In this document: piece after piece, positions 1 to 64,000 of the stretch | Numbering within the stretch: the first letter of the stretch is position 1 | Layout: the number at the start of each line of letters is the position of its first letter | DNA from: an uncultured Pseudomonadota bacterium | GTDB lineage: Bacteria > Myxococcota_A > UBA796 > GCA-2862545 | NCBI GenBank assembly: GCA_913061235.1 | Contig: CAJXTB010000022.1 | Coordinates: 1 to 64,000, forward strand | DNA: 64,000 nucleotides | Reading direction: 5' to 3' | The notes under the pieces: model-generated | Databases searched by the model: none | What the model was told of the DNA's origin: nothing | What the model saw: the letters and a program-made list of their open reading frames with translations, nothing else | Made by a program: the position numbers and the translations under genes

Positions 1-29
1 GTGGGCTCGGAGATGTGTATAAGAGACAG
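1..29. other. Residual Nextera transposase adapter
   Basis: The first 29 bases match the 3' part of the Illumina Nextera read-2 transposon adapter, ending in the 19-bp Tn5 mosaic end (AGATGTGTATAAGAGACAG). This is library-preparation sequence at a contig edge, not genomic DNA. Bases 30-116, between the adapter and the first gene, show no gene. Confidence 0.97.
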
Positions 30-116
30 ACCCCAATCACCCACCCCCAAGATCTGGCTTGACGACACTGCATGCGCCCATAGTTCCTGTTGACCCCGCC
101 ACCGGAACCGTCGCCC

Positions 117-590
117 ATGTGGAAGCTCGCCCTCGTCTTTACGCTGCTGCCCGTCCTAGAGATGGTCATCTTCTACTACCTAGGCAGCCAGGTTGGGCTC
201 ATCCCCACAGCACTGCTCATTCTGGGGACCGGAATACTGGGAGCTTGGCTCGCACGCCGAGAAGGGCTGTCTGTGTTGACTCAGGTTCGCGATGGCTTGC
301 GTCAGGGAGCCCCTGCGCAGACCTTGGTCGAGGGTGCGCTGATCGTTGCTGGTGGCCTGTTGCTCATTACTCCCGGCACCCTGACCGACATTGCCGGCTT
401 CGCGTTCATCATTCCCTACACCCGGCGCCGTCTCGCACCGGTTCTCATTGCCTGGGGAGCGGAGCGCTTTCAGCTGAGCGGCAGCATCGGTGGCCAAGCC
501 GTTGGCTCGCCACCCAGTCGTCCACCGGCTAGTGCGCCGGCCGAGCCCTTGCCCCCTGCATCGTCTCCGTTCGACCACCCTCTCGCCTAA
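117..590 (+). CDS. fxsA: FxsA family membrane protein
   Basis: 157 aa cytoplasmic-membrane protein of the FxsA family, named for the E. coli protein whose overexpression relieves exclusion of phage T7 by the F plasmid; its molecular role is otherwise unclear. The N-terminus (MWKLALVFTLLPVLEMVIF) is the typical first helix, followed by a second helix with the family's GTGILGAWLARREG stretch, then a third helix before TPGTLTDIAGF, the conserved loop and last helix. The C-terminal 40 residues are Pro/Ala-rich, as usual. I chose the ATG at 117 because it puts the family's first helix at the very N-terminus; an upstream TTG at 90 would add nine Pro-rich residues. The next gene starts 7 bases downstream. 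Confidence 0.9.
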   Translation: MWKLALVFTLLPVLEMVIFYYLGSQVGLIPTALLILGTGILGAWLARREGLSVLTQVRDGLRQGAPAQTLVEGALIVAGGLLLITPGTLTDIAGFAFIIPYTRRRLAPVLIAWGAERFQLSGSIGGQAVGSPPSRPPASAPAEPLPPASSPFDHPLA

Positions 591-597
591 GGCCAAC

Positions 598-1086
598 ATG
601 AACAGCCCACTCGACGTTGAACAAGCCGAGCTCGACCGCCTCTCGGGCATCTTCATGACCGCCTTGTCGGCAAAGGAAGCGGGCAAACTCGATGCTGCCG
701 AAGAGTTGTTGCGCGACATCCTGCGAGCAGAGCCTCGCCTTGCCGAGCCACACATGGAGCTCGCGCGAATCTTGCTGGACACAGACCGGCTGAACCCGGC
801 TGAGGCCGAGGCACGCGAGGCGCTGGTGCAGCTGTCGGCCACAGGCCCCTGGCTCGAAGAGGTTGGCGGAGCCACCGTTCACGCCATCGCACACTCTCTG
901 CTTGCAGAGATCTTGCGCAGGCGCGCAGACGAAGACGAGATCATCTTCGGTGACCCAGAGGTCTTCACGGCCCTTCTAGACGAGTCGCGCAAGCACTTCG
1001 ATCTGGCGCGCAAGCTCGACCCATCGGACGAATACGCTAGCTTTCACGCAGTGTTCTTGGGTCCACAGAGCAAAGACGTCAACTAA
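598..1086 (+). CDS. TPR-like repeat protein
   Basis: 162 aa soluble protein, helix-rich, with TPR-like repeats: one unit near residues 20-50 (KEAGKLDAAEELLRDILRAE followed by P.LAEPHMELARILL) and another near 125-150 (ESRKHFDLARKLDPSDEYA). There is no signal peptide. It probably serves as a protein-protein interaction module; the partner is unknown. The ATG at 598 follows fxsA by 7 bases and excludes an upstream in-frame extension that runs inside fxsA. Its stop overlaps the stop of the convergent kinase gene on the other strand. Confidence 0.7.
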   Translation: MNSPLDVEQAELDRLSGIFMTALSAKEAGKLDAAEELLRDILRAEPRLAEPHMELARILLDTDRLNPAEAEAREALVQLSATGPWLEEVGGATVHAIAHSLLAEILRRRADEDEIIFGDPEVFTALLDESRKHFDLARKLDPSDEYASFHAVFLGPQSKDVN

Positions 1087-1772
1087 AGCCCGACGAGCGG
1101 CCAGGTCGCGATGAACACGGTGTCTTCAGAAGCGGACACCACAATATCGCCACCCGCTTGCCGCAGCAGGTTGCGAGTGATGGCTAGCCCCAGACCGGTT
1201 CCCTTTCCTGGCGGTTTCGACGTCACAAAGGGCTGAAACAGCCGCTCGCGAATTCCGTCAGCGAGTCCTGGCCCAGAATCTTGCACATGCAGTTCAGCGT
1301 GGGTCTGGGTGCGCTGTGTCTGAAGGTGAATGTGCCGCTCGGCCCCACCGGAGACGGCGTCGACAGCGTTCACCAACAGATTGGTCGCGACCTGCTGAAC
1401 CGCCGAAGGACGAGTACGAACCAGCAGCGGTCGTGGGTCGAGCTCAACAGTCAGGGTCGCCTTGGCCGAACGCACCCGATGCCCCACCATGTTGATGGCC
1501 GCACGCAGCGGGTCATGCACGTCCAAGAGCACGTCGGCGGCATCCCGATTGTCCAGCACTCCGTAGTATTGAACAAGCCCTTCAGCGTAGCGGGCCTGCA
1601 CGATAATCTCGGCAATACGCTCCTGAACCGAGCCCGTCTCGGACGCATTGAGCAGCTCCGCTATGGCCCGAATCGCGAACAACGGCTGGCGCAGTTCATG
1701 GACGAGCGACGCGGTCAATACGCCCAACTCAGCGAGCTGGGCAACGTCTTCCCAGGTGGAATCAGCGGTCAC
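1083..1772 (-). CDS. Soluble sensor histidine kinase without input domain
   Basis: 229 aa kinase made almost only of the catalytic core. The H-box (ASLVHELRQPLFAI) has the phospho-accepting His near residue 25. The ATPase domain keeps the N-box (NLLVNAVDAV), the G1 box (DSGPGLADG) and the G2 box (KPPGKGTGLGLAI), so it looks active. There is no transmembrane segment and no PAS or GAF domain, so input must come from a partner protein. It is the last gene of the six-gene minus-strand operon, starting with a GTG 11 bases inside the preceding Ig-repeat gene. No dedicated response regulator follows it. Confidence 0.88.
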   Translation of the reverse strand: MTADSTWEDVAQLAELGVLTASLVHELRQPLFAIRAIAELLNASETGSVQERIAEIIVQARYAEGLVQYYGVLDNRDAADVLLDVHDPLRAAINMVGHRVRSAKATLTVELDPRPLLVRTRPSAVQQVATNLLVNAVDAVSGGAERHIHLQTQRTQTHAELHVQDSGPGLADGIRERLFQPFVTSKPPGKGTGLGLAITRNLLRQAGGDIVVSASEDTVFIATWPLVGL

Positions 1773-4700
1773 GGACAGCCTCGTTGTCTATTGAAACCGC
1801 AGCAGTGCAGCCGACAATGCGGTTGCCATTTTCATCGCGAGCGTCGACTTGCACCCGGTAGTCGCCGTCTTGCACCACTCGTTGGCTGTCATCACGTCCG
1901 TTCCACCACCACTGCTCGTCCGACGCCGATGCAGGAATCGTCGCGGTTCGCACACGCTGGCCGCTCAACGTCAGCACGTCTAGCACCCACCACAGAGGCG
2001 TCTCGCCACCTGTCCATGACAGCGTCACACCGTCGGCCTCATGGTCGGCTCCGTCGTCACCATCTGGGCGGATTCGGAAGGAGTCCACGGAGCACCCGCT
2101 CGGCCCCAGCTCAGGCGCTGGGACGGCGCCAATGGGGATGACGAAGTCGAAGGACTCACCCGTATACGTTCCGTCCAGACGATTACCTGCGACGTCGCGC
2201 GCGTCTCGAGTGACGACGACTGAGAACGTACCGTCTAGTGGATCAATGGCTGGAACCGGAGTCAAAGCGACCGACCGGCCATCCGGTGCAGGCACGACCT
2301 GAGCGACCAAGACATCCGTGGGGCCATCGATTCGGAACGACTCCGCCACCATGGAGGTAGAGAGCATGGGCTCGGTAAAGCTCACCACAATGGCGTTGAC
2401 CGGCGCCGTGACCAAACCCGACGGCACCACTGAGACGACCTCTGGGTGCACAGTATCGCCGGTGATGACCACCGGAATAACGTCCGCTGCACTGCCGCTC
2501 GCCGTCCTCACAACAACCTCGCCCGCTCCACCTGTACGGAGCGACGTGACGTCAAGGGTTGCAGAGGAGTCCCCAGCGGTATCCAGGGTCATGGCCAATC
2601 CAGCGCCCGTAGGAACAGCGCCGATGATGTCTCCGCGATTGCTCCGCACGAACACCCGTGTGTCTGTGGCCAACGCGCCCGCACAGTCGGTCAATGCATC
2701 GAGGGTCAACACGGAGGTTCCAGCACCCGCCGCCAGAATGCTCTGGGTTGCTTGAACGTTGAGTGGACCCGTGACGGTGCCGTCATCGGGCCCGAGCCAC
2801 ACTGCACCCGCCACTTCTGCGCCACAGCCATCGGCGTCGACCACCAGACCACGAACGACTGTCTCGCCGTAGCCCTGGACGGAAATCTCGGCTCCAACCA
2901 GCGCATCTGCAGGCTCATCTGACACAACAACCAATCCAGTGGCGAGGCCCGCTCCACGCGCCTGACTCAGCGCCATGGACACCGGAACACGCGCCTGCCG
3001 TGCGTCGTCCGCACACGCAATACCCACGAGTTCCTCACCAAACCGCATGGCGGGAAGTGGGCCTAGTTCGCCGCAGTCCGCCGCCACAACTACACGACGC
3101 GTAGCGGTGGTCAGCCCTGGCGAAGACGCCACCAAGGTCTCGTCCACCGGGCTTCCCCAGGTCAGCTCTGTCGTCGCCTCACCGTCAACGATATCCAGCG
3201 AAACCGGCTCAAACGCACCTTCTGTCGGAGAGAGCGTTGCTGTCGCTGCCGTCTGAGTCTGGTTGCCGTAGGTGTCCAGGACTGCCACAACAACACCGAG
3301 CGTTTCACCAGTAAAGCCCCAGGGCTCGTCGGTGTGTATACGCAGCGCCTCTGCCGATGCCGCCGTGACCCGCACAGATACAGACTGACCGAGTAGTTGC
3401 CCATCTTGCGAACCGCGAATGATGGTATCGCCAGCAACCGTGACGGACGCCGTAGTACTCGCGCTTCCATCGCCACCCAGTGAGATGGAAGCCACGGACA
3501 GACTCCCGGTGTCGTCCGACAGACTCACCACCGAGTCCGTCTGAACCACATAGGTATTGCCGAATGCGTCGAATCCGGTGGCGGTCAAGGTGACCAGCTC
3601 ACCGGCCACAACGGTACGCTCACTGACCGCTAGCGCTACGTCAGCCAGGGCCGCATTGATGACCTGCAAGTCGCCGACTTGAGCCGTGAGAGCGTCTACC
3701 GCTACCTCCGCAATCACCGCGTCTTGCGCTTGAGTAAATACGCAGCCAAGCTGAATGTTTCCGGCATCATCTACGCCAGATGCAACACAGTCGGCCGGTT
3801 GCTGGCCGACCACAACCGCAATGTCGACTAGAGCGTCCAGGACCACCACATTTCCGAAGGCGTCACGCGCATCGACGGTGAGCACAGCGGTCTCACCCGC
3901 AACCACGACGGCATCTGCGAACTCGGCGGACAACACCACCGCTGGACCCGGGAGAACAGTGTGCGCATTGCTCGAACCGGAGATTCCGCCGCCGTCATCT
4001 ACGGTCAGGACCACGTTGGTACCCGCAACGGTTGGCGTGGCCGTACAGAAGATGGGTGTGGTTCCAACGCACTCGGCTTGCAGCGTCTCTCCCGTTGACT
4101 CCACCAAGGTCAGCACACCGCCAGACCCTGCCGTCAGATTGCCGAACTCATCCACCGGGGTCACGAAGATGTTGAGCTCGGTAGTTCCAGCCACAACGTC
4201 TGACGGATTGACCACCACATCGAAGTTCGTCGCAGCTCCAGGCTGAACCTGAAGTGGAGCAGACTCCCCTTCAGGACCGGACACACTCTGAAGGCTATCG
4301 GCACCGCACCCTGCCGTTCCAGTGGCTTCGCGCAGAGTGACTGTGGTCTCCGTGACGCCAGAGACGGTCTCAGCAGCGAACCAGTTCTCGCAGGCGTTCT
4401 TGAGCAACACGACTTCGGATGCGTCAAACACCGGATTTCCGAACTGGTCAAACAGCGACAAGGTCGCCGTGAATGGGCGGCCGGCAATGGCTGTAAACGG
4501 TGTGCTCGGCAGGTCAATGTCTAGCTTCAGCTCATTGCCAGGCTCCCAAAGCACCCGAACCTCACCATCCGCGACGCTCGAGTCGACGTCTTCCGGGGAG
4601 ATGGTGATGACTGTGGTTCCTGGGGTGGACACGCTGACACCAACGCGGGCCCGTCCGTCCACGCCAATGCGACCGCGAATGGCGCGTTCGTCGGTGAAGA

Positions 4701-5295
4701 CCTCAACATCTTCGAAGCTTGTGCTGTCGAAACCCACCTCAATCGGCCCATCTTCACCGACCACCGAGACCACGATAGGCAGATCCGACAACACACGTTG
4801 GTCCAAGGGGTCAACGAGCTGAATCTCAATCCACGCCGTGTCGAAGACCTCGTACACCAACGATGAAACGTCGACGTCTAGGCGGTCAGCGCGTGTATCG
4901 GTCACTGTGAATGCGCTGTCGAGTCGGCCCATTTGCCCTGTCGGCCCTTGTACTTCCACCGCATACAATCCAGGGGCAACACCGGCTGGCACAACGGCCT
5001 GCAGGTGCTCAAAGTCGACCAAACCTGTACTGACCAGCTCGGTCACCACGGTGGTGCCCATCATCAAGCGTGCTGTGAATCCGGCGTTGATGTCCGCCTC
5101 TCCAGACGAGCGAGCATCCACCTCAACCTGTGGGTAGAACGCCGAGCCTTGGATGACGACAACGGTATCTTCGCCGTTGTAGGCGGCGTCTGGCACAACA
5201 GAGGTCGGCTGCGGTGACGGCAGGTCAACGCCACAGCCAATGCCTGCGCAGAGCAGCGCTACCAAGACCGAATTTTTGTGGAACAACGCTGTCAT
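1762..5295 (-). CDS. Large Ig-repeat surface lipoprotein (invasin/FlgD-like domains)
   Basis: 1177 aa. The N-terminus is a secretion signal ending in a Cys (LLCAGIGC), probably a lipobox although with Gly at -3. Residues 30-130 resemble an IPT/TIG fold. About six invasin-type (Big_1-like) Ig units follow, each marked by a D.FGN motif: DQFGNPVFDASEVV, DEFGNLTAGS, DAFGNVVVLD, DAFGNTYVVQ, DTYGNQTQTA. A Big_5-like unit with VVSVVPSGLVTAPVNAIVVSFTE lies near 960-1050, and a FlgD-like Ig unit (WWWNGRDDSQRVVQDGDYRVQVDA) closes the protein. It is likely an extended cell-surface or periplasmic stalk. It overlaps its upstream neighbour by one base (TGATG) and its downstream kinase by 11, so the three are probably translated together. 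Confidence 0.8.
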   Translation of the reverse strand: MTALFHKNSVLVALLCAGIGCGVDLPSPQPTSVVPDAAYNGEDTVVVIQGSAFYPQVEVDARSSGEADINAGFTARLMMGTTVVTELVSTGLVDFEHLQAVVPAGVAPGLYAVEVQGPTGQMGRLDSAFTVTDTRADRLDVDVSSLVYEVFDTAWIEIQLVDPLDQRVLSDLPIVVSVVGEDGPIEVGFDSTSFEDVEVFTDERAIRGRIGVDGRARVGVSVSTPGTTVITISPEDVDSSVADGEVRVLWEPGNELKLDIDLPSTPFTAIAGRPFTATLSLFDQFGNPVFDASEVVLLKNACENWFAAETVSGVTETTVTLREATGTAGCGADSLQSVSGPEGESAPLQVQPGAATNFDVVVNPSDVVAGTTELNIFVTPVDEFGNLTAGSGGVLTLVESTGETLQAECVGTTPIFCTATPTVAGTNVVLTVDDGGGISGSSNAHTVLPGPAVVLSAEFADAVVVAGETAVLTVDARDAFGNVVVLDALVDIAVVVGQQPADCVASGVDDAGNIQLGCVFTQAQDAVIAEVAVDALTAQVGDLQVINAALADVALAVSERTVVAGELVTLTATGFDAFGNTYVVQTDSVVSLSDDTGSLSVASISLGGDGSASTTASVTVAGDTIIRGSQDGQLLGQSVSVRVTAASAEALRIHTDEPWGFTGETLGVVVAVLDTYGNQTQTAATATLSPTEGAFEPVSLDIVDGEATTELTWGSPVDETLVASSPGLTTATRRVVVAADCGELGPLPAMRFGEELVGIACADDARQARVPVSMALSQARGAGLATGLVVVSDEPADALVGAEISVQGYGETVVRGLVVDADGCGAEVAGAVWLGPDDGTVTGPLNVQATQSILAAGAGTSVLTLDALTDCAGALATDTRVFVRSNRGDIIGAVPTGAGLAMTLDTAGDSSATLDVTSLRTGGAGEVVVRTASGSAADVIPVVITGDTVHPEVVSVVPSGLVTAPVNAIVVSFTEPMLSTSMVAESFRIDGPTDVLVAQVVPAPDGRSVALTPVPAIDPLDGTFSVVVTRDARDVAGNRLDGTYTGESFDFVIPIGAVPAPELGPSGCSVDSFRIRPDGDDGADHEADGVTLSWTGGETPLWWVLDVLTLSGQRVRTATIPASASDEQWWWNGRDDSQRVVQDGDYRVQVDARDENGNRIVGCTAAVSIDNEAVRDR

Positions 5296-7742
5296 CAGTA
5301 GATCAACCGATACCCGACGATGAGGGCTGCGCCTCCGACCGGGCCTTGAAACGAAATGGGGCCGCCTGGACTGGCCAGGGCGATGCCGCGTGCCTCTAGT
5401 GTGACCTCTCCGCCGCCGAACCGCTGGCCAACGCCACCAGACACCATGATGCCCGGCGGAAGAACGCCAACGCCACGAGCAGCGATGACCTCATTGAACC
5501 GGCTCACCCCTGCATACGGAGCAAAGACACCCCCGAGGCCGAGCCACAAGGCTCGCGCACCCAGCTCACGACGCGCCAGAATCGACACGGAGATTGGCAC
5601 CACGTTCATCTGCACGGTGTTCTTGCCGGCGCCCGGGATGTCGACCTCATTGCGTCCGCTGTAGGTGGCTGCGCCAACACGAAGGATGGTGGAGCCTCCG
5701 ATAAATGGGATTCGCCAGTCCGTATCCACCGCAAGCATGGGCGAAGTGACCTGGCCGAAGTTGGTCAAGGCACCAATGCCAATCGCAGGTGCTCGCACCA
5801 AGGGTCGAGGCTGAAGAATAAGCCGTGTAGACGCCGATGCCGTCTCTGCGCGTGCGGTCAGCGTGACGTCGCGTGCTCGCTCACCTGGCGCTGGCGTGAA
5901 CTCCGCCCGCCAAGAGCCATCTGAGGCTTGCGCCAGTGGTCCGAGTTCCCCCTCCGACGTTGTCAGCTCTACGTCCGCGTCGGCAACGGTCCCGCCGCTT
6001 CGGTCGTTGACGGTGACGGTCACAAAGGCGACAGCGCCATTTCCGGTGTACAGCACAGGAGGGTCGACGCGGACGACGAGGTCCTCCACACGGCCGGCCT
6101 CAATGCTCACCTCACGCATCACCGACAGGTCGGCTACCGCAGGTCCACCACGCCCTGGCGTGCCGCGAACCGCAACCGTTCGACCCAGCACTCCGGGTGA
6201 GACCGCGGTCAACACCAGCGGGCCAATGCCGTCGGGAATCGCCGCGATTCCTTGCGCCCACCCGTTGTCTCCGGTCACCGCGTCAACCGCGTCGGCGCCC
6301 GCATCCATTCGAACCGCCACGCCGCTCACGGGCCGACCCTGACCATCTAATGCCCGTGCAAACACCTGCACGCCGCCACCGCCAGGAACAGGGCCATACC
6401 GAGTGACCCAGCGGTGAACATCCGGCCCACCGAGGGGCGTTTGGTAGGTCGCCAAGATGGTGTCGCGACCGGCCGAGATGGCCCGACGCCCCAAGTACTC
6501 GCCACGCAGAGCAAACGGACTGTTGGCCTCAGGCTCAAACGCACCGACCTCGGGCAGCACCGTGACCCCGTCGACAGACAGGCGCTCTCCACGGGCATCT
6601 TCGACAACCGCGTACACTTCGGCCACGGGAAAGTCGCTCGACATGGACTCAGGCCAGACGCGCAAGCGCAAGTTGGCGGCAACACCCTGGACAACAGGAA
6701 CGCGCGGCCGAACCGAGACGCCGACGCCATGTTCGCACTGAAGCCGTAGCTCTTGCACCTCTCCATCAGTCTGGTCTGGGAGCGGCACGTACCACTGATC
6801 ACCAACGACCGGAATCGCCTCAATGCGCGCCGCTGCCGTACGACAGACAGGTGCCGAGCCGCCGCGAACCGTGCCGCTTGCTGTGCGACTGACCAGGTAC
6901 AACGCAGGTGGCACACCGTCGCGGTCAATGACCCCTGTGACCATGGCGGTGAGCTGGTCTTGCCCGTTGCTGCTCAGCGGAAGCGACGTGCGTGTGCTGT
7001 TTCCAAGGTCGTCCGTAAACACTGCCTCAGCGGAGCGTTCACCTGGGTATTGGTCGATATTCGCGGTAACCGTACCGGTCTGAGAGGCCACAAACGGCCC
7101 GTACTGCCGCTGTCCGACCGTGAGCGCCACCGTTGCGTTGGGCTCGGTCTGTAGATTGAGCCGTGGACGGGCCCGAATGCGCAGCTGCGTCCAGGATGGA
7201 GCGGCATCAAATCGTCCGTCTGCGACACCTACCGGAACCATTCGTGCGTACGCGTTGTTGTCGACGGCGACGGTGATGAGCAGACCCTCTGCTGTGGCGA
7301 CAACCGACTCAACAGTGCCCTCTCCCACAGTCACGACCAATGCCTCGGCACTGGGTAGGTCATCTCCTGTGACCAAGACGTCCACGGTGAGGTCGTCCAC
7401 CGTCGCGTCTACCCGGCGAGGCACCTGGAGGGCGCCAACAACGAGCGGAACGACGGGTAGCGGACGAGCAACCGACACCGTCTTGCCGACTGAGCTGATG
7501 CGTACCGATTCGATCCCTGTGTCCGGGGTGAGTGACGCAGACCACACTCCGGGAGCGCGCTGGCCCAACAAAGTCAGTGTGGCACCATTGGCCACAAGCC
7601 TGGGCGGACGGGAGCTTGGGCTACCATCGTCATTGGTGACCGCGACTTCGATGCGACTCGCCTGACCAGGATGCAGCGCGCCGTCCGTGACGACCACTTC
7701 TACATCAGCAGCGAGCGCTGCAGCCAGAAGCCATGGTATCAC
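5295..7742 (-). CDS. Ig-repeat protein with predicted C-terminal outer-membrane barrel
   Basis: 815 aa with a short signal peptide (MIPWLLAAALAAD). Residues about 20-630 are beta-rich Ig-like modules, including a typical invasin-like unit (VTVTVNDRSGGTVADADVEL) at about 570-630. The last 170 residues alternate hydrophobic and polar residues, are Gly-rich, and end in an aromatic residue (GGAALIVGYRLIY), as outer-membrane beta-barrels do. I infer an outer-membrane-anchored protein that may present or contact the 1177 aa lipoprotein encoded just downstream. The start is a GTG whose A-containing overlap (GTGA) with the FecR-like gene suggests translational coupling. No enzymatic motif was seen. 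Confidence 0.75.
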   Translation of the reverse strand: MIPWLLAAALAADVEVVVTDGALHPGQASRIEVAVTNDDGSPSSRPPRLVANGATLTLLGQRAPGVWSASLTPDTGIESVRISSVGKTVSVARPLPVVPLVVGALQVPRRVDATVDDLTVDVLVTGDDLPSAEALVVTVGEGTVESVVATAEGLLITVAVDNNAYARMVPVGVADGRFDAAPSWTQLRIRARPRLNLQTEPNATVALTVGQRQYGPFVASQTGTVTANIDQYPGERSAEAVFTDDLGNSTRTSLPLSSNGQDQLTAMVTGVIDRDGVPPALYLVSRTASGTVRGGSAPVCRTAAARIEAIPVVGDQWYVPLPDQTDGEVQELRLQCEHGVGVSVRPRVPVVQGVAANLRLRVWPESMSSDFPVAEVYAVVEDARGERLSVDGVTVLPEVGAFEPEANSPFALRGEYLGRRAISAGRDTILATYQTPLGGPDVHRWVTRYGPVPGGGGVQVFARALDGQGRPVSGVAVRMDAGADAVDAVTGDNGWAQGIAAIPDGIGPLVLTAVSPGVLGRTVAVRGTPGRGGPAVADLSVMREVSIEAGRVEDLVVRVDPPVLYTGNGAVAFVTVTVNDRSGGTVADADVELTTSEGELGPLAQASDGSWRAEFTPAPGERARDVTLTARAETASASTRLILQPRPLVRAPAIGIGALTNFGQVTSPMLAVDTDWRIPFIGGSTILRVGAATYSGRNEVDIPGAGKNTVQMNVVPISVSILARRELGARALWLGLGGVFAPYAGVSRFNEVIAARGVGVLPPGIMVSGGVGQRFGGGEVTLEARGIALASPGGPISFQGPVGGAALIVGYRLIY

Positions 7743-8605
7743 CGATTGTACTCCACATCCCCGGAGAACGCGGGCCCCGTAGAGTCAAGCCGAATGGTCC
7801 GCTCGCTAGTGGTGGTCTCACCCAACGGGTCTTGGGCGGTGATGATGAGTGTGTTCTCGCCTTCCACGAGCTCTAGGTCCGCAGTGAAGTTGCCATCTTC
7901 GTCAGCTTCTACCGTCATAGTCGTCGCTCCACCGGACAGGTCCACGGCAATCGCGCTGCGCGTCTGCCCCTGAATACGGAACGCCGAACGTCGCACCCGG
8001 GTTCCCGCTGGCCACTGCACTTCAAGCAATAGCGAGGTAGGAACCGGACCAATTTCGGCTACCCGCCCCTCTCGTGTGGCGAGTCGCTGCCCCTCTTGCA
8101 CCTCGGATGCGCCCAGAATGCCTTCAACACTCGCGGCCCCCCGTTCCACCTGAACGAACAGGTCTCCGTCAGCGTCTACAGCAACGTCCAGCTCTGCGTC
8201 CGTCACGATGATGGCGCGGGCGTCGCGAGCAATGCGAACCGCTCGGGAGTCGGGCATGACGCGTGCGGACACGCGGCCGCCGAACAGTTCCACTTCCACA
8301 TCGTCGCCGTCTACAGAGGTGATCTGCACTTCGGTCTGTGGACCAATGTCCAAGCGTCCGTCTCCGCCAATGCCCACTACCGCGCGTCCGCCTGCACCTG
8401 TCTGAAGCGTGTCCTGCGACTTGAGGGTCTCTCCCAAGCGTGCGGGCCGCGTGGAGCGCTCAACGCCAGTCACGGTGATGTCGCCGTTGACCTCCAGCAA
8501 GATGAGGTCGACCTGACTGCTGTTGCCACCAAAGTAGCTGAGCAGCACAACCACAACAGCGAGCAGAGCAATGGCGCCAAATACCAGTCCGAGAGTCCGG
8601 TTCAT
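7739..8605 (-). CDS. Membrane-anchored FecR-domain protein
   Basis: 288 aa. Residues 1-30 are a signal anchor (LGLVFGAIALLAVVVVLLSY). Residues about 50-175 form a FecR domain: LKSQDTLQTGAGGRAVVGIG, then LDIGPQTEVQI, then RGAASVEGILGASEVQEGQ. Residues about 185-285 form an Ig-like unit with GENTLIITAQDPLGETTT. FecR domains in such proteins act in envelope signalling or surface assembly. The ATG at 8605 overlaps the stop of the upstream kinase as ATGA, which rejects the longer reading back to 8701. Within this operon it may connect the membrane kinase with the two Ig-repeat proteins; that role is inference. Confidence 0.82.
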   Translation of the reverse strand: MNRTLGLVFGAIALLAVVVVLLSYFGGNSSQVDLILLEVNGDITVTGVERSTRPARLGETLKSQDTLQTGAGGRAVVGIGGDGRLDIGPQTEVQITSVDGDDVEVELFGGRVSARVMPDSRAVRIARDARAIIVTDAELDVAVDADGDLFVQVERGAASVEGILGASEVQEGQRLATREGRVAEIGPVPTSLLLEVQWPAGTRVRRSAFRIQGQTRSAIAVDLSGGATTMTVEADEDGNFTADLELVEGENTLIITAQDPLGETTTSERTIRLDSTGPAFSGDVEYNR

Positions 8606-10455
8606 ACGGCCTCTGGCAGTGTGACGGTCCAGGTCTGCGCAGGAGCATCCGGGGTCTCGAGTGTGCCGCCAACGCCCGCGAGTAGCTGACGTGACACCCA
8701 CAAGCCAAGGCCAGTTGCGCGCCGGTCATCACGTAGAGCATCTGCGGCAATGGGCTGGTCTGCCGCCAGCGTAAGCGACACAGTGCCATCACTCGACGAC
8801 ACGCCCAACGCGACCACAGCACCGTGCGGTAGTGCGCTACACAAGGTGGTAAACACCGGCGACAGCGCGCGGACTGCGAACCCTGAATCTACGCGAACGG
8901 GGGCCGGATGTAGGCGTGCAGCAAGCTCCACCGTCACACCTCTCTGGCGCAACGAACCGCGTACAACCACGAGCAGTTCACGTAGGACATCGTGCAGGTC
9001 TACCACGGCGCCCGTTGTGGGGCCCATGTCGTCGGCGGACAGCCGGGTCATGGCCGAGACGACCTCGCGGCAGCGCTCCGCCTGTTCTTCGATCTGCCCG
9101 AGAAGACTCTCCTGCCCAGACTCTTCTGCTTGTGCGCGCAGAACCTGGGCAAGTCCCAGAATACCAGCGAGCGGATTGTTCAGCTCATGGGCCAATCCAG
9201 CGCTGACATCCGTCACCGCCGCGAGTCGTCCCGACCGCAGCAACTGTTCCTGGGCCCGGCGCAGCTCTGCGGTCGCATCGTCCACACGCTGCTGAAGCTG
9301 AACGTTGAACGCTTCAATCTCAGCTTGCTGTGACGCCAACGACACCCGGTTGTGCTCAAGACGCATGGACATATGGTTGAAAGCCCTGGCCAGCTCCCCA
9401 ATCTCGTCTGACCGATTGACGTGCAGACGCTTTCCGAACTCACCGTCTGCCACAGCCAAAGCGGTGTCACGCAGACGGTCGATGGGCCGGCTCAGCGACT
9501 GAGCGACCAACACGCCCAATCCGAGCGCGAAGAGCACCGCCAGAACGGCCGTCCACGCAGTTCTACGACGGATTTCAGCACCCGCACGTTCAGCAATGGT
9601 GGCCGGCTCGACCACCACGACAGCACCCCCAAACATACTCAGCGGGGCCACAGCGCCTCGGACCTCCGTGCCGTCTGCCAAGGTGTAGGACACGCTCGCT
9701 CGACTGCGCAGCAACGGCGCCAAGACGACAGGATCGATCAGTCGGTGGCCCATTCCCAAGACCACGACCCCTTCGGCGTCCAGTACGGCCACACCGTGCT
9801 CAGCGGTGCTGCGCTCTGCGACCTCGTCAGCGAGCTCTGCCAGCGACACTTCAGCGCCCAGCAACACCTGTTCATTGTAGGGGCCCGTCGCCGCAATCGG
9901 CACAGCCACAATGCCTTCCAGACTGTACAGGTCTCCCACAACGCCATTCGCCATGCGTGACCGCCCAGCGAGCGCTTCCGACAGAGGCAGACTCGCCACG
10001 AGCACGTCCGCACGCGCATCTGAGCCTGGCGCGCGGTCCGCCAAGACCGATCCCACCGGCGCCGCCTCGGTCAAGAACAACGGCTCGACCAGCGGAGCTC
10101 CATCTGCGTCGACCAACACCGCAATCTGTACCGTGGGCACAGCCAGGAAAGCCGCCTGAACCAACCCCTCCTGCTCCGCTTCCGTCGCTTGTTCAACGGG
10201 GAAGACCTGGAGCAGTCCAGCGACTGCGCGCGCTTGGTCCTTGGTCCAGGTGTCAATGAACGACGCCATCGCGTCCGCATCCCGAACCAGGATCTGTGCC
10301 GACGCTCGCGACGCTTCTTTCGTGGCAATGGTCACCGCGCGCAAGCTGGTGAACAGAACTGGAACCAGTGCAATGGCAATGGCGAGTCCCGCAATTCGCG
10401 TGCGTAGTCTCACGCGATCTCGGCGTTGGAGCGTGGCAAGCGAACGACGAAGCAT
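8602..10455 (-). CDS. Membrane histidine kinase with HAMP and degraded ATPase domain
   Basis: 617 aa. A first membrane helix at about residues 22-44 and a second near 305-325 enclose a periplasmic Cache-like sensor of about 260 residues. A HAMP domain follows (SRPIDRLRDTALAVADGEFG), then a coiled coil and an intact H-box (AGLAHELNNPLAGILGLAQ). The ATPase domain is eroded: where the N-box Asn should be there is TTLCSALPHGAV, the DxGxG of the G1 box is replaced by AADQPIAAD, and only the G2-like GLGLWVSRQL survives. ATP binding therefore looks doubtful, and it may be phosphorylated in trans by a neighbouring kinase. Its start lies 46 bases inside the upstream gene. Confidence 0.85.
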   Translation of the reverse strand: MLRRSLATLQRRDRVRLRTRIAGLAIAIALVPVLFTSLRAVTIATKEASRASAQILVRDADAMASFIDTWTKDQARAVAGLLQVFPVEQATEAEQEGLVQAAFLAVPTVQIAVLVDADGAPLVEPLFLTEAAPVGSVLADRAPGSDARADVLVASLPLSEALAGRSRMANGVVGDLYSLEGIVAVPIAATGPYNEQVLLGAEVSLAELADEVAERSTAEHGVAVLDAEGVVVLGMGHRLIDPVVLAPLLRSRASVSYTLADGTEVRGAVAPLSMFGGAVVVVEPATIAERAGAEIRRRTAWTAVLAVLFALGLGVLVAQSLSRPIDRLRDTALAVADGEFGKRLHVNRSDEIGELARAFNHMSMRLEHNRVSLASQQAEIEAFNVQLQQRVDDATAELRRAQEQLLRSGRLAAVTDVSAGLAHELNNPLAGILGLAQVLRAQAEESGQESLLGQIEEQAERCREVVSAMTRLSADDMGPTTGAVVDLHDVLRELLVVVRGSLRQRGVTVELAARLHPAPVRVDSGFAVRALSPVFTTLCSALPHGAVVALGVSSSDGTVSLTLAADQPIAADALRDDRRATGLGLWVSRQLLAGVGGTLETPDAPAQTWTVTLPEAV

Positions 10456-11597
10456 GCACCCGTGCCAGGTGGGCTACTGACCGTGATGCTTCCGCTGTAC
10501 CGGGTCACGATTCGGTAGACGATATTCAAGCCAAGACCTGTGCCTTCGCCTGGCGGCTTCGTTGTGTAGAACGGATCAAACACCAAGCTGACGGCATCTG
10601 CGTCAATACCAGGGCCCTGGTCTCGCACCGAAACCTCCACATGGGCACCGGATTTAACCGCTGTGACAGTCACAATACCGGAATCCGCAGACTCTCCCTC
10701 AAGGGTTGCCTCAATGGCGTTCTTGATGAGGTTGACGAAGATCTGCTGTACTTCATTGGTTCGGGCCAACACCACCAACTCAGGATCGGCGTCCACGATA
10801 ATGCGCTCGATGGGGAAGCGAACGGACCGAGCAACAAGCTTGGCGGCGTCGGCGATAGCAGACGCGAGGGTGACCGTAGTTCGATACTCGTCCCGGCTGG
10901 AGCGGCTGTAGCGCGTCAACTCCGTCACGATGTCCCGGATATGCTTGCTGTATTCTACAATTTCGGATGCATGCTCATGGACCACTTCAACGTCGTCTTC
11001 ATCCACAATGGCTTCGGCGAGTCCAAGGATACCGAACAACGGTGAGCTGACCTCGTGGGCCACGCCTGCCGCGAGTGTGCCGATTCCAGCCAGCTTTTCA
11101 CTTTGAATGAGCTCGGTCTGTGTGGACTGCAGACGCTCAAGTGCCTCTTGAAGGGACGCGTTGCGGTCCTGCAGTTTGCTCAAAAGTCGCCCGTTCTCAC
11201 GGACTACCCTCACCTTGCCCCACGCGCGCTCCACCTTCTGTCGCACCTCGAAGATGCTCCTGGGCGGCTTGACGATGTAGTCGAAGACGCTCAGCTGCAT
11301 GGCTTCAAGCGCTGTATCGAGCGACGGGAAGCCGGTAATGACAATGCACTCGGCGGCAGGGTCATGTTCCTTGAGCAACGCGACCAGGTCCAAGCCCCCC
11401 ACATCTGGCAGGTTCTTGTCTGTCAGTAGGACGTCCGCCCCGTGCGCCAAGAGATGGTCGCGCGCCGCAGCACCGGATCGAAATGCATCTACCTGCCAAG
11501 GACCGCTCTTAAGAACAGTCACCAACAAGTCGAGAATGACAGGCTCGTCATCTACAACAACGACGCGACCGACGGTCTCCACAGGGCCTCCATACAC
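10410..11597 (-). CDS. Receiver-first hybrid histidine kinase
   Basis: 395 aa soluble protein. The receiver domain occupies residues about 10-125, with acidic pair DDE, phospho-acceptor D60 (LLTDKNLPDVGG) and Lys at 110 (DYIVKPP). A coiled coil spans about 130-170, followed by a HisKA domain with His181 (GVAHEVSSPLFGILG) and a complete ATPase domain (N-box NLIKNAIEATL, G1 DQGPGIDAD, G2 GEGTGLGLNIV). It probably receives phosphate on the receiver, which then controls kinase output. It is the first gene of the six-gene operon. The start is a GTG with AGGTGA upstream; a second GTG at 11582 behind GGAGG is also possible. It is the most intact kinase of the operon. Confidence 0.88.
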   Translation of the reverse strand: MYGGPVETVGRVVVVDDEPVILDLLVTVLKSGPWQVDAFRSGAAARDHLLAHGADVLLTDKNLPDVGGLDLVALLKEHDPAAECIVITGFPSLDTALEAMQLSVFDYIVKPPRSIFEVRQKVERAWGKVRVVRENGRLLSKLQDRNASLQEALERLQSTQTELIQSEKLAGIGTLAAGVAHEVSSPLFGILGLAEAIVDEDDVEVVHEHASEIVEYSKHIRDIVTELTRYSRSSRDEYRTTVTLASAIADAAKLVARSVRFPIERIIVDADPELVVLARTNEVQQIFVNLIKNAIEATLEGESADSGIVTVTAVKSGAHVEVSVRDQGPGIDADAVSLVFDPFYTTKPPGEGTGLGLNIVYRIVTRYSGSITVSSPPGTGACFVVRLPRSNAEIA

Positions 11598-11629
11598 CCC
11601 GGTGTATCACCTGGGTCACCACCACTGAT

Positions 11630-11646
11630 TGCATCTTCCGCACCAT
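11630..11646 (-). promoter_or_regulatory. Weak candidate sigma-54 promoter of the 1.1-11.6 kb operon
   Basis: On the minus strand ATGGTGCGGAAGATGCA has GG and GC 12 bases apart, as a -24/-12 promoter needs, but the -24 box differs from TGGCACG at two places. It lies 33 bases upstream of the first gene of the kinase operon. A loose inverted repeat (GTGTCGAAGTACACA, 11670-11684) lies just upstream. The rest of the 11598-11761 spacer shows nothing else I recognise. Confidence 0.3.
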
Positions 11647-11761
11647 CGGGCTCAAGATTGATGTTTCCGGTGTCGAAGTACACAGATAGCGGTTCCCCAA
11701 CTTGCGCTGTAGCACTCGCGCGCTACGATGCGCGCCGACCGTCCTAGAGGACTGACTTCGT

Positions 11762-12334
11762 ATGCGTTTTTCCCCCCTCCTTGCTCTGCTGCCCCTCTTT
11801 GTGGGTTGCCCCAAGAACGTCGGTGATGCCGGTGGTCGCGCTGGTGCGGACAACCCACACAAGCTCATCCGTGAAATCGAGATGGACGACGGCATGGTTC
11901 GTCAAGAAGTCGACCTCGACGGAGATGGCCGCCCCGAGGTCATCAACTACCAGCGGCCTCGCACCAACGGTCCACCGCTCATCTTGCGCAAAGAGACCGA
12001 CCTGAACCGCGATGGCAACATTGATGTTCGAAGCTTCTTCACGGACGAAGGCCGACTCGAGCGCGAAGAGATGGACGGCGACTTTGACGGCGTGTTCGAC
12101 TGGGTCGACCATTACCAAGACGGCCGACGCGTCATGTCCGAGGTTGATACCGACTTTGATGGCGACACCAATGTGTGGAGTTATTACGACGGCGCCAACA
12201 TCACGCGCCAAGAGCGTGACGAGAACGGTGACGGCATGATCGACTACTGGATTCGCTTTGACGACGAAGGCAACGCGACCCGCACGGCACGCGACCTGGA
12301 CGGCGACGGCAAGATGGACGTCCGCGACCAGTAG
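11762..12334 (+). CDS. Lipoprotein with repeated Asp-rich calcium-binding-like motifs
   Basis: 190 aa. The signal peptide ends in a lipobox (LLPLFVGC, Cys16). The mature part carries at least six DxDxDGxxD-like loops (DLDGDGRPEV, DLNRDGNIDV, DGDFDGVFDW, DTDFDGDTNV, DENGDGMIDY, DLDGDGKMDV) spaced roughly every 20-25 residues, each followed by an aromatic or hydrophobic strand. This is the pattern of EF-hand/dockerin-like calcium loops found in outer-membrane lipoproteins of this group. Function is unknown. The stop is directly followed by the ATG of the acetyltransferase gene, so the two may be cotranscribed. A long antisense frame across this gene is a shadow of its repeats. Confidence 0.8.
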   Translation: MRFSPLLALLPLFVGCPKNVGDAGGRAGADNPHKLIREIEMDDGMVRQEVDLDGDGRPEVINYQRPRTNGPPLILRKETDLNRDGNIDVRSFFTDEGRLEREEMDGDFDGVFDWVDHYQDGRRVMSEVDTDFDGDTNVWSYYDGANITRQERDENGDGMIDYWIRFDDEGNATRTARDLDGDGKMDVRDQ

Positions 12335-12895
12335 ATGACGCCTACGCTCGAGACACCACGACTCTGGCTTCGCCCCCTCTGTGTGGACGATGCTCCAGCA
12401 GTCCAGCAGTACTTCGCAAACGTCAACATCATCGGTCGCCTGTCCAAGCGCGTCCCATGGCCCTACCCGGCTGACGGTGCCCTCACGTTCCTTCGCGACG
12501 TTGTCGTCCCAGCCATGGAGAGCGGAAACGCCTACGGCTGGGGAATCGTCCTGAAGGACGGTCCAGACGAGGTTGTTGGCCTCATTGAGCAGCGCCTCGG
12601 TGAGTTCGAGCAAGGCAGTCGCGGTTTCTGGCTTGGCGAGCCCTTCTGGGGGCGTGGCTACATGACCGAGGCCGTCATTCGCACCCAGGACTACTTGCTA
12701 CTGGAGGCCGGTGTGCCACGCATGGTCTTGCTCAACTCTGAAGACAATGTGGCTTCTCGGCGCGTCAAAGAAAAGACCGGGGCGGTTCGCATTGGGACGG
12801 CGATGCTCGAGCACCACCACGGCAGCGATGTGTGTGACAAGTGGGAGCTGACGCGCGAGCAGTGGGTCGCGTGGAAGGCCGCCAACCAGCCGTAG
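12335..12895 (+). CDS. GNAT acetyltransferase, RimJ/RimL type
   Basis: 186 aa. The N-terminus LETPRLWLRPLCVDDAPAVQQY is typical of RimJ/RimL-like GNAT enzymes that transfer acetyl from acetyl-CoA to protein N-termini or small amines. The middle has GFWLGEPFWGRGYMTEAV, where WGRGYMTEA is the acetyl-CoA pyrophosphate-binding loop (R/QxxGxG/A type). The distal NVASRRVKEKTGAVRIG is the usual NxxSxrvleKlGF element. The substrate cannot be read from the sequence. It starts with no gap after the lipoprotein gene and ends at the stop of the convergent secreted-protein gene. Confidence 0.88.
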   Translation: MTPTLETPRLWLRPLCVDDAPAVQQYFANVNIIGRLSKRVPWPYPADGALTFLRDVVVPAMESGNAYGWGIVLKDGPDEVVGLIEQRLGEFEQGSRGFWLGEPFWGRGYMTEAVIRTQDYLLLEAGVPRMVLLNSEDNVASRRVKEKTGAVRIGTAMLEHHHGSDVCDKWELTREQWVAWKAANQP

Positions 12896-14002
12896 CTAGT
12901 CTCTGGAAGTGCTCGTGCACCACTCCTGTGTGGCCCCTGCGGACAGGCACAGTGGTAGTGCCGGCTCTGATGCCTGGTCGGACATCAACGCGAAACGGTA
13001 GAACTCTCGCGCGTAGTCTCGAGCTCGCTGTTGGGCGGCCTGCATTGGTTGGCTGTCGTTAGCCACGAGGTCCTGTTCGTCCAACGCTTCAGCGCTGCGC
13101 CACAGCTCTCCTGCCGCAACGGCACGCAATTTTTTCAAGGCGTACACGCGGCTCATGTAGGCGTTGCGTCTCCAGTTGGCACTGTCGCCCAGCGTCTCGT
13201 CCGCCCATCGGATGGCCGCTTCGGCACTCTCGGGACCGCTCCCAACGTGATGAACGGCAAAGTCGAGGCCCAGACCGTAGTCGGCACCGTCCACCTCTTC
13301 GAGGTGCCGGCGAACGAGGCGCTCCCACTCGCGCTTGTCAGGAAGACCGTCCGCACGGGCAATGAGTCGCAACGATGCTTCTGCGCGCTGTTCTGCACTG
13401 GTGCTCTGCACAAACGCCGCGTCCATACAGGCTGTTTGCTCATCCGACAGCGGTGCGTCGGGTGCTGTGGACAGGACGCCACAGTCACCGGCAAGAGTTG
13501 ACGGTGGGGTCAGCGGAACGACTCCGGTCTGCATCAAACGCCCCGTCCCTGGGTGCATCACCGCCACCGGCAGAGGGAGGCTGCGCGCCCCGGTCTTTGA
13601 CACGGTCTGAACGTTGACCACGAAGGAAAAAGGTTCTTGGTCCGGCATTGCACCGTCAATCCAGCTCACGGTAATCCGCCCTTGTCGCGTAGCCATCGGC
13701 CCAGGGCCCAGGCGCATCGGAGCTTGCCCGGCCACCACCGTGAAGAGGTAGCCAACGTCGCCATCGGGCGGAGCCTGTAGAAACTCGAAGGTCAGCCAGC
13801 CGATGTCATCGCACGATGTCATCCTTCCAGTCGGCCGAGCCCCGCGCCCTCGTGCAGCGACCGGCGGTGCCACGCTCGGAGCAGCCGGTTTGTCCCCGGG
13901 CACCGCATCACGCGGCACATGAAAGCCCAAGGGGGAACGGACTGTGCAGGCGACGGCAGAGTGGGTCCAAAGCCCGGCGAACATCATCAACCACACGCGC
14001 AT
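12896..14002 (-). CDS. Secreted protein of unknown function
   Basis: 368 aa with a signal peptide (MRVWLMMFAGLWTHSAVAC). The first 170 mature residues look beta-rich and hold a Pro/Ala linker and Cys residues (SCDDIGWLTFEF); residues about 180-340 are helical, with TPR-like helix pairs (AEQRAEASLRLIARADGLP, AEAAIRWADETLGDSANW). Two Cys near the C-terminus (LCLSAGATQEWC) could pair. I recognise no catalytic motif or named family. The gene is convergent with the acetyltransferase gene and divergent from nothing close; 74 bases with no recognisable signal separate its start from the end of trmL. Confidence 0.65.
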   Translation of the reverse strand: MRVWLMMFAGLWTHSAVACTVRSPLGFHVPRDAVPGDKPAAPSVAPPVAARGRGARPTGRMTSCDDIGWLTFEFLQAPPDGDVGYLFTVVAGQAPMRLGPGPMATRQGRITVSWIDGAMPDQEPFSFVVNVQTVSKTGARSLPLPVAVMHPGTGRLMQTGVVPLTPPSTLAGDCGVLSTAPDAPLSDEQTACMDAAFVQSTSAEQRAEASLRLIARADGLPDKREWERLVRRHLEEVDGADYGLGLDFAVHHVGSGPESAEAAIRWADETLGDSANWRRNAYMSRVYALKKLRAVAAGELWRSAEALDEQDLVANDSQPMQAAQQRARDYAREFYRFALMSDQASEPALPLCLSAGATQEWCTSTSRD

Positions 14003-14076
14003 GAGCCCTCCGTCGCCGCAACCCTACGCGAGATTCGTACTCCACTCAACCCGAAATCCACATAGCGGGTCTCAGC

Positions 14077-14544
14077 CTAAAACAGCGTCGGAGCAACCGT
14101 CTGAAGCGCGTTGTACACAACAATCGCCACCGCATTGGACAGGTTCAGTGACCGTGTAGGACCGTCCATTGGGATGGTCAGTGCGCCGTGCTTGGCAATG
14201 ATGTCTTTCGGCAGCCCGACCGATTCCCGTCCGAAGACCAACACGTCTCCAGGCTCATGGGTGACCGAAGCGTAGGTCGCGGTTCCATGCGACGAATACA
14301 GGTGGATCCGGCGACCTTCCGCCCACGCCCAGAACGCGTCGCCGTCTTCATGTTCGACCAAGTCCACGTGCTTCCAATAATCGAGCCCAGCACGCCTCAC
14401 CTGACGCTGGTCCATGCTGAATCCGATCGGATGCACCACGTGCAGTCGCGCACCGATACCCACACACAGCCGTCCGACGTTGCCGGTATTTGGCGGTATC
14501 TCCGGGTTGTACAGCACCACATGCAGGCGAGGCTCAGACATCAT
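14077..14544 (-). CDS. trmL: tRNA (cytidine/uridine-34-2'-O)-methyltransferase TrmL
   Basis: 155 aa, the normal length of TrmL. It is a SPOUT-fold enzyme that methylates the 2'-O of the wobble base of certain leucine tRNAs using S-adenosylmethionine. The signature motifs are present: LYNPEIPPNTGNVGRLCVG near the N-terminus, LVFGRESVGLP in the middle, and IPMDGPTRSLNLSNAVAIVVYNAL at the C-terminus, which together form the knotted cofactor site. I chose the ATG at 14544 (a second ATG follows at once) because the family starts just before the first strand; the longer frame runs into the divergent kinase gene. Confidence 0.95.
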   Translation of the reverse strand: MMSEPRLHVVLYNPEIPPNTGNVGRLCVGIGARLHVVHPIGFSMDQRQVRRAGLDYWKHVDLVEHEDGDAFWAWAEGRRIHLYSSHGTATYASVTHEPGDVLVFGRESVGLPKDIIAKHGALTIPMDGPTRSLNLSNAVAIVVYNALQTVAPTLF

Positions 14545-14607
14545 GGACTCCAGTGGAGATAGGGGGTGCGCGCTGGTATCGTCGCCAGCCCTCAATGGCT
14601 GGAAGCA

Positions 14608-16122
14608 ATGAGCGACCGCGTAGACATCGGCCCCTTTCGTGCAGAACGCCTCCTGGCCAATGGCACCCGCACACAAGTGTGGGCAGCAGTGCGAGGCGGT
14701 AAGACCGTTGCCGTAAAGCTCGCCCGCAACGATGCCGTTCGCCCAGCCATGTTGCGCGAGATTGAGGTCTACAAGGCCCTTCAGCCACCAGGGCTGCCCG
14801 GCTTCATTGAAGCGGACCCCAAAGGGCGCTGGTTTGCCATGGAGCTCGTTGAAGGTGTGGCCATCGACAAGTGGGCACGCAACGAACGCGAAAAGACCCT
14901 GGCAGACGTCGCCATTCAGATTCTAGAGGTCCTACATCACCTGCACGGTCAGGGCGTCATCCACGGCGACATCAAGCCGAGCAACATCCTGATTTCGACC
15001 GATGGCATCCCCACCCTGGTCGACTTTGGCTCTGCCACCTTCGTCGGCAAGCAGATGAAGGGGTTTCACGGAACCCTTGGCTTCGCCGCACCCGAGGTCT
15101 TGGCGGGAGAAGTCCCGACACCCGCGTCTGACATGTACGGCTTTGGCGCCATGTTGTACGCCTGTCTGACAGATCGTCCTCCGTTTGTCCTTCCAGATCC
15201 GGCTGCCCTTGCCTACGTGCCTACCCAATGCCTTCCCGCACCGCCGTCGACATGGGTGCCCGGCATTCCCGCCCGAGTTGACCACTTGGTCCTCGCATTG
15301 CTCGCCCGCAGTCCAGACAAGCGCCCATCAGACGCACGCCTCATCTCGCAGGCCCTGCTCACCACACCCCGCGCCAAGATGGCGAAACGGGTCCTCGGCA
15401 TGCACGCAGAGCGCGATGCCCTGCGCAGGCTGGTGGTCTCGGCCTCACAAGGACAGGCCAAGGCCGCCGTGATCTACGGTCCTGCAGGCAGCGGCCGCCT
15501 CACCCTCATCACCGAGACCATTGAAGCGGCCATTCGCGAGGGCATGCAGTACCTCGCCGGCGTCACGCCAATGGCCGCGAAAGATGCCATCGCTGAGTCG
15601 AAGAAGCCGCCAGCTCTCGTGTTCCGCATTGGCCAACGCGGCGCACAATCCGTCGTGCAAGAGCTGCTAGAGCTCGGCCGTCCGTTGCTTATTCTCATTC
15701 ACAGCGACCGGCCGCTTCCACGCATTGAAGGCGCGGAACAGATAACGCCAGCTCCGTTGAATCGGACCGATGCGAGCCAGTTGGTCGCAACCCTTGGTGG
15801 TGATATGGCCAAGGCTGAGGAGTGGCGCGATGCGTCCGCTGGTCTGCCCATTGGCATTGTGGGTCGGTGCCGAAAGTGGATGCGCGAGCGGCAAGGAGAC
15901 GCGCCTGAACGGGCCAGCCTCCCCTCCAAGTCCCGCCGCGTTCTGACCGCTCTCGATACGATGGGCGAGTGCTCGCTCGATGAGCTTGCCGCTGCCGTTC
16001 GCATGCCGGAAAACGCCGTCGTCGACCACTGCGAGGTCCTCATTGCAGAGGGCTTCATTGAGGTGACCGGCGCTGGAAGCATGATTCGCCTGACCACCCC
16101 AGTCTCCGAGGTGACGCAGTGA
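14608..16122 (+). CDS. Ser/Thr protein kinase with C-terminal P-loop-like and winged-helix regions
   Basis: 504 aa. The kinase domain (residues about 8-250) has VAVK with Lys37, catalytic HGDIKPSN (Asp121, non-RD type), DFG at 139-141 and APE. A second part has GPAGSGRLTL at 291-300, a Walker A with Arg in place of the Lys, so nucleotide hydrolysis there is doubtful. The last 80 residues (RVLTALDTMGECSLDELAAA...) resemble a winged helix. This kinase-ATPase-wHTH layout recalls PknK-like regulators. The ATG at 14608 gives the natural kinase N-terminus. The gene overlaps the acyltransferase gene by four bases (ATGA). I infer control of the glycerolipid enzymes encoded downstream. Confidence 0.87.
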   Translation: MSDRVDIGPFRAERLLANGTRTQVWAAVRGGKTVAVKLARNDAVRPAMLREIEVYKALQPPGLPGFIEADPKGRWFAMELVEGVAIDKWARNEREKTLADVAIQILEVLHHLHGQGVIHGDIKPSNILISTDGIPTLVDFGSATFVGKQMKGFHGTLGFAAPEVLAGEVPTPASDMYGFGAMLYACLTDRPPFVLPDPAALAYVPTQCLPAPPSTWVPGIPARVDHLVLALLARSPDKRPSDARLISQALLTTPRAKMAKRVLGMHAERDALRRLVVSASQGQAKAAVIYGPAGSGRLTLITETIEAAIREGMQYLAGVTPMAAKDAIAESKKPPALVFRIGQRGAQSVVQELLELGRPLLILIHSDRPLPRIEGAEQITPAPLNRTDASQLVATLGGDMAKAEEWRDASAGLPIGIVGRCRKWMRERQGDAPERASLPSKSRRVLTALDTMGECSLDELAAAVRMPENAVVDHCEVLIAEGFIEVTGAGSMIRLTTPVSEVTQ

Positions 16123-17681
16123 CCCGTCCACCGAGTGCCCTGTACAACCCCGCGCCACGCGAAGTTGTGCTCAAAGACCTGCTCGCACGCTCTCGCAGCC
16201 GCCTGGACCGCTTGTCCGACGCTGACTTGGCCGAGCTACTCGAAGACGCCCTGTACACGGAGCGAAAGCGCCTACAGCAGAGCAAGAAGGACGAGGAGCA
16301 GGAGCACCTGGACGTTCTCGCCCGCGCCTTGGTTCGGGGAACACGCGCCGACCAGATGAACGCCGCGATGGACTTGGTGCGCGACTGGAGCGACGAAATC
16401 CACGGCAAGTTCGACCCACGCACCTACGGATTTGCAACACGAATCCTACCTAAAGCGTTGACCGGACTACTCGCCAGACGCCCGCACAACCTCTCCGATC
16501 TGGCCCCAGACAGGCGCATCCGGGTTGAGGGACCAGTCGACCTCATCGCCGACTTGTGTAGCGAAGGGACCGTGGTCCTAGCCCCTACCCACGTCTCCAA
16601 CCTCGACAGCCCGCTCATCGGCTTGGCCCTGCACCTCGCCGGCCTACCTCCGTTCGTCTACGGCGCAGGCCTAAACCTGTTCAAGAACCCCATCATGAGC
16701 TTCTTCTTGAGTCGGCTTGGCGCCTACACGGTCGACCGCCGCAAGTCGGCACGGCTCTACAAAGACGTGCTCAAAGACTACTCAGTCCGCGCAATGGTCA
16801 CTGGCCACCACAGCCTGTTCTTCCCAGGAGGCACCCGGGCACGCAGCGGGCGGGTGGAAGCATCGGTCAAGAAAGGCCTGCTCGGTACTGGTATTGTTGC
16901 GTGGCAAGAGATGTTGGAGGCCGGTCGCGACAAGCCCGATGTCTACATTGTGCCGTTGACGCTGTCGTTTCAGCTGACCCTCGAAGCCGCCACGCTCATT
17001 GGTGACCACCTCGAAGACGCCGGCAAACAGCGCTTCATCATCAACGACGATGAGTTCACCCAGCCCCGGCGCTTGGCTGCCTTCGCCCGTCGTGTTCTGG
17101 ACCTAGATGCCTCGGTCGTGGCTCGCTTCGGAGACCCGGTAGATTGCCTAGGCAACCCAGTCTCCTTCGACCCCGAGGAACGCAAGCAGCAGTCCATCGA
17201 GCGACAACGCTACGTGTGTGACGCCGAAGGAACGGTCCAGCGCGACGAGCAACGCGACCGTGTGTACACCGACCGCTTGGCCGATACCCTCATCAAGGCC
17301 TACCCCAAGGGCATCACCGCGATGAGCACCCATGTGGTGGCGTGGGTCGCGTGGCGCATGCTTGAAGAGCGCTTGGCCACAAAGGACGAGTTCCGAGTGG
17401 TCCGCATGCCAGCGCTGTCCCGTCGGTTCTCTCGGTCCACCTTCCTTGAACGATTGGACGTGGTGCTTCAGCGCATTCGGGCTGATGTTCAGGACGGAAA
17501 GTATGACTCGGATCTGCCCGTCACAGCGCGCGGGACCTTGGACCAGGCGGTCGACCGATTCGCTAGCTACCATCGCAGTAAAGCACTGGCCGAACACGGT
17601 GACGACCTGGTCGTCGAAGACACCAAGCTACTGCTGTACTACCGCAATCGCCTTGCACATCTTGAGTTGGAGACCCCATGA
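16119..17681 (+). CDS. PlsB-like glycerol-phosphate acyltransferase family protein
   Basis: 520 aa with a PlsC/PlsB-type acyltransferase core at about 145-300. Motif I is HVSNLDSPLIGLAL (HX4D catalytic pair), motif II is AGLNLFKNPIMSFFLSRLGAYTVDR, motif III is FFPGGTRARSGR, and a Pro-containing motif IV (YIVPLTLSF) follows. These motifs transfer acyl chains from acyl-CoA or acyl-ACP to glycerol 3-phosphate or lysophosphatidate at the inner membrane. The length and large C-terminal region suggest the PlsB side rather than the short PlsC. It is translationally coupled by ATGA overlaps to the kinase before it and the GpsA-like gene after it. Confidence 0.87.
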   Translation: MTRPPSALYNPAPREVVLKDLLARSRSRLDRLSDADLAELLEDALYTERKRLQQSKKDEEQEHLDVLARALVRGTRADQMNAAMDLVRDWSDEIHGKFDPRTYGFATRILPKALTGLLARRPHNLSDLAPDRRIRVEGPVDLIADLCSEGTVVLAPTHVSNLDSPLIGLALHLAGLPPFVYGAGLNLFKNPIMSFFLSRLGAYTVDRRKSARLYKDVLKDYSVRAMVTGHHSLFFPGGTRARSGRVEASVKKGLLGTGIVAWQEMLEAGRDKPDVYIVPLTLSFQLTLEAATLIGDHLEDAGKQRFIINDDEFTQPRRLAAFARRVLDLDASVVARFGDPVDCLGNPVSFDPEERKQQSIERQRYVCDAEGTVQRDEQRDRVYTDRLADTLIKAYPKGITAMSTHVVAWVAWRMLEERLATKDEFRVVRMPALSRRFSRSTFLERLDVVLQRIRADVQDGKYDSDLPVTARGTLDQAVDRFASYHRSKALAEHGDDLVVEDTKLLLYYRNRLAHLELETP

Positions 17682-18592
17682 AAATCGGCATTCTTGGTGG
17701 GGGACGCTGGGGTCAAGCTCTTGCCCGTCTGGCGATGGCCGCGGGAAACGACCCACTCATTGCCTACCGCGACAAGAAGGACAAACCGCCGCATATCCTA
17801 CCTTCTACAAAGGATGTCCCGTCGGTCAGTGCTTCGTGTGACCTGCTCATCGTGGCGGTCAGCGCCAGCCGCGTTCAGGCTGCCATGGAGATGGCCGAAC
17901 CGCACGCCGGCAATCGAGTCGTTGTAGCCGGCCGTGGAATTGACGCAGACACTGGAAGATGGCTGTGTGACGTGGTCCGCGAGCACTCCCCGGTGATTCG
18001 AGTCGGCACCTTGGCGGGTCCAGCACCGGTCGAAGAAATCCTAAACGGTGGGCTGTGTGCCGGTGTGGTCGCCTCGCCGTTCCAAGAAGTCCGGGACATG
18101 GTCCAGCAGGCGCTGCACTCGTCTCGCTACCGCCTGTACGGCTCACCCGACCTGGTCGGCGTTCAGCTCGCGAGCGCGGCCGTTCCCCCACTCGCCGCAC
18201 TTGTCGGCGTCACCACGTCACTGGGCGGTGCGGGTGTAGGCATGCATGCGATGGTCGTTGCCCGAGGAGTCGCTGAGTACTCGCGCCTCGCCACCGCGCT
18301 GGGCGGAGATGCCGCGTCCCTGGCTGGACTCGCTGGCGTCGGAGACCTTGTTGCTGCCCAGGGTCAGTCCGGTCACCCAAGCTTTGAAGCCGGAAAAGCG
18401 CTGCTGACCAAGAAGCGTCGCAAGACCGCAGGTGAGCCGGGTCCCATTCGTATCGCTCGCGCCTTGGTGAAGACCGCCGAGTCGGTGGGTGTGGACATCC
18501 CCCTCACCCAGGCCCTCGTGGCAATGGCAGATGGTCTAGACCCTCTCGAAGCCGTTCAAGCCTTGATGGGTCGGCGAGCTCACGACGAGTAG
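17678..18592 (+). CDS. GpsA-like protein lacking the catalytic lysines
   Basis: 304 aa, fold and length of NAD(P)-dependent glycerol-3-phosphate dehydrogenase. The N-terminal Rossmann motif GILGGGRWGQALARLA is intact, and the C-terminal part aligns with GpsA through GVAEYSRLATALGGD and LAGLAGVGDLV. However, the catalytic Lys of the family (GGALKN) is replaced by the run SAAVPP, and the second conserved Lys (in AxKG) is Arg in VVAGRGID. It therefore probably does not reduce dihydroxyacetone phosphate in the normal way, and may be a cofactor-sensing or regulatory relative. It is the third gene of the kinase/acyltransferase operon (ATGA overlap). Confidence 0.82.
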   Translation: MKIGILGGGRWGQALARLAMAAGNDPLIAYRDKKDKPPHILPSTKDVPSVSASCDLLIVAVSASRVQAAMEMAEPHAGNRVVVAGRGIDADTGRWLCDVVREHSPVIRVGTLAGPAPVEEILNGGLCAGVVASPFQEVRDMVQQALHSSRYRLYGSPDLVGVQLASAAVPPLAALVGVTTSLGGAGVGMHAMVVARGVAEYSRLATALGGDAASLAGLAGVGDLVAAQGQSGHPSFEAGKALLTKKRRKTAGEPGPIRIARALVKTAESVGVDIPLTQALVAMADGLDPLEAVQALMGRRAHDE

Positions 18593-18668
18593 CGGTCCCA
18601 CGCTGTGGCCAAACATGAATGAGCAGACCCACCTCGTTTCCGCTACTCTGCACTGAATCGGAGGGGAA

Positions 18669-19262
18669 ATGCGTCGTTCACTCGTGGGAATCGTACTGTG
18701 TGGATGTGTTGCTGACACGCAGGTGGGGCCGGACGACACCAACGCTGAGGTTGACACGACCGCGGATTCAGCCACAGACAGCGATACCGCTGACCACGAC
18801 TCGGACACCCGCATCGACCCCGCTCCGATTGGCTTGGCGATTGAGTTGACGTGGTCACTCGATATTGACGGCCCCACCCAAGGAGACGACCTCGATCTGC
18901 ACCTTCTGTTCGGAGACGCCCCCCTCGGCCATGCCTTGCTCGACTGCTACTGGAACAACGCCCAGCCAAACTGGGGGGCATACCCAGACGGCAGCGACGA
19001 CCCCGACCTCACAACAGATGACACGTCAGGGACCGGCCCAGAGCGCATTGAGATGGCCGTGGCACAAGACCAGAGCTACCGCGTGGTCATCGTAGACAGC
19101 GAAGGCGATGGACCGGGCTCACTCGACGCAAACGACGCTACAGTGGTCATCTGGGTCAACGGGATTGAGACGTGGCGCTCAACCACAACGATTAGCGGCG
19201 ACGACTCCCAGACCGAAGTGGTCGTATTCAACCCGACGCAAGCCACGTACAGCACGCCCTGA
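18669..19262 (+). CDS. Lipoprotein with DLDLHL/DCYW-type secreted domain
   Basis: 197 aa. The signal peptide ends in LVGIVLCGC (lipobox), followed by an Asp/Thr-rich linker to about residue 55. The globular part has the pattern LTWSLDIDGPTQGDDLDLHL, then DCYWNNAQPNWG, then DDPDLTTDDTSGTGPERI and YRVVIVDSEG. This is a secreted beta-sandwich module found repeatedly in myxobacterial surface proteins, related to the DUF2135/YfaP-like group. It has no known enzymatic role. The start follows GGAGGGG with normal spacing. It is convergent with the Smr gene, 22 bases apart. Confidence 0.72.
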   Translation: MRRSLVGIVLCGCVADTQVGPDDTNAEVDTTADSATDSDTADHDSDTRIDPAPIGLAIELTWSLDIDGPTQGDDLDLHLLFGDAPLGHALLDCYWNNAQPNWGAYPDGSDDPDLTTDDTSGTGPERIEMAVAQDQSYRVVIVDSEGDGPGSLDANDATVVIWVNGIETWRSTTTISGDDSQTEVVVFNPTQATYSTP

Positions 19263-19284
19263 TGACCGCGACCAGCAGGTCGCC

Positions 19285-19761
19285 CTAGAACAGCTTGTCG
19301 TACACAATGGCGGCAATCGCGAAGAGGATGAAGGCGATGAACAGCCAGAAGTAGACCGGAAAGCCTCCCGTGGCCGCTGTTGGAGCCTTGCTCGGGTCCG
19401 AGACCACCAAGATCCGCCCGGGACCACGCGGAGACGCCGTCCATCCGTTCTCGCGCGCTGCGGCTAGGACATGCAGGTTGACGGCTTCTTTGAGGCGCGA
19501 GATGCCGCCGGTGTGTCGGCCACGACCCGTGATGAACTGCAAGGCGGCGGCGTCCAGCTCGGGGACCATGGGCAGCAGCGCTTGAGCGACAGCCTCCCCC
19601 AGTCGAATGGACAGCCCATGAAGGTCTACGGTGGGTACTCCTTCAAGAATGCTGACCTGAGACGACGCTCGCCACGGGCGCTCTTTCGCCCACGGCAACT
19701 TGGCAGCCTCGCGCTCGACGTGGCTCAGCGCTCCGACAATTCGTTGTACATCGGACGCCAT
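19285..19761 (-). CDS. Smr-domain protein with C-terminal membrane anchor
   Basis: 158 aa. Residues about 50-125 form an Smr domain with the two signature motifs: VDLHGLSIRLGEAV (DLHG) and LQFITGRGRHTGGISRLKEAV (TGxGxH). Smr domains bind or cut nucleic acids; in bacteria some act on stalled ribosomes or branched DNA. Unlike most family members, this protein ends in a hydrophobic segment (VYFWLFIAFILFAIAAIVY) followed by DKLF, so it appears to be tail-anchored with the Smr domain in the cytosol. The ATG at 19761 gives a compact start before the first helix and excludes an upstream extension that crosses the divergent parvulin promoter. Confidence 0.82.
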   Translation of the reverse strand: MASDVQRIVGALSHVEREAAKLPWAKERPWRASSQVSILEGVPTVDLHGLSIRLGEAVAQALLPMVPELDAAALQFITGRGRHTGGISRLKEAVNLHVLAAARENGWTASPRGPGRILVVSDPSKAPTAATGGFPVYFWLFIAFILFAIAAIVYDKLF

Positions 19762-19876
19762 GCCCACTCCGTGCTCGCTCTGGGCTCGTAACCAAGGGGA
19801 CCGACTCCGTCGCCTGGAGGCCAGCCCCCCATTGACTGGTTCCCGGTTAAAGCCCCTGACCACTCTGGAGGTAGAT

Positions 19877-20197
19877 ATGGCCGACAAGGTCACCGCATCG
19901 CACATTCTTCTCATGTACAAGGGCGCTCAGCGCTCCCGTGCCACCCGGTCGCGCAAAGACGCACAGACCGAGATTGCAGCCATCGCAGAGCAGCTCACTG
20001 CCGGCGCAGCCTTCGCCGATTTGGCCAAGCTGCACTCGGACTGTCCAAGCGCACGCGCAGGCGGAGACCTGGGTGAGTTCGGCAAGGGCCAGATGGTCGG
20101 TGCCTTCCAAGACGTCGCCTTTAAGCTACCTGTTGGCGCCACAAGCGAACCTGTGGAGACCGGTTTCGGCTTCCACATCATTCACCGCACCGCGTAG
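19877..20197 (+). CDS. Parvulin-type peptidyl-prolyl isomerase
   Basis: 106 aa, a stand-alone parvulin domain without signal peptide, hence cytosolic. Motifs: ASHILLMYKGA at the start (the HIL strand), ADLAKLHSDCPSARAGGDLG in the middle, and GQMVGAFQDVAFKLPVGATS then GFGFHIIHRTA at the end. These match the SurA/PpiC-type rotamase core with its His, Cys/Asp and aromatic active-site positions. It catalyses cis-trans isomerisation at Xaa-Pro bonds. The ATG at 19877 follows a strong ribosome-binding site (GGAGGT, 19867-19872), which excludes the upstream frame. Confidence 0.92.
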   Translation: MADKVTASHILLMYKGAQRSRATRSRKDAQTEIAAIAEQLTAGAAFADLAKLHSDCPSARAGGDLGEFGKGQMVGAFQDVAFKLPVGATSEPVETGFGFHIIHRTA

Positions 20198-20208
20198 AGA
20201 CGGACTGT

Positions 20209-20237
20209 GGGCCTCGCCAGTTATTGTAGCGGGGCCA
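20209..20237 (+). terminator. Possible hairpin terminator after the parvulin gene
   Basis: GGCCTCGC (20210-20217) pairs with GCGGGGCC (20229-20236) over 8 bp with one G-U pair and an 11-base loop, shortly after the parvulin stop. There is no clear T-run, so it is only a candidate. Confidence 0.35.
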
Positions 20238-20268
20238 TAGTATTGGCGGTACCAGAATTATTGGCGCA

Positions 20269-20330
20269 TCAGAGGTCAGAGGTCAGAGGTCAGAGGTCAG
20301 AGGTCGGAGGTCGGAGGTCGGAGGTCAGAG
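20269..20330 (+). repeat. Tandem 7-bp repeat
   Basis: Five copies of TCAGAGG are followed by three of TCGGAGG and a final partial TCAGAG, head to tail with no spacers. The array lies in the 460-bp gene-free stretch 20198-20657. Directly after it is CCGGCTTCGCCGG (20335-20347), a short perfect hairpin. The even 7-bp period and lack of spacers rule out CRISPR. Confidence 0.95.
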
Positions 20331-20472
20331 CAACCGGCTTCGCCGGGTGCGTGTGAGAATCGCTGATGGCCGTCGCGCGTCGCCAGATCTCCGATTTCCG
20401 AGCGCTATGACCCATACAGATTTTGGCCGCTGGCCCACGATGCCCACAAACGCTGGCGCCGAAGGGCGCACG

Positions 20473-20507
20473 CTCTGACATCTGACCTCTGATATCTGAC
20501 GTCAGAG
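20473..20507. repeat. Inverted copies of the 7-bp repeat unit
   Basis: CTCTGACATCTGACCTCTGA and the following GTCAGAG carry the same heptamer mainly in the opposite orientation to the array at 20269-20330. Together they bracket about 140 bp of non-coding DNA, so 20269-20507 resembles a small non-autonomous (MITE-like) element or a large hairpin. The remaining stretch 20508-20657 carries no feature I recognise except the ribosome-binding site GGAG of the sigma-factor gene. Confidence 0.6.
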
Positions 20508-20657
20508 CCGCCGAAATCTCGGCTAAGTGACTCCCAAGCCAGGAAAACCTCCACTTCGCGACTCGTAGGCCCTCGCAAATCCCACGAAAGTGGCCGAGAC
20601 GGTAACGCTTCGAATCGCCGCTGGTGTCCAAGCCAGTGAATCCGATTGGAGCCAACC

Positions 20658-21227
20658 ATGGCGCATGCGCTCACAGCGACAATACCCAAGGCCCAAGCGT
20701 CGCACTCAGCCACGCGCACGAGGTGCCTAGTGGACGTAGAAGCCCTGTACCGCCGGTATGGCGACATGGTGCTCAGTCGATGTCGAACCCTGCTGGGCAA
20801 CGACGCCGACGCAGCCGAGATCTGCCAAGAGGTCTTTCTCAAGCTGCACCGCTATCAAGACAGTTTTCGTGGCGAATCAAAGCCCAGTACCTACCTTTAT
20901 AAGATTGCGACGACCACGTGCTTGAACAAGCTGCGCAGTCGCAAGCGTCGCCCTGAAGACCCCGTTGCAGAGCCCATCGTGGTTCCCTACACCGACACCA
21001 TGCTGTCCCACGTTGCGCTGCGTGACTTGGCGGCACGCATCACCGATCTAGCGGACGAAGGCACCAAGTTGTGCCTCATCTACCACTACGTCGACGGCAT
21101 GACCCACGCCGAAGTCGGCACCCTTCTCGGCATCACCGCCGGCGCTGTCCGCAAACGCATTCGCGTCTTCCGCAACAGCATTCGCAACAACCCGCCGGCA
21201 TGGCTGGTGGAGGCCAACGAACTATGA
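20658..21227 (+). CDS. ECF-family sigma-70 factor
   Basis: 189 aa, the usual ECF size, with only regions 2 and 4. Region 2 is visible at about 30-95 (VEALYRRYGDMVLSRCRTLL, then ADAAEICQEVFLKLHRY and KPSTYLYKIATTTCLNKLRS). Region 4 is at about 125-180 (LCLIYHYVDGMTHAEVGTLLGITAGAVRKRI), a helix-turn-helix that reads the -35 element. The ATG at 20658 sits behind GGAG; a TTG 12 bases upstream is less likely. It overlaps the anti-sigma gene as ATGA. This pairing, and the caspase-like gene behind it, suggests that it controls its own operon in response to a signal released through the membrane anti-sigma factor. Confidence 0.93.
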   Translation: MAHALTATIPKAQASHSATRTRCLVDVEALYRRYGDMVLSRCRTLLGNDADAAEICQEVFLKLHRYQDSFRGESKPSTYLYKIATTTCLNKLRSRKRRPEDPVAEPIVVPYTDTMLSHVALRDLAARITDLADEGTKLCLIYHYVDGMTHAEVGTLLGITAGAVRKRIRVFRNSIRNNPPAWLVEANEL

Positions 21228-21973
21228 GCGCCCATCTCAACACCTTGACCCTGCATCAGCTTCGCTACGGCGAGCTCGATGACGCCGAAGAAGTGGCCGC
21301 CCGGGCACACTTGGCCACCTGCGAGCTGTGCAGCGAACGCCTCGGCGCCCAGCAGTCTGAGCGTGCAGCCTTCGAAGCCCTGCCGGTCCCTGAAGCCATC
21401 CGCAACGCGTCAGCGGCACCCGCTCCCGCGAACAACAATCGCAACTGGATTGTCGCCGTCGCCCTCATCGCGGTTGCGGCGGCCGTCGTACTCGTCGCCT
21501 TCACCCAGCCCTGGCAGAGCGCACCCGTCGGAACGGTCATTGGCGACCCCATCGCTCGTGGAATCGACGGTATCCGCCCCAAGGGACACGAAGACACCAT
21601 CGTCGTTCAAGCGTTCAAGGACACCGCCTCGGGCCCCGTCGCCATCGAAAGTGGTGGTCAAGTTCGTGTGGGCGACCGAATTCAGCTGAAGGTTCGTCGT
21701 CCACCTGCTCCTTGGGTCACTATCGCCGGTGTCGACGGCAGTGGTGAGGCCGCGGTGTACGGCTCTTGGCAGCCAGACGCGGACGACTGGCAACCTGCAC
21801 CGTTTGGACTGACCATGGACGACACCCCCGGAAAAGAATCCATCTACGCCATCTTTACCGAAACCGAACCCAACCGGGCCGCCCTACGTGCCACCTTGTT
21901 GGACGACCACCGATCCGGCGAGGCTGCTGACAACACCTCTTGGCAGGTCATCATCTTGGACAAGGTGCAATGA
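21224..21973 (+). CDS. Membrane anti-sigma factor with zinc-finger-like domain
   Basis: 249 aa. The N-terminal cytosolic part carries ARAHLATCELCSERLGAQQ, the HxxxCxxC signature of zinc-binding anti-sigma domains. A single membrane helix lies at about 72-93 (WIVAVALIAVAAAVVLVAF), and about 155 residues face the periplasm. The periplasmic part is beta-rich (GGQVRVGDRIQLKVRRPPAP...YAIFTETEP), similar to DUF4384-like domains often found with caspase-like proteins. It probably sequesters the ECF factor encoded just upstream. ATGA overlaps link it to the genes on both sides, so the three products are likely made in fixed ratio. Confidence 0.85.
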   Translation: MSAHLNTLTLHQLRYGELDDAEEVAARAHLATCELCSERLGAQQSERAAFEALPVPEAIRNASAAPAPANNNRNWIVAVALIAVAAAVVLVAFTQPWQSAPVGTVIGDPIARGIDGIRPKGHEDTIVVQAFKDTASGPVAIESGGQVRVGDRIQLKVRRPPAPWVTIAGVDGSGEAAVYGSWQPDADDWQPAPFGLTMDDTPGKESIYAIFTETEPNRAALRATLLDDHRSGEAADNTSWQVIILDKVQ

Positions 21974-23862
21974 AACGCGCTCTCGCCGCCTCCCTCCTCA
22001 CCGCCCTGTGCCTCCCCGTGATGGCGCAGGCGCAGGACGTTGTACGTCGCGCGGTTGTCGTTGGAGCCAACGACGGCGGGAGCTACTTTGAGCCATTGCG
22101 CTACGCAGAGCGCGACGCAGAGCGCATGAGCGACGTTCTGGTCGAGCTTGCAGACTTCAAGCGGTACGACGTCGACTACCTGGCAACACCGACTCCCGAA
22201 GAGCTCGACGAAGCCTTTGGTGCCGCTGCAGCCGCTGCCTTTGATGCCGATGACACCCTGTTCTTGTTCTACTACTCGGGACACGCGGACGAACAAGGCC
22301 TGCACATTGCCGGCGAGGTCTACCCTTGGGAACGCCTAAAAGAAGCCGTTCGCGACGTGCCTGCAGAGGTCCACCTGGGCATCTTGGACGCCTGCCGCTC
22401 GGGCACCGTCACCCGCATCAAGGGGGCGAGCGTCTCCGAGCCTTTCCTGCCCACCAACCGGCTCGATGCCGAGGGTGAAGCCTGGATCAGCAGTGCCGCA
22501 GATGATGAAGACGCCCAAGAATCCGACCAGCTTCGCGGTAGCTTCTTCACCTACTACCTAGTCTCTGGCCTGCGCGGCGCAGCGGATGACGGAACCGACG
22601 GCTACGTCTCCCTCAACGAAGCCTACACCTACGCCTACGACCGTACGGTATCGCACACATCGGGAACCGGCGCTGGAACGCAACATCCACGCTACGCCTT
22701 CGACATTCAAGGCAACGGCGACCTGCTGCTGACATCAGTCAGTGCCGCCAGTGCCTCCATCGCCTTTCCAGAAGGGACAACCGGCGAAGTCGTCGTCATG
22801 TCCATGCCGGATGAAAACCCGGTCGGTGAGCTGTCATTGAGCGGCGAAAATGAAGTCATTCTCGCTGTTCAACCCGGTGACTACCGTCTACGACGTCGTC
22901 ATCTAGGCGTCCTCAGCGAGACCCTGCTCACGGTCGACAGCGAAGGACGCGCCACAGCCGTGGACTGGAACGACGGCGTTGCCGAAGCGACCACCGCCAA
23001 AGGAACCACGCCAGGCGTGACAGACGACATGACCCCTGAACGACGGCCGTTCGGCATTCAAGTGCAGACGGGTCCGGTCAACTTCGACTGGATGAAGCAG
23101 AACAAGGTTATCGCCGGTGCATTCTCCACGATTATCCCTGGAACCGGCCAAATGTACGCCGGGCGCTGGGTCAGCGGCAGCCTGTTCCTAGGCGGTGCCC
23201 TCGCAACGAACGGTGTCGGCTGGGGAGCGGCCGCAACCAATACCAATGACATTCTATCCGCATCTGTCACCGGTCCAAACTTCGGCACCTTCGCGGGCTT
23301 GTCCATGTACACCTGGAACATTGCCGATGCCATCTATCGAACCGGCGAACAACGCCCGTTCGGACCGCGCAACGGTGTGGCGCTGGCCATGGGTTCCGCG
23401 TGGAGCAACAGCGCCACCCGCCCTGTCGCCAGCGGCTTTTCCTTCGACCTACACCCCACCCCTGAGGTCGCGTTTGGTCTGGACCGAGTCGGCTTTTTGT
23501 TCAACAACGACGACAAAGAGTTCAGCGTGCGCGCAGCCGGTCGTGTGTCGGCCGGTCCTGCGACCGACCGGTGGCGTCCCGCGGCATTCTTCAGCTTGGG
23601 CGCCCAGTACACCTACGATGTCTCCGAGCAATCGACCGACACGGTGCGAGACCCTGCCCACGGCACGGCGCTTCTTGGCGTTGGCGGACTGGTTCGCTGG
23701 TACGCCACGCCAACATACTTCCTCTCCGCAGACGTTCGTGGCGAGTGGTCGAGCAACCCATTGGGCACCCGAAACCCGCTGTCGTTGGTCATGGGTGCTG
23801 AGTTCGGCCTGATGATTGGCCGACGGCAAAATAAAAGCGTCCCAGAGGTGATGGAAGAGTAG
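21970..23862 (+). CDS. Secreted caspase-like protease (peptidase C14 type) with membrane C-terminus
   Basis: 630 aa with a signal peptide (ALCLPVMAQAQD). The caspase/metacaspase domain spans about 26-240: RRAVVVGANDGG first strand, LFLFYYSGHADEQGL with catalytic His105, and LGILDACRSGTVTRI with catalytic Cys142. Both dyad residues are present, so it should be an active Cys protease, cleaving after Arg/Lys or Asp. The region 370-630 has hydrophobic segments (VIAGAFSTIIPGTGQMYAG) like the DUF5683-type and then barrel-like strands ending near EFGLMIG. It is exported and likely envelope-bound. It is translationally coupled to an ECF sigma/anti-sigma pair (ATGA), which is a striking context for a caspase. 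Confidence 0.87.
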   Translation: MKRALAASLLTALCLPVMAQAQDVVRRAVVVGANDGGSYFEPLRYAERDAERMSDVLVELADFKRYDVDYLATPTPEELDEAFGAAAAAAFDADDTLFLFYYSGHADEQGLHIAGEVYPWERLKEAVRDVPAEVHLGILDACRSGTVTRIKGASVSEPFLPTNRLDAEGEAWISSAADDEDAQESDQLRGSFFTYYLVSGLRGAADDGTDGYVSLNEAYTYAYDRTVSHTSGTGAGTQHPRYAFDIQGNGDLLLTSVSAASASIAFPEGTTGEVVVMSMPDENPVGELSLSGENEVILAVQPGDYRLRRRHLGVLSETLLTVDSEGRATAVDWNDGVAEATTAKGTTPGVTDDMTPERRPFGIQVQTGPVNFDWMKQNKVIAGAFSTIIPGTGQMYAGRWVSGSLFLGGALATNGVGWGAAATNTNDILSASVTGPNFGTFAGLSMYTWNIADAIYRTGEQRPFGPRNGVALAMGSAWSNSATRPVASGFSFDLHPTPEVAFGLDRVGFLFNNDDKEFSVRAAGRVSAGPATDRWRPAAFFSLGAQYTYDVSEQSTDTVRDPAHGTALLGVGGLVRWYATPTYFLSADVRGEWSSNPLGTRNPLSLVMGAEFGLMIGRRQNKSVPEVMEE

Positions 23863-23937
23863 CGTTTTGTAGCGCTGCTGGTGTCTAGAGGAGTGACCGC
23901 GGACAAACGGAACCCCTCACACCGAGAGACAGACACC

Positions 23938-24420
23938 ATGCGTACTTTTCCACTTTTGATGCTGCTTTCCCTAGCCCTCCAAGCCTGCTCCTTCTCCTAC
24001 TCGGAAGGCCAAGACGGCTGGGACGATGACAACTGGGGCGACTGGAACGACGACGGCGCCCAAGACGGTGACTCCGGCGACGACGCACTGCAAGACGACC
24101 CCCAGGACCCCTCTGGACTCGCAGATTCCTTCTGGTTCGAACCCGGCCAGCTCACTCTTGGCGACATGCAGGTCATTGAGCTTCATGCAGACCCCGAGCT
24201 GTGCGCCGCAGTCGTGTCTGTCGACATCTTCTGCGACGTCACCATTCACGCCGTAGACATCGTTGGCGACGAGATTCGCATTGCAGTCACTGTGGATGAA
24301 GGCGCTGATGTCGGCTTTACCCATGCGGTCATTGAGCTCGAAGATGGCACCACAATCTTCTTGGAGGACGCCATTGAGGTGTTGCCACTCGGTGAAGTTG
24401 CCGACGACGAGTGCAACTAG
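23938..24420 (+). CDS. Acidic lipoprotein of unknown function
   Basis: 160 aa. The signal peptide ends in a lipobox (LSLALQAC, Cys17). The mature N-terminus is an Asp/Gly/Trp-rich linker (residues about 25-60), followed by a small beta-rich domain (LTLGDMQVIELHADPE, VTIHAVDIVGDEIRIAVTV, VGFTHAVIELEDGTTIFL) with three Cys. The ATG at 23938 is chosen because it places the hydrophobic core at the N-terminus; an upstream GTG at 23881 would bury it. It lies 75 bases after the caspase gene and may belong to the same transcription unit. I do not recognise a family. Confidence 0.72.
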   Translation: MRTFPLLMLLSLALQACSFSYSEGQDGWDDDNWGDWNDDGAQDGDSGDDALQDDPQDPSGLADSFWFEPGQLTLGDMQVIELHADPELCAAVVSVDIFCDVTIHAVDIVGDEIRIAVTVDEGADVGFTHAVIELEDGTTIFLEDAIEVLPLGEVADDECN

Positions 24421-25131
24421 CAACAGCGCGTTGGCGGTCCTCGGGCCGCCAACGCTCACCTACACACACTTCCCCGCCCCCACTCAGCGCACGCGAATTC
24501 CCAACTCGCGCAGATCGAGGGGGTGTCCTCATCGAGACGCCAACCCAAGCGGCCGAGTCTGACAACACCAAGAACGGAACCGCTTTTAGGATGGCCGATG
24601 CGCTCCGCGACGGGCTTGCAACAGGCACCCAACGCGCCCGTTTGACAAGCTCATTCCTAGCATTGTCACGATCGACAACCCCGTCGCCACCATGACAAAA
24701 ACAGCTACAACACGGGTATTCCCCCCCGCATAGGGACTCATCCTTCTACGCGGTGGCCATCGGCGAGTGCAGTCGGCTCATCACTCAGCTGCAAGCCATC
24801 CCCGCTACGAGTTCGGATGTACAGCGCGGCAGCCGTCATCCCAATGCTCAAGGGCTACGCCTTGTTGTAAGCGGGCATTCAGGGGGGCCCAGCGCGTACG
24901 ATACAATTGGCCTCGCTTTCAATGAAATCGGTGTCTTCGTGGACTCCTTAGTCAGAGGTCAAAGCGGCCTAAGGAGGAAAGACGGCACTCTCCAATGGGA
25001 TGAGGGCGGCGTTCTTGAAGACTATCGAACGTGAGCGTCAGATTCTCAACCAGCACGGGCTGCTCGATGCACGCGGCAGCAAGGTGAGCTGGGACCTGTA
25101 GCGGCCCCAGCACCACGGGATACGAGCCCAC
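24421..25131. other. 711-bp gap without an intact gene
   Basis: No complete gene is convincing here. The sequence is less GC-rich by eye than its surroundings and codon use is irregular. The stretch 24421-24750 shows nothing recognisable. A likely gene remnant at 24753-25101 is listed separately. The moaD gene begins right after. Confidence 0.6.
24753..25101 (+). pseudogene. Possible decayed gene fragment (SGHSGG motif, frameshifted)
   Basis: One frame (24753-25034) reads RLVVSGHSGGPSAYDTIGL, where GHSGG resembles the nucleophile elbow of alpha/beta-hydrolases, then IGVFVDSLVRG. A second frame (ATG at 25000 to a stop at 25101) reads AAFLKTIERERQILNQHGLL and then SKVSWDL. Together they look like parts of one protein broken by frameshifts, perhaps of foreign origin. 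There is no good ribosome-binding site. The assignment is tentative and rests on motif reading only. Confidence 0.35.
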
Positions 25132-25368
25132 ATGCTCACCATTTCCGTTCGATTATTCGCCCAGCTGCGCGAAGCCAAAGGCGAAGAGACCGTCACCATC
25201 AATGTCTCAGCGGGTTCAACCCTGCGTGAGGTATACGAACAACTCTTCGAAGGTCCGCTGCGCGCACTCCCCATCGCCTTCGCTAGAAACGACACCTACG
25301 CAAAGCCCACGGACGTGGTCGAAGACGGTGACAACGTCGCCTTTCTCCCGCCCGTCGGAGGCGGTTGA
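25132..25368 (+). CDS. moaD: Molybdopterin synthase small subunit MoaD
   Basis: 78 aa ubiquitin-fold sulfur carrier of molybdenum-cofactor synthesis. It shows ISVRLFAQLREAKGEE, ISV strand first, then AGSTLREVYEQL, VARNDTYAKPTD-like central region and the tail VAFLPPVGGG, ending in the required C-terminal Gly-Gly that is thiocarboxylated and inserts into MoaE. It overlaps moaE by one base (TGATG), so the two subunits are coupled. No other moa gene lies in the window. Confidence 0.95.
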   Translation: MLTISVRLFAQLREAKGEETVTINVSAGSTLREVYEQLFEGPLRALPIAFARNDTYAKPTDVVEDGDNVAFLPPVGGG

Positions 25369-25784
25369 TGCTCGGTCTGACAGACGGCCCAATCGACGTC
25401 GCTACGGTTCGCAACGCGGTCGACGACCCTGGATTCGGTGCGATTCTTGTCTTCGAAGGCGTCGCCCGCAACAACTTTGACGGACGCCGTGTCACCCACT
25501 TGTCGTACGAAGCGTACGAGGAACTCGCGGTCCCGGTCCTTCAAGCCATTGCCAAAGAGTGCTTCGAAAACTTCGGTGCTAAGTGCGCCATCGTCCACCG
25601 CACGGGTCCGGTCCCGATTGAAGACCCTACCGTAGTGATTGCTGTCGGCACGCCACACCGACCTGCGTGCTACGACGCCAGCCGCTATGCCCTAGAGGCG
25701 CTCAAGGCGCGCTTGCCTGTGTGGAAAAAAGAGGTCTACGACGATGGACATGACTGGAAGAGGAATCAAGTCCCTGACGAATGA
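25368..25784 (+). CDS. moaE: Molybdopterin synthase catalytic subunit MoaE
   Basis: 138 aa, standard length. It converts precursor Z (cyclic pyranopterin) to molybdopterin with MoaD as sulfur donor. Family motifs are present: GAILVFEGVARNNFDGR (usual G.vR..n.G), LSYEAYEELA, AIVHRTGPVPIEDPTVVIAV and ALKARLPVWKKEVYDDGHDW, with the active-site lysines in WKKE. The ATG at 25368 is favoured over the TTG three bases upstream. The 3' end overlaps trmB by 41 bases. Confidence 0.95.
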   Translation: MLGLTDGPIDVATVRNAVDDPGFGAILVFEGVARNNFDGRRVTHLSYEAYEELAVPVLQAIAKECFENFGAKCAIVHRTGPVPIEDPTVVIAVGTPHRPACYDASRYALEALKARLPVWKKEVYDDGHDWKRNQVPDE

Positions 25785-26508
25785 GGAGCGCCCGCGCTTC
25801 CGCGACCACGGGATGGAGGACTTTGGCCTACCGGGGCTCAATCCCCACACCAAAGCCCACATTGAGTATGGAAAGCCGGTCCTCACCGCGACCCAGGCGT
25901 CCAAATACTATGGCTGCTGGGACGACGCCTTTGGCCGCTCTGCGCCTATGGTGTTGGAAGTTGGCTGCGGCAACGGCTTCTTCCTCAACGGACTGGCGGA
26001 GCTCCGCCCGGACTACAACCTGCTCGGCATTGAGATTCGCTACAAGCGGGTCATGCTCACCGGCAAGAAGCTGCGCAGCTCGGGTCGCCCCCACGCACTC
26101 GTTGCTCGCTATGACGGCTGGTTCCTAGACGACTTGTTCCAGGACGGTGACCTTCACGGCATCCACGTCAACCACCCGGACCCATGGCCGAAGGGCAAAC
26201 ACGTCAAGAACCGCTTGTTGTCACGGCCGTTTCTCGAAGACGCCGCGCGATTCATCAAGCCCGGTGGCTTCTTGCGCGTCAAGAGCGACTTCAAGCACAA
26301 TATCGACCGGACCGAGACCTTCATCGACCGCACAATGACCGGCGAGGCTCTGCCACCCCTGCCATTCAAGGTCGTAGGCCGCGAAGACGACGTGAACGCC
26401 AACGGCGCACCGTGGACAGACGATATTCAGACCAACTACCAGAACAAATTCCTCAAGAAGGGCTTGCCGGTCTACGCAATCGAGCTGCTGCGGACAGACG
26501 ACGTCTAG
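25744..26508 (+). CDS. trmB: tRNA (guanine-N7-)-methyltransferase TrmB
   Basis: 254 aa Rossmann-fold enzyme that methylates N7 of G46 in tRNA with S-adenosylmethionine. The SAM motif is PMVLEVGCGNGFFLNGLA, followed by LGIEIRYKR, the family signature HVNHPDPWPKGKHVKNRLL, and the distal LRVKSDFKHNID. The N-terminal 60 residues include PGLNPHTKAHIEYGKPVLT, equivalent to the usual segment before the core. The start at 25744 lies inside moaE; a later Met at 25813 would shorten the protein by 23 residues. It ends four bases into the convergent neighbour. Confidence 0.93.
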   Translation: MDMTGRGIKSLTNEERPRFRDHGMEDFGLPGLNPHTKAHIEYGKPVLTATQASKYYGCWDDAFGRSAPMVLEVGCGNGFFLNGLAELRPDYNLLGIEIRYKRVMLTGKKLRSSGRPHALVARYDGWFLDDLFQDGDLHGIHVNHPDPWPKGKHVKNRLLSRPFLEDAARFIKPGGFLRVKSDFKHNIDRTETFIDRTMTGEALPPLPFKVVGREDDVNANGAPWTDDIQTNYQNKFLKKGLPVYAIELLRTDDV

Positions 26509-27863
26509 TGCTCGGCTGTTAGGGCGACCGTAAGAGCACTTTGGGGTGTTCGAATCGCTGTCAGACCGTCGCGAACACAGTCTACGAAGGCCCCCGCCGG
26601 CTGCTGCTCTGCCAGCTGCCATGTGGGATGCGACGTCACAGTGGCCGTCATCGTCTCTCCCACGGGCAGCGGGTGAACGTCATGACATTCCTGAACGACC
26701 AAGCGTAGATCAACCTGCCACGTCTGCGACGTCGCCCACCCTGCGCGAACGAGGCGCTGGTCCATCCGCTGGCTTCGTTCGCGGACTTGGTCACAGAACC
26801 CGGCGGGGAGGACCTCGTCTCTACACAGGTCACCCCACTCCGTCTTGTAGGCCTCACGGGCTGACTGGGCGAGGTCTCGCTGGCCCGTCTGCAGAGCGTG
26901 GTCAGCCAGCATCGTACTGGCAAAACCGCTATCTCCAACCAGGGCGAAAGGAATCAGTTGTTCGGCAATGCTAGGCTCCAAATGTACATCGCCAGGCAAC
27001 ACAACCATCAATCTGGCCGCGGCTTCAAGCACCTCGCTCATGTCTTCTGCGACTGCTGATTCCACAAGCGTGGCGATTCGAGCCGTCGCTATCTCTGGGT
27101 CGAAGGACGCCGCTTCTGGATCAGAAGCTAGGGTCGCCAACAACAGCCGTGCGTGGTCACTGACGGCATGGTCTGGATTGCTGCCAATCAGCTCGTTCGC
27201 CAGTGCCTCTAGCTCGCCGGATGGCCGAATCGAAGGCGAGTCAAAGAGCGTCCTAGACGTTGCAGACAGCGCAAGGAAGCTCGCCCATGGCTGCGTCTGC
27301 GGCTCCCACACATGATCAGACGTTCGCTGCGCAGCCTCGCTGTGCTTTCGCTTCGCGTCTCTCCGCGCTTCAATAATGTGTGGGTACATCGCGAACGCTG
27401 CTTCAAACGCCGACTCGGACTCTTCGCCATCAGCCATTCGAGCCGCCGCCTTTGACCGGACGGTCTCCGTATAGGCCCTCTCGGCAGCGCGAAGGTCTAC
27501 CGTTGCCTGGGACAACACATCGGTTCCAAGCTCAACCTGCTCCGGCATAGGCATAGACACGCCGGAGAACGCAGAGAGCCCCTCCCAGTGCGCGGCATCG
27601 AACGGCCGCAAGACCACGTGCATGACGACCACATTGTCTTCATCACCCTCCTGAGCCTCTTCTTGCACTGGCGCTGCGACAGCGCGTGCGGGGGAGGTAG
27701 CGGTTTGGGAAGTTCGGGGTTCCGCCTCGGTCTGCGGAAGGCCTGAAGAGACCACAGCAACGCTAGACTCGCCCACCCCCACAACAGTTCGCAGCCCACA
27801 AATCAGGACGCCAAGCACCACCACAATCAACAAGACAACAGTGACTGGCCGCTTCACGCGCAC
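26505..27863 (-). CDS. Exported protein, paralogue of the lipoprotein at 42492..43616
   Basis: 452 aa. An N-terminal membrane segment (VTVVLLIVVVLGVLICGL) is followed by an Ala/Glu/Thr-rich linker to about residue 75. The body is helical and resembles the 42492..43616 product over its whole length: SNPDHAVSDHARLLLATLAS against SAPDHAATAHARFVLANLAA, and RLMVVLPGDVHLE against RLLEVLPGDLPLP. Both proteins end in a small domain with a Cys (FVDCVRDGL here, LAPCVTAEL there). No enzyme motif is visible; the helical repeats suggest a scaffold. Function is unknown. Confidence 0.72.
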   Translation of the reverse strand: MRVKRPVTVVLLIVVVLGVLICGLRTVVGVGESSVAVVSSGLPQTEAEPRTSQTATSPARAVAAPVQEEAQEGDEDNVVVMHVVLRPFDAAHWEGLSAFSGVSMPMPEQVELGTDVLSQATVDLRAAERAYTETVRSKAAARMADGEESESAFEAAFAMYPHIIEARRDAKRKHSEAAQRTSDHVWEPQTQPWASFLALSATSRTLFDSPSIRPSGELEALANELIGSNPDHAVSDHARLLLATLASDPEAASFDPEIATARIATLVESAVAEDMSEVLEAAARLMVVLPGDVHLEPSIAEQLIPFALVGDSGFASTMLADHALQTGQRDLAQSAREAYKTEWGDLCRDEVLPAGFCDQVRERSQRMDQRLVRAGWATSQTWQVDLRLVVQECHDVHPLPVGETMTATVTSHPTWQLAEQQPAGAFVDCVRDGLTAIRTPQSALTVALTAEH

Positions 27864-27969
27864 CTCCAGAATCGGGCAACACCGCGTAGTGTGGCACCAC
27901 CACTTCTCAACCCAAAACGATGATGGCAGTTACAGCATGGCTCGTTGAACGATTCTAACCGAGGCCTTG

Positions 27970-28395
27970 ATGAAGTTCCTACACACCATGATTCGCGTGC
28001 TCGACCCCAAAGCGTCGCTGCACTTCTACTGTGACCTTCTGGGCCTGACCGAGACGCGTCGCTACGACAGCGAACAAGGCAAGTTCACCCTGATCTACCT
28101 GCAGACCGGTGCAGACGGCGACAGCGCTCAGGTCGAGCTGACCCACAACTGGGACGAGACCGAGCCCTACACAGACGGCCGCAACTTTGGCCACATGGCC
28201 TTCGCGGTGGACGACATCTACGCGTTGTGCGCCAAGCTACAGGACGACGGCGTCACCATTCTGCGCCCACCACGTGACGGCCGAATGGCGTTCATCAAGT
28301 GCCCAGACGGCATCAGCATCGAGCTGTTGCAGAGCGGCGACGCCTTGCCGCTCGCAGAGCCATGGAAGAGCATGCCAAGCACAGGTACTTGGTAG
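27970..28395 (+). CDS. gloA: Lactoylglutathione lyase (glyoxalase I)
   Basis: 141 aa vicinal-oxygen-chelate enzyme that converts the hemithioacetal of methylglyoxal and glutathione to S-lactoylglutathione. Two VOC halves are visible: FLHTMIRVLDPKASLHFYCD with metal ligand His, and AQVELTHNWD with Glu; then NFGHMAFAVDD with His and DGISIELLQ with Glu. This is the H-E-H-E set of bacterial Ni/Zn glyoxalases. The ATG at 27970 is chosen over a TTG one codon upstream. It ends 18 bases before the DUF4336 gene. Confidence 0.93.
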   Translation: MKFLHTMIRVLDPKASLHFYCDLLGLTETRRYDSEQGKFTLIYLQTGADGDSAQVELTHNWDETEPYTDGRNFGHMAFAVDDIYALCAKLQDDGVTILRPPRDGRMAFIKCPDGISIELLQSGDALPLAEPWKSMPSTGTW

Positions 28396-28413
28396 CAGAC
28401 AAGGAGGGCGTCC

Positions 28414-29076
28414 ATGTACAGCTCGCAGATGCTCGCTCCGGATGTCTTAGCCTTCACCGCACCACAGACCTTCTTCGGACTCGAGATTGGCACCCGCATG
28501 ACGGTCATCCGCACCCGCGGGGACTTGGCTCTGTACTCACCCATCGCTGGCATGCCGGCCATGCTTCCGCTTCTTGGAAAACCTCGCTGGGTACTGGCTC
28601 CCAGCCGCATGCACCATCTGTATGTGGGCGAGTGGATGAACCGTGGCCTCGAGAGCTGGGCCGCACCAGGCCTCGCTGAAAAACGCACGGATGTGACGTT
28701 CGACCATGTGGTCAGTGAGACCTGCACACCGTTTGGCGACGACGTCCTGCTCATCCCCTTGCGGTGCTTCTCGCTGACCAATGAAGTGGTGATGTTCCAT
28801 CGTCCGTCACGTACGCTCGTTGTGACCGACTTGGTGTTCCACTTCACCCACCACGACACGCGGTTGACCCGCGCGGCAATGGCCTGTTCCCTGGCCTATC
28901 CGGGCTGTCGGGTGTCGATGCTTGAGCGTGTGGGCATGAAGCGGGACATCGCGAAGCAGGAGATTGCGGACCTGTTGGACCTCGACTTCGACCGACTGGT
29001 GATGGCCCACGGCGCCGTCATTGAGACCGGCGGCAAAGAGGCACTACGCAGCGCCTACAGCTGGTTGGGTCTGTAG
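28414..29076 (+). CDS. DUF4336 family protein
   Basis: 220 aa, soluble. The pattern GLEIGTRMTVIRTRGDLALYSPI followed by APSRMHHLYVGEWMN is the DUF4336 signature, a family related to the metallo-beta-lactamase fold but with few of its metal ligands. The segment LVVTDLVFHFTHH fits the central strand. No biochemical role is established. A strong ribosome-binding site (AAGGAGGG, 28401-28408) precedes the ATG. It may share a transcript with the glyoxalase gene. The 136-bp spacer after it carries the sigma-54 promoter of the PHP gene. Confidence 0.85.
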   Translation: MYSSQMLAPDVLAFTAPQTFFGLEIGTRMTVIRTRGDLALYSPIAGMPAMLPLLGKPRWVLAPSRMHHLYVGEWMNRGLESWAAPGLAEKRTDVTFDHVVSETCTPFGDDVLLIPLRCFSLTNEVVMFHRPSRTLVVTDLVFHFTHHDTRLTRAAMACSLAYPGCRVSMLERVGMKRDIAKQEIADLLDLDFDRLVMAHGAVIETGGKEALRSAYSWLGL

Positions 29077-29119
29077 ACGCCGCCGGCTGTTCCACGGTGA
29101 ACCGCGTGGCTCGGACACC

Positions 29120-29136
29120 TGTGCCACCACGACACA
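29120..29136. promoter_or_regulatory. Inverted repeat, possible activator site
   Basis: TGTGCCACCACGACACA is an inverted repeat of form TGTGyC-N5-GACACA with one mismatch. It lies 38 bases upstream of the -24 box of the PHP gene promoter, at a distance suited to an enhancer-binding protein. A perfect form of the same repeat lies at 36302-36318 between two other sigma-54 promoters. Confidence 0.5.
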
Positions 29137-29174
29137 CCTTGGGCCGATTTGTACCGACCAGCGAACGAAACAAG

Positions 29175-29191
29175 CTGGCACGCCGCATGCA
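29175..29191 (+). promoter_or_regulatory. Sigma-54 promoter of the PHP/TPR-barrel unit
   Basis: CTGGCACGCCGCATGCA has the full -24 box CTGGCACG and a -12 box ATGCA, with GG and GC 12 bases apart. It lies 21 bases upstream of the ATG at 29213, leaving room for the ribosome-binding site AGGAGG (29203-29208). Confidence 0.78.
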
Positions 29192-29212
29192 ATCCGCAAT
29201 GCAGGAGGCACA

Positions 29213-29953
29213 ATGACCATTACCCACAGCCACGCCGCTCGCATTGACGAAGACCTGCATGTTCACTCGACCTGGTCCGACGGACGCGCGACAATCGAAG
29301 AGAACCTCGCCATCGCGGAGTCGCTCGGACTGCGACGCCTCGGATTGGTCGATCATGTTCGTCACGACACGACGTGGGTTCCCAAGTTCGTGCGCGCGGT
29401 CGATGCACTGCGCAAAACCACGGATATCGAGCTGATCTGCGGTGTAGAGACCCGGATGCTCGACGAGTATGGCGCCATGGACCTACCCCAAGACCTCGGG
29501 GGCGTGGACCGCGTGTACATCGCCGACCATCGTCTGCCGTTTGCAGACAAGTGCCTCACCCCAAAGGAGGTCCGGGCGCTGAGCCGCTCCAACGCCGTCA
29601 CAACACCAGACATTGTCGCCGCATTGGTCCGAGCGTCCATCGCCAGCATGCGGCGTTCACCACTCCCCGCAGTCTTGGCACATTGGGGCTCGATTCTACC
29701 GAAGATTGATATCGATCCGCACTCGGTCACCGAGAGCCAGCTCGACCGTCTGGCCGAAGCAGCGGTGGAGACAGGCACCTGGGTGGAAGTCGATGAGCGG
29801 TGGCAGGCTCCGTGCTCCGCGACCGTACTCGGTCTCGCAAAGCGCGGAGTTCCTATTGTCTTCAGCAGCGACGCACACCGAGCCCCAAGCATTGGCCAGT
29901 TTCCGTGGGCGACAACAGTGAAAGTAAACCTGGCGCTGCAATGTGGCTCCTAG
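29213..29953 (+). CDS. PHP-domain metal-dependent hydrolase
   Basis: 246 aa, a whole PHP domain. Metal-binding motifs in order: DEDLHVHSTWSDG (HxH), LGLVDHVRHD, LICGVETRM (Glu), VYIADHRLPF (His), VLAHWGSI (His) and IVFSSDAHRA (DxH). PHP enzymes include histidinol phosphatases, nucleases and the CpsB/YwqE-type protein-tyrosine phosphatases that control capsule synthesis; given the polysaccharide genes nearby the last is attractive but unproven. The ATG at 29213 has the strong site AGGAGG and a sigma-54 promoter close upstream. The gene overlaps the next by 13 bases. Confidence 0.85.
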   Translation: MTITHSHAARIDEDLHVHSTWSDGRATIEENLAIAESLGLRRLGLVDHVRHDTTWVPKFVRAVDALRKTTDIELICGVETRMLDEYGAMDLPQDLGGVDRVYIADHRLPFADKCLTPKEVRALSRSNAVTTPDIVAALVRASIASMRRSPLPAVLAHWGSILPKIDIDPHSVTESQLDRLAEAAVETGTWVEVDERWQAPCSATVLGLAKRGVPIVFSSDAHRAPSIGQFPWATTVKVNLALQCGS

Positions 29954-31059
29954 GCTTCCTGTCAGTTGCTCTCGCCGGTGATCTACATCAGGACGGCGTT
30001 GCCATGCGCGACGCGGGCGACCTAAACGGCGCTGTGACGGTGTTGCAACAGGCAGTGGACGAGGAACCGGGCGACACCGACGCGTGGCTCGACCTAGCCG
30101 TCACCCAAGCCTGGAGTGGCGACCCCCAAGCCGCACTAGTGTCTCTTGAACAGGTACTCCAGATAGACCCAACAAACCTGGGAGGCCTCGCCTTTCAGGC
30201 GCGAGTGTTGTCCTGGGACGGGCAGTTCGCCGCCTCTCGTGCGGCATGGGCCGCACTTCGAGACTCCCATACAACCGACCCGAACCTGTGGAGCGGGAGC
30301 GCTGACCTGTACCGGACCTGCGGTGCCCTCAGGAAAGCCCGACGCGCCTACGACACCGCACTCAACCTCGAACCGAATCATGCTGAGGCAGCCGCCGGCC
30401 TGCGAGCGCGGGCCCAACAGTCGTCCGTTCGGGTGAGTGCATGGGGCGGTATGACCTTCGGCGCCGGAGCAAGCGGCGGAGCGATGGTTGAAGCCCGTCT
30501 TGCATGTTCGCTACGCGGGACTGCCGGCCTCAGTCTACCTGCGCCGACAGACTCCTCGTCGTCGTGGGCAAAAGGCGTGCGTACAGATCTGTCTGTCACG
30601 CGGTCCGCTGCAGACAAAGCGACCATCGGGGCACAGGCTTCGATCAGTGCTTCGGCCCTACGCCTCACCGGCTTCATGGCTCAAGGCTCGGGAAACGTGC
30701 GCTTCGGCGGTCAAACCGGCGTTGGATTCGCGCAGAACCAAGACCCCACTTGGCTTGCGGGCCCCACTATCGACGCCGCACTCACAGGTCAGTCTTGGTC
30801 GCGGGTATCCGTGGTCACCGGGCTCAACCGAGAGGGTCTCGACGACGTCATCGGCGTTGCAAGTGTCGGCTATGCCGAGCACCTACGCCTCGATCTGGCC
30901 ACGCGTTGGACCGCTGAGACAACGCTACACAGCCTCTCAGTATCGGCACGCAGCCCTCTGACCCAGTCGGGCCAAGCCACCCTAAGCGTACAGACGACGC
31001 TCGCCGCAAACCCACTCGTGACGGTGAACGTCGGCTGGGTTGTGGGACACGCACCGTAA
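29941..31059 (+). CDS. TPR protein with predicted outer-membrane beta-barrel (exporter-like)
   Basis: 372 aa with a signal peptide (MWLLGFLSVALAGD). Residues about 15-160 form three to four TPR units (GDLNGAVTVLQQAVDEEPGD, GDPQAALVSLEQVLQIDPTN, GALRKARRAYDTALNLEPNH). The remaining 210 residues are Gly/Ser/Thr-rich alternating strands (VRVSAWGGMTFGAGASGG ... LVTVNVGWVVGHAP) that look like a small barrel. TPR plus barrel is the design of the polysaccharide exporters BcsC and PgaA and of YaiO-like proteins. It is coupled to the PHP gene by a 13-base overlap, so it should share its sigma-54 promoter. Confidence 0.75.
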   Translation: MWLLGFLSVALAGDLHQDGVAMRDAGDLNGAVTVLQQAVDEEPGDTDAWLDLAVTQAWSGDPQAALVSLEQVLQIDPTNLGGLAFQARVLSWDGQFAASRAAWAALRDSHTTDPNLWSGSADLYRTCGALRKARRAYDTALNLEPNHAEAAAGLRARAQQSSVRVSAWGGMTFGAGASGGAMVEARLACSLRGTAGLSLPAPTDSSSSWAKGVRTDLSVTRSAADKATIGAQASISASALRLTGFMAQGSGNVRFGGQTGVGFAQNQDPTWLAGPTIDAALTGQSWSRVSVVTGLNREGLDDVIGVASVGYAEHLRLDLATRWTAETTLHSLSVSARSPLTQSGQATLSVQTTLAANPLVTVNVGWVVGHAP

Positions 31060-31129
31060 CGAACAGCTTGAAGTAGCTGGCCTCGACTATCGCACGCGCG
31101 CAGCCCCCGGGTTCGCCGAGACACTTCGC

Positions 31130-32956
31130 CTAGTGTCGGATGCGACCCCGTGCTGTCCACAGACCACCGACAATGAGCAATAGGACCGACAGAATACCGG
31201 TGACGAGGTTGACGAGACCGGCATGGGATTGCTCTTCTGAGGGCTGGACCGCCAGAGAGTCCGGGTCCAGGCCAAAGGTCACGACAACCGTTGAGTCCCC
31301 GACAGAACCATCATCCAGGGCGACCCAGCTGTCGGTCCAGACGGCACCGGCGGTCGGCATTTGAGAGAGGTCCGGCACTGGGACATCCACCGCGTCCACA
31401 CCAACCGTCACGACAAGCCGTTCACACCGCCCACTCAAACAGTCGTCGGCAAAGAGGAGCGGGCTCTCGTTGGCTACTAACTGCGGCAGGGGGACCCACT
31501 CACCGATGTCGAGCCATGGGCTGGTGGGCGCTGCAATCTCGACATGTGGGGAATGAGGTTCCGAGCTCACCAACCAACGGTCTGCCGGCGTGCGCGATGC
31601 CACACCAGACAGCAACACGCCGGCCTGTAGCCAGTCGACCGAAGCAAGCTCGGCATTCCAGGCAACCATTGGCCGCGAGTGTTCTGTCGCGCGGGAAAAC
31701 GCAGCAAGACCGTGAGTCAGCCGTTCCGTGCGGACCACTTCCACTCGGGATGTGGGCTCCAGGACCACGAATACACCGCGGTCGTTGTCCACCGCACAGG
31801 CATCGGCGTCCTCTGTGGAGGCGACAACCTGAAGTTCGAAGGTCCACTCCGACTCGTCCCAAAGTGCATATGGAATGCGTGCAACCCACCGCCGAGCGGT
31901 GTCGTCGCCAGACAAGGACCACGACCCGATGGGCCGCCCCTTGACGGTGAGCAATGCCGCAGACTCTCGCGAAAGAACGCCAGCATGCGGCAGCGTGATG
32001 TCCAGTACAACGACCGGCGCTTCATCGAGCGTCCAGGACCGCGAACGGGCAACCGTCCAACGCGTTGTGTGATGTCCGGCACCGCTCAACACTCGACCGG
32101 AAGGCCCCCACGGGCCCTCGCCCGTCCACACCGTCGCATCGAGAGAATGCGAGCCATTCAGTACTTCGGCACGCTCGCCGCCAACCGTGCAGAGCAGCTC
32201 GGTGCAGGCTTCAACAACACCCGGCTGATTGAAGGTCCACAGGCCCGAAGCGAGGGTGTCAGAGTCGCGGCCGACCACCCAAACGTCATCCTCTACAATG
32301 CCAATGACGCTGTCCGCAGACTCCACCAGCATGAGGCGTTGTCGCAGATCGGGCGGAACATCCACATTGGTGAGGTCCCGCAGATGCAGCGTCTTCCCCC
32401 GACCGTTCCCGGGTCGAGTTCCGCGCCTGACTAGCCAGTCTGCCGCTTCAAGCAACACCGTCGCTTCGTCTGCACCAGTCCCCACACTATCGACGTACAC
32501 GCCGTCTTCCTGTCGCCAGGACGCCACGACATCCGCCACCGAGCCCACCGGTCCGTCCCCGCGAACGCCTTGTAGAGCGGACTGCTGTGCCAGGACCAAC
32601 CACGCGGCTTCGGGGTCGTGAGCCAGGCAGGGGTCGCCCGGGACGACCAGGTGAGAGACAAATTCCACCCGATGATACCCAGCACTCTGCATAGGCAGGG
32701 CAATTACACCTGTGCCATCCTGAACCAGCTGTGCCACCGAGAGTGTCCGCACTGGCACACCGTCGACCCGCACCGACAAGGTGGAGGCGTCGACGTCGAG
32801 ACGGTCAGAGGCACTGACCACCAGTCGTGCGGACACAGCTCCGGGGTCGTCAACAGCAACTGTCGTGGTCCATTCGGCAGTTGTACCGGACATCACCACA
32901 GGTCCGTTCGACAACGGATGGGCCAAGGCGAGATGGGTAATGAGCAACGGGAACAT
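31130..32956 (-). CDS. BcsB-like periplasmic subunit of a polysaccharide synthase
   Basis: 608 aa with a short signal peptide (MFPLLITHLALAHP), a large periplasmic part and a C-terminal membrane helix (GLVNLVTGILSVLLLIVGGL) with a basic tail. The N-terminal module has RLDVDASTLSVRVDGVPVRT, then GYHRVEFVSHLVVPGDPC and PEAAWLVLAQQSALQG, the order found in BcsB, the membrane-anchored partner that guides cellulose from BcsA through the periplasm. A second copy of the carbohydrate-binding/flavodoxin-like pair seems to follow. Similarity is distant, so cellulose itself is not implied. The ATG has GGAGGA upstream and a sigma-54 promoter 22 bases away. Likely partner: the GT2 synthase at 33790..35253. 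Confidence 0.68.
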   Translation of the reverse strand: MFPLLITHLALAHPLSNGPVVMSGTTAEWTTTVAVDDPGAVSARLVVSASDRLDVDASTLSVRVDGVPVRTLSVAQLVQDGTGVIALPMQSAGYHRVEFVSHLVVPGDPCLAHDPEAAWLVLAQQSALQGVRGDGPVGSVADVVASWRQEDGVYVDSVGTGADEATVLLEAADWLVRRGTRPGNGRGKTLHLRDLTNVDVPPDLRQRLMLVESADSVIGIVEDDVWVVGRDSDTLASGLWTFNQPGVVEACTELLCTVGGERAEVLNGSHSLDATVWTGEGPWGPSGRVLSGAGHHTTRWTVARSRSWTLDEAPVVVLDITLPHAGVLSRESAALLTVKGRPIGSWSLSGDDTARRWVARIPYALWDESEWTFELQVVASTEDADACAVDNDRGVFVVLEPTSRVEVVRTERLTHGLAAFSRATEHSRPMVAWNAELASVDWLQAGVLLSGVASRTPADRWLVSSEPHSPHVEIAAPTSPWLDIGEWVPLPQLVANESPLLFADDCLSGRCERLVVTVGVDAVDVPVPDLSQMPTAGAVWTDSWVALDDGSVGDSTVVVTFGLDPDSLAVQPSEEQSHAGLVNLVTGILSVLLLIVGGLWTARGRIRH

Positions 32957-32978
32957 ACGCGTCCTCCAACACCGCTAC

Positions 32979-32995
32979 TGCAAGGGCGGGGCCAA
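32979..32995 (-). promoter_or_regulatory. Sigma-54 promoter of the BcsB-like gene
   Basis: On the minus strand TTGGCCCCGCCCTTGCA has a -12 box TTGCA of perfect form and a -24 box TTGGCCCC, with GG and GC 12 bases apart. It lies 22 bases upstream of the ATG at 32956. It abuts the oppositely oriented promoter at 33001-33017. Confidence 0.7.
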
Positions 32996-33000
32996 CTTCC

Positions 33001-33017
33001 TTGGCACAGTTCCTGCT
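33001..33017 (+). promoter_or_regulatory. Sigma-54 promoter of the small membrane-protein genes
   Basis: TTGGCACAGTTCCTGCT has the -24 box TTGGCACA and the -12 box CTGCT, with GG and GC 12 bases apart. It points away from the BcsB-like gene and lies 36 bases upstream of the ATG at 33054. The two promoters are only five bases apart, so one bound activator could serve both. Confidence 0.65.
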
Positions 33018-33053
33018 GTGGAACCGGTATGAACCCACGCCAGGACCAGCCCA

Positions 33054-33221
33054 ATGCCCCCATCCCCTTCGCCCCTGCGCGAGCTTCACACGACCTTGCG
33101 CCAGCTCACCCTAGAGATCAATCGACTACAGTGGACAGCGACACTACTTGCCCTACTGCTCCTATTCGCTGGCGGAGGGCTCCTGATTCGAAGCCAACTT
33201 ACGTGGTTCCACTACCGGTAG
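33054..33221 (+). CDS. Small single-span membrane protein
   Basis: 55 aa. An N-terminal amphipathic helix (PLRELHTTLRQLTLEINRLQ) leads into one strong membrane span (WTATLLALLLLFAGGGLLI) and a short basic end. AGGA lies 8 bases before the ATG. Small membrane proteins of this kind often accompany polysaccharide synthases. It is preceded by a sigma-54 promoter. The end overlaps the next small frame, so the two could also be one gene split by a frameshift. Confidence 0.55.
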   Translation: MPPSPSPLRELHTTLRQLTLEINRLQWTATLLALLLLFAGGGLLIRSQLTWFHYR

Positions 33222-33433
33222 AGCCACCACCCGTACAGCCGGTGACAGTGCAGCCAACATCGGTCCAGCCATCCCCGCCGAGCGACGAGCAGCATGCGCT
33301 GAGCGAGCGAGACATCTTTCAGGTCCAGCTCCAGGTCGATATGGCTCACGAGCGAATGATTCTGTACCGCGCAATCGTGGTTCTACAGGGTCTCGGGCTG
33401 CTACTGTTACTACGGCAGTGGCTACTAGGATGA
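33203..33433 (+). CDS. Small tail-anchored membrane protein
   Basis: 76 aa from a GTG. The first 35 residues are a Pro/Val/Gln repeat (VEPPPVQPVTVQPTSVQPSP), followed by a helix (SERDIFQVQLQVDMAHERMI) and a C-terminal membrane span (AIVVLQGLGLLLLLRQWLL). The start is uncertain: the frame stays open back to an ATG at 33029, which would give 134 residues and fully overlap the previous small gene. Either translational coupling or a sequencing frameshift joining both pieces would explain the arrangement. Function unknown. Confidence 0.45.
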   Translation: MVPLPVEPPPVQPVTVQPTSVQPSPPSDEQHALSERDIFQVQLQVDMAHERMILYRAIVVLQGLGLLLLLRQWLLG

Positions 33434-33439
33434 CCCCAC

Positions 33440-33793
33440 ATGAAGATGACCGGCGAGTACCTGAGCGAGACCACTAAACGCTTCGCGGATGCCGGTTTTA
33501 CCGTGGTAGTGCAGACCGACCAAGACACCAGTGATGGGACGGTGCACTACGACCGTGACCGCCACATTGTGACCCGCGGTACGCGCGAACACATCCAGAT
33601 TGAGCACATCACCTACCCGGATGGAACGGTGGCATGGTGGTTCATGATTGTCACCTGGCACGGTCTACGCGCAGACAGCTTCCCAATGGACTCATGGAAG
33701 CACAGGCCGGACCGAGTCGAGTTCAAGTTCATGGCGTCACAAGAGACCGGCTTAGGTCTGGCCTTTGTGGTCCACTTGGATGCTCTGGACTAG
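33440..33793 (+). CDS. Hypothetical protein in the polysaccharide locus
   Basis: 117 aa, soluble, no signal peptide. It starts with KMTGEYLSETTKRFADAGF, a helix, followed by alternating strands (TVVVQTDQDT, DRDRHIVTRGTREHIQIEHI, VAWWFMIVTWHGLRADSF, RVEFKFMASQETGLGLAFVV). The alpha/beta pattern suggests a small single-domain fold, but I recognise no family and no catalytic set. It lies 6 bases after the tail-anchored small gene and is convergent with the GT2 gene, overlapping its stop by four bases. It probably belongs to the transcript from the promoter at 33001. Confidence 0.6.
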   Translation: MKMTGEYLSETTKRFADAGFTVVVQTDQDTSDGTVHYDRDRHIVTRGTREHIQIEHITYPDGTVAWWFMIVTWHGLRADSFPMDSWKHRPDRVEFKFMASQETGLGLAFVVHLDALD

Positions 33794-35253
33794 CCGACCT
33801 TGCCCGTCTTTTCGGTCTTGTCCCACGTGCGCGCAGCCCCTTGCCACTCCTTGATGTAGGAGGCAAACGTCACCGCACACAGAAAGGCTCCGTACCCAGC
33901 AAGGAGAAGCAGCACGCTCGACAGGCGTTGGTATCCCCGTGCCTCCACTTGTTTCGCTGAGTACGCCACCAGCATCGACGCCGACAACCAGCTGTACAGG
34001 CCGACAAGCCCCAACGTGTGAAGACCGGTTCCGGACGCGGGCAGGAAGGGAGCAAGGGGCGTCAACAGCGGTGGCCAGAGGGACGTGACAATCACTGCGA
34101 GCGAGATCAGCCCGGGAAAGAGAATCCCTTCCATCCAGCTCTTCCGTGCACTCTCTACATCAATCGCCAGACTGACGGCGGTAACGATAAGGTAGACCAG
34201 ACCTGCCAGAATCCAGAAACCACGGAACAGCATCCAGGCGAGGGGCGGGTCGAGGACCAACAGCATCAACAAGCCGACTGTGGCGCCAATCTGAAGCACT
34301 GGCATCAGGAACAGCGAAAACCAGATGACCACCATCGATATCGAGCCAAGGCTGGCATGGCGCTTTCGATTGCCCCAGAGTCCTTTGTAGACCTGGGTGA
34401 TCTGCACATTTCCTCGCGCCCAGCGCAGGCGTTGCTTCCACAACATCCCAAGGGAGTCCGGCTCCTCAGCGTACACCAGCGCGTTGGGCTCAAACAGCGC
34501 TTTTCGCCCCGCTAGTTGGGTCTTGAAGGTAGTAAACGTGTCTTCGGCGAGGGTATCGTCGAAGATCTGGCCGCCAATGGCCAACAAGTTCTCTCGGCTG
34601 TGAAGCTGAGCGCCGCCCGACAAACAGGCCAAGAACCCGAGTACGTTCTGGGCACGTCTCGAGGCCCCGGTTGCCGTGATGTACTCAAAGGTGACGAAGC
34701 GCTGAACCAGGTTGGGACTGCGCGAGCCCTCTTTGATGTAGGCCGTGACCGCGCCGACCAAGGGGTCCGCAAAGTGGCGCGCCATGCGCTTAAGTGACGA
34801 AGGACTGTAGATAACGTCTGCATCCATGATCAGGATGGCTTCGGTCCAGTCGTTTCGCCAAAGGGTATCGAGTCCGTAGTTGAGGGTGTGCGCTTTGCCC
34901 TCGCCGCCCGCCACGCGTCGCAGGTGAAAGACCCGTCCGGGGTAGCGCTTGGCTTTCTCAATGCACGCTTCCGGGGTCCCGTCGTCAGACCCATCATCCA
35001 CCACCCAAATCCGCAGTCGGTCTTTGGGGTAGTCCAGGCGGACCAAGCGCTCAATGGTGGTTGCGATTACCGCCGATTCGTTCCACGCCGGGATGAGCAC
35101 GCTGATGCGTGGCAGCTCTTGTCCGGTGTGTTCCAGGTGTGTGGAAAACACCGACAGGGCAACCAACATGAACTGGTACAAGCCCGCGAAGACTGGGACC
35201 GTTGCAACGATGACCGCAGCGGTAGCCACTGCGCTGACCAGTCCACTCAACAT
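33790..35253 (-). CDS. Processive family 2 glycosyltransferase (polysaccharide synthase)
   Basis: 487 aa. One N-terminal membrane helix, a cytosolic GT2 domain at about 48-290, then four or five membrane helices. The catalytic set of processive synthases is complete: ISVLIPAWNESAVI and VVDDGSDDGT (first Asp), ILIMDADVIYSP (DxD), TLAEDTFTTF (TED-like base) and QRLRWARGN (QxxRW). There is no PilZ domain, so no direct c-di-GMP binding as in BcsA; the size is closer to PgaC/IcaA-type poly-GlcNAc synthases. The presence of a PIG-L deacetylase nearby agrees with an N-acetylated polymer. It lies two bases after the ATP-grasp gene, in one transcript. Confidence 0.9.
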   Translation of the reverse strand: MLSGLVSAVATAAVIVATVPVFAGLYQFMLVALSVFSTHLEHTGQELPRISVLIPAWNESAVIATTIERLVRLDYPKDRLRIWVVDDGSDDGTPEACIEKAKRYPGRVFHLRRVAGGEGKAHTLNYGLDTLWRNDWTEAILIMDADVIYSPSSLKRMARHFADPLVGAVTAYIKEGSRSPNLVQRFVTFEYITATGASRRAQNVLGFLACLSGGAQLHSRENLLAIGGQIFDDTLAEDTFTTFKTQLAGRKALFEPNALVYAEEPDSLGMLWKQRLRWARGNVQITQVYKGLWGNRKRHASLGSISMVVIWFSLFLMPVLQIGATVGLLMLLVLDPPLAWMLFRGFWILAGLVYLIVTAVSLAIDVESARKSWMEGILFPGLISLAVIVTSLWPPLLTPLAPFLPASGTGLHTLGLVGLYSWLSASMLVAYSAKQVEARGYQRLSSVLLLLAGYGAFLCAVTFASYIKEWQGAARTWDKTEKTGKVG

Positions 35254-35255
35254 GG

Positions 35256-36233
35256 CTAGGCTACAGCCTCCGACGCAACTTCAAAGGTCGATACCGGCAC
35301 ATAGATTTCTTCCCAATGACGCACCATCGCGCACTCAACGAAGGGAGCGGGCGCCGGTGGGTTGCGCCCCAGAAGGTCGTCGACCGCCAATGCCGGCATG
35401 TTCACGCCACTGTGCACGGTGAGTGCCATGGTTCCCGGAAAACGTGGATTGATCTCGAGCAACTTCGGCACCCCATTCCGGTCGCGACGGAGCTGCACAT
35501 TGCTGACGAAGCTCAACCCCAAGTGCTCGACGAGGGCCGTGGCGATGCCCTGAAGCTCCGGGTCCCGCACAGTGCGCGAGGCAACAGCCACTCCAGAGTC
35601 CACCTTCATCCGCAGGCGTGGCACGGCGGCCACTACAACTCCCTCGCGACTGCACAGCACATCCACGCTGTACTCTTCGCCCGGCAGCCACTCCTGAAGC
35701 AGCAACGAGCCGTCTCGCGGCACATCGTCCCAGTCTTCAGCGCGTTCGATGAGGCGAACCCCTCGCCCACCGGCTCCTGAACGCGGCTTCACCACAACGG
35801 GAAGCGCCCAGTGAGCGGGTACGAAGTCCGCGTCGACCACTTCCCACTCGGGAACCGGAACGATGCCATCGGAAGTCGCCATGAGCGCGGCCTTGTCCAA
35901 GCAGATGGCAAGGGCGGCCTGGGGCGCCACGAGTACCGCGATGTTGTGATGCCTAAATGCATCTGTGAGTGCCGCGGCAATCGGTAGCTCGGTATCGACC
36001 GTCGGCACCACCACGTCCACACCCAGGCGAGAAGCCGCCGTCATCAAGGCTACCCCAAACGCAGGGTGATCTGCACGAGGCAGCAGCACCCGATGGGCTT
36101 CCGGTACCAAGTACAGGCCGACAGCATGCGGGTCGATGTCGGCAGCAAACAGGGTGACATCCGGGCCTGCGACGGCGCGCATGAATGAGACAGCAGCAGC
36201 ACCACCGGCACCAGTAACGAGAATTCGGGTCAT
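35256..36233 (-). CDS. ATP-grasp ligase
   Basis: 325 aa. The N-terminal pre-ATP-grasp domain begins ILVTGAGGAAAVSFMRA; the ATP-grasp fold shows LPVVVKPRSGAGGRGVRLIE (Lys and glycine loop), LLQEWLPGEEYSVDVL and the metal-binding LLEINPRFPG. The layout matches carbamoyl-phosphate-synthase-like or PylC-like ligases that couple ATP hydrolysis to formation of a carbon-nitrogen bond between a carboxylate and an amine. The substrate is unknown; in this setting an amino group freed by the PIG-L enzyme is a possible acceptor (inference). GGAGGA precedes the ATG and a sigma-54 promoter lies 24 bases upstream. Confidence 0.87.
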   Translation of the reverse strand: MTRILVTGAGGAAAVSFMRAVAGPDVTLFAADIDPHAVGLYLVPEAHRVLLPRADHPAFGVALMTAASRLGVDVVVPTVDTELPIAAALTDAFRHHNIAVLVAPQAALAICLDKAALMATSDGIVPVPEWEVVDADFVPAHWALPVVVKPRSGAGGRGVRLIERAEDWDDVPRDGSLLLQEWLPGEEYSVDVLCSREGVVVAAVPRLRMKVDSGVAVASRTVRDPELQGIATALVEHLGLSFVSNVQLRRDRNGVPKLLEINPRFPGTMALTVHSGVNMPALAVDDLLGRNPPAPAPFVECAMVRHWEEIYVPVSTFEVASEAVA

Positions 36234-36256
36234 ACATTCCTCCTAGTCACTGGCTT

Positions 36257-36273
36257 TGCACAGACCGTGCCGG
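36257..36273 (-). promoter_or_regulatory. Sigma-54 promoter of the ATP-grasp/GT2 operon
   Basis: On the minus strand CCGGCACGGTCTGTGCA has the -24 core GGCACG and the -12 box GTGCA, with GG and GC 12 bases apart. It lies 23-24 bases upstream of the ATG at 36233. Confidence 0.72.
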
Positions 36274-36301
36274 ACTTCCGACCCGTCGAATCCCGCCGAT
36301 G

Positions 36302-36318
36302 TGTGTCGGAGTGACACA
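36302..36318. promoter_or_regulatory. Perfect inverted repeat between two sigma-54 promoters
   Basis: TGTGTCGGAGTGACACA has perfect 6-bp arms around a 5-bp centre. It lies 28 bases upstream of the -24 box facing left and 86 bases upstream of the -24 box facing right, as expected for a shared activator site. A one-mismatch copy lies at 29120-29136. Confidence 0.55.
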
Positions 36319-36404
36319 GCTAGTGGTTCACTTGGCACAACCACCGCACACCACTGAACTGCCGACAACATGCCTAGGTCCGTCCTTAGAGTCGTTCTGC
36401 ACCG

Positions 36405-36421
36405 TTGGTACGGTCCCTGCA
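36405..36421 (+). promoter_or_regulatory. Sigma-54 promoter of the receiver-PIG-L gene
   Basis: TTGGTACGGTCCCTGCA has the -24 box TTGGTACG (one change from consensus) and the -12 box CTGCA, with GG and GC 12 bases apart. It ends 22 bases before the ATG at 36444, with GGAGGT (36434-36439) between. Confidence 0.75.
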
Positions 36422-36443
36422 GAGCCTCCCAGTGGAGGTCGCT

Positions 36444-37445
36444 ATGACTCACATCCACCGAATCCTTGTTGTTGAAGATGACCATTCTCTGGCCCGGCTC
36501 ATTGAGCTGTGGCTCGGACGCGAAGGCTACGCAGTGGACGTGCTCCATGATGGTCTCGACGCCATCCAGCGCATTCACGAGGAACGGTACGACGTCATCT
36601 TGAGCGACGTTCACCTCCCGCACGCCAACGGCATTGAAGTGCTGGCGGCGAGTCGCGAAGTACATCCCCTGGCACCGGCACTGTTGATGACCGCAGGTGC
36701 CGGCGTTGAATACGCGTCCGCCGCCATCGATATGGGGGTTGACGCTTACGTGATGAAGCCATTGCGGCAAGACGACCTTGTAAACCGGGTGCGCTCGGCG
36801 CTAGCGAAGGTCGCTCCTAAGAAGGGAAAGACGATTCTAGCGATTGGCGCCCACCCAGACGACATAGAGATTGCCATAGGCGGGACCCTCGCCGCCCACC
36901 GCGATGCAGGCGATGACATCGTCCTACTGTGCCTGTCTTGGGGGGCAAACGGCGGTGGCCAAAGCCAGCGTCGTGATGAAGCCAAGGCGGCGGCACACGT
37001 CCTCGGTGCCCTCTTGTACGGTGGTGATCTCCAAGACACGCGGTTCGAGTTGCGGTCCACCATTGCCGCTATCGAACGTGTGGTCCGACAGATTCAGCCC
37101 GACGTCGTCTACACCCACTGCGCCGAGGACGTACACCAGGACCATCGAACCGCACATGACGCCTCACTCGTGGCCTGCCGGAGTGTGCCTACCTTGCTCG
37201 CCTATCAGAGTCCCTCAACCACCGTCGCCTTCCAGCCCACACGCTTCCAGGACATCAGCGACCAAATCGACGACAAGATGACGCTGATTGCCTGCCACGA
37301 CAGCCAAGCGTCCTGTCGCACCTACATGGCGCCGGAGCTACTACGCAGCACAGCGCGCTACTGGGGTCGCTTTTCGGGGTGTGAGTACGTGGAGCCGCTC
37401 GTCGTCGTACGCGAAGCGGCACGCGGCCTGGCCAAAGCGAGCTAG
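36444..37445 (+). CDS. Response-regulator receiver fused to PIG-L (LmbE) deacetylase
   Basis: 333 aa in two clear domains. The receiver (about 5-122) has the acidic pair EDD at 11-13, phospho-acceptor Asp55 (VILSDVHLPHANG), Thr83 and Lys105 (YVMKPL). The PIG-L domain (about 128-325) has the zinc motifs AHPDD at 136-140 and HQDH at 231-234, plus SWGANGGGQSQRRDEA. PIG-L/LmbE enzymes remove the acetyl group from N-acetylglucosamine moieties. The fusion implies deacetylation switched by phosphorylation, probably by the hybrid kinase encoded next door. The ATG has GGAGGT and a sigma-54 promoter upstream. Cytosolic location suggests it acts on a precursor rather than on exported polymer. Confidence 0.92.
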   Translation: MTHIHRILVVEDDHSLARLIELWLGREGYAVDVLHDGLDAIQRIHEERYDVILSDVHLPHANGIEVLAASREVHPLAPALLMTAGAGVEYASAAIDMGVDAYVMKPLRQDDLVNRVRSALAKVAPKKGKTILAIGAHPDDIEIAIGGTLAAHRDAGDDIVLLCLSWGANGGGQSQRRDEAKAAAHVLGALLYGGDLQDTRFELRSTIAAIERVVRQIQPDVVYTHCAEDVHQDHRTAHDASLVACRSVPTLLAYQSPSTTVAFQPTRFQDISDQIDDKMTLIACHDSQASCRTYMAPELLRSTARYWGRFSGCEYVEPLVVVREAARGLAKAS

Positions 37446-37604
37446 AGAGTTGAACCGCTAGGCGGACCGAGCACGAGGGTATCAGCGGTTTCATGAGGAC
37501 GTGACCGAGGAGGAAGCTCGACTTGTCAAGTGACTGACGAGGGAGCAACCCACGGAATCGCTGGGGCCCGCGGGCGACGGGAGCGTAGCGGTTCACCTCT
37601 CTAG
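37442..37604. repeat. 163-bp element bounded by 19-bp inverted repeats
   Basis: CTAGAGAGTTGAACCGCTA (37442-37460) and, inverted, CTAGAGAGGTGAACCGCTA (37586-37604) match at 18 of 19 positions. The TAG stop codons of both convergent genes (REC-PIG-L and hybrid kinase) lie inside these arms in the same context. The 125 bases between them contain no gene. It could be a bidirectional terminator, a duplicated 3' end or a recombination target. Confidence 0.85.
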
Positions 37605-40600
37605 CGCTCGTCGAACGTCTTGGGGGGTGGTCGCCCCCCCATCTCGTCGTAGATAGACGCGATGTACCGGTGTAGCTTTCGCAATGAAGCCGACAACACC
37701 TCGATGGGAACGTGGCCAGCATTGCGCTCAATCTCAGCACCCAGCTCACTGATGCGGGGAAAGCCGTAGCTTCCACCACTGCCCTTGAGCTGATGTCCTA
37801 CGCGGCGAATGGTCTCCCAATCTTCGGCCTTGATAGCCATAAACAGCCGCTCAATATCGTCGTCACGATCTTGTAGAAAGGCCGGTACGAGCTCGCGTAG
37901 GTCATCGGGCACCTGCACGCGACGTGGAGCGGCAATCGGCGTTCCAGCCTCTGGTTCTGCCCGAAGCCAGTCCGTCACCGCGCTCACCAGTCGCTCAGAG
38001 CGAATGGGCTTGACCAAGACATCGTCGTAGCCTGCGCGTAAAAAGGCCGGATGGGCCTCGGCAGAATCGTGTCCGGTGACGGCAACAACCCGTCCCGTAA
38101 AGCCTTCCTGACGCAAGACTCCGACGGCCTCCGGGCCGGACATCCCCGGCATTTCCACATCCATAAGAACCAGGTCGGCGGGCCACGTGCGAAGCTCAAG
38201 GACGGCTTGCGAGCCGCTGGAACAGGCACGAATTGTGAGCCTGCCCATGCCATCCAGAACCGACTGAAGGTAGCGACGGATGTCTGCAGCGTCGTCGACA
38301 ACAAGCACCCGTGCAGCCGAACGGACAACGCGGTCGAGGGTGCGCAGGAGGGTCGAGCGCCGAATCGGCTTGGACTCAAATGCATCCATGCCGGCGTCCA
38401 AGGCAGCTTCGCGGACCTCTGGGGTCGCATGGGCGGTCAGCCCAACGATTGGGACGCTGCGCATGCCCGCCCGGCGCTCACTCTCACGGATCTGACGCGT
38501 CGCCTCCACACCATTAAGTACAGGCATGTCCACGTCCATGACGATGATGTCCCACTCGTCGCCATTTGCGAGCTGAACAGCGCGTTGCCCATCGCTCGCG
38601 ACAACAACTTCATGTCCGGCCGATTCCAACATTCCCGTTGCGACCACTTGGTTGGCGGGATTGTCCTCGGCAAGGAGAACCCGCCACGGGCGTACGTGGG
38701 TGGGCCGGGTGCCCGAGTTCGGATGGGCGATAGGCCTACCGATGGCCTCCAGCAGCGCTTCCAAGATGCGCTCTTGGGCAAAATGAGCGTACACCCTACG
38801 GTTCGCGACCTGAGCTGCCGTGGGATTCACCGGCACCCCCACAGGAGACGCCAAGACCAAAGGAATCGGTCCACGCGGCGGCTTCACCGATCCACCAGTC
38901 AGCCAGACCTGTGCTTCACGGCTCGATACGAACGACAGGGGTGCTCCAGCAAGAGCGTCCTGTAAGATAGCGCGCACCTCTGGGCTCGCTAGGACCGCAA
39001 CCCGCAATCCAGCACAGGCAGCGCGAAGTTGGGTCAGACGTTCCGGTTGAGCCTCACCAGTGACCTGCACCGGAATGCGAACGGTAAACCGACTTCCCTG
39101 GCCGACAACGCTGTTGACGCTAATGTCGCCCGACATCGCCGTGAGGATGCGCCGGGTGATGTGCAGGCCAAGCCCCGTTCCCCCACGAGAAGCCCCGTCT
39201 GCCTGCCCATACTTGTCGAAGATGACCGCCATGCCTTCTTTCGAGATGCCCACGCCGGTATCGCGTACATCCACTCGCATGACAATGCCGTCCACACCCC
39301 GCGATGGCCGACCGCTGACGCGAATAGCGACTTCGCCCCTGTCGGTGAATCGAATGGCATTAGCGATGAGATTGACCAGCACCTGCCGTAGCCGGGCTCC
39401 GTCCCCCACAACAGTGTCCGGCATGTCCGGGTCTAGGAAGACGCGAATCGCGAGACCCTTGGCATGGGCTCGGTGCGAGATGCTCTCCACAATGCTCTCG
39501 AGCCACCCGCGCACGGAGAACGCATTGGGGTCGATTGTGAGCTGACCGGCCTCAATCTTCGAGAGGTCTAGTACATCGGTGATGAGATCGAGCAGGGTCT
39601 CACCGTTACTCCGAATCGACGACAACCACGCCTGCTGTTCGTCGGTGAGCCGGGTCGCAGTAAGCAGCTCCGACATGCCCAAGATGGCATTGAGCGGCGT
39701 ACGAATTTCATGACTCATACCGGCCAAAAAGTCCGACTTGGCCTGACTCGCTTCGTCCGCAAGCCGTTTGGCGACCTGCAGTTCTTGGCGAATCCGATGC
39801 TCGGTGGTCACGTCCCGGTACAGCCACATATGGCCAGCCGAGCGGCCATCGAGGACCACTGGAATGTAGTCACGCTCCAGTACACGCCCGTCTTTCATCG
39901 GCAGGACATCGCCCACAACACGGTCATGAGCGGCCACAATCTGGCGGACCGTCTCCTCAAAGGTTTCTTCGTCGACAAAGAGCGGAGCCGACTGCGCAGC
40001 AGACTTGGCGCAATCCGTTCCTACAAGCGCGAACGGTGGCACCGGGATGCCGAACATCTGGGTCAGGCCCTCATTGGCCAGGACCACCATTCGGTCTTCG
40101 TCTTCGACCAAGATGCCCATGTGCAGACTGCCAATCAGAGTCGACAAGCGCGTATTCGCGGCAACAGCGGACCTCTCGACCTCCACCCGCTCAGTCACGT
40201 CAAACGCATAGACAATCACGGTCTCTTCGGTGGCAGCCGCCATGACCAGCTCGAGAACGCGTTCTCCAAAGTTCACGTCGGACGACACTGGACGGACCGC
40301 TCGTGCTGCGCGTAGAATCTCCGCCAGCCAATCTTCTGGCAGCGTGTCCAGGTCACCGAGCAACGCCATGGCCGCAGCATTGCGGAAGACAACCCCGCCA
40401 TCTAGACGCACTTCGAGCACCGGACTCGGATTCATGCCCGGGTAGCGTGCCAAGCGAGACAGCGCGTTGCCATGCAGCCGGTCACGCTCGCCAGAAGCAC
40501 GTGCGGACTCCGACAGCAATGGCCCGAGCCGCCGTATTGCCGCCAAGTGGCGGTCGGTGAAGTACCCACGTTTCGGATTGGAAAAGACCAGGACACCAAG

Positions 40601-41002
40601 GCCATGTGCCATAGGCAACGTCGCCAACAGCAAGCTCTCACCATCAATGGGAATGACCGACAGATCAGGCAACCAGGTTCGGTTGAACACCGCCGCCGGA
40701 CCGTCCACACACAGTTCCATCACTTGCGCGAGCGGCCAGGCCCATTGCGGACTTGGGCCCTGACTTGAAAAGTACTGCGGCCCCGCTGCAGTTGGAAGAA
40801 CCGCTATGGCTTCCGTGAAGCCCAACATCGGCTTGAGAACGTCGAACATATCGCGCACCATCTGCCCGGCGTCTGTGGCCGTGGACAGCACCCGAAGTCC
40901 CGCCAGGACGACCTCCGACTCTTCACGCAGCGCCTGGGCACGCTCCCGTGAGCGAGCAAGGTCGTCCAACGCTATCTGAAGGGCTTCTTCCGTGTCGATC
41001 AT
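37601..41002 (-). CDS. Multi-domain hybrid histidine kinase (GAF/PAS, kinase, receivers, HPt)
   Basis: 1133 aa, no membrane segment. Residues about 30-165 look GAF-like, 190-275 and 285-400 PAS-like. The HisKA domain has His431 (FLAGMSHEIRTPLNAILG); the ATPase domain has NLIANAIRF, DTGVGISKEG and GGTGLGLHI. A degenerate receiver (about 670-750) is followed by two good ones (IIVMDVDMPVLNG and LVLMDVEMPGMSG) and an HPt domain with His1070 (GHQLKGSGGSYGF). It can thus run a whole phosphorelay. Its gene follows the NtrC gene by one base, and both probably use the sigma-54 promoter at 42438. Likely outputs are that activator and the receiver-PIG-L enzyme. Confidence 0.93.
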   Translation of the reverse strand: MIDTEEALQIALDDLARSRERAQALREESEVVLAGLRVLSTATDAGQMVRDMFDVLKPMLGFTEAIAVLPTAAGPQYFSSQGPSPQWAWPLAQVMELCVDGPAAVFNRTWLPDLSVIPIDGESLLLATLPMAHGLGVLVFSNPKRGYFTDRHLAAIRRLGPLLSESARASGERDRLHGNALSRLARYPGMNPSPVLEVRLDGGVVFRNAAAMALLGDLDTLPEDWLAEILRAARAVRPVSSDVNFGERVLELVMAAATEETVIVYAFDVTERVEVERSAVAANTRLSTLIGSLHMGILVEDEDRMVVLANEGLTQMFGIPVPPFALVGTDCAKSAAQSAPLFVDEETFEETVRQIVAAHDRVVGDVLPMKDGRVLERDYIPVVLDGRSAGHMWLYRDVTTEHRIRQELQVAKRLADEASQAKSDFLAGMSHEIRTPLNAILGMSELLTATRLTDEQQAWLSSIRSNGETLLDLITDVLDLSKIEAGQLTIDPNAFSVRGWLESIVESISHRAHAKGLAIRVFLDPDMPDTVVGDGARLRQVLVNLIANAIRFTDRGEVAIRVSGRPSRGVDGIVMRVDVRDTGVGISKEGMAVIFDKYGQADGASRGGTGLGLHITRRILTAMSGDISVNSVVGQGSRFTVRIPVQVTGEAQPERLTQLRAACAGLRVAVLASPEVRAILQDALAGAPLSFVSSREAQVWLTGGSVKPPRGPIPLVLASPVGVPVNPTAAQVANRRVYAHFAQERILEALLEAIGRPIAHPNSGTRPTHVRPWRVLLAEDNPANQVVATGMLESAGHEVVVASDGQRAVQLANGDEWDIIVMDVDMPVLNGVEATRQIRESERRAGMRSVPIVGLTAHATPEVREAALDAGMDAFESKPIRRSTLLRTLDRVVRSAARVLVVDDAADIRRYLQSVLDGMGRLTIRACSSGSQAVLELRTWPADLVLMDVEMPGMSGPEAVGVLRQEGFTGRVVAVTGHDSAEAHPAFLRAGYDDVLVKPIRSERLVSAVTDWLRAEPEAGTPIAAPRRVQVPDDLRELVPAFLQDRDDDIERLFMAIKAEDWETIRRVGHQLKGSGGSYGFPRISELGAEIERNAGHVPIEVLSASLRKLHRYIASIYDEMGGRPPPKTFDER

Positions 41003-41003
41003 C

Positions 41004-42365
41004 CTATTTCAGTCCATAGGCGCGCAATCGCCGGTAGAGCGTGGACCGCGGTACGCCGAGCAAGCGGGTCACCTCCGAAAGGTTGCCATTGCAGCGCTCA
41101 ATGGCGTCCAAAATGGCTTGCTTTTCAAGGTCTTGAAGGGTGCTCGATTCCACCGAATCAGCCAGTGTTGGCGCCGGAAGCTCTTCCACTACTGCGATTA
41201 GCGCCGGTGGAAGGTCCTGTACGTCCAACACCGACCCCGCTGCGAGAATGACGCCGCGTTCCATTGCATTCTGCAGCTCTCGGACGTTTCCCGGCCACTC
41301 GTAGCCAGACAGAATCGCCACAGCAGCAGATGACAGGCCGGACACCTCACAGTGGTGCCTCGCAGCACTGGTCAGGACGAAGGCATCTGCCAACAGGGCA
41401 ATATCGTCGCCCCGCTTGCGCAGTGCAGGGACCGCAAGCTCAACGACCGCCAGCCGGTAGTACAGGTCTTCGCGGAAGGCCCCTTCACTGACCATGGCGC
41501 GCAGGTCTCGGTGGGTTGCAGCAACAACGCGAACATCCACGCTGATCTGACGATTCCCGCCCACCCGGTACAGGGTTCGTTCCTGAAGCACACGGAGCAG
41601 AGCGGCCTGTAGGGATGGCGACAGCTCTCCGACTTCATCCAAGAACAGAGTTCCGCCATTCGCTTGCTCAAAGCGCCCTTGGCGACGGTCCGCAGCACCG
41701 GTGAACGCGCCCTTTTCATGACCGAACAGCTCGCTCTCCTGCAAGGTGGCTGCAATCGACGCACAGTTGACCGCGACAAAGGGCCCAGCCGAGCGCGTGC
41801 TCCCGTCATGCAGGGCACGAGCAACCAGTTCCTTGCCCGTACCGCTCTCTCCCGTCACTAAAACGGTGATGTCGCGCATAGCCACACGGTCCATCTGGCG
41901 GAACAATGTGCGCATGACGGGACTCTGCCCCAAGATGCTCGGATGACCGCCGGTGTCGACTTCTCGCTGAAGCGACGTGACTTCTAGCGTGGTCTTGGCC
42001 TTGTCCATGGCATTCCGGGCGGTCGTCACCACACGAGTTCGAGTCACGGGCTTGGGCAAAAAATCGTAGGCACCTCCCTGCATAGCCGCCACCACTCGCT
42101 CGACCTCAGAGTCCCCGGTGAGCATGACAATAGGCACCCTAGGATGCGCGCTATGAAGCTCCGGCAACAAGTCCATGCCGCTGCCGTCAGGGAGCTGGAC
42201 GTCCAAAAAGATGACGTCGGGCAAGCTCGCCCGAACCGCTTCACGAGCTTCGGCAATGCTGCCACACCGCTCTACTACGTAGCCTTCTTGAGTGAGCCAA
42301 TGGCCAAGAAGCCGGCACAAAGACGCGTCATCGTCCACCAGCAGAACATTTCGAGATTCGGTCAC
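41004..42365 (-). CDS. NtrC-family sigma-54-dependent response regulator
   Basis: 453 aa with the classic order receiver, AAA+, Fis-type HTH. The receiver has VDDD and the phospho-acceptor in [13 protein letters not shown]. The AAA+ domain has [15 protein letters not shown] (Walker A), [16 protein letters not shown] with the GAFTGA loop that contacts sigma-54, and [13 protein letters not shown] (Walker B). The HTH is at the end ([25 protein letters not shown]). It should remodel RNA polymerase holoenzyme at -24/-12 promoters, six of which lie within 13 kb. The GTG at 42365 with GAGGAA upstream is chosen over an ATG at 42404, since it starts right before the first receiver strand. Confidence 0.95.
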
Positions 42366-42437
42366 AGAAGCTTCCTCGTACCAGCAGCGTACACATCGGC
42401 ACACCCATGCACCAACGTCACCACTCTCTCCTAGGAA

Positions 42438-42454
42438 TGCAGGTGTCGTGCCAG
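42438..42454 (-). promoter_or_regulatory. Sigma-54 promoter of the NtrC/hybrid-kinase operon
   Basis: On the minus strand CTGGCACGACACCTGCA has a perfect -24 box CTGGCACG and a -12 box CTGCA, with GG and GC 12 bases apart. It lies 72 bases upstream of the chosen GTG, leaving a leader of about 60 bases. It implies positive autoregulation by the activator. Confidence 0.78.
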
Positions 42455-42491
42455 ACCCGTCATGTGCAGCACAACGCCGGGGCTCAGACCG

Positions 42492-43616
42492 CTACCGCGT
42501 GACGTCGACCACAATCGACAGCCACGAAGACGGGGTGACCGACGCAGTCGAGAGCTCTGCGGTGACACAGGGTGCGAGGTCGCCTGGTGCCCCCTCTAGG
42601 GCCCACGCCCCCTCCCAAGACAGCGTTGCCTGTAGCGGGAGGTCGAGGCCTACCGCACACCCCGCGACCGCGGCATGGGCATGCGCGCGCCAATCATCCG
42701 ACGTTGTCCAACCCAGGCGCAACATGCGCGCGGTGCTCTCTTCGTCCCAGTGCAAAAACGGCTCGCAGGCAAACTCGGCGTCCGGGATGTTGCAGAACGC
42801 CAGGTACCCGCCAACAACCAGCTCTCGTTCGCGCAGCGCATCTTCCACGTGTCCGCGTCGCACGGCGTAATCAAAGGTCGCGCCATACGGGATGGCTTGT
42901 TCTTCTGCCTGCCACTGTGGCCGCATCAAGTCGTACGCCCAGTCGGGAAGCGGCAGGTCTCCCGGGAGCACCTCCAGCAAGCGTGCAACCGTTGCAGCCA
43001 CTGACGCGTCGTGCTCAAGCGCATCGAGCGCCCAAGCAAGGGCTTGTTCGGGGTCGTACGTGGAGAGGCTGGGAGATGCCGCCAGGTTCGCGAGAACGAA
43101 GCGTGCGTGCGCCGTGGCCGCGTGGTCCGGAGCGCTCGCAAGTAGCGCGACCGCTGCGCGTTGAACGGTCTCGGGGTCTTCGAGTTGTCGCCTGTCTAGC
43201 GCACGCTCGGTGAGGCGATGCAGCGCAATGGCAGCCTGCCAAGGCGACGCCCCATTCTCAACCGTCATGTCCGCGGCTAGTGAGTCGGCTCGCAAGACCC
43301 CATCTCGCGTCCGGTGCATCGCATGTAGCTCTGGGGTTCGCTCCGCTGGGTTCGCCTGACCATAGTCACGACGTGCTTGTTCGTAGTCTCGCGTCGCCGC
43401 ACTCAGCGGGTCCGCTGGCCAGTCCATATCGTCCGGAAAATCGGGCAAGATGCGTTCCCAGCGGTCAAACCCGACAGCGCGCCCCACCTCCGGTGGCCCC
43501 GCACGCACATGCATGGGCCGCGTCTCGGACACGTCGTAATCGAGCGCCTCTTGCTCGCCATCCTCACCAGCACAGCCAGCAACAACCACCAAGCCCACCG
43601 TGACTCGTCTCCACAT
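42492..43616 (-). CDS. Lipoprotein, paralogue of the exported protein at 26505..27863
   Basis: 374 aa. The signal peptide ends in a lipobox (GLVVVAGC, Cys15). The rest is mainly helical, with blocks shared with the 26505..27863 product (PDHAATAHARFVLANLAAS and VARLLEVLPGDLPLPDW) and a C-terminal beta-rich part (LQATLSWEGAWALEGAPGDL) that corresponds to the end of its relative. No catalytic motif is visible. The ATG at 43616 is chosen because it puts the hydrophobic core at the N-terminus; the open frame upstream lacks a signal. The function of this two-member family is unknown. Confidence 0.72.
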   Translation of the reverse strand: MWRRVTVGLVVVAGCAGEDGEQEALDYDVSETRPMHVRAGPPEVGRAVGFDRWERILPDFPDDMDWPADPLSAATRDYEQARRDYGQANPAERTPELHAMHRTRDGVLRADSLAADMTVENGASPWQAAIALHRLTERALDRRQLEDPETVQRAAVALLASAPDHAATAHARFVLANLAASPSLSTYDPEQALAWALDALEHDASVAATVARLLEVLPGDLPLPDWAYDLMRPQWQAEEQAIPYGATFDYAVRRGHVEDALRERELVVGGYLAFCNIPDAEFACEPFLHWDEESTARMLRLGWTTSDDWRAHAHAAVAGCAVGLDLPLQATLSWEGAWALEGAPGDLAPCVTAELSTASVTPSSWLSIVVDVTR

Positions 43617-43665
43617 CTCGTCCCTCCGCATTGCGCCCACACAGGTCGTAGCGGGTGGCAGGCCT

Positions 43666-43682
43666 TTGGTACGGTCCGAGCA
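43666..43682 (+). promoter_or_regulatory. Orphan sigma-54-like promoter
   Basis: TTGGTACGGTCCGAGCA shares its first 12 bases with the promoter of the receiver-PIG-L gene and keeps the GG/GC spacing of 12. No plus-strand gene follows within 5 kb, so it may drive a small RNA antisense to the PhyH gene, or be chance. A perfect palindrome TGACAGCCTGTCA lies about 80 bases downstream. The rest of the 43617-43777 gap is empty. Confidence 0.35.
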
Positions 43683-43777
43683 CGCCACAACGCGTCACCG
43701 TGGAACGCAGACGGTCAAAATCGCTGACAACCCAGATTGACACTACGTCATCAGCACCGTTGCTGAATGACAGCCTG

Positions 43778-44524
43778 TCACGCTCTCGGAAAGCGCTCCG
43801 TGCACAATGACGCGCCAGACTCGGGTTTCAACGTGTAATTGTACGGATGCGGCGCATGCGAAGGCCGCCAGCGCGCCGTCTCGGTCACCCAGCTGACACT
43901 CCACGCACGGCGGGCAGTGGTCGTGCTGTTTCCAAAGGACATATGCAAGACCAATGGGTCATGGACCAGCACCGTCCCCGCAGCGACAGGCACTGAGACG
44001 CGAGCAGCCTCATCGACCACAAGTGGGGGTAGCTCTGCGGCAGTACCCAACACCGCTCCCGCGACAAAGTCGGCCGGCTGACGCTCCCCTTGGCTGTGCG
44101 AGCCCGGCAGGTAGTTCAGGCAGCCGTTGTCTTGCGTCGCGTCGTCCAATGCAATCCACATAGTGAGGCCGATGGGACGGTCGAGCGGCCAATAGCTGTA
44201 GTCTTGGTGCCACTTGACCGCGTCCACCGTGCCCGGCGTCTTGCTCACCAGATGGTCTTGAAACAACACCGGAGGCTCGCCGAGCATCGCTCGGGCAAGA
44301 TCAGGAAGAACACCAGTTAGTAGATGACGACGCAACACAGCACTCGAGCGCCACGGGTCATGCACGATGCGACCGTAGCCGCTCGGACCAGCGACCAGTG
44401 TGGTGTCGTCCATGGCATTGCGCAGCGCCTGAAGGTCGCCAGTGACAACGCCAGGAACTGCTGAGAAGCCCTGAGTAACGAGTTCCTTGCGATGCTCAGC
44501 CCACACGAGCCAAGTCCGCGACAT
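43778..44524 (-). CDS. Phytanoyl-CoA dioxygenase (PhyH) family oxygenase
   Basis: 248 aa Fe(II)/2-oxoglutarate-dependent oxygenase. The iron ligands are seen in AVKWHQDYSYWPL (HxD) and LVLHMSFGNSTTTARRAW (distal His, with the Arg that binds 2-oxoglutarate). CLNYLPGSH between them is the conserved PGSH element of PhyH-type enzymes, which hydroxylate or halogenate small molecules in secondary metabolism. The ATG at 44524 is chosen, as it gives the usual N-terminus and an overlap of 29 bases with the radical SAM gene upstream. The overlap indicates a common pathway for the two enzymes; the substrate is unknown. Confidence 0.88.
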   Translation of the reverse strand: MSRTWLVWAEHRKELVTQGFSAVPGVVTGDLQALRNAMDDTTLVAGPSGYGRIVHDPWRSSAVLRRHLLTGVLPDLARAMLGEPPVLFQDHLVSKTPGTVDAVKWHQDYSYWPLDRPIGLTMWIALDDATQDNGCLNYLPGSHSQGERQPADFVAGAVLGTAAELPPLVVDEAARVSVPVAAGTVLVHDPLVLHMSFGNSTTTARRAWSVSWVTETARWRPSHAPHPYNYTLKPESGASLCTERFPRA

Positions 44525-45833
44525 GGTCCGCAGCGCCGGCAACCTGCTCGGCGGTGGGGTCAAAGCCCAAGCGGTCCATATACAGGCGGCGACGCAAGGC
44601 GGTCAGCTGGTCGTAGGCATGCCCAATGTCGGCGTTGGTCAGGGTGGGAAGCTGCAGAATCGACTCGCGATGATTGGCCGGGCGCCCCTGGTAGTCGTCT
44701 GGGATGTAGCCCTTTGCAAGCGCAGTCTGGAACAGCTGGGTGCCTGGGTACGGGTAGAAGACGAAGTACCCGAAGTCCATGATGTCCAGCTCGGTCGCCA
44801 GGTCCACGGTCATCTGTAGGTCTTCTGGCGTCTCTTCGGGAAGGCCAAGCATGAAGTTGGCGGTCACTCGAATCCCCGCCTCTTGGGTCCAACGGAACAC
44901 GTCTATGAAGCGCTGGTTCTTCACCGGGCGACGCATCACCTCGTAGCGAATGCGCGGACTACCGGACTCCACGCCGTAGGTGATCTGGTCGCACCCCGCT
45001 TTTGACAGCATGTGCAGCATCTTCTCGTTGACCGTCTCGACACGCGCATGCAGGCTGAAGGGCTTACCGAGCTCACGGCCATATACGTCGCAGAACTCCT
45101 TGACCCACGGATGATGAATGGTGAACGTGTCGTCCAAGAAGATGGCGTAGGCCAGGTCTCCAGCGTCATTGAGAGCGTGAAGCTCGTCCATGACGTTGCG
45201 GACTGTGCGACGGCGCCCGTACTCAGCGTCATTCTCTTTGTACAGCTGGTTGTACATGCGCGCTGCACAGTAGGTACACGGGAACGGGCATCCGCGCTGC
45301 GTGGTCATGTGTACGACGCCGCGGTGCTCGCCCAACACATCTCGAGCGGCAAAGGGCATGTTGTCCAACGGAGTGAACGGGGGCCGCAACTTGGGCTTTT
45401 CACCGACAACCGTCTGAATATTGTCGATGTTTTCGACGGGTTCCCCGGCCTCAAGTGCGTTGATGACGTCTAGCATCGCCATCTCGCCCTCTCCGAGACA
45501 CGCGTAGTCGAACCCCTCCGCCGCCAACACTTCATCAGCCGAGAACGTTGGATGAAGGCCCCCGACAATGACGGGGAGGTCAACTGTCTGGCGAACCGTC
45601 GCCACAAGCGACTTGGTGCGTAGCCACTGCCGTGTGGTCAAGGACAGGCCGAGCAGCTCGGCTCCGGTCTTCTGGATGACGTCCACAACATCCGCTTCGC
45701 TATGGTCAACCGAGTAGCGGAAGAAGCTGACGGTATGCCCATGCTGTCGCAGGTAGGCAGCAAGGAAACCAGGTCCAATCGATGCTACGGCCCAGCTTCG
45801 CTCGGTGTCGACTTCGACGAATAGAACGTGCAC
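44496..45833 (-). CDS. B12-binding-domain radical SAM protein
   Basis: 445 aa. The N-terminal cobalamin-binding domain (about 1-130) shows VEVDTERSWAVASIGPGFLA and GLHPTFSADEVLAAEGFDYAC followed by GEGE. The radical SAM core has the iron-sulfur motif RGCPFPCTYCAA (CxxxCxxC) and later FLDDTF, GVESGSPRI and ANFMLGLPEETPED. This class (BchE/HpnJ-like) performs methyl transfers or cyclisations on lipids, pigments and antibiotics. It is followed by the PhyH gene with a 29-base overlap. No precursor peptide or tailoring cluster is visible around it. Confidence 0.92.
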   Translation of the reverse strand: MHVLFVEVDTERSWAVASIGPGFLAAYLRQHGHTVSFFRYSVDHSEADVVDVIQKTGAELLGLSLTTRQWLRTKSLVATVRQTVDLPVIVGGLHPTFSADEVLAAEGFDYACLGEGEMAMLDVINALEAGEPVENIDNIQTVVGEKPKLRPPFTPLDNMPFAARDVLGEHRGVVHMTTQRGCPFPCTYCAARMYNQLYKENDAEYGRRRTVRNVMDELHALNDAGDLAYAIFLDDTFTIHHPWVKEFCDVYGRELGKPFSLHARVETVNEKMLHMLSKAGCDQITYGVESGSPRIRYEVMRRPVKNQRFIDVFRWTQEAGIRVTANFMLGLPEETPEDLQMTVDLATELDIMDFGYFVFYPYPGTQLFQTALAKGYIPDDYQGRPANHRESILQLPTLTNADIGHAYDQLTALRRRLYMDRLGFDPTAEQVAGAADHVADLARVG

Positions 45834-45869
45834 GGAGAACTCCCAGAGAGGCGCCTAGTATCGCACAGT

Positions 45870-46406
45870 TCAGTCTCCTACCGACCGCCTCCGTCCTGCA
45901 TCGATAGTGAAGCCTTGCTGCAGGAAGACATACACCGCACTGCCGGCGGGGTCTGGAAAGGCCCCCACGCTGAGCTCCAGGTTCACGCCCAGTCGGCCTC
46001 CGTAGCCTTCCTGGAGAATGGGGATGTCCCCCCCAACGGCGAGCTCTGCGCCGCTGCGGTGGGAGATGCCAGACAAGGAGCCGAGAGTGGTCTGCACTGG
46101 AAACCGCTTGGCCAACGCCCAGGGCGTCTCGTGGTGATGCAGAAAGCCGGCACGCACATACGGGCCCTTGTTGGGCAGGTACCGAACGCCCGCTGTGACC
46201 GCGCCGAGCGTCCGCTGAACGCCAGGTAGGTACCCTTCGCGAAGACCGACATCTAGCGCCACGTGCGACCCGAGTGCGGCTGCCACCCGTCCATACACCC
46301 CTGCACCGAGCGACTCCGCGCTGACAGCCTGAACCAGCCCCCCCTCGAGCGTGACCGGATGGGTCGGTGGGTTGGCGAGAGCGGCAGCGAGGAAGAGGGC
46401 AAGCAT
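45870..46406 (-). CDS. Small outer-membrane barrel-like protein
   Basis: 178 aa with a signal peptide (MLALFLAAALANPP). The mature part alternates polar and hydrophobic residues and is Gly-rich (LEGGLVQAVSAESLGAGVYG, VAAALGSHVALDVGLREGYL, YGGRLGVNLELSVGAF, AVYVFLQQGFTI), which fits an eight-stranded barrel. The ATG at 46406 is chosen since it starts the signal peptide; an upstream ATG adds twelve polar residues. It follows the regulatory-like-domain gene by 57 bases on the same strand. Function unknown. Confidence 0.65.
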   Translation of the reverse strand: MLALFLAAALANPPTHPVTLEGGLVQAVSAESLGAGVYGRVAAALGSHVALDVGLREGYLPGVQRTLGAVTAGVRYLPNKGPYVRAGFLHHHETPWALAKRFPVQTTLGSLSGISHRSGAELAVGGDIPILQEGYGGRLGVNLELSVGAFPDPAGSAVYVFLQQGFTIDAGRRRSVGD

Positions 46407-46463
46407 GGTCGCTCCAAAGTGTGGGGTCCGCTCGTTGGACACCGCACACCGGAAAAACCGTCG

Positions 46464-48200
46464 TCAAGGAGAGGTCAGGAGTCTCCGACGGCGCATGAGG
46501 AGTGCTCCACCAGCCAACCACAGCCCCCAGAGAGAACCCGGGGCGGTCGCGCAGTTGCACCCTTCCTCTTCTGCCGGAAGGACCGTTGTCTCGTTCGGGT
46601 CGGTGCCAAGAAGGTATTCATCACGGTTGGTGAAGCCGTCACCGTCTGCGTCTTCGAGGCTATCGTCACGGGACGGGTCCAAGCCGTTTTCCGACTCCCA
46701 CACGTCATCCATGCCGTCCCGGTCGGTATCGGGGGCAAGTGTGGGACTCCACTGAGTCTCGCTTCCGGCGGAGACCTCAACCACTCCACCGAACGTAGGG
46801 TTGATCTGGTCGGGGTAGTACGTGGGCACGTAGAGCGGGTCTGCCAGGCACTGCGACTGGTACTCAGCGCGAAGCTGCCAGCGATCAGCCGTCAGGCCGA
46901 CCAGGGAATACTCGCCGTCGCGGTTGGTTGTGGTCGAGCGCCGGTCACCGCGCAGCGTTGGCTCGGCAATGATGGCCGCACCATAGATAGGCCCACCCGT
47001 GTAGGTGTCCCGTACAATGCCGGATATCGCCCCGCCACGGGCCAGGGCAACGTCGCCTACATCCGTCACTCCGTCGATGGAAAAAGCCCGAGGGTCTCCC
47101 GCATCGTTGAGGATGAACCCCTCTACGAACCCGTCATCTACGGCGTCTACGAACATCAAGTAGCGGCCTGGATGCAAGGTCCCAATGCTCACTGTGCCGT
47201 CTTCTTCGACCTGAGCGCTCACTGCAGACGTCTGCGCTTCGTTGAAGAGCAAGACACTCGACGCTGTGAACGGGCTGCCCAAGAGCCGCGCGGTCAAGCG
47301 ACTCTCGCTCGGGAGCACCACGTCAATATCCCTGGCGCTGTCCCCATCTTCTGGCAGGGAGATGCGGTCGCTGGGGGTCGGTGACGACGGAAAGTAGGTC
47401 GTGGCCAAGCCGTCCGCATACGCCCACACCAACACGTCGCCCGGTCGGAGCCCACGAGCAGTGTAGGACCCGCCGGCGATGGGGGTGGTCGTGGTTCGCG
47501 AACCGCTAAACGCCGCGAGCTCTCCGCCATTGACCAGACCCGACGGCCCGCTGACCGTCCCGCGTACCTCCACGCCGGGGCGCAGAGAATAATCGGGAAG
47601 TTCTTCAGAGCTTCCCGGTGTGACCGTGAACTCATCACCGCCGGTATTCCCGTAGATCCCTGGATAGATCTGCGTCGGAACATCGGTCGCTTGCACTTCA
47701 ACGGCGAAGACCCCCATGCCCTCTTGGTCCGGCGTGATTCCGCGAACCCGGTAGTCGCCGTTGGCGTCGGTGAAATCAAACCGACTCTGGGCAACAATGG
47801 AGGTGCGACGGGTCTTTGCCGTCACCCGGGCCCCCTGAAGCGGCTCTCCGTTGGCCAGAATGCGTCCGGCCAAGCTCGCACCTTCGCTGAGCTGGACATC
47901 GATGACAGCGTCTTCGTCAGAAGCGATGGTCTGCGATGGGGCGTTGCAGGCACCGAGAACGCCGCCGGCCCACTGCTCTGCCGCATCACTTGCTGAGGGC
48001 GGAAGAAAGCGAACTCGGAAGCGGTCACCGGGAAGGTCGGTGACCTCGTAGAAACCGTTCTCGTCCGTCTGGGCAAACTCGAACTGAAATCGCGAGTCGT
48101 ACACAATGACAAACGCGTTGTCGACAGGCACGCCTTGGGCATCCGTCACCGTCCCAGAGACGGTGGCTGCCAACGCAAAGCCAGCCCACAAGGTAATCAT
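46464..48200 (-). CDS. Carboxypeptidase-regulatory-like repeat protein with MYXO-CTERM-like tail
   Basis: 578 aa. A short signal peptide (MITLWAGFALAAT) precedes at least four beta-sandwich units of the carboxypeptidase regulatory-like type: GTVTDAQGVPVDNAFVIVYD, GRILANGEPLQGARVTAKT, GTVSGPSGLVNGGELAAFSG and GIVRDTYTGGPIYGAAIIAE. A thrombospondin type 3-like calcium stretch (DTDRDGMDDVWESENGLDP, DADGDGFTNRDEYLLGTDP) follows. The end is GCNCATAPGSLWGLWLAGGA plus a helix and RRRR, a MYXO-CTERM-like sorting tail expected to be processed for surface anchoring. It overlaps the M28-like gene as ATGA. Confidence 0.85.
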   Translation of the reverse strand: MITLWAGFALAATVSGTVTDAQGVPVDNAFVIVYDSRFQFEFAQTDENGFYEVTDLPGDRFRVRFLPPSASDAAEQWAGGVLGACNAPSQTIASDEDAVIDVQLSEGASLAGRILANGEPLQGARVTAKTRRTSIVAQSRFDFTDANGDYRVRGITPDQEGMGVFAVEVQATDVPTQIYPGIYGNTGGDEFTVTPGSSEELPDYSLRPGVEVRGTVSGPSGLVNGGELAAFSGSRTTTTPIAGGSYTARGLRPGDVLVWAYADGLATTYFPSSPTPSDRISLPEDGDSARDIDVVLPSESRLTARLLGSPFTASSVLLFNEAQTSAVSAQVEEDGTVSIGTLHPGRYLMFVDAVDDGFVEGFILNDAGDPRAFSIDGVTDVGDVALARGGAISGIVRDTYTGGPIYGAAIIAEPTLRGDRRSTTTNRDGEYSLVGLTADRWQLRAEYQSQCLADPLYVPTYYPDQINPTFGGVVEVSAGSETQWSPTLAPDTDRDGMDDVWESENGLDPSRDDSLEDADGDGFTNRDEYLLGTDPNETTVLPAEEEGCNCATAPGSLWGLWLAGGALLMRRRRLLTSP

Positions 48201-49459
48201 ACCGCCTCCTCAGCGACGACATCCACGGTGAGTTCGGCGTCCTCCACCTCGGGTTCGACCTCGACCTCGACCTCGACCTCGGGCTCCGGCTGAATCGCCG
48301 CCGCAATCGCGGTCAGTGCATCCCGGTCGCCTTCCACACGACGCACATCATGGCCGTACCAGCGCGACACCACCTCAACGATCTGCGCTGCACGAGCCAC
48401 CGCCGCAGGAGACGCCGCGGTCGAGCCGCCGGAGAACGCCAAAGAGCGGTAGCCGCGCAGCAATGCGACACGTGCATCTGTGGGCGAAGCCCGGTCCACA
48501 CTCTCAAGATCAACACCCGCCCATCGCAGGCGTTCGACCAGGGCAGGCCCGGTCGGTCGGTGGTCCTGGGGGTGCAGGCTGCCTTCTGACACCACGGCGT
48601 TGAGCGGCGCACGTCCGGCGTCATCGAGTGCGATGACCAAGCATGGCGAGGTCAGTGTCTTTTCGTGCAGCGCCAAAAAGGCGTCCATTCCGCCACGAGC
48701 TTGGCGACCGCACCCTACGAAAGTGAACCAAACGTCTAGGTTTGGAATTGGGCTTTCGGCCAGACGGTGCATCAACTCCAACAGGACCGCAGGAGAGCCA
48801 CCGTCATCGCGGCCGTCTCCTGCACGGTGCCAGACCGCTGCGAGGGCCACGGTACCGGCCAAGACCGCAAGGCCAACACCATAAACGGTACCGGTCCACA
48901 CACCCCATGGCTTTGCGAGCGCGTGCAGCAGTTGGATGATGGCCAACGACACCGCCGAGCCGAACACCAATCGAAGTGGACGAAAGCGAAACCAGCGACG
49001 GTTGAGCACCCGCCAGCGAGGCACGTCGAGTGGAGCGACCAAGATGAGCGAGGCATGCGCGGTGTCTGACGGCATACGCGCCGTGAGGTTGTACGACGCG
49101 GTCTTTGGGAAGGCCCAACGGATCAGCGAATACTGCCCCGTACCTTCACCCAACAAACTCATGGCCAGTAGCAGGGACACCGCTGCTGCGACCGCGGGCC
49201 AGACAAGGCCCAGCAATCCAGCAAGCAGTAAGCCGCCCGCGTGTAGTCCGAGCGACAAGTGCGCCCAGGACGGGGCTACGAAGCCTTCAATTCGCCCAGG
49301 AAGCGCCATAGGTAGGCGTTCCTTGACGGCATGAAGCGCCATTCGCTCCCCTTCGCTTCCGGCAAATCGACCCGGTACAGCGGACAAAGCGTCCAAATCT
49401 TCAGCGATGCGTTCTAGGCGTTCCGAGGTCCACCTCCGAGGGCTGCCACGGTATCCCAC
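48197..49459 (-). CDS. Membrane M28-peptidase-like protein with degraded active site
   Basis: 420 aa from a GTG. The N-terminal helix (ERIAEDLDALSAVPGRFAGS) is the typical M28 start. Four to five membrane helices interrupt the fold (about 70-105 and 165-210). Metal-ligand motifs are eroded: the expected HxD strand reads LVAPLDVPRWR, the DNxSG element is GDGRDDGGSPAVLLELM, and the EE pair of the base motif is GRQARGG. Zinc binding and catalysis are therefore unlikely. The C-terminus is a low-complexity acidic tail (PEVEVEVEVEPEVEDAE), encoded by four 6-bp units at 48255-48278. It is coupled to the MYXO-CTERM protein gene downstream. Confidence 0.72.
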   Translation of the reverse strand: MGYRGSPRRWTSERLERIAEDLDALSAVPGRFAGSEGERMALHAVKERLPMALPGRIEGFVAPSWAHLSLGLHAGGLLLAGLLGLVWPAVAAAVSLLLAMSLLGEGTGQYSLIRWAFPKTASYNLTARMPSDTAHASLILVAPLDVPRWRVLNRRWFRFRPLRLVFGSAVSLAIIQLLHALAKPWGVWTGTVYGVGLAVLAGTVALAAVWHRAGDGRDDGGSPAVLLELMHRLAESPIPNLDVWFTFVGCGRQARGGMDAFLALHEKTLTSPCLVIALDDAGRAPLNAVVSEGSLHPQDHRPTGPALVERLRWAGVDLESVDRASPTDARVALLRGYRSLAFSGGSTAASPAAVARAAQIVEVVSRWYGHDVRRVEGDRDALTAIAAAIQPEPEVEVEVEVEPEVEDAELTVDVVAEEAV

Positions 49460-49522
49460 ACAGCCGCGGGTTGCCCTGCGCGTCTTTCACGCCTACCATG
49501 GCACGTACTACAGAGGCAGCTC

Positions 49523-50284
49523 ATGCGGTTTCGCGGCAAAGACTATACGGGCAAGGGCATCACGGTTGCCCTTGTCGACACGGGCGTAGATGTCTCCGAT
49601 CCGCGCCTTCAAGGCGCACCAATCGAAGGCTTGTCCATTCAACTGGGTGCGACCGGTCATGCAATGCTCGGCGCGAGCTACAATGACGAGCATGGTCACG
49701 GCACCGAAATGGCGGCTGCAATCCGTCACTTTGCGCCTGACTGCACCTTGTTCGTTGTGAAGATCATGCGTGAGACTCTCGGCACCAGCGCTGACTTGAT
49801 GGCCGCTGGCATCGAGGTGTCTGCCAACAACAGCGCACACGTCATCAATCTGTCTCTTGGTACGCCCAATATGGGCAAAGCCATGATGCTCTCCGACTGC
49901 GTTGGCAATGCCATCGGCTCGGGCAGCGTTGTGCTTGCCGCTGGGCATCCTCGTGGAAAGGCCGCCTACCCGGCCGACCTGCCCAACTGCGTGGGTGTGC
50001 GCGCCCACCCAGACTGTCCGATCGACAAGTTTTTTTACTTCGATCCCAAACGCTACCCGCGCAAGCAATGGAACCGTATGTCGGGCAAATTCCAAACGCA
50101 CGGCCGTACCGTGGCGCGCGAAGGGAAAGAACCGCGTTGGCGTGACTCTGGAATCGCAACGGCGTACCTCACCGGGGTTGCCGCCTGCCTGTCCGAGGCC
50201 ATTGGAATTCGAGACGCACAGCTGCTCGTCGAGAAGCTGCAGACCAGCGCCATCGTACCCAATCCAGAGATCGGGTACTCGTAG
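49523..50284 (+). CDS. Subtilisin-like (S8) protein lacking the catalytic serine
   Basis: 253 aa subtilase fold without signal peptide or prodomain. Asp19 (TVALVDTGVD) and His59 (EHGHGTEMA) of the triad are present. The serine motif GTSxA is replaced by SGIATAYLTG (Ala212), and the oxyanion Asn is His142 (VVLAAGHPRG). The substrate-binding core remains recognisable (HVINLSLGTPNMG). It should be proteolytically inactive and may bind peptides or a partner. It starts 63 bases from the divergent M28-like gene, itself inactive, and ends three bases before the FadL-like gene. Confidence 0.85.
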   Translation: MRFRGKDYTGKGITVALVDTGVDVSDPRLQGAPIEGLSIQLGATGHAMLGASYNDEHGHGTEMAAAIRHFAPDCTLFVVKIMRETLGTSADLMAAGIEVSANNSAHVINLSLGTPNMGKAMMLSDCVGNAIGSGSVVLAAGHPRGKAAYPADLPNCVGVRAHPDCPIDKFFYFDPKRYPRKQWNRMSGKFQTHGRTVAREGKEPRWRDSGIATAYLTGVAACLSEAIGIRDAQLLVEKLQTSAIVPNPEIGYS

Positions 50285-50287
50285 GCC

Positions 50288-51730
50288 ATGCTGTGGCTTT
50301 TGCTGGCCACGGCGTTCGCGACCGTCCCTGAAAAATACGGAACTGGCAGTGCCTCTATGGCGCTTGGTGGAACCGGTGTTTCTTGGGTTGATGACGGACA
50401 CGCCGCTTACCTAAACCCGGCGGGTCTGTCTCGAATTCGACGCCCCATGGTCGGCGTAGGGATGTCATGGGCACATGATTCCTTCGAGGAGTTCCCATCT
50501 GTCTGGTGGGACACCAATCGAGACGGAAGCCTCGACAGGCGCGACTCCCCACTGGAGCTGTCGAGCAACGTGGAAGACGCTGTCGGCATCCACTTTCATG
50601 CAAGCCGACACATCGGTGGCAAGTTCGGCCTTGGAATCGTGGGCTACATCCCCACACGACGCGTACTCCAGCTGCGCACCAGCGAGCCTGACCTTCCCGA
50701 GTACTACATGTACAACAGTCGGCAGCAGCGGTACATGCTCGCCGCTGGTGTCGGCGGCGAAATCCTCAACGGCGTCCACATTGGCGCTGGCGTAGACTTT
50801 GTGCCGCGCGTCATCATTGATGCCGCCTTCAACCTGTCCGCTACGGTGGTCGCCGACGATGGTGATGACCTGAACGGCGTCGTCACCGACGTTGTGGTGG
50901 ATGTGCATGAGATCGAGCTCGAAATCGTCGCCGGATTTGCCCCCACTCTCGGCTTGAACCTAGACCTTGGCGCGTGGAGCGAGCCTCTGGAAGGAGCCAC
51001 CATCGGTCTTGCCTTCCACGGTGCGAGCGGTCTTCCCGTCGACAGCCGTTTGGATGCACAGATCGACGTGTCTGTTGAAGATGTCGGAGACCTCGAACCC
51101 TACGCTCTCGCCGCCGCGGCCCAAGCCGGAATTCGCCTGTACGACCACTATGTGCCCATGACGCTGGCCCTGGGTCTGTCGTACATGCCACCCCGCCGCT
51201 TTGGCGCCGCAGTCGACATCACCTGGACCAACTGGCGCCCATACGCCGTCAGCGTGGCTCAGCTCACAGACGCCATCGTCACCTCTCCTCTCATCGTCAT
51301 TGACGACGAGATCAGCGACGGCAATGCCTTTACCGCGACGTTTACATCTACCGTAGCGACACGCGTTGGCATTCAGCTTCCACTGCCCGAGATCACACTC
51401 GGTGAACACTGGCGCTACGCACGAATTGACCTACGCGCAGGCGGAGGATGGGTGCCCACTCCGTTGGTCTCCCAAGGAGAATCAAGCGCGCTCATCGACA
51501 GCAACCGCCTGTTCTTCACCGGTGGTGCCTCGCTCGAGACATGGGACCCCACCGGCCTGCTGGACGGCGTGATCCGGTTGGATATCATGGCTCAATTTCA
51601 CCTACTCGAACGCGGACTGTTGGTCCGCTCCAGCGATGAACCAAGGTCGGGCTACCCCGTGGTTCGTCGAGATGTTCCGTTCGGTGGGAATATCTTTGTG
51701 ATTGGCGGCCAGTGGAGCTTTCAGTATTGA
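50288..51730 (+). CDS. FadL/OMPP1-like outer-membrane transporter
   Basis: 480 aa with a signal peptide (MLWLLLATAFATVP). The N-terminus GTGSASMALGGTGVSWVDDGHAAYLNPAGLSRI is the hallmark of the FadL family, in which this segment plugs a 14-stranded barrel and passes hydrophobic compounds. The C-terminus ends in the aromatic residue expected for barrel insertion (GGQWSFQY). Substrates are probably long-chain fatty acids or other hydrophobics. It follows the pseudo-subtilase gene by three bases and overlaps gluQ (TTGA). The degraded subtilase might assist its folding, but that is speculation. Confidence 0.87.
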   Translation: MLWLLLATAFATVPEKYGTGSASMALGGTGVSWVDDGHAAYLNPAGLSRIRRPMVGVGMSWAHDSFEEFPSVWWDTNRDGSLDRRDSPLELSSNVEDAVGIHFHASRHIGGKFGLGIVGYIPTRRVLQLRTSEPDLPEYYMYNSRQQRYMLAAGVGGEILNGVHIGAGVDFVPRVIIDAAFNLSATVVADDGDDLNGVVTDVVVDVHEIELEIVAGFAPTLGLNLDLGAWSEPLEGATIGLAFHGASGLPVDSRLDAQIDVSVEDVGDLEPYALAAAAQAGIRLYDHYVPMTLALGLSYMPPRRFGAAVDITWTNWRPYAVSVAQLTDAIVTSPLIVIDDEISDGNAFTATFTSTVATRVGIQLPLPEITLGEHWRYARIDLRAGGGWVPTPLVSQGESSALIDSNRLFFTGGASLETWDPTGLLDGVIRLDIMAQFHLLERGLLVRSSDEPRSGYPVVRRDVPFGGNIFVIGGQWSFQY

Positions 51731-52608
51731 GCGCGGGACGGCTAGCCCCTACTCCCTCGGGTGAGCTGCATCTGGGCAACCTCACAGCCTTCTACGCGGC
51801 ATGGTTGTCCGCTCGACAGTCGGGCGCACGCTTGTTGTTACGCATGGAAGACGTGGACACCGGTCGCACACGGCCAGATGTTGAGGCGCGGCAACGCGAG
51901 GTCCTACAGTGGTTCGGCATTGATTGGGACAGCGAGACCCAACGCCAGTCCGAGCGCGACTACTCCGAGTGGATTGCTGCACTCGGCGACCATGCCTACT
52001 GGTGTGCTTGCTCACGAAAGGCGCTGAAAGCCGCAGGGGGATTGTGCGCTGCTGGCTGCGCTGGGTCTGGACTCACGATGGGCGCCCTTCGCTTTGCCGC
52101 GACCTCCGACATCGTTCGAGTGTACGACCGCCGACACGGCCCATCCGACATCTCCGCGGACGTTCACCATCACCCAATCTTGGTGCGAGCAGATGGTCTG
52201 GTTGCCTACCCGCTAGCGGTCGTTGTGGACGACATCCGAGACGGCGTGACCCAGGTTGTTCGGGGAGATGACCTGCTGTCGTTTTCGGCTCCGCAAGAAC
52301 AACTCTGGCGGGCTTTTGGGGCCACACCACCGACCTGGCTCCACACGCCTCTCGTGGTGGGGGCTGACGGTCGCAAGCTCTCGAAGTCCCACGGTAGCGT
52401 GGACATTGCCACGCTTCGTAGCTGCGGATGGCAACGCGAAGACCTTCGACAGCTGGTCGGGTCGTGGCTGGGGGTACCGACCGCAGACTTGGCAGAGGCC
52501 GTCAGTGCGTGGCGTCCAACCGGAGCACTGTCAGGTGCAATACACGTGTTGACGGACGGATCCGAAGGGCCAAAGGGACTTACCTGGCGGACGGGTCCTT
52601 TGGAATAA
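51727..52608 (+). CDS. gluQ: Glutamyl-Q tRNA(Asp) synthetase
   Basis: 293 aa, the length of GluQRS, which is a truncated glutamyl-tRNA synthetase lacking the anticodon-binding domain. It attaches Glu to the queuosine of tRNA-Asp. Motifs: GRLAPTPSGELHLGNL (HIGH-like), LLLRMEDVDTGR, the zinc site CACSRKALKAAGGLC with a further C, RGDDLL, and KLSKSHG (KMSKS). The start is a TTG whose frame overlaps the stop of the FadL-like gene (TTGA); the GTG 15 bases upstream is less likely. The end overlaps the convergent gene at 52580 by 29 bases. Confidence 0.92.
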   Translation: MSAGRLAPTPSGELHLGNLTAFYAAWLSARQSGARLLLRMEDVDTGRTRPDVEARQREVLQWFGIDWDSETQRQSERDYSEWIAALGDHAYWCACSRKALKAAGGLCAAGCAGSGLTMGALRFAATSDIVRVYDRRHGPSDISADVHHHPILVRADGLVAYPLAVVVDDIRDGVTQVVRGDDLLSFSAPQEQLWRAFGATPPTWLHTPLVVGADGRKLSKSHGSVDIATLRSCGWQREDLRQLVGSWLGVPTADLAEAVSAWRPTGALSGAIHVLTDGSEGPKGLTWRTGPLE

Positions 52609-52924
52609 ACTCCGTCGGGGCATCTTCAGGCAGCTCCCCGTCTTCAACCGGGTCGCGGCCAGCCCAACCGGGCTCTTCGAGCGCAATCAACAGCCCCTCA
52701 GCGGCGTAATGCTCGGCTAGGTACGTCATCATGCGCCGGTCATCCGGGCTGGCTTCGACAAGCCTCCCCATTCTCCACAGAGAGAACCCACGAGCAACAC
52801 GCCGGTTGGCGTCCGCAATCGTCTCCGGGTCCCCAAAGTCGAGCACAAAGGTAGTTCCCTTTCGCTGGACAATGCGCGCGAGCAACACGCCCGTAAGCGG
52901 GGAACGGACAGAGAGCCGAATCAT
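52580..52924 (-). CDS. Small hypothetical protein
   Basis: 114 aa, soluble. The first half is strand-rich (IRLSVRSPLTGVLLARIVQ, TTFVLDFGDPETIADANRR), the second helical (DDRRMMTYLAEHYAAEGLLI) with an acidic Pro-rich tail. I recognise no family. The ATG at 52924 is preferred to an upstream GTG at 52954 because it begins right at the first strand. The 3' end lies 29 bases inside gluQ on the other strand. Confidence 0.6.
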   Translation of the reverse strand: MIRLSVRSPLTGVLLARIVQRKGTTFVLDFGDPETIADANRRVARGFSLWRMGRLVEASPDDRRMMTYLAEHYAAEGLLIALEEPGWAGRDPVEDGELPEDAPTEFIPKDPSAR

Positions 52925-52941
52925 GACACTCCAAACGACGA

Positions 52942-52973
52942 TGCCCCGCACCACCCAGAGGCAGCGCGGGGCA
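52942..52973 (-). terminator. Hairpin downstream of the trypsin-like gene
   Basis: TGCCCCGC (52942-52949) and GCGGGGCA (52966-52973) form a perfect 8-bp GC-rich stem with a 16-base loop, 23 bases after the stop of the protease gene. There is only a weak T-rich stretch, so it is a probable rather than certain terminator. Confidence 0.45.
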
Positions 52974-52995
52974 CTCGTTCAAGCAGAACTAGACT

Positions 52996-54435
52996 CTAGG
53001 ACTGACGACGACGCGTTCCAACAAGCAACAGTCCGAGAGAGAGGAAACCAAATCCGCCCGCTGCACCTGTGTGCGAGCAAGCAGCGCCACCACCAGAATC
53101 AAGGTTGATCATGGCGGCCGAGGTGCCGGCCAAACCACCGACGTTCAGAACGACGGTGTAGTTGCCCTTCTCTTCGAAGGTGTACTGCGGCTCCCAAGCA
53201 GCGATGGATGCCATTGGCTCACCGGTGGTGTCCGAGCCTTCAAAGATGTCCCACTGGACATCAAAGATGCAGCCCCAGGTGCGCAGGTCCGTCTGGTTGA
53301 CCAGCTGAATGGTGTCGTCATCCAGGGTTTCGTACGTGAACGCAACGTCAGGGACGTCACAAGCGCGAACGTGACTGACGCGGGTGACACAGTGCTCCCA
53401 GCCGCCAGCATCTTCCGTTGCATCAGCACACATGCGGATGGTGAAGTTACCGTCCGTGGTGTACTCGTGCTCGGAGACCTTGCCGTCCGACGTGGTTCCG
53501 TCGCCCCAGGCCCAACGTGCGGCCGAGATGTCATCGGTGTCCGTAAAGGTCACAGCGCAGCGCAGCGTGAACGGAACGTTGCCAACCGCGACAGAGTCGG
53601 CTTCGTCTTCGTCTAGGCGATTGCTACACACGAAGCTGGGCGCAGAGCCAGGCTTGGTGCTGTACGGAACTTCGTACTCGTCAAGCCAGTCCAAGTAGGC
53701 ATCAACACGGGTGTGAGTCGATGGACCCTCTCCGCATTCCGGGCCACGGGAGGTGATGGACACCTGGATGTAGTCTTCGCCAAACCGGACGAAGCCAGGA
53801 CCGCCAGAGTCACCCTGACAGGTAGACTGGACGGGGTCAAAGCTCTGCAGTTCCTTGGTAGTGAAGCTGCTGATCTCTTCGGTGCCTTCGCGCTTGATGC
53901 CAGCACCGCCGCCTTCGAACTCGGTGATCCCGAAGCCGACGAAGTTGATCTCGCGGTCACCCCATTCCTGGTCCAGGTCATCTGCGTTCAGACCAGCCGG
54001 GATGACGTCAGTGATGGCGGAAGCCAGCTGAACGATCGCAATGTCGTCGACGTCTGTTCCCGAGATCTGGCCGCCAGTGGAGCCTTCCCAACCAGGGTGA
54101 AGGAACACGTTGATCGACTCGACGGTCCGAGTTGGATCCGAAGCACGGTTTCCAAACTGAATCGTGGCACGGTTGGCGTCCGAGGTCTCATCGAAGCAGT
54201 GACCTGCGGTGAGGACCCACTCGGGCGCAATCAGAGTTCCCGTACAGTTACCGCCAACGCCACCGGGGGTAGACGTGGAGATGAAGATGGTCTCTGGGTA
54301 TTCTTCGGTTCCGACCTCACGGCCGTTCACGATGTTCTGAACGCCGTCTTCGTCTTCTGGGCGCGCTTCGGCAACCGAGATCAGACTGACGCCGAGCGCC
54401 ATGAAGATGAGATGGGATTTGGTGGTCTTGGACAT
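52996..54435 (-). CDS. Secreted trypsin-like serine protease with PKD domain and MYXO-CTERM tail
   Basis: 479 aa with a signal peptide (HLIFMALGVSLISVAEA). The trypsin domain begins IVNGREVGTEEYP; the triad is TAGHC (His), DDIAIVQLAS (Asp) and CQGDSGGPGF (Ser), so it is active. Asp of S1 specificity cannot be placed with confidence. A PKD-like domain at about 270-355 has WAWGDGTTSDG then HEYTTDGNFTI, and a second beta unit follows. The tail ACSHTGAAGGFGFLSLGLLL then GTRRRQS is a MYXO-CTERM sorting signal. An acidic propeptide (RPEDEDGVQN) precedes the new N-terminus. A perfect palindrome at 54502-54515 lies upstream. Confidence 0.93.
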   Translation of the reverse strand: MSKTTKSHLIFMALGVSLISVAEARPEDEDGVQNIVNGREVGTEEYPETIFISTSTPGGVGGNCTGTLIAPEWVLTAGHCFDETSDANRATIQFGNRASDPTRTVESINVFLHPGWEGSTGGQISGTDVDDIAIVQLASAITDVIPAGLNADDLDQEWGDREINFVGFGITEFEGGGAGIKREGTEEISSFTTKELQSFDPVQSTCQGDSGGPGFVRFGEDYIQVSITSRGPECGEGPSTHTRVDAYLDWLDEYEVPYSTKPGSAPSFVCSNRLDEDEADSVAVGNVPFTLRCAVTFTDTDDISAARWAWGDGTTSDGKVSEHEYTTDGNFTIRMCADATEDAGGWEHCVTRVSHVRACDVPDVAFTYETLDDDTIQLVNQTDLRTWGCIFDVQWDIFEGSDTTGEPMASIAAWEPQYTFEEKGNYTVVLNVGGLAGTSAAMINLDSGGGAACSHTGAAGGFGFLSLGLLLVGTRRRQS

Positions 54436-54501
54436 AATAATTCCTCCAACAGCCGGTCAGTGTCGGGTGAGGCACGGACGTTAACGCCAGTAAGGGCGAA
54501 C

Positions 54502-54515
54502 GTCCATGCATGGAC
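54502..54515. promoter_or_regulatory. 14-bp perfect palindrome upstream of the protease gene
   Basis: GTCCATGCATGGAC is fully self-complementary and lies 67 bases upstream of the protease ATG, in the 124-bp gap between that gene and the retropepsin-like gene. It has the form of a dimeric repressor or activator site. No clear promoter boxes were assigned. Confidence 0.4.
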
Positions 54516-54559
54516 CTACCGTAACGGCGCTTGTTCGCGGTCGCTTGACTGCGATTGTA

Positions 54560-55075
54560 TCAGGGTTCAGACGCCGGACCGGGCAAGGAGTTTCTCTCGC
54601 TCGGTGCCGAATGCGGAAACTCTAAATGAAACGCCCGGCCTGGACCGTCCCAATGCAGCTTCCCAGCGTTGAGCACATCACGGCCCAACAGGGCGATTAT
54701 CGGTTCATCATCGACCGATCCCAGAGGTTGAATCTCTGCAAGCTGCGTCGCGAAACTTTGTGACACACCTTCAATACGCAACAATCCGTAGCGTAGGCGC
54801 GTGAACTGCGGTGCCGCCCCTTCGGCATCACTACCCGACCGGACTCCACGAAACTCCACTGCGTTCAACAGTAAGAGTGACAGTTGCTCTGCGACCCCCA
54901 CCACAACACAGCTGTGGGTGGCGCCCGTATCTAGGATGGCTAGGCCGCTGACCGCCTTGGGCACACCAATACCCAATTCCCCCGCCAGGTTCGGGTCTTC
55001 TTTGACGTAACTGGGGTTGTCTACGGAGATACGAATCAGGGCACCGTGCACCCGATGTACCGCTCCGGCGGGCAC
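54560..55075 (-). CDS. Retropepsin-like aspartic protease domain protein
   Basis: 171 aa from a GTG, no signal peptide. The core shows GLAILDTGATHSCVVVGVAEQL, with the DTGA catalytic turn of clan AA proteases, and then EPIIALLGRDVLNAGKLHWDG, the ALLGRDxL element that closes the fold. A single-domain protein of this size would need to dimerise for activity. The C-terminus is Pro/Ser-rich. It follows the small gene at 55079 by three bases; such small DUF5678-like proteins often accompany retropepsin-like genes in bacteria. Target unknown. Confidence 0.8.
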   Translation of the reverse strand: MPAGAVHRVHGALIRISVDNPSYVKEDPNLAGELGIGVPKAVSGLAILDTGATHSCVVVGVAEQLSLLLLNAVEFRGVRSGSDAEGAAPQFTRLRYGLLRIEGVSQSFATQLAEIQPLGSVDDEPIIALLGRDVLNAGKLHWDGPGRAFHLEFPHSAPSERNSLPGPASEP

Positions 55076-55078
55076 GCG

Positions 55079-55459
55079 CTATGCCACCCGCGACGGCAAA
55101 ACGACAGGGCCGACCTGACGTTCGATGCGACGCACAAAGAACGCACGGGAGTTGGTCGACGTCCAGCCCAGCTCAACAGCGGACTCGAGGGACGGACAGA
55201 TTCCCACTAGTTTGGTCTTGTAAACCACGGCGTACTGGCCACTGTGGCTCTTGAGGAGGGACGCGAGGGCATCTGCGAAGACGCGACGCTCAGTCTTAAA
55301 AGGGTCCATGGGGACGACCCGGGGCAGAGGGGGTGGGGTTGCCGAAGCAGCTGATGCGGGGGAGAGCACAGAGGTCACGTCGGGGAGACGTGAGGTCGCA
55401 TCGAGGAGATGCGACGGAAGGCGGGCACCAGACGGTGCGTGGACAGTGTAGGACATCAT
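55079..55459 (-). CDS. DUF5678-like partner of the retropepsin-like protein
   Basis: 126 aa. The first 55 residues are a Pro/Ala/Ser-rich segment. The rest contains FADALASLLKSHSGQYAVVY, KTKLVGICPSLESAVELGW and RAFFVRRIERQVGPVVLP, resembling the DUF5678-type pattern (small module with a GxYVxxxxxxxVG strand pair, then a helix and a final strand). The family has no known biochemical function but commonly lies next to single-domain aspartic proteases, as here. Two ATGs in a row (55459, 55456) can serve as start. Confidence 0.6.
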   Translation of the reverse strand: MMSYTVHAPSGARLPSHLLDATSRLPDVTSVLSPASAASATPPPLPRVVPMDPFKTERRVFADALASLLKSHSGQYAVVYKTKLVGICPSLESAVELGWTSTNSRAFFVRRIERQVGPVVLPSRVA

Positions 55460-55504
55460 GGGGCCTTCCAGCAAGAGCCCGCTCCCATAGCGGCCCCGCC
55501 GAAC

Positions 55505-56062
55505 TCAGTCCCGTTCAATGTCGGCAGCTTCGATCGCGGTCACAATATCCGCAACATCGGCCAAGCCCCCCACCCCAACATCGCCGCAGGCAAGTCGCTT
55601 CTCAGTCGGAGCCACCATCTGGAAGATGCCGAACCCGTTCACACGGGACAGGTTGGCCTGAACGGCGGGGTGCTCCCACATTCGCGTGTTCATGGCGGGG
55701 CACAGCAGCTGCGGAACGGTGTGAGGCAGCGCCAGCCACACCGTCAACAAGGCATTGTCCGCAATTCCACTAGCAATCTTTCCCAGTGTGCTCGCGGTCA
55801 GCGGTGCAATCACCGCAATGTCCGCCCACTTCGCCCAGGAAATGTGCTCCACCGCGCTGGCCCCCTCGGGCGAGCCACCCGTTGCCAATACATCCACCAT
55901 TACTGGGTGACCCGACAGTGCCTCGAAGGTCAACGGGCCTACAAACGCCGTTGCAGACGGGGTCATGACAACCCGGACACTATGCCGTTTGACCAGGTTC
56001 GAGACGAGGTCTGCAGCCTTGTAGGCAGCAATTCCGCCACTGACGCCAACGAGTACGTTCAT
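55505..56062 (-). CDS. coaC: Phosphopantothenoylcysteine decarboxylase (CoaC-type flavoprotein)
   Basis: 185 aa FMN-dependent HFCD-family enzyme of coenzyme A synthesis, which decarboxylates phosphopantothenoylcysteine to phosphopantetheine. Motifs: VGVSGGIAAYKAADLV (flavin phosphate loop), VEHISWAKWADIAVIAP with the catalytic His, and LLCPAMNTRMWEHPAVQAN (PXMNXXMW signature), then RLACGDVGVGGLAD with the Cys that reduces the intermediate. The synthetase half (CoaB), fused in most bacteria, is missing here and no coaB lies in the window, so it is either stand-alone or a related decarboxylase. Confidence 0.87.
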   Translation of the reverse strand: MNVLVGVSGGIAAYKAADLVSNLVKRHSVRVVMTPSATAFVGPLTFEALSGHPVMVDVLATGGSPEGASAVEHISWAKWADIAVIAPLTASTLGKIASGIADNALLTVWLALPHTVPQLLCPAMNTRMWEHPAVQANLSRVNGFGIFQMVAPTEKRLACGDVGVGGLADVADIVTAIEAADIERD

Positions 56063-56107
56063 CTGTCACTCCGTGCCTGACTCGTAGCCGACGCGATACC
56101 CACGCGC

Positions 56108-58417
56108 ATGGCGATGTGGTGGAGAGTGTACCTAGTAGGTGGAGCCGTCCTCGTCGGGCTGGCCGCTGCAGGTGCGTCCTACGGCTGGTTCACGGAAATC
56201 AAGCCCCGCTACGCCGTCGCCCAAGCAGACGTGGACCGGTTTCTACGCACGCGACAAACGCCTGGGGTTGGACGCGTTCTAAGCGCCCCACTCACCCTCG
56301 CTGTGGGGCGTCCAGGCACTCTCGATGACCTCGTCAGCGACCTGGACCGGGCACGATTCGAGCGGGTGGCAGCGGTCCGCGCACCCGACCAGTTCTCAGT
56401 GAGCGACGACACCCTTCAGCTTTGGGCTGCTGCTGGACGGTTCGGTAACGAGACCCTGCCGGACGTTCGAACCACCGTCCAGTTCGGTGAGAGTGGCATC
56501 GTGGCAGTCAGCGACGGTCCACACCGCGTACGGCCCACCATTCTCTCAACGGTCGGAGACCTAGAGAGCGGTCGGACCCCCGTCGAGCTCGCAGCCTTGT
56601 CCCCTTGGGTTGTTCCCGCCGTCTTAGCCATGGAAGACGCGCACTTCTTCACGCATGTGGGTGTCGACCTAGAAGGAACCGGTCGTGCCGCACGAGCCAC
56701 CCTGTCGGGACAGTCGCTTCAAGGCGGTTCCACCCTCACTCAACAACTGGCCAAGAACCTGTTCGTGGGCAACGAGCGCAGCCTCGAGCGCAAGGTACGT
56801 GAAGCGTTCACGGCCGTGGCCCTCGAACGCCGACTCGACAAGCTCGACATTCTAGAGCTCTACCTCAATGAGCTGTACTTGGGGCACGTCGCCGGACGCC
56901 CAGTCTACGGTATTGATCAGGCAGCACGAGGATTCTTCGCCACATCGCCTGAGCACCTGAGCCTGTCTCAGTCCGCTGTTCTCGCCGGAATCATCAGCTC
57001 ACCCAACACCTACAGTCCGGTCCGCCACCCTGAACGCGCCCTCGAACGACGCAACATCGCCCTTCGTCGCATGCAAGATCTCGGATTCATCTCAGCTGCC
57101 CAGGCCGAGAGCGCACGAGACGAGCCGGTTGAGGTTCAGAGCTCACTCCCGCTTGCCGGACGACGGGTCCCTTGGGTGGTCGATGCTGCTGTTGAGACCG
57201 TGCAGGCCCGCGGACATGAGCGAGTGGATGGTCTCGCGATTCACACGTTCATCGAGCCCGACTGGCAGCGAGTAGCCGAGCAAGCCATTGCGGACGGATA
57301 CGCTGACTTGGTCCAGACCTACCCCGCCACGCAGGGTGCTCAGATGGCACTAACTGCGGTGCGCGTCTCCGATGGCGCCGTGGTCGCACTGGTCGGTGGA
57401 CGGGACGCGTCAGCAAGTACCTTCGACCGTGCATCCAACGGGTACCGGCAGCTCGGTTCAACGGTGAAGCCGCTGACCTTGTTGGCCGCAATGACGCGGG
57501 ATGGCCGACTGCTCCCAACAAGTACGCTCAACGACGCCCCCATCGAACGAAACGGCTGGCGTCCCCGCAACTACGACGGCCGCTATCAAGGCAGAGTTAC
57601 CGTTCGGCGTGCCATTGAATCGAGCCGCAACATCCCGGCCGTCCTGCTTGCCGAGCGGGTGGGCCCCGAAGGGCTGCAGCAGTTCTACACCCGTGTCGGA
57701 TTGTCCGAGGCGACCGCCTGGCCCTCTGCTGCTCTCGGCGCCTTTCCAGGCACAACCCTCGAGATTGCGGGTGCCTACACCGTGTTTCCAGGCCGAGGCA
57801 TCGCCGTAAGCCCTAGGCTCGTCGGCGCCATCGCAGACGGCTCCGGACGAGTCATTGACGAAGTCCCCGTCACCAGCACCGGTGTTGCGACGGCACGCGC
57901 CGCAGCCCTCGCCACGTCCATCCTAGAGGGTGTGGTGGACCGCGGAACAGGGCAGCGCGTGCGTCGACTTGGAGTCGAGGGACCCGTCGGCGGAAAGACC
58001 GGTACGACAGATGACTGGCGGGACGCATGGTTTGTTGGCTTCACCCCGGACCTGGTCGTCGCTGTGTGGGTCGGGCACGACCGCGAGCACGGCATTGCCC
58101 TCACCGGAAGTCGGGCGGCACTGCCCACTTGGGTCCGCTTCATCCAGGGCATCGGCGGTCCGACTGGCACCTTCCCGACAGACACCGGCCTGGAGCGCGT
58201 CTCGGTCTGTAGCGCAAGCCACCAGATCGCCCGAACCAACTGCCCGAACACCTACGAAGAGCTTCTGCCACGCCACTACGGAGGTGCCGGCATGTGCGAC
58301 ACCCACAACCCGTTCCTGCGTTGGGAGCCCAACGGGATTCGCCCGACGGACTGGGAGCCAGACCGCTCGGTCGACGACACACTGCTAGACGCCCTTCAGG
58401 TCACGCCGACCGAGTAG
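56108..58417 (+). CDS. Class A penicillin-binding protein (PBP1-type)
   Basis: 769 aa bifunctional peptidoglycan synthase. One N-terminal membrane anchor (VYLVGGAVLVGLAAAGASY) precedes a GT51 transglycosylase with AMEDAHFFTHVGVD (catalytic Glu), LQGGSTLTQQLAKNL, ERRLDKLDILELYLN and GIDQAARGFF. The transpeptidase has QLGSTVKPLTLL (SxxK, active-site Ser), SSRNIP (SxN) and VGGKTGTTDDWRDAWF (KTG). The order and a UB2H-like region before GT51 (LSAPLTLAVGRPGTLDDLV) suggest the PBP1B side of the family. The C-terminal 90 residues hold several Cys (SVCSASHQIARTNC). It is divergent from coaC by 45 bases. Confidence 0.93.
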   Translation: MAMWWRVYLVGGAVLVGLAAAGASYGWFTEIKPRYAVAQADVDRFLRTRQTPGVGRVLSAPLTLAVGRPGTLDDLVSDLDRARFERVAAVRAPDQFSVSDDTLQLWAAAGRFGNETLPDVRTTVQFGESGIVAVSDGPHRVRPTILSTVGDLESGRTPVELAALSPWVVPAVLAMEDAHFFTHVGVDLEGTGRAARATLSGQSLQGGSTLTQQLAKNLFVGNERSLERKVREAFTAVALERRLDKLDILELYLNELYLGHVAGRPVYGIDQAARGFFATSPEHLSLSQSAVLAGIISSPNTYSPVRHPERALERRNIALRRMQDLGFISAAQAESARDEPVEVQSSLPLAGRRVPWVVDAAVETVQARGHERVDGLAIHTFIEPDWQRVAEQAIADGYADLVQTYPATQGAQMALTAVRVSDGAVVALVGGRDASASTFDRASNGYRQLGSTVKPLTLLAAMTRDGRLLPTSTLNDAPIERNGWRPRNYDGRYQGRVTVRRAIESSRNIPAVLLAERVGPEGLQQFYTRVGLSEATAWPSAALGAFPGTTLEIAGAYTVFPGRGIAVSPRLVGAIADGSGRVIDEVPVTSTGVATARAAALATSILEGVVDRGTGQRVRRLGVEGPVGGKTGTTDDWRDAWFVGFTPDLVVAVWVGHDREHGIALTGSRAALPTWVRFIQGIGGPTGTFPTDTGLERVSVCSASHQIARTNCPNTYEELLPRHYGGAGMCDTHNPFLRWEPNGIRPTDWEPDRSVDDTLLDALQVTPTE

Positions 58418-58429
58418 ACGAAGCAGGCA

Positions 58430-59578
58430 TTATCCGCCTAGTTCGTTCCACTTCCAAATGATCTCTTTCATGATCTCACTGGTTCCACCGCCAATCGGGA
58501 GCAGTCGCGTATCGCGCACACTGCGCGCGATGTCGTACTCCTCGATGTAGCCATAGCCACCGTGGAACTGAAGGCAGTCGTAGAGCACCTTCTGCGCCAA
58601 GTCCGTCGAAAACAGCTTAGCCATGGACACAATCTTGGTGGGGTCAGCGCCGCTCTCGATTCTCTGCACGGCTTGCCAAGTCAACGCCCGCGAGGCTTCC
58701 AAAGACGTCAGGTGCTCGGCGAAGGTGTGACGCCAGACCTGGAACTTGTTCAGCTTTCGGCCAAAGGCTTCGCGCTTATTGCCGTGGGCAAGCGCGTCCT
58801 CGATACCGATCTGCATGGCCATGTTGCCGGTGATGGCTGCAATCAGCCGCTCGCCCTGGAAGTTCTGCATGATGTACAGGAAACCAGCATTTTCGTGGCC
58901 GAGCAGATTGCGCTTTGGAATCCGACAGTTGTCGAAGTGCAGCTCACAGCTGTCCACACCACGGGTTCCGAGCTTGTCCAGCTTTCGACCGACCGTGAAA
59001 CCGGGCGTGTCCGTCGGGAACAACACGAGGCTAATACCGCCGTGGCCCTGTTCTCCGGTCCGCACTGCCAAGGTGATGAAGTCGGCAAAAGACCCGTTGG
59101 TGATGTAGGTCTTGGCGCCGGTAATGACGTAGTCGTCGCCATCTGATCGAGCGACGGTCTGGATGTTCGCAACGTCAGAACCAGCACCCGGTTCACTGAC
59201 GCCGAGTGCCGCAACCTTGTCGCCGGCAACCACGGGTGCAAGGAACTCTTGCTTCTGCTCTTCGGTGCCTATCTCCCAGATAATGGGCGTTGCCATATCC
59301 GTATCGACCAGGATGGACATGGCCACGCCGGCATTGCGGCAGTAGGACAGGCCCTCGGCAAACGCCACGGTGTACCACCAATCTAGGCCGAGTCCGCCGA
59401 CCTCTTCGCCAAAGCGAATGCCCAAGGCTCCAAGGTCTGCAAGGTCGTTGAAGACGCTGCGCGGAAAGCCACCGGCCTTGTCCCACTCAACGCGGTGCGG
59501 CGCCATCTCGCGCTCTGCGTAGGCCTTGATGCTGTCGCGAAATTGGGCGTGCTCATCGCTAAACGGGGGAAAGCTCAC
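58430..59578 (-). CDS. Acyl-CoA dehydrogenase, long-chain (LCAD)-like
   Basis: 382 aa FAD enzyme of fatty-acid beta-oxidation that makes the trans-2 double bond in acyl-CoA. Domains: helical N-terminus (FSDEHAQFRDSIKAYAERE), the FAD-binding VAALGVSEPGAGSDVANIQT and TGAKTYITNG, and the C-terminal helices with RKLNKFQVWRHTFAE and LQFHGGYGYIEEYDIAR. The end PIGGGTSEIMKEI has Gly where MCAD has its catalytic Glu; as in LCAD, the base is more likely the Glu in the earlier helix (GIEDALAHGNKREAFG). The GTG at 59578 overlaps the stop of the lipoprotein gene (GTGA), excluding the longer frame. Confidence 0.93.
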   Translation of the reverse strand: MSFPPFSDEHAQFRDSIKAYAEREMAPHRVEWDKAGGFPRSVFNDLADLGALGIRFGEEVGGLGLDWWYTVAFAEGLSYCRNAGVAMSILVDTDMATPIIWEIGTEEQKQEFLAPVVAGDKVAALGVSEPGAGSDVANIQTVARSDGDDYVITGAKTYITNGSFADFITLAVRTGEQGHGGISLVLFPTDTPGFTVGRKLDKLGTRGVDSCELHFDNCRIPKRNLLGHENAGFLYIMQNFQGERLIAAITGNMAMQIGIEDALAHGNKREAFGRKLNKFQVWRHTFAEHLTSLEASRALTWQAVQRIESGADPTKIVSMAKLFSTDLAQKVLYDCLQFHGGYGYIEEYDIARSVRDTRLLPIGGGTSEIMKEIIWKWNELGG

Positions 59579-60195
59579 TGAACGACTCCACTCGCTTCTA
59601 CGGTGAAAGGAATGTCGAAGCCAAAGGCGTTCGCAGTGCCTTCGTATTGGTAGGTAAACCCGCCCCAATCGCCGCCAACATTTGGGAACTCAAACCAACT
59701 GGACGGGTCCTCCAATCGCGCTCCATACACCCGAGTTCCACCGTTCGCGCTCACACCGCGCAAGGTCGGAGTGGCCACGGGAAAACCGTCAAACCGTCCA
59801 TTTTCGCAGAGGGCGTCCTTGTTCATCTCCACCAGGAAGATGTAGTCGCACTCAGGACATCCCGCGAGAGCATCGGCGTACTGCGGGTCCTCCGTCACGT
59901 TTACGCCGGTCTCGATCAGGAAGTCTTCGCAATCCTCCTGCTGACGGTAGTCGAAGGTGAAGTCACGGATGCCTTCCCAGAAGTACTCAATGGGCGCTTC
60001 GGTGTCGGGCTCGACTGTGTCCGGGTCTACGTCAGTACCGTCCGTCCCCTCTGGGTCATCCGTCCCGGTGTCCGAGGTATCGTCGTCAGGGTTTGCCGTG
60101 TCGTCGAGAGCATTGCCATCAACAAGCACCGCTGTGGCTGGACCACAACCAACGGCGAGAACGAGTGCCAAAAATAGACCGCTGCGCATGAACAT
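59575..60195 (-). CDS. Lipoprotein with Asp/Thr-rich linker
   Basis: 206 aa. The signal peptide ends in a lipobox (VLAVGC, Cys17). An acidic linker of Asp/Thr/Pro/Gly (residues about 30-68) leads to a compact domain of about 135 residues with four Cys (QQEDCEDFLIETG, GCPECDYIFLVEM and LCENGRF), probably a disulfide-stabilised surface domain. Several outer-membrane lipoproteins of this window share the linker style. It is coupled by a GTGA overlap to the dehydrogenase gene, although their roles look unrelated. Function unknown. Confidence 0.72.
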   Translation of the reverse strand: MFMRSGLFLALVLAVGCGPATAVLVDGNALDDTANPDDDTSDTGTDDPEGTDGTDVDPDTVEPDTEAPIEYFWEGIRDFTFDYRQQEDCEDFLIETGVNVTEDPQYADALAGCPECDYIFLVEMNKDALCENGRFDGFPVATPTLRGVSANGGTRVYGARLEDPSSWFEFPNVGGDWGGFTYQYEGTANAFGFDIPFTVEASGVVQ

Positions 60196-60276
60196 GCCTC
60201 CATGAACACACCCTAGCGAATCTGAGCGGTGTTGACCGTCAAGTGAGTGTCCGCAGCCACCATGGGCTGCACGGAC

Positions 60277-61308
60277 CTACCAGTCGACGATGGAACAACC
60301 CCAGGTAAAACCAGCACCAAAGGCGACCATGGCGACCTTCATTCCTGGCTTCAACTTTCCGTTGCGCGTTGATTCTGCGAGCAAGAGCGGAATGGTCGCG
60401 GCGGTGGTGTTGCCGAACTTCTGGATGTTGTGCACCAGCTTTTCGGGCGGAATGTTGAGTTGGTCAGCGACGTACTCATTGATTCGCTTGTTTGCTTGGT
60501 GAAAGCAGAACAGGTCAATGTCTTCCGCCGTGATGCCTTGTTCCCAACACGCCTGCATCAACACTGTGATCATACGTGTGACCGCATGCTTGAAGACGAT
60601 GCGACCATCCATGTGTGGCCACAACATGTCCGGGGAGACAATGCCGTTTCCGTCTTCGTCTACGGGAATCATTGGACGCTGGCGGATGTCGAAGATGGAC
60701 TGCTTGAGGTTGTCCTTGAAGCGACCATCGGCACCCAGCCACCAGCCACGGATACCCTTGTCTTCTTCAGTAGCCGAGACGATTACAGCGCCGGCGCCGT
60801 CGCCAAACAGGCTGTTTACAGCGCGACCGCGGGTGGTCATGTCCAATCCAGACGAGTGAGTCTCCGCTCCGACCAGCAGAACGTGCTTGGCCATGCCGCA
60901 GCGAACTTGTGCCGCAGCCATGGAGAGCCCGTAGATGAAACCACTGCACTGATTTCGAATATCGAGGGCCGGGACGAACTTGGCATTCTCCCCTTCGCAC
61001 AAGCCGAGCTTCTCTTGTAGAAACACGCCGGCGCCTGGGAACGAGTACTCCGGTGACAACGTAGCAAAGACGATGAGGTCGAGGTCGTGTGCTTCAATTC
61101 CGGCGTCTTCAAGGGCCTGCTTCGACGCTTCCAGAGCAAGGTCGGAGGTGCCAATTCCCTCGTCCGCAAACCGGCGTTCTTCAATGCCGGTGCGCTTAAC
61201 AATCCACTCGTTGGTGGTGTCGATCCCGTAGTCATTGACGAGGTCGTCGTTCGTTACCACCCGAGGAGGCACGTACATCCCGGTTCCGGTGATCGTTGCG
61301 TTGAGCAT
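60277..61308 (-). CDS. 3-oxoacyl-ACP synthase III (FabH-like)
   Basis: 343 aa thiolase-fold condensing enzyme. The catalytic triad is intact: Cys121 in LDIRNQCSGFIYGL, His in LFCFHQANKRI, and Asn in KFGNTTAATIPLLL. It starts ITGTGMYVPPRVVTNDDL and ends MKVAMVAFGAGFTWGCSIVDW, both typical. FabH condenses acetyl-CoA or other acyl-CoA starters with malonyl-ACP; slightly longer relatives like this may use longer acyl starters or serve secondary metabolism. No fab cluster surrounds it, so the housekeeping role is not certain. It is 94 bases from the following pair of unknown genes. Confidence 0.92.
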   Translation of the reverse strand: MLNATITGTGMYVPPRVVTNDDLVNDYGIDTTNEWIVKRTGIEERRFADEGIGTSDLALEASKQALEDAGIEAHDLDLIVFATLSPEYSFPGAGVFLQEKLGLCEGENAKFVPALDIRNQCSGFIYGLSMAAAQVRCGMAKHVLLVGAETHSSGLDMTTRGRAVNSLFGDGAGAVIVSATEEDKGIRGWWLGADGRFKDNLKQSIFDIRQRPMIPVDEDGNGIVSPDMLWPHMDGRIVFKHAVTRMITVLMQACWEQGITAEDIDLFCFHQANKRINEYVADQLNIPPEKLVHNIQKFGNTTAATIPLLLAESTRNGKLKPGMKVAMVAFGAGFTWGCSIVDW

Positions 61309-61402
61309 GTAGTCTCCACAAGGTGTGTTTCAGATCGCCGCTCTCACACCCCTAGGGACTGCCCGCAACCTGCGAAATCCCTTTCGCACCGTACGCAGGA
61401 CC

Positions 61403-62170
61403 CTATTCGCGGGTAGCAACGATGTTGAGCGCCGTGGTGACTGTGGACAAAGCACCGTCTTCCCGGGTGTAGCGAGTCACGAGGGTCGCCTTGGCCTGGG
61501 TGTGCTCTGCCCAACCATCCCGTGGGTCCACGCGCGTCTCCGCAGAAAACGCGACCGAGCCACCGGCACCCAGCGCGTTCGGTCCGGTTGCGTCCTTGGA
61601 CCAATCGTAGGCGAGCGTGTGGGTGACGATGGGCACAATGGGCCCGTCATCACTGCGTGCAAGACGCGCGAGCTCGCAGGTCATGGCCAAGTCGGACGTT
61701 GCCGACCAGGACGGGTGCAGTCCAACCTCCCACTGCATGCTCGTCTCAATCGCGGGCTCTGGGTATGGAGGAAACAACGCCAACAACAGCACACGGCCGG
61801 CGTTACCGTCATCTGAATCAGCCAACGCCTCTGCACGCTCATTGACCACTGGAACCACGCTGCCCAGGTCATCCAAGAGGAACGCCTTGACGAACCCAGC
61901 CATAGGGTCAGCTACGTCATCTTCGTCAAGCGTGCCGTCCTTGACCCAAAAGTCGCTGCGATGGGCGAAAGGACGCACCAAAGCCGTCTGTCCTTCGAGA
62001 CGCAAGACCTCGCAATCAACGGCACTGGTGACCATGGCAATCATGGTCTCGTCGGTGGCACCGGGGGTCTCAATACATAGGTCAACGTCCATGCGAACAA
62101 CCCATCGCACAGTAGACCCAGGGACCAAACGATAGCGAAGGGCGATGGCGTCGCCTACGTTGACGCGCAT
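61403..62170 (-). CDS. Unknown protein, tandem relative of the 62170..62889 product
   Basis: 255 aa, no signal peptide, mostly beta-strand. It starts VGDAIALRYRLVPGSTVRWV and includes the pattern DxDVADPMAGFVKAF, LFPPYPEPAIETSMQWEV and DGWAEHTQAKATLVTRY, each with a counterpart in the next gene upstream (DVGDPLAAIPPYI, LFPPLPEGPVNDGDVW, DGWAHRVDARVESTL). The layout recalls DUF6263-type proteins, which lack a known function. The start overlaps the stop of the upstream relative by one base (TGATG), so the two form one unit, probably a heterodimer or a split of a duplicated gene. Confidence 0.68.
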   Translation of the reverse strand: MRVNVGDAIALRYRLVPGSTVRWVVRMDVDLCIETPGATDETMIAMVTSAVDCEVLRLEGQTALVRPFAHRSDFWVKDGTLDEDDVADPMAGFVKAFLLDDLGSVVPVVNERAEALADSDDGNAGRVLLLALFPPYPEPAIETSMQWEVGLHPSWSATSDLAMTCELARLARSDDGPIVPIVTHTLAYDWSKDATGPNALGAGGSVAFSAETRVDPRDGWAEHTQAKATLVTRYTREDGALSTVTTALNIVATRE

Positions 62171-62889
62171 CAGGCCTGTGCCTCTAGCAGCATCTCTACG
62201 ATGGTCTGAATGGTTCGCGCGCCGGCCTCAGAGTCGTCGGAGCCAATACGGAGCGTGGACTCCACCCGCGCGTCTACGCGATGTGCCCATCCGTCCTCTG
62301 AGCGAAAGCTGACCTCTGCCATTCGACGGGTCTCACCCTGTACCTGCACGCCTTCCATACCGGAACCGGCACTCCAGGCATGCCCGGAAAAGGTGCCAAC
62401 GACGGACCGGATGACAGCGTCGTCACCTGCTTCCCGACCGATGAAGCGTGCATGCACGATTAGGGGATCTTCGGTGTCTTCGTCGGCCGACGAGCGCGAC
62501 CACACATCACCATCATTCACCGGCCCCTCTGGTAGCGGTGGAAACAGCGTGTCGAGCGTACCTGCAGTCGCGTCCTGCTGCGGGTCCACCGGACCGTCAT
62601 TGTCACCGCGCGGGCCTACGCGAATGTACGGAGGAATCGCTGCGAGCGGATCACCGACGTCTGCCTCACCGAAAAATCCGTCACCGGGGACTTCGCCTTC
62701 GAGCTGCTCGGTGTGAATCGACAGTAGAGCGCCCGTGTCATCCACGCTGTCTACCGTGGCCACCAATCGACCGGTGAGCTCGGCAATTTGACTGACAGGG
62801 CCGTCGCCCTTGCGCTCGATCTGCACAGTGACGCGCATCTGGAGGGCGTAGGTGTGAACGGAACCGGCTGTAAACTGGTACTGGAGCAT
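62170..62889 (-). CDS. Unknown protein, tandem relative of the 61403..62170 product
   Basis: 239 aa, beta-rich, without signal peptide. It begins LQYQFTAGSVHTYALQMRVTV, the RY.f..G..y......V start of DUF6263-like proteins, and contains FFGEADVGDPLAAIPPYI and LFPPLPEGPVNDGDVWSRS. An acidic calcium-like loop (GDNDGPVDPQQDA) lies in the middle. The C-terminal part repeats the fold. Low but consistent similarity to the following gene suggests duplication. It is the first gene of the pair and lies 33 bases after the sulfatase gene on the same strand. Confidence 0.68.
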   Translation of the reverse strand: MLQYQFTAGSVHTYALQMRVTVQIERKGDGPVSQIAELTGRLVATVDSVDDTGALLSIHTEQLEGEVPGDGFFGEADVGDPLAAIPPYIRVGPRGDNDGPVDPQQDATAGTLDTLFPPLPEGPVNDGDVWSRSSADEDTEDPLIVHARFIGREAGDDAVIRSVVGTFSGHAWSAGSGMEGVQVQGETRRMAEVSFRSEDGWAHRVDARVESTLRIGSDDSEAGARTIQTIVEMLLEAQA

Positions 62890-62922
62890 GAAAGCCTCGG
62901 GGTCAGGTACCGACGATGTACC

Positions 62923-64000
62923 TCACGGATCGGCGTAGCCCAAACGAATGAGCAGGGCGCGCATCTCTGCTCCTAAGGCCGCGGACTCCCCGGTCGCAGA
63001 AACCCCGACCGCTGGGAGGGCCGACTGTAGACTGCGAAGCCGTTGGGAGCTGCCTTGTTCCGCCATTCCTACCTGCTGCGATTCGCTAGGATCATCCGCA
63101 ATATTGTACATCTCAAAGCCAAGACCGTAGTGCTCAATGAGCTTGTCCGCACCGCGTCGAGCCGCCTGCTGTTCGGGCCCCCACCGCATGCCCTCCGCAA
63201 CCAAGATGCGCTGCGAATCTAAGCCCTGGGATGACGCCCCCACTTCAGGCATTGGCTGGCCATCGAATCGGGTGTCGATTCCAAGCTCGAACACGTCGTT
63301 GAGGGTTGGAAAGACATCTACCAGGCCAACCATTCGCTGAACATGACGGCCAGATCGGCCAGGAACGCGGACGATCATTGGCACCTGAAGCACCTCTTCG
63401 TACATCGTGTGTCCATGGCGAACGCCTTCAGGCGCGCCCTCGGGTGCCTGTCGGCCTTCGTCCAACTCTTCGCCGTGGTCTGCGGTCACGATGACCCAAG
63501 CGTCTCGAGAGACATGGGTGAGCAGCCGTCCGATCTGACGGTCTACGCGGTGAATCGCCGCATCGTAGTTGTCCGAATAGGAGCGACGTTCTGGAGCCTG
63601 TACCGCCTCAGCATCATGGTCCAAGGTCAGGTGTGGACCATGGACGTCCATGTAGTGCACTACCATCATCCATCCTGTGTCTCCGAGGGATTGGATCTGT
63701 GCTGCAGCTGCGTCGGTCACCTGTTCGGCAGGGCGAAACTCCGCCATGGTCAGAGCGTTCAGCCCAGCCACCCGGAGGGGATGAACAGCGACGGGCTGAG
63801 CGTAGGGGCCCACCCGGTCGTCGTAGACTTGAAAGCCACGTTCAAAGCCAAATGCCGCCGTCGTCCATGGGTTTGTGGTGACACCAACCGTTGTATACCC
63901 AGCATTTCGGAACGCCTGGGCCATGACCGGGACATCCCGTCGAAGGCTCGACAGCGAGTTGCCAGCCCCGTTGTTCACACCCGCGCCATGGCCGTTCGGG
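62923..64000 (-). CDS. Sulfatase family protein, N-terminus beyond the window
   Basis: About 359 residues are seen; the frame is open to the end of the window, so the N-terminus and the CxPxR formylglycine motif lie outside it. The visible part has the alkaline-phosphatase fold: FRNAGYTTVGVTTNPWTT, MMVVHYMDVHGPHL, YDAAIHRVDRQIGRLL, then VIVTADHGEELDEGR (metal-binding DHGE) and HGHTMYEEVLQVPMIVRVPG. The tail (EMYNIADDPSESQQV) matches the usual sulfatase ending. Substrate could be a sulfate ester of a polysaccharide or a phosphoester. An internal GTG at 63978 is not the real start. Confidence 0.85.
   Translation of the reverse strand, partial: PNGHGAGVNNGAGNSLSSLRRDVPVMAQAFRNAGYTTVGVTTNPWTTAAFGFERGFQVYDDRVGPYAQPVAVHPLRVAGLNALTMAEFRPAEQVTDAAAAQIQSLGDTGWMMVVHYMDVHGPHLTLDHDAEAVQAPERRSYSDNYDAAIHRVDRQIGRLLTHVSRDAWVIVTADHGEELDEGRQAPEGAPEGVRHGHTMYEEVLQVPMIVRVPGRSGRHVQRMVGLVDVFPTLNDVFELGIDTRFDGQPMPEVGASSQGLDSQRILVAEGMRWGPEQQAARRGADKLIEHYGLGFEMYNIADDPSESQQVGMAEQGSSQRLRSLQSALPAVGVSATGESAALGAEMRALLIRLGYADP

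Follow-up and report, generated by a model that had tools for sequence, protein, structure and literature searches.

Most response regulators have a DNA-binding or a second-messenger domain as their output. The PleD type, in which a receiver is joined to a GGDEF domain, offers a close comparison for a protein encoded in the window, the 64 000-nucleotide stretch of DNA analysed here. This protein, REC-PIG-L, likewise combines canonical receiver residues with a fused enzyme and a nearby kinase gene, but its output is a PIG-L sugar deacetylase. Both halves belong to known families; the new feature is PIG-L as the enzymatic output of a response regulator. A full-text literature search, which left most subscription papers outside its range, found no description of PIG-L/LmbE in this role, and automatic annotation may well have met the architecture already.

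The PIG-L/LmbE de-N-acetylases (diacetylchitobiose deacetylase, BC1534, BshB, MshB and YaiS) have the AHPDD and HxDH motifs and the fold in common with the PIG-L domain of the window, which differs from them in its fusion to a receiver. The best NCBIfam score of this domain is that of BshB1 (TIGR04001; 86.7 bits), below the equivalog cut-off of 182.5, and identification as an enzyme of the bacillithiol pathway was dropped for this reason. In the Pga/Ica PNAG system, PgaB is both a PNAG deacetylase and a glycosidase. The GT2 synthase of the window is PgaC-like, with 139.4 bits to TIGR03937, but falls short of the equivalog cut-off of 422.3; the deacetylase is a cytoplasmic-type PIG-L and not a CE4 enzyme, and the window adds an ATP-grasp ligase and a BcsB-like protein. 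Actinobacterial relatives of the locus share with the Pga system a glycosidase with the fold of the PgaB C-terminal domain, whereas the window contains no match to a glycosidase of this type within 9.5 kb. The only CE4 deacetylase of the window genome lies on another contig, and no CE4 gene was found in the locus in any of eight genomes checked, although five of the eight encode one. Given the GT2 score and the lack of a CE4 enzyme in the locus, membership of the Pga system was dropped. Escherichia coli K-12 yaiS-yaiP-yaiX-yaiO, to which the literature search returned only passing mentions, resembles the window in placing a PIG-L gene beside genes for a PgaC-like GT2 and an outer-membrane protein; it differs in that YaiS has no receiver and an ATP-grasp gene is absent. 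The TPR protein of the window gave no Pfam match to YaiO (PF19413), and homology between the two was dropped. The exopolysaccharide module is related to Pga and to the yai locus, yet distinct from both.

NosP operons typically contain a kinase and a response regulator (PMC12570481). The loci of several relatives resemble the NosP/NosK (FIST) and H-NOX phosphorelays in having FIST (L011, L120, L125) or HNOB (L012, L121) genes near the kinase genes, which by analogy suggests a nitric-oxide input in some of them. The window differs in having neither gene within 9.5 kb of REC-PIG-L, all three FIST genes of its genome lying outside the locus, and in its PIG-L output in place of a c-di-GMP domain.

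REC-PIG-L is the sole PIG-L gene of the 7.18-Mb genome. Its ATG at 36444 directly follows a GGAGG sequence, and an alternative upstream TTG would add 13 residues. In Pfam, the Response_reg match has 86.2 bits against a cut-off of 30.2, and the PIG-L match, over residues 132-244, has 85.2 bits against 28.2. The sequence-only reading had described a complete receiver (Asp55, Thr83 and Lys105) joined to a PIG-L domain with AHPDD and HQDH motifs, and both descriptions held: the three receiver residues align as claimed and are accompanied by the acidic pair Asp12/Asp13, and the motifs lie at 36849-36863 (residues 136-140) and 37134-37145 (residues 231-234). By Pfam score and residues the protein would class as a response regulator, and by Pfam score and zinc motifs as a PIG-L deacetylase. 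In a first alignment of four receiver-PIG-L proteins, Asp55, Lys105, AHPDD and HQDH were invariant and position 83 was Thr or Ser. An AF2 model computed with 14 homologues has two well-formed domains (mean pLDDT 90.3) with a pTM of 0.72, their relative placement being unreliable. Foldseek related the N-terminal part to the BfmR and ArlR receivers and the C-terminal part to diacetylchitobiose deacetylases (8bgo and 3we7), BC1534 (2ixd) and BshB (6p2t). From these features the receiver and the deacetylase both look functional. Chance juxtaposition or a frameshift artefact is ruled out by the single open frame and the existence of full-length homologues.

Table 1. Features of the REC-PIG-L locus in the window.
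Feature	Position	Strand	Remarks
PHP-domain protein	29213..29953	+	PF02811; conserved with the locus
TPR protein	29941..31059	+	TPR matches; weak PgaA match; probable outer-membrane barrel part
BcsB-like protein	31130..32956	-	C-terminal membrane helix; recognised through homologue L011:2527-4443
Conserved 117-residue protein	33440..33793	+	homologues in seven related genomic regions; conserved in related loci of the phylum
Processive GT2 synthase, PgaC-like	33790..35253	-	DxD and QRLRW motifs; five predicted membrane stretches
ATP-grasp ligase	35256..36233	-	PF15632, PRK12767-like; divergent from the fusion gene
REC-PIG-L fusion	36444..37445	+	333 residues plus stop; open frame
Receiver domain	36462..36794	+	residues 7-117; PF00072, 86.2 bits; D55 at 36606-36608
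PIG-L deacetylase region	36831..37412	+	residues 130-323; PF02585; fold match 8bgo, 2ixd, 6p2t
Hybrid histidine kinase	37601..41002	-	PAS, HisKA, HATPase, two receivers, HPt
NtrC-type sigma-54 activator	41004..42404	-	in tandem with the hybrid kinase
Sigma-54-like element	29176..29191	+	22 bp before the PHP gene
Sigma-54-like element	32979..32994	-	23 bp before the BcsB-like gene
Sigma-54-like element	36257..36272	-	24 bp before the ATP-grasp gene
Sigma-54-like element TGGTACGGTCCCTGCA	36406..36421	+	23 bp before REC-PIG-L
Sigma-54-like element	42438..42453	-	34 bp before the NtrC-type gene

The hybrid kinase with an HPt domain is indeed encoded convergently with the fusion gene, as had been stated, and ends about 155 bp beyond its stop codon. 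Its score against the NahK/ErcS-type family NF041832 is 179.8, short of the cut-off of 400. The BcsB-like protein is 29% identical over 533 residues to its homologue in L011, which itself matches Pfam BcsB with 46 bits against a cut-off of 21.

A scan for sigma-54-type sites with the GG-N10-GC core fixed and up to two mismatches allowed found 12 in the 64 kb, five of which sit 22-34 bp upstream of gene starts (Poisson p ~4e-10 for six transcription units of 60 bp each, the test having been picked post hoc). Since a generic scan in which the core was not fixed returned 21 sites against 21.3, which is at chance, the case for sigma-54 is made by position and recurrence. In related loci, a sigma-54-like site lies within ~115 bp upstream of REC-PIG-L in 8 of 13 cases, these including matches with zero or one mismatch in G276, G020, G011, G266 and RZ_616. 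No such site was found before the PIG-L gene of G001, which has a dead receiver and no adjacent kinase or NtrC-type gene. Judged in this way, the promoter-like elements of the locus are non-random, and they presumably serve as promoters.

The sequence-only reading had proposed a search for the REC plus PIG-L architecture and its neighbours, and this returned a conserved family of 28 receiver-fused sequences with recurring neighbours in at least two bacterial phyla, that of the window, probably Myxococcota, and the Actinobacteria. Both halves are intact in six genomes besides the window in the search of its phylum (G028, G266, G235, G372, G213 and G217), and the same holds for Myxococcota bacterium RZ_616 (L012). 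Eleven actinobacterial genomes add to these, those of Mumia quercus (L013) and of ten members of the same order. In a maximum-likelihood tree of PIG-L domains (110 rows, root not fixed), a branch with support 99/96 has every one of the 28 receiver-fused sequences on the same side, members whose receiver or PIG-L domain is dead among them; a second branch, with support 87/86, does the same for the 19 in which both halves are intact. The simplest reading of this tree is a single fusion event followed by spread. The catalytic motifs are almost unchanged in the 19 members with an intact receiver.

The fusion keeps constant company. All eight searched genomes of the phylum with a catalytic PIG-L domain (seven with an intact receiver, together with G001) have a close GT2 gene and a close ATP-grasp gene. 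With the exception of the GT2 gene of G266, both share a contig with REC-PIG-L in the genomes of the phylum, and in RZ_616 both adjoin the fusion gene. In the Mumia clade, GT2 and ATP-grasp genes lie within ~5 kb of all ten receiver-PIG-L genes, and a histidine kinase gene lies within 1.2 kb in nine of the ten loci. Exceptions are four actinobacterial genomes (G487, G513, G517 and G530) in which PIG-L is catalytic by motif with neither gene within 9.5 kb; an ATP-grasp match was found nowhere in these genomes. The two enzymes also accompany plain PIG-L proteins in Streptomyces pathocidini (L014) and in an actinomycetote (L045). In the phylum set with RZ_616, the biosynthetic genes are present in 9/9 genomes with catalytic motifs versus 0/3 without (p = 0.0045, overstated because the relatives are not independent). 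Among the relatives, 20 of the 23 whose receiver is intact have a kinase gene no further than 9.5 kb away, the exceptions being G235, G266 and G392, versus 3 of the 10 whose receiver is dead or has been replaced (p = 0.0024, overstated for the same reason). From these counts, the catalytic motifs go with GT2 and ATP-grasp, and the receiver with a kinase gene close by.

The actinobacterial loci carry an additional family (L013:10695-11813, minus strand, with homologues in L149-L157, L163, L167 and L022) that has no Pfam match above cut-off. Searches of PDB sequences found no informative relative, and the relationship emerged by fold comparison only. The best Foldseek match of the AF2 model (pLDDT 92.2, pTM 0.91) is the C-terminal domain of E. 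coli PgaB in complex with glucosamine (4p7n; E = 8.8e-12), and VIA superposition on 4p7n gave a Z of 28.9 over 329 residues with an rmsd of 3.1; the best chain other than PgaB was Cwp19 (Z = 25.6). Because the predicted fold of this partner glycosidase is that of the C-terminal domain of PgaB, our best guess for what the actinobacterial module makes is a GlcN/GlcNAc polymer. By similarity of the modules, the window locus would make a polymer of the same kind.

The apparent integrity of both domains, the conservation of the family, the proximity of kinases to intact receivers and the tracking of the catalytic motifs with synthase and ligase make sugar chemistry responsive to a phosphorelay, as proposed in the sequence-only reading, a good reading of this locus. 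We lean mildly towards a kinase-HPt phosphorelay with two outputs, NtrC/sigma-54 transcription and enzyme-level gating of an amino-sugar deacetylase in exopolysaccharide synthesis. REC-PIG-L would here be a response regulator with a zinc-dependent PIG-L de-N-acetylase as its output. The hybrid kinase would pass phosphate through its own receivers to HPt and from there to two targets. One would be the tandem NtrC-type activator, which would turn on the whole locus from the sigma-54 promoters; the other would be Asp55 of REC-PIG-L, gating cytoplasmic deacetylation of an N-acetyl-amino-sugar. The freed amine would sit on a precursor, on a lipid-linked sugar or on the chain as it grows at the membrane, leading to a partly de-N-acetylated polymer or to re-acylation by the ATP-grasp ligase. 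The PgaC-like GT2 would make the polymer, with the BcsB-like and TPR proteins assisting its passage through the envelope. The transfer of phosphate, the gating, the use of the promoters, the substrate and the ligase step are all inferred from gene content and motifs. The arrangement suggests that cells may tune polymer chemistry directly by phosphorelay, beyond the switching of genes.

The ligase step has a partial parallel in mycothiol synthesis, in which the PIG-L enzyme MshB frees an amine to which a ligase then couples cysteine; the mycothiol ligase is not an ATP-grasp enzyme. By analogy, the ATP-grasp protein of the window may re-acylate the freed amine. A tentative extension, which we regard as possible and on the doubtful side, is that the phosphorelay determines, at the level of the enzyme, which acyl groups a PNAG-like exopolysaccharide carries, phosphorylation gating PIG-L and the ATP-grasp ligase capping the amines with another acyl or amino-acid group. 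If this is true, one signal would set both the amount of polymer, through NtrC/sigma-54, and the identity of its amide groups, and the locus would represent a new response-regulator output together with modified amino-sugar polymers made without an extracytoplasmic CE4 deacetylase.

Natural variants bear on how the receiver might act. PIG-L is catalytic by motif and the phosphorylation residues of the receiver are lost in G001, G513, G517, G530 and G565, of which G001 and G565 retain GT2 and ATP-grasp. In five further genomes (G634, G449, G399, G672 and G561) hydrophobic, probably membrane-spanning helices replace the receiver, the PIG-L motifs are kept, an ATP-grasp gene lies within 40 bp and a GT2 gene within 1 kb; the PIG-L tree places these forms with E. 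coli YaiS and not in the receiver clade. Since loci such as those of G001, G565 and the membrane-anchored forms appear to work with no live receiver, gating would not be essential to the chemistry. The retention of a catalytic PIG-L domain beside GT2 and ATP-grasp where helices stand in for the receiver indicates that membrane placement seems to matter, and it favours an alternative in which the receiver determines where or with which partner the deacetylase acts, by docking it to the membrane-bound GT2 or the kinase complex, phosphorylation recruiting a constitutively active enzyme to GT2 and leaving its turnover unaffected. The AF2 model, which does not fix the arrangement of the domains, would accommodate this. 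The proposed contact with GT2 is itself conjectural, however, and this alternative is considered rather unlikely. Membrane helices, or TPR plus a membrane helix, stand where the receiver would be in the PIG-L proteins of L163-L167 and L022:488-2470; a PgaC-like GT2 is encoded beside each, and in L163-L167 an ATP-grasp gene also adjoins them.

The sequence-only reading had called the hybrid kinase the obvious phosphodonor of the fusion. The tandem NtrC-type regulator would be a second and at least equally obvious target of the same kinase. Because of this second target, the receiver could be a phosphate branch or sink that mainly tunes NtrC-type signalling, with the deacetylase constitutive or secondary. 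In G020, G011 and G276 (two copies) the receiver is intact, the zinc motifs are lost from PIG-L, and kinase and NtrC-type genes lie nearby, with no close GT2 or ATP-grasp gene found; the retention of the receiver with a dead PIG-L domain implies that in these three genomes the protein has a role without catalysis. As a general account the sink is nevertheless improbable, since the near-constancy of the motifs in the 19 members with an intact receiver stands against it, as does the fact that genomes in the phylum of the window have lost them solely where GT2 and ATP-grasp are missing. In the three loci concerned (L118, L120 and L121, from G276, G020 and G011, respectively) all zinc motifs of the pseudo-deacetylase are gone; a Ser/Thr-kinase-like gene also adjoins the fusion in G020 and G011.

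Alternatively, PIG-L could serve a small-molecule pathway (leading to a glycolipid, an antibiotic or a thiol like bacillithiol), with the polymer genes as incidental neighbours. This would agree with the BshB1 match, low as its score is, and with the many PIG-L enzymes that are small-molecule deacetylases, but is the least likely of these alternatives, as PIG-L proteins of all three kinds, receiver-fused, membrane-anchored and plain (L014 and L045), are repeatedly found with GT2 and ATP-grasp, and the E. coli yaiS-yaiP pair likewise comprises a PIG-L and a PgaC-like GT2.

For the favoured two-output phosphorelay, a family that forms a single clade and spans two phyla, with catalytic-dead and receiver-dead variants, provides a ready test of direct two-component control over polymer chemistry. 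The finding also points to a little-described module of PIG-L, ATP-grasp and PgaC-like GT2 in the Actinobacteria and the phylum of the window that is related to the uncharacterised yai genes of E. coli.

Several further features of the related loci were observed. In a Methanosarcinaceae archaeon (L088) an ATP-grasp homologue directly adjoins a plain PIG-L gene; as both stand side by side there, the pair may predate the receiver fusion. In G487 (L158), REC-PIG-L with intact residues lies a few kilobases from genes that, as read from the sequence, look like flgK and flgL of the flagellum. FIST or HNOB genes stand beside the hybrid kinase at L011:12425-13609 and L012:11558-12112, both on the minus strand, and in L120 and L121. 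In G235, a GGDEF-EAL gene (L114:7658-9700, minus strand) adjoins REC-PIG-L at the place taken elsewhere by the histidine kinase.
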